A DNA stretch of 12,608 nt from Eutypella sp. D-1 (lineage: Eukaryota; Ascomycota; Sordariomycetes; Xylariales; Diatrypaceae), in NCBI GenBank assembly GCA_023313575.1, contig JAJTTP010000065.1, positions 1 to 12,608 on the forward strand, given 5' to 3'. A model generated the notes under the pieces. That model was not told where the DNA came from. It worked only from the letters and a program-made list of their open reading frames with translations, and searched no databases. The position numbers were made by a program, and so were the translations under genes. Shown here piece by piece: positions 1 through 12,608 of the stretch. The first letter of the stretch is position 1, and every line of letters begins with the position of its first letter.

Positions 1-399
1 GGTACCTACCGTTTTGGTCAAATCAACACCCGAGATCTATCCGTGCCTACCACACCTCGGAGTCCTAAGAGGGAGAATGACGATTTTCCTCCGAAGGGTG
101 ACGCATTTTCAACCACTCTATCAGAGGGTTCAGCTGAATTCATTGCCAACTTGAATGATTCAACAACCTCTTTGAGTAAACCTTCAGCTGAAGGTTTTGG
201 CTCAAGTAGTGATGAAGATCCTCTCGGCTCTACTACTGCGAACTTGTATGTAGATAGCGTGGAATTGAGCAAGGGTCAGAATAGAAAGAATGCATCGGTG
301 AATCCCTTATCAAACCGGGAAGGTATGTTTCCTCTCTTCTTTATTACACTTTACATTGTTTTATTAAGTTTTACTAGTGAGACCTCATCTTCATCATAA
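1..399 (+). CDS. Hypothetical Ser/Thr-rich protein, 5' end outside window
   Basis: I do not recognise this protein. The frame is already open at base 1 (first residues GTYRFGQ) and ends at TAA 397-399, giving 132 codons. The first GTG is at 43 and the first in-frame ATG is late (324), so the true start is unknown or upstream. It is rich in Ser, Thr, Glu and Asp, with the short repeated element SEGSAEF / PSAEGF, and ends in a hydrophobic stretch (MFPLFFITLYIVLLSF) that could span a membrane. Codons such as CTC, GGC, ACC and CGG are far commoner than in the neighbouring intron genes. It overlaps the next frame by about 30 nt, so the two could be halves of one broken gene. Possible sources are a mitochondrial plasmid or transferred nuclear DNA; neither is demonstrated. 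Confidence 0.4.
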   Translation, partial: GTYRFGQINTRDLSVPTTPRSPKRENDDFPPKGDAFSTTLSEGSAEFIANLNDSTTSLSKPSAEGFGSSSDEDPLGSTTANLYVDSVELSKGQNRKNASVNPLSNREGMFPLFFITLYIVLLSFTSETSSSS

Positions 400-730
400 T
401 GGCGTTGAATGGCGCTATGGCCCACGACGGTTGAGCGGTAGATCGAAATCAGTTCGAGAACATCTTAAACAACGAGATTCGAAACGTTCTCCAACCCTTC
501 AAAAGATTTCATCCCAAACCATTATACGTAATCGCCCTCAAATCAAAACGCTTGCTCAAAAACTCGAAGGGGTTGTAGAGCAGCATTTGAGGGAGAACCC
601 TGGGGATTGTGTGAGAGCTAGTTCGGAGATTTCGTATTGGAAGGAATCCAGTGAGTGGGTTGTTATGGAAGATATAAAAACGAGAGTTATGGAATTCAGT
701 CTGGATTTTAGGTTTATTAGTTATACATAG
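377..730 (+). CDS. Hypothetical basic protein, possibly second half of a broken frame
   Basis: Unrecognised. The frame opens at 368 after a TAA and closes at TAG 728-730. The only early start is GTG 377; the first ATG is internal, which suggests a fragment. The product is strongly basic in its first half (RYGPRRLSGRSKSVREHLKQ) and then has a likely helical stretch (KTLAQKLEGVVEQHL). Arginine uses CGA, CGT, CGG and CGC, and all three Trp codons are TGG, unlike the TGA-rich intron genes nearby. Relative to the preceding frame it is shifted by +1, the opposite direction to the missing-T shifts seen in cox1. It ends about 60 nt before the intron catalytic core, the usual place for an intron-encoded frame. 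Function unknown. Confidence 0.35.
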   Translation: MRPHLHHNGVEWRYGPRRLSGRSKSVREHLKQRDSKRSPTLQKISSQTIIRNRPQIKTLAQKLEGVVEQHLRENPGDCVRASSEISYWKESSEWVVMEDIKTRVMEFSLDFRFISYT

Positions 731-786
731 TTGCATAATTAAGTGAGGTAATATTCACTTAGAACTCCTTTTTTTTTCAGAATATT

Positions 787-908
787 GCAGCAATACTAGT
801 GATAACGGTCAAATATATTTGTTTAGTATAGAGACCGTCGGTAGAGTAAAATATCGCAACAGACTGGGTCACTAGTGGGTATCTAAAATGATGCTTAATG
901 TACAGTCG
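787..908 (+). ncRNA. Group I intron catalytic core (cob-429)
   Basis: The core pairings can be read directly. P3 is ACTAGTGA (795-802) with TCACTAGT (869-876), 8 perfect pairs. A hairpin ACGGTC (805-810) / GACCGT (833-838) lies between its strands. P7 is GACT (862-865) with AGTC (904-907). The same layout, and an identical 18-nt stretch (891-908), occurs in the cob-619 intron at 6903-6920, so the two introns belong to one subgroup, probably ID or a relative. Confidence 0.75.
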
Positions 909-1008
909 GAGTCTTTTCTCAACATAAAATTAATATCTTGCTACATTGAGACAGAAGGCTTTATACTAAATTATAATTATTTTTATAATATAAGCATAAA
1001 GTACGAGG

Positions 1009-1058
1009 TTTACTTAATTTAAACATGAAAAAGCTAGTTTTTAGCTATATTAAGTAAA
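1009..1058 (+). repeat. Hairpin near the 3' end of intron 429
   Basis: TTTACTTAA (1009-1017) pairs perfectly with TTAAGTAAA (1050-1058), and an inner AGCTA / TAGCT stem lies in the loop. It sits between the P7 S strand and the 3' splice site at 1069, where P9-type peripheral stems are expected. Confidence 0.55.
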
Positions 1059-1069
1059 TTAAAGACTTG

Positions 1070-1077
1070 GCTACAGT
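1070..1077 (+). CDS. cob: cob micro-exon (8 nt), cytochrome b residues A-T-V(part)
   Basis: GCTACAGT encodes Ala-Thr and two bases of Val, and joins to T-ATT-ACT at 2845 to give the conserved A-T-V-I-T-N of cytochrome b. The 3' boundary is supported by an internal guide at 1088-1101 that is complementary to the last 7 exon bases and the first 7 of the next exon, with the expected T.G wobble at the splice site. The 5' boundary is inferred. The base before GCT is the G expected at a group I intron end, and the upstream codons (GAC TTG) do not fit the invariant W-G that should precede A-T-V. The rest of the 5' cob coding sequence lies before the window. Confidence 0.75.
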
Positions 1078-1087
1078 TGAACAGCGA

Positions 1088-1101
1088 AGTAATAGCTGTA
1101 G
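1088..1101 (+). promoter_or_regulatory. Internal guide sequence of intron 437 (P1 and P10)
   Basis: GCTGTAG (1095-1101) pairs with the 5' exon end CTACAGT (1071-1077), with G1095.T1077 as the splice-site wobble. The adjoining AGTAATA (1088-1094) pairs with all seven first bases of the 3' exon, TATTACT (2845-2851). The guide is therefore complementary to 14 nt of the spliced cob message and fixes both splice sites. Confidence 0.9.
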
Positions 1102-1106
1102 TAAAA

Positions 1107-1278
1107 CACCACTATATGCTGGAAACTCTTATATGGAATAAGACAATCAGCAGGAAACCAAAGTAATTTAAATAATTATGAGTGGGATCTTCAGAGACTT
1201 TACGTGGTGCATTCTTTATTTCTCTCATCTTAAAGTGTCGCTTTGAGATAAAATAAGCGAAGAATGAAGATATAGTCC
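1107..1278 (+). ncRNA. Group I intron catalytic core (cob-437)
   Basis: P3 is CACCAC (1107-1112) with GTGGTG (1204-1209). The classic junction segments TGCTGGAAACTC (from 1118) and GACAATCAGCAGGAAACC (from 1142) form the P4-P6 region. P7 is GACT (1196-1199) with AGTC (1274-1277). P8 is CATTCTT (1210-1216) with AAGAATG (1260-1266). These segments match the familiar IB-type core; subgroup is by recognition only. Confidence 0.88.
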
Positions 1279-1373
1279 AATACATTAAAGAAATTTAATG
1301 ATATGGAGAGTCGCGCCTCCACCTTAAAGGTAAATTTTTCAATCATCTAAAGGAACTAACTGCCATAGTTTAA

Positions 1374-2810
1374 TGGTTAATTATAATAGATGATTGGGTT
1401 TCTTTTTATGCTAAAACAAAGGTTTATTGTATTACTTTTTTAATATCACTTTTTATACCTAAATATTTTCAAATTTATTTCACAAATTATTCGCTACAAG
1501 GTCGCCCTAATAGTGGAAAAAATGTGGTATTGGAAGGTGTCCATAAAGAAATACTCAAATCACGTCCTGAGTTTATTGAGTGGTTTGTAGGCCTCTGTGA
1601 AGCAGAGTCTAATTTTTTGATAAGAATAAGAAAAAATGAAAAAGGAGCAGTGTCAGGTTTTGAATTCGTATTTAGAATTTATTTACATCGAGATGATAGA
1701 AAAACTTTAGAATTCATAAAAAATACTTTAGGCTGCGGGAGATTAAATGCCGAAAGAGAGGTTTTAGTTTTTACAATATCTCAACTAAGCGATATTGAAT
1801 CCGTATTGATTCCTATATTTGAAAAATTTCCGTTAAACACTACCAAATATTTGGATTATTTAGATTTTAAAAAAGCTTTTTTTATGTTTAAATCTCTGCG
1901 TAGCCTAAAGAATAATGAGTTAAGTTTACTAGAGATTAATTCAAGTATTATTGAGTTAAAGGATGGTATGAATACTAAAAGAATGAATTTTTCTTTACCT
2001 GATTATCATAGCGTGAGAATTACAGGTAACTATTTAATAGGTTTATTAGAAGGAGATGGGTCATTTTATTTAAATAAACACGATTTGTCTGTACGTGTTT
2101 CACTTGTTACTACTACAGTAAATAGAATAGTTTTAGAGAGAATTCGTGAATTTATTTTAAGCTTATTGGATGAACATTCTTATTTACTCGGTAGTACTAC
2201 TAAACTAATCAGCATTAATGATAAAAAGGTAGTAAAAAATAATCAAAAACCTTTCTCTATTTTAGAAATCTCACAAATAGATTTTATTTGTAATATATTA
2301 ATACCTTATTTTGATAGTATAGAATTTAGAACTAAAAAATTCCAGGATTATCTGGATTTTAAAACCATAGCTTTTTTAATATTAGAAGGTAAATATTTAA
2401 CTGATAAGGGTAAAGAGTTAATTATTAAATTAGGTAATACTATGAATAATAATAGATTATCTACTAATTCTAATCCTGTAGTTTTAGATGAAACCTTTAA
2501 ATCAGTGTTAAGTAATTTAATTAAATCAGAACCTTTAATACATATAGATTCTGAAGGTAGAGCTATGATAATATCGAATAAAAAATACATTCGATCTACT
2601 TATATTATAAAAGTTTATTTTTTAAACGGTTCTTTTAATTATTTTACTAATGGAATTTCATGTGCTAAATTCTTACATATTAGTGATAATACTGTAACTC
2701 AACGTTTAAATGATGGTAAACCTGTAAAAAATAAAGAAGGGCTGGTAGTGGCTCAATGTATAAAAAGAATAAAAGTTTACTCTTCTTTAAAATCAAATTC
2801 TTATAAATAG
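1374..2810 (+). CDS. LAGLIDADG homing endonuclease with C-terminal HTH, intron 437
   Basis: Double-motif LAGLIDADG protein that would cut intronless cob alleles and may assist splicing. Motif 1 is FVGLCEAESNF (about 1578-1612), with Glu in place of the usual second Asp; motif 2 is LIGLLEGDGSF (about 2034-2066). Two similar folds of about 150 residues follow the motifs. The C-terminus (SCAKFLHISDNTVTQRLNDG, about 2658-2717) looks like a NUMOD1-type helix-turn-helix DNA-binding module. The frame opens at TGG 1374 and ends at TAG 2808-2810 (478 codons). It has no ATG near the 5' end, so the start could be GTG 1524 or an ATA/ATT/TTA codon at 1377-1386. An N-terminal hydrophobic segment (ITFLISLFIPKYFQIYF) precedes the nuclease. 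It is separated from the upstream exon by the catalytic core. The frame is intact. Confidence 0.88.
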   Translation, partial: WLIIIDDWVSFYAKTKVYCITFLISLFIPKYFQIYFTNYSLQGRPNSGKNVVLEGVHKEILKSRPEFIEWFVGLCEAESNFLIRIRKNEKGAVSGFEFVFRIYLHRDDRKTLEFIKNTLGCGRLNAEREVLVFTISQLSDIESVLIPIFEKFPLNTTKYLDYLDFKKAFFMFKSLRSLKNNELSLLEINSSIIELKDGMNTKRMNFSLPDYHSVRITGNYLIGLLEGDGSFYLNKHDLSVRVSLVTTTVNRIVLERIREFILSLLDEHSYLLGSTTKLISINDKKVVKNNQKPFSILEISQIDFICNILIPYFDSIEFRTKKFQDYLDFKTIAFLILEGKYLTDKGKELIIKLGNTMNNNRLSTNSNPVVLDETFKSVLSNLIKSEPLIHIDSEGRAMIISNKKYIRSTYIIKVYFLNGSFNYFTNGISCAKFLHISDNTVTQRLNDGKPVKNKEGLVVAQCIKRIKVYSSLKSNSYK

Positions 2811-2844
2811 ACGACTGCCTAAGAACCGCCATTGGTTAATTTTG

Positions 2845-2897
2845 TATTACTAACCTTATTAGTGCTATTCCTTGAATAGGGCAGGACATAGTTGAGT
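2845..2897 (+). CDS. cob: cob exon, cytochrome b V-I-T-N to D-I-V-E-F
   Basis: This 53-nt exon reads ITNLISAIPWIGQDIVEF, a hallmark stretch of cytochrome b around the quinol-oxidation (Qo) side, with Trp encoded by TGA. It begins in phase after GT of the 8-nt exon and ends one base into the Phe codon (gag T). Cytochrome b is the membrane-embedded haem-carrying subunit of respiratory complex III. The 5' boundary is fixed by P10 pairing; the 3' boundary follows from in-frame joining with 4168 plus the T/G rule. Confidence 0.93.
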
Positions 2898-3838
2898 TCA
2901 TAAACTTTATTATTAATTTATGTTTAGGTATTCTTATTTTATTTTTTATAGACAAATATTTATTATATTCAAGAGTTTTTACCAAGGAAGCTTCTTTACC
3001 TACAATAGGGGTTGTTCATAAGAATGCGTTGAAAAAAGGTAATAAATCTTTAAGATTGGATAAAAAAGATTATATTTCAATTCCTTCATCTTTTTTAGCC
3101 TTTTTAGTTGGATTGATTGATGGGGACGGATATATCCAGATAAGTAAAACACCAAAAGGATTTATAACCATGAAATTAGTTTTATCTCTTCATTTAGAAG
3201 ATATTTCTACTTTAGAATATATTCATTCTGTTTTAAAGTTAGGTAAAATAAATATATATAAAGATTTAAGAAGCCCTACTTGCAAATTAGTAATTAATAA
3301 AACTGATTTACAAGAAGTATTGTTTCCATTATTTATATATAATAAAATCTTTTTTTTAACTAATACTAGAATAGATCAGTTTAATTTAGCTATATATATC
3401 TTGAAAAATGATCTAAAATTATATAGTGAAATTCCTAGTATTAATAATATACCTGCTGTTTTTGAAATACCTAAAAATCCATTTGATTATACATTATTAT
3501 ATTTTTTTAAAAATTGAATTGTAGGATTCACCTGTTCAGAAGGTTCATTCTTTATTAAATGTAATAATGATGGTTGTTTTCAATTGAAACAACGAATACA
3601 TTCCAATTTATTTGAGGCTTTTAAACTAATTTTTGATACAAGTAGAAAGATAGGTACAACTGACAACTATAATCAATTTGGTGTCAGTTCTAAATCTGAT
3701 ATACAAAAAGTTATAAATTTTTTCTCGTTTTCTGGCTTACACCCTCTAATCGGGTTAAAATATATACAATATATTCAATGATTAAATAACTTGCGTGAAA
3801 GCTCACGTTATAGTAAATTAAATTACCCTCAAAAATAA
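2898..3838 (+). CDS. LAGLIDADG homing endonuclease/maturase, intron 490
   Basis: The frame continues without a stop from the upstream cob exon and ends at TAA 3836-3838, the usual arrangement in which the protein is cut from a cob-intron fusion. Motif 1 is FLVGLIDGDGYIQ (about 3094-3132), with both acidic catalytic positions present. Motif 2 is IVGFTCSEGSFF (from about 3518), where the position expected to be the acid reads Glu. TGA at 3515 and 3779 must be Trp for the frame to be whole, which supports code 4. It is clearly related to the endonuclease of the next intron (4590-5501): both share SFLAFLVG.IDGDGYI, an STLEYI segment and an FFLT..RI..+N block. There is a TTG at 3029 if an internal start is used. 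No frameshift is seen. Confidence 0.9.
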
Positions 3839-3879
3839 ATTAATATTGTGGATAGTTTGTCGTAACCTAAATATAAATT

Positions 3880-4112
3880 AATAATCGCAGTGGGCTCCTT
3901 AATAATAAATTTATTAGAGGCATAATGGGGAAAATTACAAGGACATTTAATAAAAAACAATCCACCGATATATTAAATTATTTGTAGCGGAACTTAATTC
4001 GGTATATAAAAAGGGATTAAGAACGTTCAACGACTAATGAGTGAGTTATACCAACAATAAGCTCAACACGATATCCCCAAAATCTTCGTTAGGAAGATTT
4101 AAGAAATAGTCT
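3880..4112 (+). ncRNA. Group I intron catalytic core (cob-490)
   Basis: P7 is GACTA (4032-4036, inside GTTCAACGACTA) with TAGTC (4107-4111). A P8-like hairpin AATCTT / AAGATT spans 4081-4099. The stretch GGGGAAAATTACAAGGAC at about 3925 resembles the P4-P6 junction region. Core limits are approximate, and P3 was not fully traced. Confidence 0.7.
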
Positions 4113-4167
4113 AAGACATCTCAAAAAGGTGTAAAGTATAAATTAAACATTATACGTATAAGATAAG

Positions 4168-4239
4168 TCATTTGAGGTGGATTCTCTGTTAATAATGCCA
4201 CTTTAAATAGATTCTTTGCTTTACACTTTTTATTACCTT
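4168..4239 (+). CDS. cob: cob exon, cytochrome b I-W-G-G-F to L-L-P-F
   Basis: This 72-nt exon reads [20 protein letters not shown], then LLP, and is a near-invariant piece of cytochrome b; the His of ALHF is a haem ligand in the family. It completes the Phe codon opened at 2897, and ends one base into the next Phe codon (cct T). The 3' boundary is supported by P1 pairing with the following intron. TGA encodes the Trp. Confidence 0.93.
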
Positions 4240-4550
4240 ATTGCTAAGATATGGGGTATAAAAATTTACCTAATTGCTTGAAAGACTATAGAATATTATT
4301 TTTGAAATAGTTAAAAAACTATATGTTAATAAGCAGCAAAGTATACTAAAAATTTATTCTACGTTTAATTAAAGTTTCTTATATACTTAATATAATAACT
4401 AAATAGCTGTAAATTGGTCGCTTCGCATAAAAGCCAGATATATCTATTTTCATATTAATTAGATAATTAGGTTAATTTTAAGTATATAGGTTCAACGACT
4501 ATACGGTAAAGTAAAATATAACAAGTATATTTATAATAAATAGTCTAAAC
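4240..4550 (+). ncRNA. Group I intron P1 and catalytic core (cob-562)
   Basis: P1 pairs exon TACCTT (4234-4239) with GGGGTA (about 4253-4258), with G.T at the splice site. Junction segments AATTGCTTGAAAGACTA (about 4272) and AATAAGCAGCAAAG (about 4328) resemble IB-type P4-P5 and J6 sequences. P7 is GACTA (4497-4501) with TAGTC (4541-4545). Confidence 0.75.
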
Positions 4551-4589
4551 ATTGTCGTGAGATAATGATAGTATATCGTTTCTAGGTTA

Positions 4590-5501
4590 ATGGATATACT
4601 TTATAATAATGTTGTATGTTTTATCATTCCTGAATTAGTGGCAGAATTTAATAATTTAAAAACTAAAACTTACGATTATTGAGTTAAAAAAATAGAATTA
4701 ACTAAAACTTCTGTTACTAATAAAAGGGAATTAATACATCCTAATGTGGATGTTAGCTTTTTAGCTTTTTTAGTTGGTGTTATTGATGGTGATGGTTATA
4801 TCTTTGCTAGAAGAAGATCTAATGGATATATAGAGTTTAATTTGGTTATAGCTCTTCATAATAGAGATTTGTCTACTCTAGAGTATATATTAGGTAAATT
4901 ACATTGCGGGTCTATTGTTAAAGTAGATAATGACAGCAGTAAGTTTGTTTTATATTATTACGAATTAAAGCATGTGTTGGTACCTTTATTGTTAAAACAT
5001 AATTTATTTTTCTTAACCGATAATAGAATAAAACAATACAATTTACTTTTGTATACTTTAGAAAATAATCTTAAAAAGTGAGAGTTACTACCCGAAGTTA
5101 TACCTAACTACAGCCCTTTTGTTTTTAACAACCCTGTTGATATTTTGTCAAAGGTCTGATACTTTAACAATTGATTGGTTGGTTTTGTAGTGGCAGAAGG
5201 TTCATTTTTCGTACAAGCCAATAAAGAAATAGGGTTCAGTATTAGTCAGAAGGGAAATAGTATTTTAATGAAAGCTATCTATCTTTTGTTTGAACCAAGT
5301 AGAAAAATATATTATTCAGAGAAGAATAATGCATATCTAGTTCGAATGGCAGCAGTTAAAGATATCCAAAAGGTTATTAACTTTTTTTCATTTGAAAATC
5401 ATTACCCATTAATAGGTTACAAAAAAGAATCTTATTTAACTTGGTTAAATAATCTTAAGGAATCAGACAGATACAAAAAACTAAATTTTCCTCAAGATTA
5501 G
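4590..5501 (+). CDS. LAGLIDADG homing endonuclease, intron 562
   Basis: 303-residue double-motif endonuclease. It starts at ATG 4590 (frame open from 4572 after TAG) and ends at TAG 5499-5501; TGA at 4680, 5079, 5148 and 5163 are read as Trp. Motif 1 is FLVGVIDGDGYIF (about 4761-4799) and motif 2 is LVGFVVAEGSFF (about 5172-5207). The N-terminal 50 residues are a leader without a recognisable domain. Its closest relative in the window is the intron 490 protein, with similar spacing and a matching C-terminal YPLIGYK / HPLIGLK block. Unlike that protein it is not fused to an exon and must have its own initiation. The frame is intact, consistent with an active or recently active endonuclease. 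Confidence 0.9.
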
Positions 5502-5941
5502 TATATAATAGTGAATAAGTGTTCTCAGTTTTATAATAATACTTCTTCTTGTAGTAAAAAAGAGTGCCTTCGTATAGCTTGGCTTATATTTCTTTTAAAG
5601 GGGTGCATACTCTGGTTTGTCGTTATTAAGTACTACTAGACTATGTCAAAATCATCTTTATTTTTGAATAAAAAGTTAAGTTTATTTTTCTTTACTACTA
5701 AAATTAGCAGTTTGTATCATAATAAAGGTAAACTTTGTTGTTTCCTTTTGTTGTGGGATAACTTACTTCACATATGCAAGAAGGAGGCATACTTCGTCGT
5801 GATGAGGTTAAAACAAAATTGCAATGCCTCTATTTAAATAGATGGATATAGATATCTTTATGCATTAATATATCTTTATTAATATATTTTGGTATTCTAT
5901 TTACTTACATACAAATTTATTATTATAATTTAATATAATTG
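5502..5941 (+). other. 3' tail of intron 562, no gene
   Basis: No supported coding region. An inverted pair GAGGCAT (5784-5790) / ATGCCTC (5824-5830) forms a 33-nt-loop hairpin, and AGAGT (5561-5565) can pair with ACTCT (5609-5613) flanking a G+C-richer loop. The last 110 nt are AT-only to AT-rich up to the splice site. These could be P9-type extensions or the scar of a former insertion; I cannot tell which. Confidence 0.5.
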
Positions 5942-5998
5942 TCGTTTTAGCAGCATTAGCATTAATGCACTTAATAGGACTCCATGACACTGCAGGGT
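5942..5998 (+). CDS. cob: cob exon, cytochrome b V-L-A-A-L to D-T-A-G
   Basis: This 57-nt exon reads VLAALALMHLIGLHDTAG, including the second conserved His region of cytochrome b, and completes the Phe codon opened at 4239. The 3' boundary is set at T5998 because AGGGTC (5994-5999) pairs with GGCCCT (6010-6015) with a T.G at the splice base. Cutting two bases later (6000) gives the same protein and is the alternative. Confidence 0.92.
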
Positions 5999-6687
5999 CT
6001 TCGTTATTTGGCCCTAAATTTCTATATATGAAAGCTCTTTCATCTCTTAAGACGACCTTGGCTTTTATATTACCTAATTTTAAACCCAATACGCGAATTG
6101 GTCCTCACAATGAGGAGGTTATCTCTGTTATAGTAGGTTCATTATTAGGGGATGGATACGCTGAGAGATTGCAAAACGGAGGTGTAAGAGTAAGATTTAG
6201 ACAGCAAGTAAAGCATAAGGAGTATATATTCTGGCTACATGGTTTTTTATATGAAAGGGGTTATTGTACTAAAAACTTACCTGTTCTTTTTGAGCAAAAA
6301 TATGGGGATAAAACATATCAAGCATATCGTTTTGGTACCCTAGGGTTTTCAAGTTGAATGTGATTATATAAATTGTTTTACACTAATCATAAGGTCAAAG
6401 TTGTACCTAAGAACATTTCTGAGTTATTAACACCTTTGGCGTTAGCCATTTGAATAATGGATGATGGTACTTGAAAACCTGGTGTGAGAATAGCTACTAA
6501 CTGTTTTACAAAAGAGGAGGTAGAACTTTTGTCATTAGCCTTAGATTCAAAGTTTAATTTAAAAAGTAGCTTGCATAAAAATAATAGTAATTATCAATTG
6601 TATATTAAACAAGAATCTCTCCCTTTATTCAGAAAATTAGTGTTGCCATATATGGTACCTAGTATGCATTACAAGTTAGGATTATAA
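5999..6687 (+). CDS. LAGLIDADG_2-type homing endonuclease, intron 619
   Basis: About 230 residues, continuous with the upstream cob exon and ending at TAA 6685-6687. Motif 1 is IVGSLLGDGYAE (about 6130-6165) and motif 2 is LAIWIMDDGTWK (about 6442-6477). Between them are a basic stretch with RVRFRQQVKHKEYIFWLHGF and a KTYQAYRFGTLGF segment typical of the compact LAGLIDADG_2 family found in fungal cob, rnl and algal introns. TGA codons at 6355, 6361, 6451 and 6469 are Trp. Both motif acids are present and no frameshift is seen, so it could be an active endonuclease. It belongs to a different LAGLIDADG lineage from the proteins of introns 437, 490 and 562. Confidence 0.92.
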
Positions 6688-6783
6688 CATATATATAAGT
6701 AGTTGTGAGATTCAAGGTTGAATCTCTAAGTTTCCGGGAGGAACTTAAATCGTAATATCTGAACGATATTTTGGTTTAGCAAT

Positions 6784-6920
6784 GCCGGGTGAATACGGTC
6801 AAAGATTAATATATTTAACACAAGACCGTCGGGCATATTAATCCTTACTTTGTCTAAAATATGGTCGCTACAGACTGGACCACCGGTGGTATTCTTTATA
6901 GAATGCTTAATGTACAGTCG
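6784..6920 (+). ncRNA. Group I intron catalytic core (cob-619)
   Basis: P7 is GACT (6873-6876) with AGTC (6916-6919). P8 is ATTCT / AGAAT (6891-6904). A hairpin ACGGTC (6795-6800) / GACCGT (6824-6829) precedes them, and CCGGGTG (6785-6791) pairs with CACCGG as P3 with one bulge. It shares the 18-nt segment 6903-6920 exactly with intron 429 (891-908). Confidence 0.8.
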
Positions 6921-6931
6921 AAGTGGTTATG

Positions 6932-7536
6932 CGAGTAACCCTATAGGTGTATCAGGTAATTATGACAGATTACCTTTTGCTCCTTATTTCTTATTTAAAG
7001 ATTTAATAACAATCTTTATGTTTATATTTGTGTTAAGTTTATTTGTGTTCTTTATGCCTAATTACCTGGGTGATTCAGAGAACTACATTATGGCTAATCC
7101 AATGCAAACACCGCCTGCTATTGTTCCTGAATGATATTTATTACCTTTCTATGCTATATTAAGATCTATTCCTAATAAACTATTAGGTGTTATTGCTATG
7201 TTCAGTGCGATATTAGCTATAATGTTATTACCTATTACAGATTTTGGTAGATCAAAAGGTTGACAATTTAGACCTTTAAGTAAGATAGTTTTCTTTGTTT
7301 TTGTAGCTAATTTCTTAGTTTTAATGCAATTAGGTGCTAAACATGTAGAATCACCATTTATAGAATTTGGACAAATAAGTACTATTTTATACTTCGCTCA
7401 ATTTGTATTTATAGTTCCTTTTGTAAGTCTACTAGAAAATACTTTCAGAGATTTATCTTCTTTAGATAAATGATTAGAGTTCAAGATAGATTCATACTTC
7501 CAGTTTGAAAACTTGAGGTTTTTTTTTATTTATTAG
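6932..7536 (+). CDS. cob: cob 3' exon, cytochrome b C-terminal half
   Basis: This exon completes the Ser codon and reads [19 protein letters not shown] through the last membrane helices, including the conserved [16 protein letters not shown], with the Trp as TGA at 7132. Hydrophobic segments follow in the expected order ([63 protein letters not shown]). The family usually ends soon after LENT. Here about 28 more residues follow, reading through a TGA at 7471 and a nine-T tract (7519-7527) to TAG 7534-7536. Frame 0 is open across this tract and leads into the downstream acidic gene, so one miscounted T would change the C-terminus. If TGA 7471 were a stop, the protein would end at SSLDK. Confidence 0.93.
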
Positions 7537-7568
7537 AGTCTAAGGTTTTTGGAAAAGTATGGAATTTT

Positions 7569-8006
7569 ATGGTTAATCTTTTAATAATAATATTTCTATG
7601 TTCTCTTTTATTTATTTCTACAGCTTTTGCTGAAAGTCCTTCCGATTCTGATGACGAAATGGGTGATTTTGATGAAGATAGCGATTCTGATGTAAGTAGT
7701 AATTCTGATCAAGATAGCGAAGATGATGATAGAAGTAGCCAAAGGGGTAATTCTGATCCAGATAGGGAAGATGCTGCAAGTGATATTTCTGAACAAGAAA
7801 GCGATGATGATGGTAGAAGTAGTGTTGGTATGTCAGATGATCTTTGATCAGGAGAACCTAGAGAATTAAGTACTACAACTATAAGAAGTTTTATAAATAA
7901 TATAGATGATCTTATACCTGATTTAGATACTGATGAAGAAGTGCAAGAGTGAAACCAGCGTAAGTCAGATTTAGAAGATGAGTTATCTAGAAGAAATGAT
8001 AAATAA
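7569..8006 (+). CDS. Predicted secreted/anchored Asp-Ser-rich acidic protein (unrecognised)
   Basis: 145 residues from ATG 7569 to TAA 8004-8006, using TGA as Trp at 7845 and 7950, so it is adapted to code 4. The N-terminus MVNLLIIIFLCSLLFISTAFA followed by ES looks like a signal peptide or a single membrane anchor with an A-F-A cleavage-like site. Then comes about 70 residues of Asp/Ser/Glu with repeated blocks such as NSDQDSEDDDRSS and NSDPDRED ... ESDDDGRSS. A less biased tail follows (STTTIRSFINNIDDLIPDLD). The frame is actually open from ATG 7470, inside cob, so a longer form overlapping cob or a frameshifted extension of cob is possible. I recognise no family. It lies between cob and trnC, where ascomycetes usually have only spacer. 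It could be a structural acidic protein, an expressed orphan or a repeat-driven chance frame. Confidence 0.6.
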
Positions 8007-8175
8007 TATCTTTTTTAGCTTTGGCTGACCCTGAACCTAAAAAAAAACCTAAAGATAATTTCTTCATTATTTAAGGGTTATTGAATATTTTATTTTTTTA
8101 CAGCAGAGCCGATAAATATACACAACATTTTCTGGTTTTTTACTTACTATTAATTTATTTATTATAAATTAATAA
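8007..8175 (+). other. Spacer between acidic gene and trnC, with remnant frame
   Basis: There is no full gene. From 8015 to TAA 8072-8074 a short frame reads LALADPEPKKKPKDNFFII, a signal-like tip followed by a charged run. It would join an ATG at 7996 (MINNIFF) if the T run 8011-8016 had one more T. This could be a tiny gene or a relic. The 3' part is AT-rich. Confidence 0.4.
8148..8174 (+). repeat. 11-bp AT hairpin immediately upstream of trnC
   Basis: TATTAATTTAT (8148-8158) and ATAAATTAATA (8164-8174) are perfect inverted repeats with a 5-nt loop, ending one base before the tRNA. A role in transcript processing or termination is possible but inferred only from position. Confidence 0.6.
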
Positions 8176-8246
8176 AGATTATGATGTAGTAGGTCTACAC
8201 TTTGATTGCAGATCTTAAGTATGAGGTTCGATTCCTCCATAATCTT
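8176..8246 (+). tRNA. trnC: tRNA-Cys (anticodon GCA)
   Basis: The acceptor stem AGATTAT (8176-8182) / ATAATCT (8239-8245) is fully paired. The D stem is TGTA/TACA with a GTAGGTC loop. The anticodon loop TTGCAGA has U33 and GCA at 8208-8210. The T arm is GAGG-TTCGATT-CCTC. Its place between cob and cox1 is as in many Sordariomycetes. Oddities: the anticodon stem TTTGA/TCTTA has two T.T mismatches, and the outer T-stem pair is T.C. The 3' CCA is not encoded, as expected for fungal mitochondria. Confidence 0.8.
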
Positions 8247-8439
8247 ATGAAATATTCGAATAATACTCTAGCTTCTTTTTATAACTATAAATTAATGAAA
8301 TACATTAATGATATACTTTTTTAATAAATTTTAATTTATTATATGAAGAAGGCTTATTCTTGTGTGTATCGTTCAGGATCTGGAGGATAGGCACATAGAT
8401 GAAGATGTGACAAATAAGGGGTTGAAATCCTCTATTAGT
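8247..8439 (+). other. trnC-cox1 spacer and cox1 leader
   Basis: It contains two AT hairpins: ATTAATG/CATTAAT (8291-8309) and AATAAATT/AATTTATT (8323-8340). From about 8344 the cox1 frame is open upstream of the chosen ATG. The stretch 8362-8424 ([20 protein letters not shown]) is richer in G and not related to anything I recognise. No convincing promoter motif was found. Confidence 0.5.
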
Positions 8440-8601
8440 ATGTGGTTTGAACGGTGGTTCTTATCTACTAATGCTAAAGATATTGGAACGTTGTATTTAA
8501 TCTTTGCACTATTTTCGGGGTTATTAGGTACAGCGTTTTCTGTACTAATCAGGATGGAGCTTAGTGGTCCAGGTGTACAGTATATTGCAGATAATCAATT
8601 A
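8440..8601 (+). CDS. cox1: cox1 exon 1, cytochrome c oxidase subunit 1 N-terminus
   Basis: 54 codons read [20 protein letters not shown] and onward through the first membrane helix to [13 protein letters not shown], unmistakable Cox1, the catalytic haem-copper subunit of complex IV. ATG 8440 is the first ATG in frame. The preceding residues KSSIS resemble the MSSIS start I recall for Neurospora Cox1, so initiation at TTG 8422 is the alternative. The exon ends at A8601 because GTGCG, the group II 5' consensus, follows and the protein resumes as Y-N-S-I-I-T at 12116. Confidence 0.95.
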
Positions 8602-11600
8602 GTGCGCCGAACGTCCGTGACTGCTTATACGGATTATTTCCTTTGTATAATCTCGGCATCAAAGTTAGGCAAGGGGGAAAGCCCTGAGCTGAACACAGCA
8701 TCTTTGCTAGAAGGAGTTTTTAGGATTAACTTAGATGTTCTAAATTATCTTCGAGCCGCTTTATCTAAGGTAAAAGTTATACTACTTGAAGTCTACTTAA
8801 AAGATGTCTATTTTATCGGACCTAGTCTTGCTAAGGATTGGACTAGACAAAATGAGTTAGGATTAGATAATTGGGTTCTAACTAAAGGACATTTTGATCG
8901 GGGTGTAGAATATACTCTTAATTTAGGGAACGGACTACCTAAGGATAAATTAGAAGGAGCAGTTAAGTGGAACTTCGGGATTGCCTACAGTCAGAGATGA
9001 TCACGGCAACGGAAGGATCATAGTACAATATATTTTTTCTCTCTGGTAAAGCATTTAGCGTTTAGAATAAATGAGAATAAATTATTTGGAAGGGTCCTAG
9101 GAAAATATGCATCTACTTATACTAAGGTTGCTGCTTTTGACAGTACAATTAAATTTAACAGCCAAAGTAAGGTTGATAAACTAAGTGCTTATGACAAAAA
9201 ACAACAAATGTTACAACTTACAAAAGTAGCCTTTAAAAAGAAAATATACACTCAACTTTATGACAAGAATCTTTATTTACTAGCTTATGATATGTTGACT
9301 GTTCAACCTTGTAAGGTAGTAATTACAGGTATAGATATATTATCCTTGAAAAACATCTTCGGATGTTCATTACTGCATCCTAATATATTTGGGAGAGAGA
9401 TAAAACTTTCGGATATTTTGGATATAATAATTAGAATAAAAGAAGGAAACTATAAATTTACAGACTTAAGTCTAAAAGGGGGACCTAAAAAGTTTACTAT
9501 TCTTAATAATTTCTCTGTAGCTAAAGATATTTTATTAATTAAAGCAATAGTCATTTTATTAGAAGCTTTTATGAGCCCTTATTTAAGTCTTTACCTCAAA
9601 GCTTTCGTCCAATTATCGATAACCCTAAGGGTAAAATAACACATTTATCCTTCCCTTCAGCAAATACTCATGAATATGCTTTAAGGGAGCTTAAGTTAAA
9701 ATTAAAAGGTGTCAAATGAATTATAAAGATAGATCTATTTAAATATTTCGAGCATATGGACTTTAACGTATTAATGTCTATTTTAGAAGAAAAATTAGAA
9801 GACAGAAGATTTACAGATTTGATAAGAAAGGCTTTAAACGCAGGTCATTTTCATTATTTTGGTGTAAAATCTGAAGTATCTGATATACCGATTAAGAACT
9901 TAAGATCTTTGTTATACCCTATACTTATTGACATCTTCTTAGAACGTGTAGATAATTATATTTCTTCTTTGGAATATCAATTCACCAAAATGTTCTCTAA
10001 AGAGATTAAATTATCTTATGTAAGAGTTGGAGATCAGTTAATTTTAGGTGTAATAGGTTCTTATTCGGATTGTGTAAATATTATGAATCTGCTTATAGAT
10101 TTCTTTAAACAAAATTTGTTTTTAGAGGTATCCAAAGAAGCTTTTGAGATTATTAACTTATCTAATACAAAGGAAGGATCATCAATAATTTTCTTAGGGG
10201 TTCGTTTATCTATTATAGATCTTAAACTTTCCTCTTTCAAAGACACAGTAACGTTTACAGCTCCTATAAATAGTATTGTATCTAAATTAACCGAAGCAGG
10301 TTTCCTGAAAGGTAGAAAATCTATACCTAAGTTAACTTGAACTCCTTTTAATAAGGATGTGATTATTTTGCTTTATCAGTCTTGGTTCCTAAGTATAATG
10401 GATTACTACGGTAAGGTAAGAAATAAATATCAGTTGGCCTCTTATTTATATAGGGTATTAAATTCTTCTTGCGCTAAACTCTTGGCTTCGAAGTATACAC
10501 TTTCTTCACAAAAAAAGGTGGAGAAAAAATATGGTAGCATACTACCACGATTGGGAGCTACGTCATCGATAACTCGAAGCCCTATAGTAAATAATGATTT
10601 AGCTCGGGTTGTCAATGGACTAGATAAAGCAAGTAAAAAAAGACTAAGTACTATGTTATATTTAGTGGAAATTAAGAGATTTGGTTCAAGCAAAGCAGCT
10701 AATGGGCGTAACGAATCTGCCTTGTCCACCGTAGTATTAGGGAAATGAGTTGAAAGTGGAAAAGCTTTTAATGTGAAAGCTTATATAGCAGGGTTTATCG
10801 ATGCGGAAGGAAACTTCTTTATAAAAGTAGTTAAAAGTTCTACTAAGAGAATTGGTTATTCGGTTCAACTTTCATTTGGCTTAATACTACATGAAAGAGA
10901 GTTAGATTTACTTAAACTAATTCAAGCGGAATTATCAGGAGTAGGTTACATTTCAGAAGGTATACCTGGGAGAGTTCATTATCAAATTTCAAGTATAAAG
11001 GATCTCGAGATATTGTTTGTTCTTTTAGATGAATTTCCTTTGTTAACTCGAAAAATGAAAAATTATCGGCTATTCAAAGAAGCGTGGCGTATGATATCTA
11101 ATAAGGAACATTTAATTAAAGAGGGTTTGATTAAAATAGTATCTCTCAAAGCAGCTTTTAATAATTCAGGTTTATCAAAAAACTACAGGAATAATTTCCT
11201 AATTTAGTGCCTCTAGCTGAAATATGTACACCAGAAGAACAAGACATAGAACGTAGTATCTATGATCCTAGTTGATTAGCTGGATTCGCAGATGGGGAGG
11301 GTTGCTTTTTTGTTCAATTGAGAAAAGCTGCTGGTTATAAGGTTGGCTATCAAGTATCTATGAAATTCCAAATAACTCAGGATATTTTAGATAAGAAGCT
11401 TTTACAAAACATAGTGGAATACTTAGGTTGTGGTTATTATAGAGAAGTAGCCAAAAATAGTGATGGTAGATTTGAAGTAGAAAGTGCCAAAGAGATATTA
11501 GCTAAAATTATTCCTTTTTTGATAAATATCCTTTATTAGGGACAAAAGCCAAAGATTGTGTCGATTTTAAACAAGTAGCTTTACTTATAGAAAAAAAGGC

Positions 11601-11676
11601 TCATTTAACTCCGGAAGGTTTAGAACAAATTAGTAAAATAAAAGCCGGGATGAATAGAGCTAGAGGTAAAGATTAA
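8602..11676 (+). CDS. Composite intron protein: degenerate RT + domain X + LAGLIDADG (frameshifted)
   Basis: Reads on from cox1 exon 1; about 1025 residues if three single-base shortfalls (near 9591, 11197, 11516) are discounted. RT-like part (about 9190-10240): [10 protein letters not shown], a [15 protein letters not shown] segment matching the RT 'DK.VQ..+...LE' block, then after the first shift SFRP and the motif A region [14 protein letters not shown], with the catalytic Asp at 9732. Motif C reads VGDQ (10026-10037) where YADD is expected, and the PQG of motif B is gone, so polymerase activity is unlikely. Domain X (about 10329-10545) is well kept: [43 protein letters not shown]. After a 75-residue linker comes a double-motif [23 protein letters not shown] (10776) and [13 protein letters not shown] (11274). 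Frame 0 is open from about 9591 to 11204, spanning RT, X and the first motif. No HNH endonuclease domain is seen. TGA 10338 and 10746 are Trp. Confidence 0.85.
10771..11676 (+). other. LAGLIDADG endonuclease segment at the C-terminus of the group II protein
   Basis: About 300 residues with two pseudo-symmetric halves. Half 1 starts [17 protein letters not shown] and runs to the [15 protein letters not shown] spacer typical of fungal LAGLIDADG_1 enzymes. Half 2 runs from [17 protein letters not shown] to [15 protein letters not shown], ending MNRARGKD and TAA 11674-11676. The first half is in one frame with domain X. The second half is split into two further frames, each restored by one extra base: near 11195-11199 (AATTTCCTAAT) and in the T run 11515-11520. 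GTG 10773 could serve as a separate start, so it may instead be a nested stand-alone gene. Length and motifs are those of a normal double-motif endonuclease. Confidence 0.85.
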
Positions 11677-12016
11677 TTTGAAGACGCTCCGCATAAATTA
11701 GTCTTATTTTGATTTGTTAAAGTAGAGTTGTAGATGTTGTAACTTTTTTGTTAAGGTTATTTTTTCTTAATATGTATATTTTTTTTTTATTATTTTTTTA
11801 TATTTTTTTTAATTCTAAAGAGACTAAACTAGTTAGTCAGTGGGCATACTAAAGGTAAGTTGGCTTTATTCTTAGATCGAAGGATGTAAGTAGCAAATTT
11901 AATTAGTATTGCCAAGGGAGGAGGAGGGTATAAAATATAAATATATAATTAATTGATAGGTACTAATATTAAGGAGAGATGTAATTACTTTAAGCACTAT
12001 GTTAGTATTTTCTGGA
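11677..12016 (+). other. Group II intron 3' part between protein gene and domain V
   Basis: No gene. It has an AT-rich, T-run-laden stretch (about 11750-11815) followed by structured intron sequence (GTGGGCATAC, GGGAGGAGGAGGG) that should be the 3' side of domain IV and flanking linkers. I did not fold it. Confidence 0.6.
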
Positions 12017-12050
12017 GAGCCGTATGAAGGGAGACTTTCACGTACGGTTC
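12017..12050 (+). ncRNA. Group II intron domain V
   Basis: 34 nt, exactly the canonical length: GAGCCGTA (12017-12024) pairs with TACGGTTC (12043-12050), with the AGC catalytic triad at 12018-12020 and the CG bulge on the 3' side (12041-12042). This is the active-site hairpin of group II ribozymes. Confidence 0.96.
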
Positions 12051-12056
12051 GGGAAA

Positions 12057-12115
12057 GGGGTAGATACTTTTACTTTACCTAATGCAAGTAAAGAGTGGTA
12101 TCTACTCTAGTTCAC
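12057..12115 (+). ncRNA. Group II intron domain VI and 3' splice site
   Basis: GTAGATAC (12060-12067) pairs with GTATCTAC (12098-12105), and TTTACTT pairs with AAGTAAA inside it. A12109 is a candidate bulged branch-point A, at about the usual distance from the intron end (AC at 12114-12115). The branch assignment is tentative because the lower stem is weak. Confidence 0.65.
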
Positions 12116-12192
12116 TACAATAGTATCATAACAGCTCATGCTATACTAATGATATTTTTATGGTTATGCCCGCTTTGATCGGAGGTTTCGGT
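12116..12192 (+). CDS. cox1: cox1 exon 2 (one base short)
   Basis: It encodes YNSIITAHAILMIFFMVMPA and then LIGGFG of Cox1, which needs 78 nt, but only 77 are present. The frame runs from TAC 12116 to ATA-TTT-TT, then must shift to read ATG-GTT-ATG. The shortfall is in the five-T run 12155-12159. A conserved essential exon should not be frameshifted, so this is a sequencing undercall, a non-functional copy, or (less likely) RNA editing or programmed frameshifting. The His of TAHA lies next to the haem/copper centre region of the family. The exon ends in T12192 before a group I-type intron. Confidence 0.9.
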
Positions 12193-12608
12193 AAAATCAA
12201 GATGAATACAGTAAAAATATATTTTAGTACAGAGTCAAATGTTAAAACAGAATCAAATTTAAGATCAAAAATAGGACCCTACCTTGCAGGATTAATAGAA
12301 GCTGACGGTTCTATAGCCGTTCATGATAAAGATTCTAATGCTAAAAAATATCGTCCTAAAATACTTGTGGTATTTAGTACAGCAGATGAACCTTTAGCTA
12401 AAAAATTAGCTTCTATAACTAATGCTGGTAAAGTTTATAATAAATACAATGCAGGTTGCGTTATTTGACATATTCAAAGAACAGAAGATGTCCTAAAAAT
12501 TCTTGATATAATTAATGGTTATATGCGTACACCTAAAATAGAAGCATTGCATCGTGCTATAAATTGATTTAATGAATTTGACAATTGCAGTATCAATTGT
12601 TTAGGTTT
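12193..12608 (+). mobile_element. Second cox1 intron (probably group I), 5' part
   Basis: It starts after ...GGFG (T12192); the next Cox1 residues (N-Y/F-L-L-P) do not appear, and an endonuclease frame continues instead to the window end. Group I is inferred from the exon-final T and the LAGLIDADG frame fused to the exon; no core is visible before the window ends. Confidence 0.8.
12193..12608 (+). CDS. LAGLIDADG homing endonuclease, N-terminal part (cox1 intron 2)
   Basis: In frame with the second part of cox1 exon 2 and open to the last base, reading TGA at 12466 and 12565 as Trp. The leader KIKMNTVKIYFSTESN is followed by motif 1 YLAGLIEADGSIAV (about 12280-12321), with conserved acidic residues, then LVVFSTADEPLAKKLASI and NKYNAGCVIW, usual for cox1-intron endonucleases. 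The second motif would lie beyond the window. Alternative start ATG 12202. It likely makes the cut that lets the intron home into intronless cox1, and may act as a maturase. Confidence 0.88.

Follow-up and report, generated by a model that had tools for sequence, protein, structure and literature searches.

The window, a 12,608-nucleotide stretch of DNA from Eutypella sp. D-1, is contig C62 of a 72-contig assembly of 48,474,653 bases (48.5 Mb) that contains many overlapping mitochondrial contigs. Its mitochondrial DNA is of the fungal type, with cox1, cob, introns and TGA read as Trp. The mitochondrial sequence of this assembly (G000) is scattered over redundant contigs C33-C69, which differ mainly by dropouts in short runs; the 150 scored LAGLIDADG_1 matches include these repeated stretches. 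At 1374-6684, ahead of the last cob exon, Pfam searches identified three frames with two LAGLIDADG_1 repeats each and a further frame with LAGLIDADG_2. A 178-codon frame at 7470-8006 overlaps the end of cob; it has a hydrophobic start followed by a very acidic Ser/Asp-rich part, and no Pfam match above the cut-off. No tRNA genes were found in the window with a tRNA scan under the bacterial code, and no group I intron at the Rfam gathering threshold.

The intron studied here interrupts cox1, and all of its features lie on the forward strand. Exon 1 (8440..8601) comprises 54 codons ending in VQYIADNQL, as read by translation and supported by an NCBIfam CtaD_CoxA match. Exon 2 (12116..12189) was identified by translation in two frames, with a frame break inside it in the window contig, and another LAGLIDADG intron gene (Pfam LAGLIDADG_1) lies downstream. 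Between them, a group II intron (8602..12115; Rfam Intron_gpII, 59.2 bits) splits the gene between ADNQL and YN, after cox1 nucleotide 162 (numbering starts with the ATG at 8440), and its removal restores the reading YNSIITAHAIL. It starts with GTGCG at 8602 and ends with AC at 12115, in line with a GUGYG 5' end and an AY 3' end.

Domains V and VI (12015..12115) were located with Rfam model RF00029 and by folding. The 34-nt domain V (12017-12050) scored 59.2 bits against a gathering threshold of 40, while the copy on contig C52, which is rich in dropouts, reached just 39.2 bits and fell under it. In the predicted fold of domain VI, an A is bulged out, and domain V is preceded by GGA, given as a marker of class IIA1 in the available text of PMC13190283. 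With these signatures, the intron is IIA1-like and probably belongs to that class. The 7-nt end of exon 1 (IBS1, 8595-8601) forms seven pairs with the hairpin loop TAATTGG at 8868..8874 (EBS1), the sole site in the first 650 intron nucleotides that pairs with it; EBS2 has several candidate sites. A related intron on one IMG/VR contig, L036, retains the EBS1 loop and, by manual reading, also its stem, with a G-U pair. Its domain V is intact (61.2 bits).

The intron encodes a protein whose parts follow one another from a GKYAST motif (9100..9117) onwards. A degenerate reverse transcriptase (RT) region at 9238..10247, with a contig break near 9565, was recognised from a motif table, a tree and a fold match to group II RTs. 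Motif A lies at 9720-9767, the place of motif B at 9897-9935 and that of YADD at 10026-10037, where the sequence reads VGDQ. Next comes maturase domain X (10248..10595; Pfam Intron_maturas2, 1.3e-20, 74.2 bits, cut-off 20.8), the only group II maturase locus in the assembly, present in five copies. A linker without D/HNH homology (10596..10772, with an IKRF motif at 10671-10682) leads to the first LAGLIDADG repeat (10773..11191), which is in frame with domain X, contains a contig break near 11176, and matches LAGLIDADG_1 above the cut-off (8e-20 at 10785-11084) as well as PDB entries of the I-PnoMI, I-PanMI and I-OnuI class. An in-frame TAA at 11192-11194 separates it from the second repeat (11195..11676; contig break near 11513), which continues the same clean frame after the TAA, as read in the L012 copy, and, in the next frame of the window contig, matches LAGLIDADG_1 (Pfam, 5.5e-19 at 11195-11539).

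A first-pass annotation of the window had proposed that RT, domain X and LAGLIDADG share one frame, and this proved correct. With TGA as Trp, the frame is open over 9543-11207 (554 codons, three of them TGA). When the intron was shuffled 1000 times under a first-order Markov model and read in six frames, no open run exceeded 189. None of the window contig's three frame breaks occurs in contigs C40, C42 and C43, so these breaks are most simply read as consensus errors of the window contig. In these three clean copies, a single 918-aa frame opens with the cox1 ATG and takes in intron domains I-III, the RT, domain X and the first repeat, with no stop or break between domain X and the start of LAGLIDADG. 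The remaining full copy, on C52, is likewise free of the window's three breaks, although a dropout of its own breaks the frame earlier.

The annotation had further proposed a dead RT. RVT_1 stayed below its cut-off (E 0.4), in contrast to Intron_maturas2 and LAGLIDADG_1, and an NCBIfam group II RT/maturase model matched residues 45-313 at 3.3e-15 but with 56 bits against a curated cut-off of 300. Among the fused proteins, motif B is gone in all eight clade rows and the second Asp of YADD in all nine. The table and tree behind these counts call P0008 fused by its RT part alone, as its record ends within domain X, include P0003 without motifs A and B, and leave out P0009 and the GIY-YIG records P0002, P0012, P0019 and P0023. 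A structural model of RT-X had a mean pLDDT of 68, with canonical RTs in its alignment.

Downstream of domain X, alignment with the canonical proteins P0010, P0011 and P0022, together with Pfam, confirmed that the D/HNH part is missing and that LAGLIDADG stands in its place. Not every group II protein is defined by having D/HNH. The predicted endonuclease is I-OnuI-like in fold and catalytic acids and occupies the usual D/HNH position. Its two repeats form one chain in P0001, P0003, P0004, P0006 and P0007, but not in this genome, where the TAA intervenes. Both putative catalytic Glu residues are invariant in all five of these complete relatives. The proposed joining of maturase and endonuclease stands as one frame, with an endonuclease that is split here and intact in relatives.

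The TAA is present in all five full copies of the assembly. Relatives have a sense codon at this position, which is Glu in P0001 and P0028, and manual reading showed few differences between the window gene and P0028 (197 residues); the stop therefore looks recent. Because it falls between the repeats, the endonuclease of the Eutypella sp. D-1 genome is probably truncated and likely dead. Read-through of the TAA, or separate production of the two halves, is possible but unsupported.

We next considered how widespread the fusion is. Searching with the 918-aa copy found 25 proteins, six of which (P0001 and P0003-P0007) carry both Intron_maturas2 and LAGLIDADG_1, and these fused relatives share 37-84% identity with the window copy. 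The LAGLIDADG part had 450 matches; among the 120 of them that were listed, P0035 and P0107 also have both domains. At least eight database proteins therefore join domain X to LAGLIDADG in one frame, which contradicts the notion that the endonuclease gene is always unlinked in homologues. A profile search with alignment A2 returned five proteins, all already among the 25. In all five sequences that include the cox1 exon (the window copy, L036, P0001, P0004 and P0005), the junction is the same, DNQL followed by VRR. The annotation's term "transitional form" suits the architecture, but a lineage this divergent is no fleeting state. The predicted endonuclease has been lost repeatedly in the family, since the fused LAGLIDADG of L036 is interrupted by a short insert and that of P0005 is lost after its first part.

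Each half of the protein, RT-X and LAGLIDADG, forms one clade, and the groupings agree. The branch adjoining the fused LAGLIDADG clade consists of ten free LAGLIDADG proteins (support 96/89). This LAGLIDADG tree drew its matches from the 120 listed of 450 and retained 118 of 121 rows, with P0005, P0035 and one more dropped as too short; P0026, P0028, P0029, P0041 and P0107 were left out, P0027 was counted as fused although its record starts in the linker, and the bootstrap had not fully settled. Host introns of the ten free proteins were not found: P0073 had no match in viral contigs, and its best match in its own genome was 44%. Relatives of the canonical P0014 were likewise not found in viral contigs, and a second scan of these contigs returned only that of L036. 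Among 52 prokaryote loci (L048-L099, mostly Patescibacteria) with LAGLIDADG proteins of the same broad class, there was no fusion, although the scan patterns came from the LAGLIDADG part and other fusions could escape them. The single ORF with both profiles in that scan was L036, which scored mainly through another, nested LAGLIDADG.

The L036 locus (1444-7845) is one frame of 2133 codons that covers the cox1 exon and the 5' part of the intron, followed by RT-X and the first portion of the fused LAGLIDADG. Within this 5' part lie, in frame, the other LAGLIDADG gene and two GIY-YIG genes, and RT-X-HNH-like group II genes flank the frame on both sides, in cox1. Five relatives of this intron (P0002, P0006, P0012, P0019 and P0023) have in-frame GIY-YIG/NUMOD domains within the RT part or upstream of it, according to precomputed Pfam annotations. 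On account of these domains, the intron seems to be a frequent landing place for homing genes.

To quantify selection, we compared the L012 copy with L036 (Nei-Gojobori, 95% bootstrap intervals), which is a single pair analysed by a simple method, with wide intervals for the short parts. The dN/dS ratio was 0.98 for the read-through of domains I-III (79 codons; 0.39-3.8), 0.25 for the pre-RT stretch after GKYAST (60 codons; 0.10-0.77), 0.40 for the RT (338 codons; 0.26-0.57), 0.28 for domain X (100 codons; 0.14-0.63), 0.80 for the linker (65 codons; 0.47-1.6), 0.08 for the start of the first repeat (22 codons; 0-0.51) and 0.25 for the second repeat (153 codons; 0.13-0.47). Three parts have ratios clearly under 1, namely the RT, domain X and the second repeat. 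The RT remnant is thus dead as judged by its motifs but still under purifying selection, in keeping with a folded part that binds RNA. Constraint at the protein level seems to start near GKYAST, and the rise of the ratio in the linker and before this motif is suggestive, given the wide intervals.

The linkers between domain X and the endonuclease span 35-170 residues and are very different except in close relatives (the P0027 record begins inside its linker), yet a [IVL][KN]RF motif was present in all eleven examined. In a structural model of P0007, residues 552-574, a linker stretch, had pLDDT values under 50. Upstream of the RT, G[KR][YF]xST was found in all seven clade sequences that extend that far, and a looser R-aromatic pattern in four of seven canonical sequences. 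Both motifs may be processing sites, with a possible likeness to mitochondrial presequence cleavage sites. A literature search on such a site found nothing related. A separate start for the LAGLIDADG part was rejected, as four of the eleven linkers have no Met, although unusual starts are possible.

Taken as a whole, the locus is best explained as a group II intron with an RT-dead maturase fused to an I-OnuI-type LAGLIDADG endonuclease, a reading that we hold with good confidence. The protein would have given up reverse transcription and its D/HNH part, while the RT fold and domain X were retained to serve as maturase for the intron that encodes them. A complete endonuclease of I-OnuI type would have been added in frame at its C-terminus. 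Domain X would still assist splicing. Where relatives have both repeats intact, their endonuclease would cut intronless cox1, and DNA repair rather than retrohoming would copy the intron into the site. Judging from domains and selection, such a combination of maturase and DNA homing is likely. Translation from cox1 exon 1 would yield a precursor that is probably processed close to GKYxST, with a possible second cut at the KRF motif of the linker. In this genome, the TAA probably ended endonuclease activity, and the intron is therefore likely spliced but immobile. For the fuller scenario, in which a lineage of single origin swapped retrohoming for DNA-level homing, kept its own maturase, fused LAGLIDADG in the D/HNH place, and cuts the polyprotein at KRF into maturase and endonuclease, we consider the case evenly balanced.

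The protein of this genome might instead be a pseudogene heading for loss, domain X included, with splicing left to host factors. The TAA in every copy and the missing RT motifs would fit this, but 918 codons are open up to the TAA and domain X shows constraint relative to L036, although a recent loss would be invisible to that ratio. We regard this explanation as unlikely.

A LAGLIDADG gene, either free or carried by a group I intron, might also have inserted into an RT/maturase frame and ended up in frame by chance, giving a nest rather than a working fusion. Nests of mobile genes are common, as the additional homing genes in the 5' part of L036 and the GIY-YIG domain of P0006 illustrate. 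Against chance, the join is in frame in all of the at least eight database proteins, the clades of the two halves agree, and the linker retains one motif while its remainder varies. A group I intron around the LAGLIDADG part was rejected as a candidate: with E values up to 0.1 allowed, Rfam matched none in either L012 or L036, which is supporting evidence only, as Rfam misses some subgroups. A chance nest is distinctly improbable.

It is similarly doubtful that the LAGLIDADG part serves RNA splicing and not DNA cleavage, making the whole protein a splicing factor. LAGLIDADG maturases of group I introns act in RNA splicing, and the protein has been kept by selection together with domain X. LAGLIDADG proteins with maturase function are also named in the available text of PMC8393795. 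Splicing alone, however, would not require the two invariant Glu residues, and the repeats are split here while the splicing signals remain. An assembly artefact joining unrelated genes, which the poor consensus of the window contig might suggest, given that several breaks interrupt its frames, including cox1 exon 2, is scarcely credible and was rejected, since four other contigs and independent data sets carry the same join.

The fused maturase and endonuclease thus represent a real, selected protein architecture in a small group II intron family at one cox1 site, and one that is apparently undescribed. A literature search outside subscription journals and supplements returned no description of such a fusion, and the available texts of PMC4894602 and PMC6279837 contain no precedent for joining RT/X to LAGLIDADG. 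The fusion addresses the open question of how group II introns turn from retrohoming to endonuclease-driven mobility. The accessible part of a 2026 survey (PMC13190283) reports 753 LAGLIDADG group II introns, all without RT/maturase proteins, and argues from this mutual exclusivity that loss of the RT/maturase, and with it retrohoming, preceded gain of the endonuclease. The window intron bears on this proposed order: it has both in a single protein, whose RT is dead by its motifs and whose domain X persists, and in relatives the endonuclease is under selection. Should the fuller scenario hold, it would break the reported mutual exclusivity and show that an endonuclease can be added to a maturase instead of entering an emptied intron. 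Event order and the maturase need of such introns become testable with real sequences. The finding is also a warning that single-best-domain annotation conceals such hybrids.

The first-pass annotation had placed LAGLIDADG group II introns mostly in rRNA genes; these are not the only site, as RT-less ones in cox1 are now published. The 13 families described in the available text of PMC13190283 include IIA1 introns at cox1-381 and cox1-926, with the LAGLIDADG gene in domain IB, III or IV, and likewise combine a fungal mitochondrial group II ribozyme with a two-repeat LAGLIDADG gene. By their descriptions, they are set apart from the window intron, in which LAGLIDADG lies behind domain X of an RT-derived protein, in frame with it and the RT remnant, and at another cox1 site. 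PMC4424553 and PMC8393795, in the parts available, also describe LAGLIDADG group II introns as not encoding RT, and PMC13026550, likewise in part, reports no RT/maturase remnants in any Ulva IIB-LHE intron. This classic RT-less type occurs in the same assembly as the fused type: a second group II intron (L026:114-1575, contig C33) contains a two-repeat LAGLIDADG frame of 366 codons directly before domain V, followed by a group I intron, and no RT was seen in that locus.

Two fungal introns come closer in content. As far as PMC8208691 could be consulted, Ceratocystis nad2 i5 has LAGLIDADG and RT in domain IV, interrupted by another intron; by this description, RT and homing endonuclease share one group II intron, with no fusion stated. 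Erysiphe necator nad5-i4, as described in the available text of PMC8260586, encodes a hybrid GIY-YIG/RT protein, with GIY-YIG in place of the LAGLIDADG found here. Canonical fungal IIA proteins of the RT-X-D/HNH type (P0010, P0011, P0022) have the same arrangement as far as domain X extends and a frame that runs in from the upstream exon, and their RT-X rows align throughout with those of the fused proteins. The latter differ in their lost RT motifs and in having a LAGLIDADG enzyme instead of D/HNH. Plant nuclear maturases are RT-degenerate maturases. MatK and O.i.I2 have also lost RT motifs and kept domain X but, unlike the fused protein, gained no homing endonuclease according to the available part of PMC4424553. 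On the endonuclease side, relatives of the window protein share the fold and both repeats with I-OnuI, I-SmaMI, I-PnoMI and I-LtrI. Some members of the I-OnuI class are fused to rps3, whereas the one described here is fused to a group II maturase and, in this genome, split by a stop.
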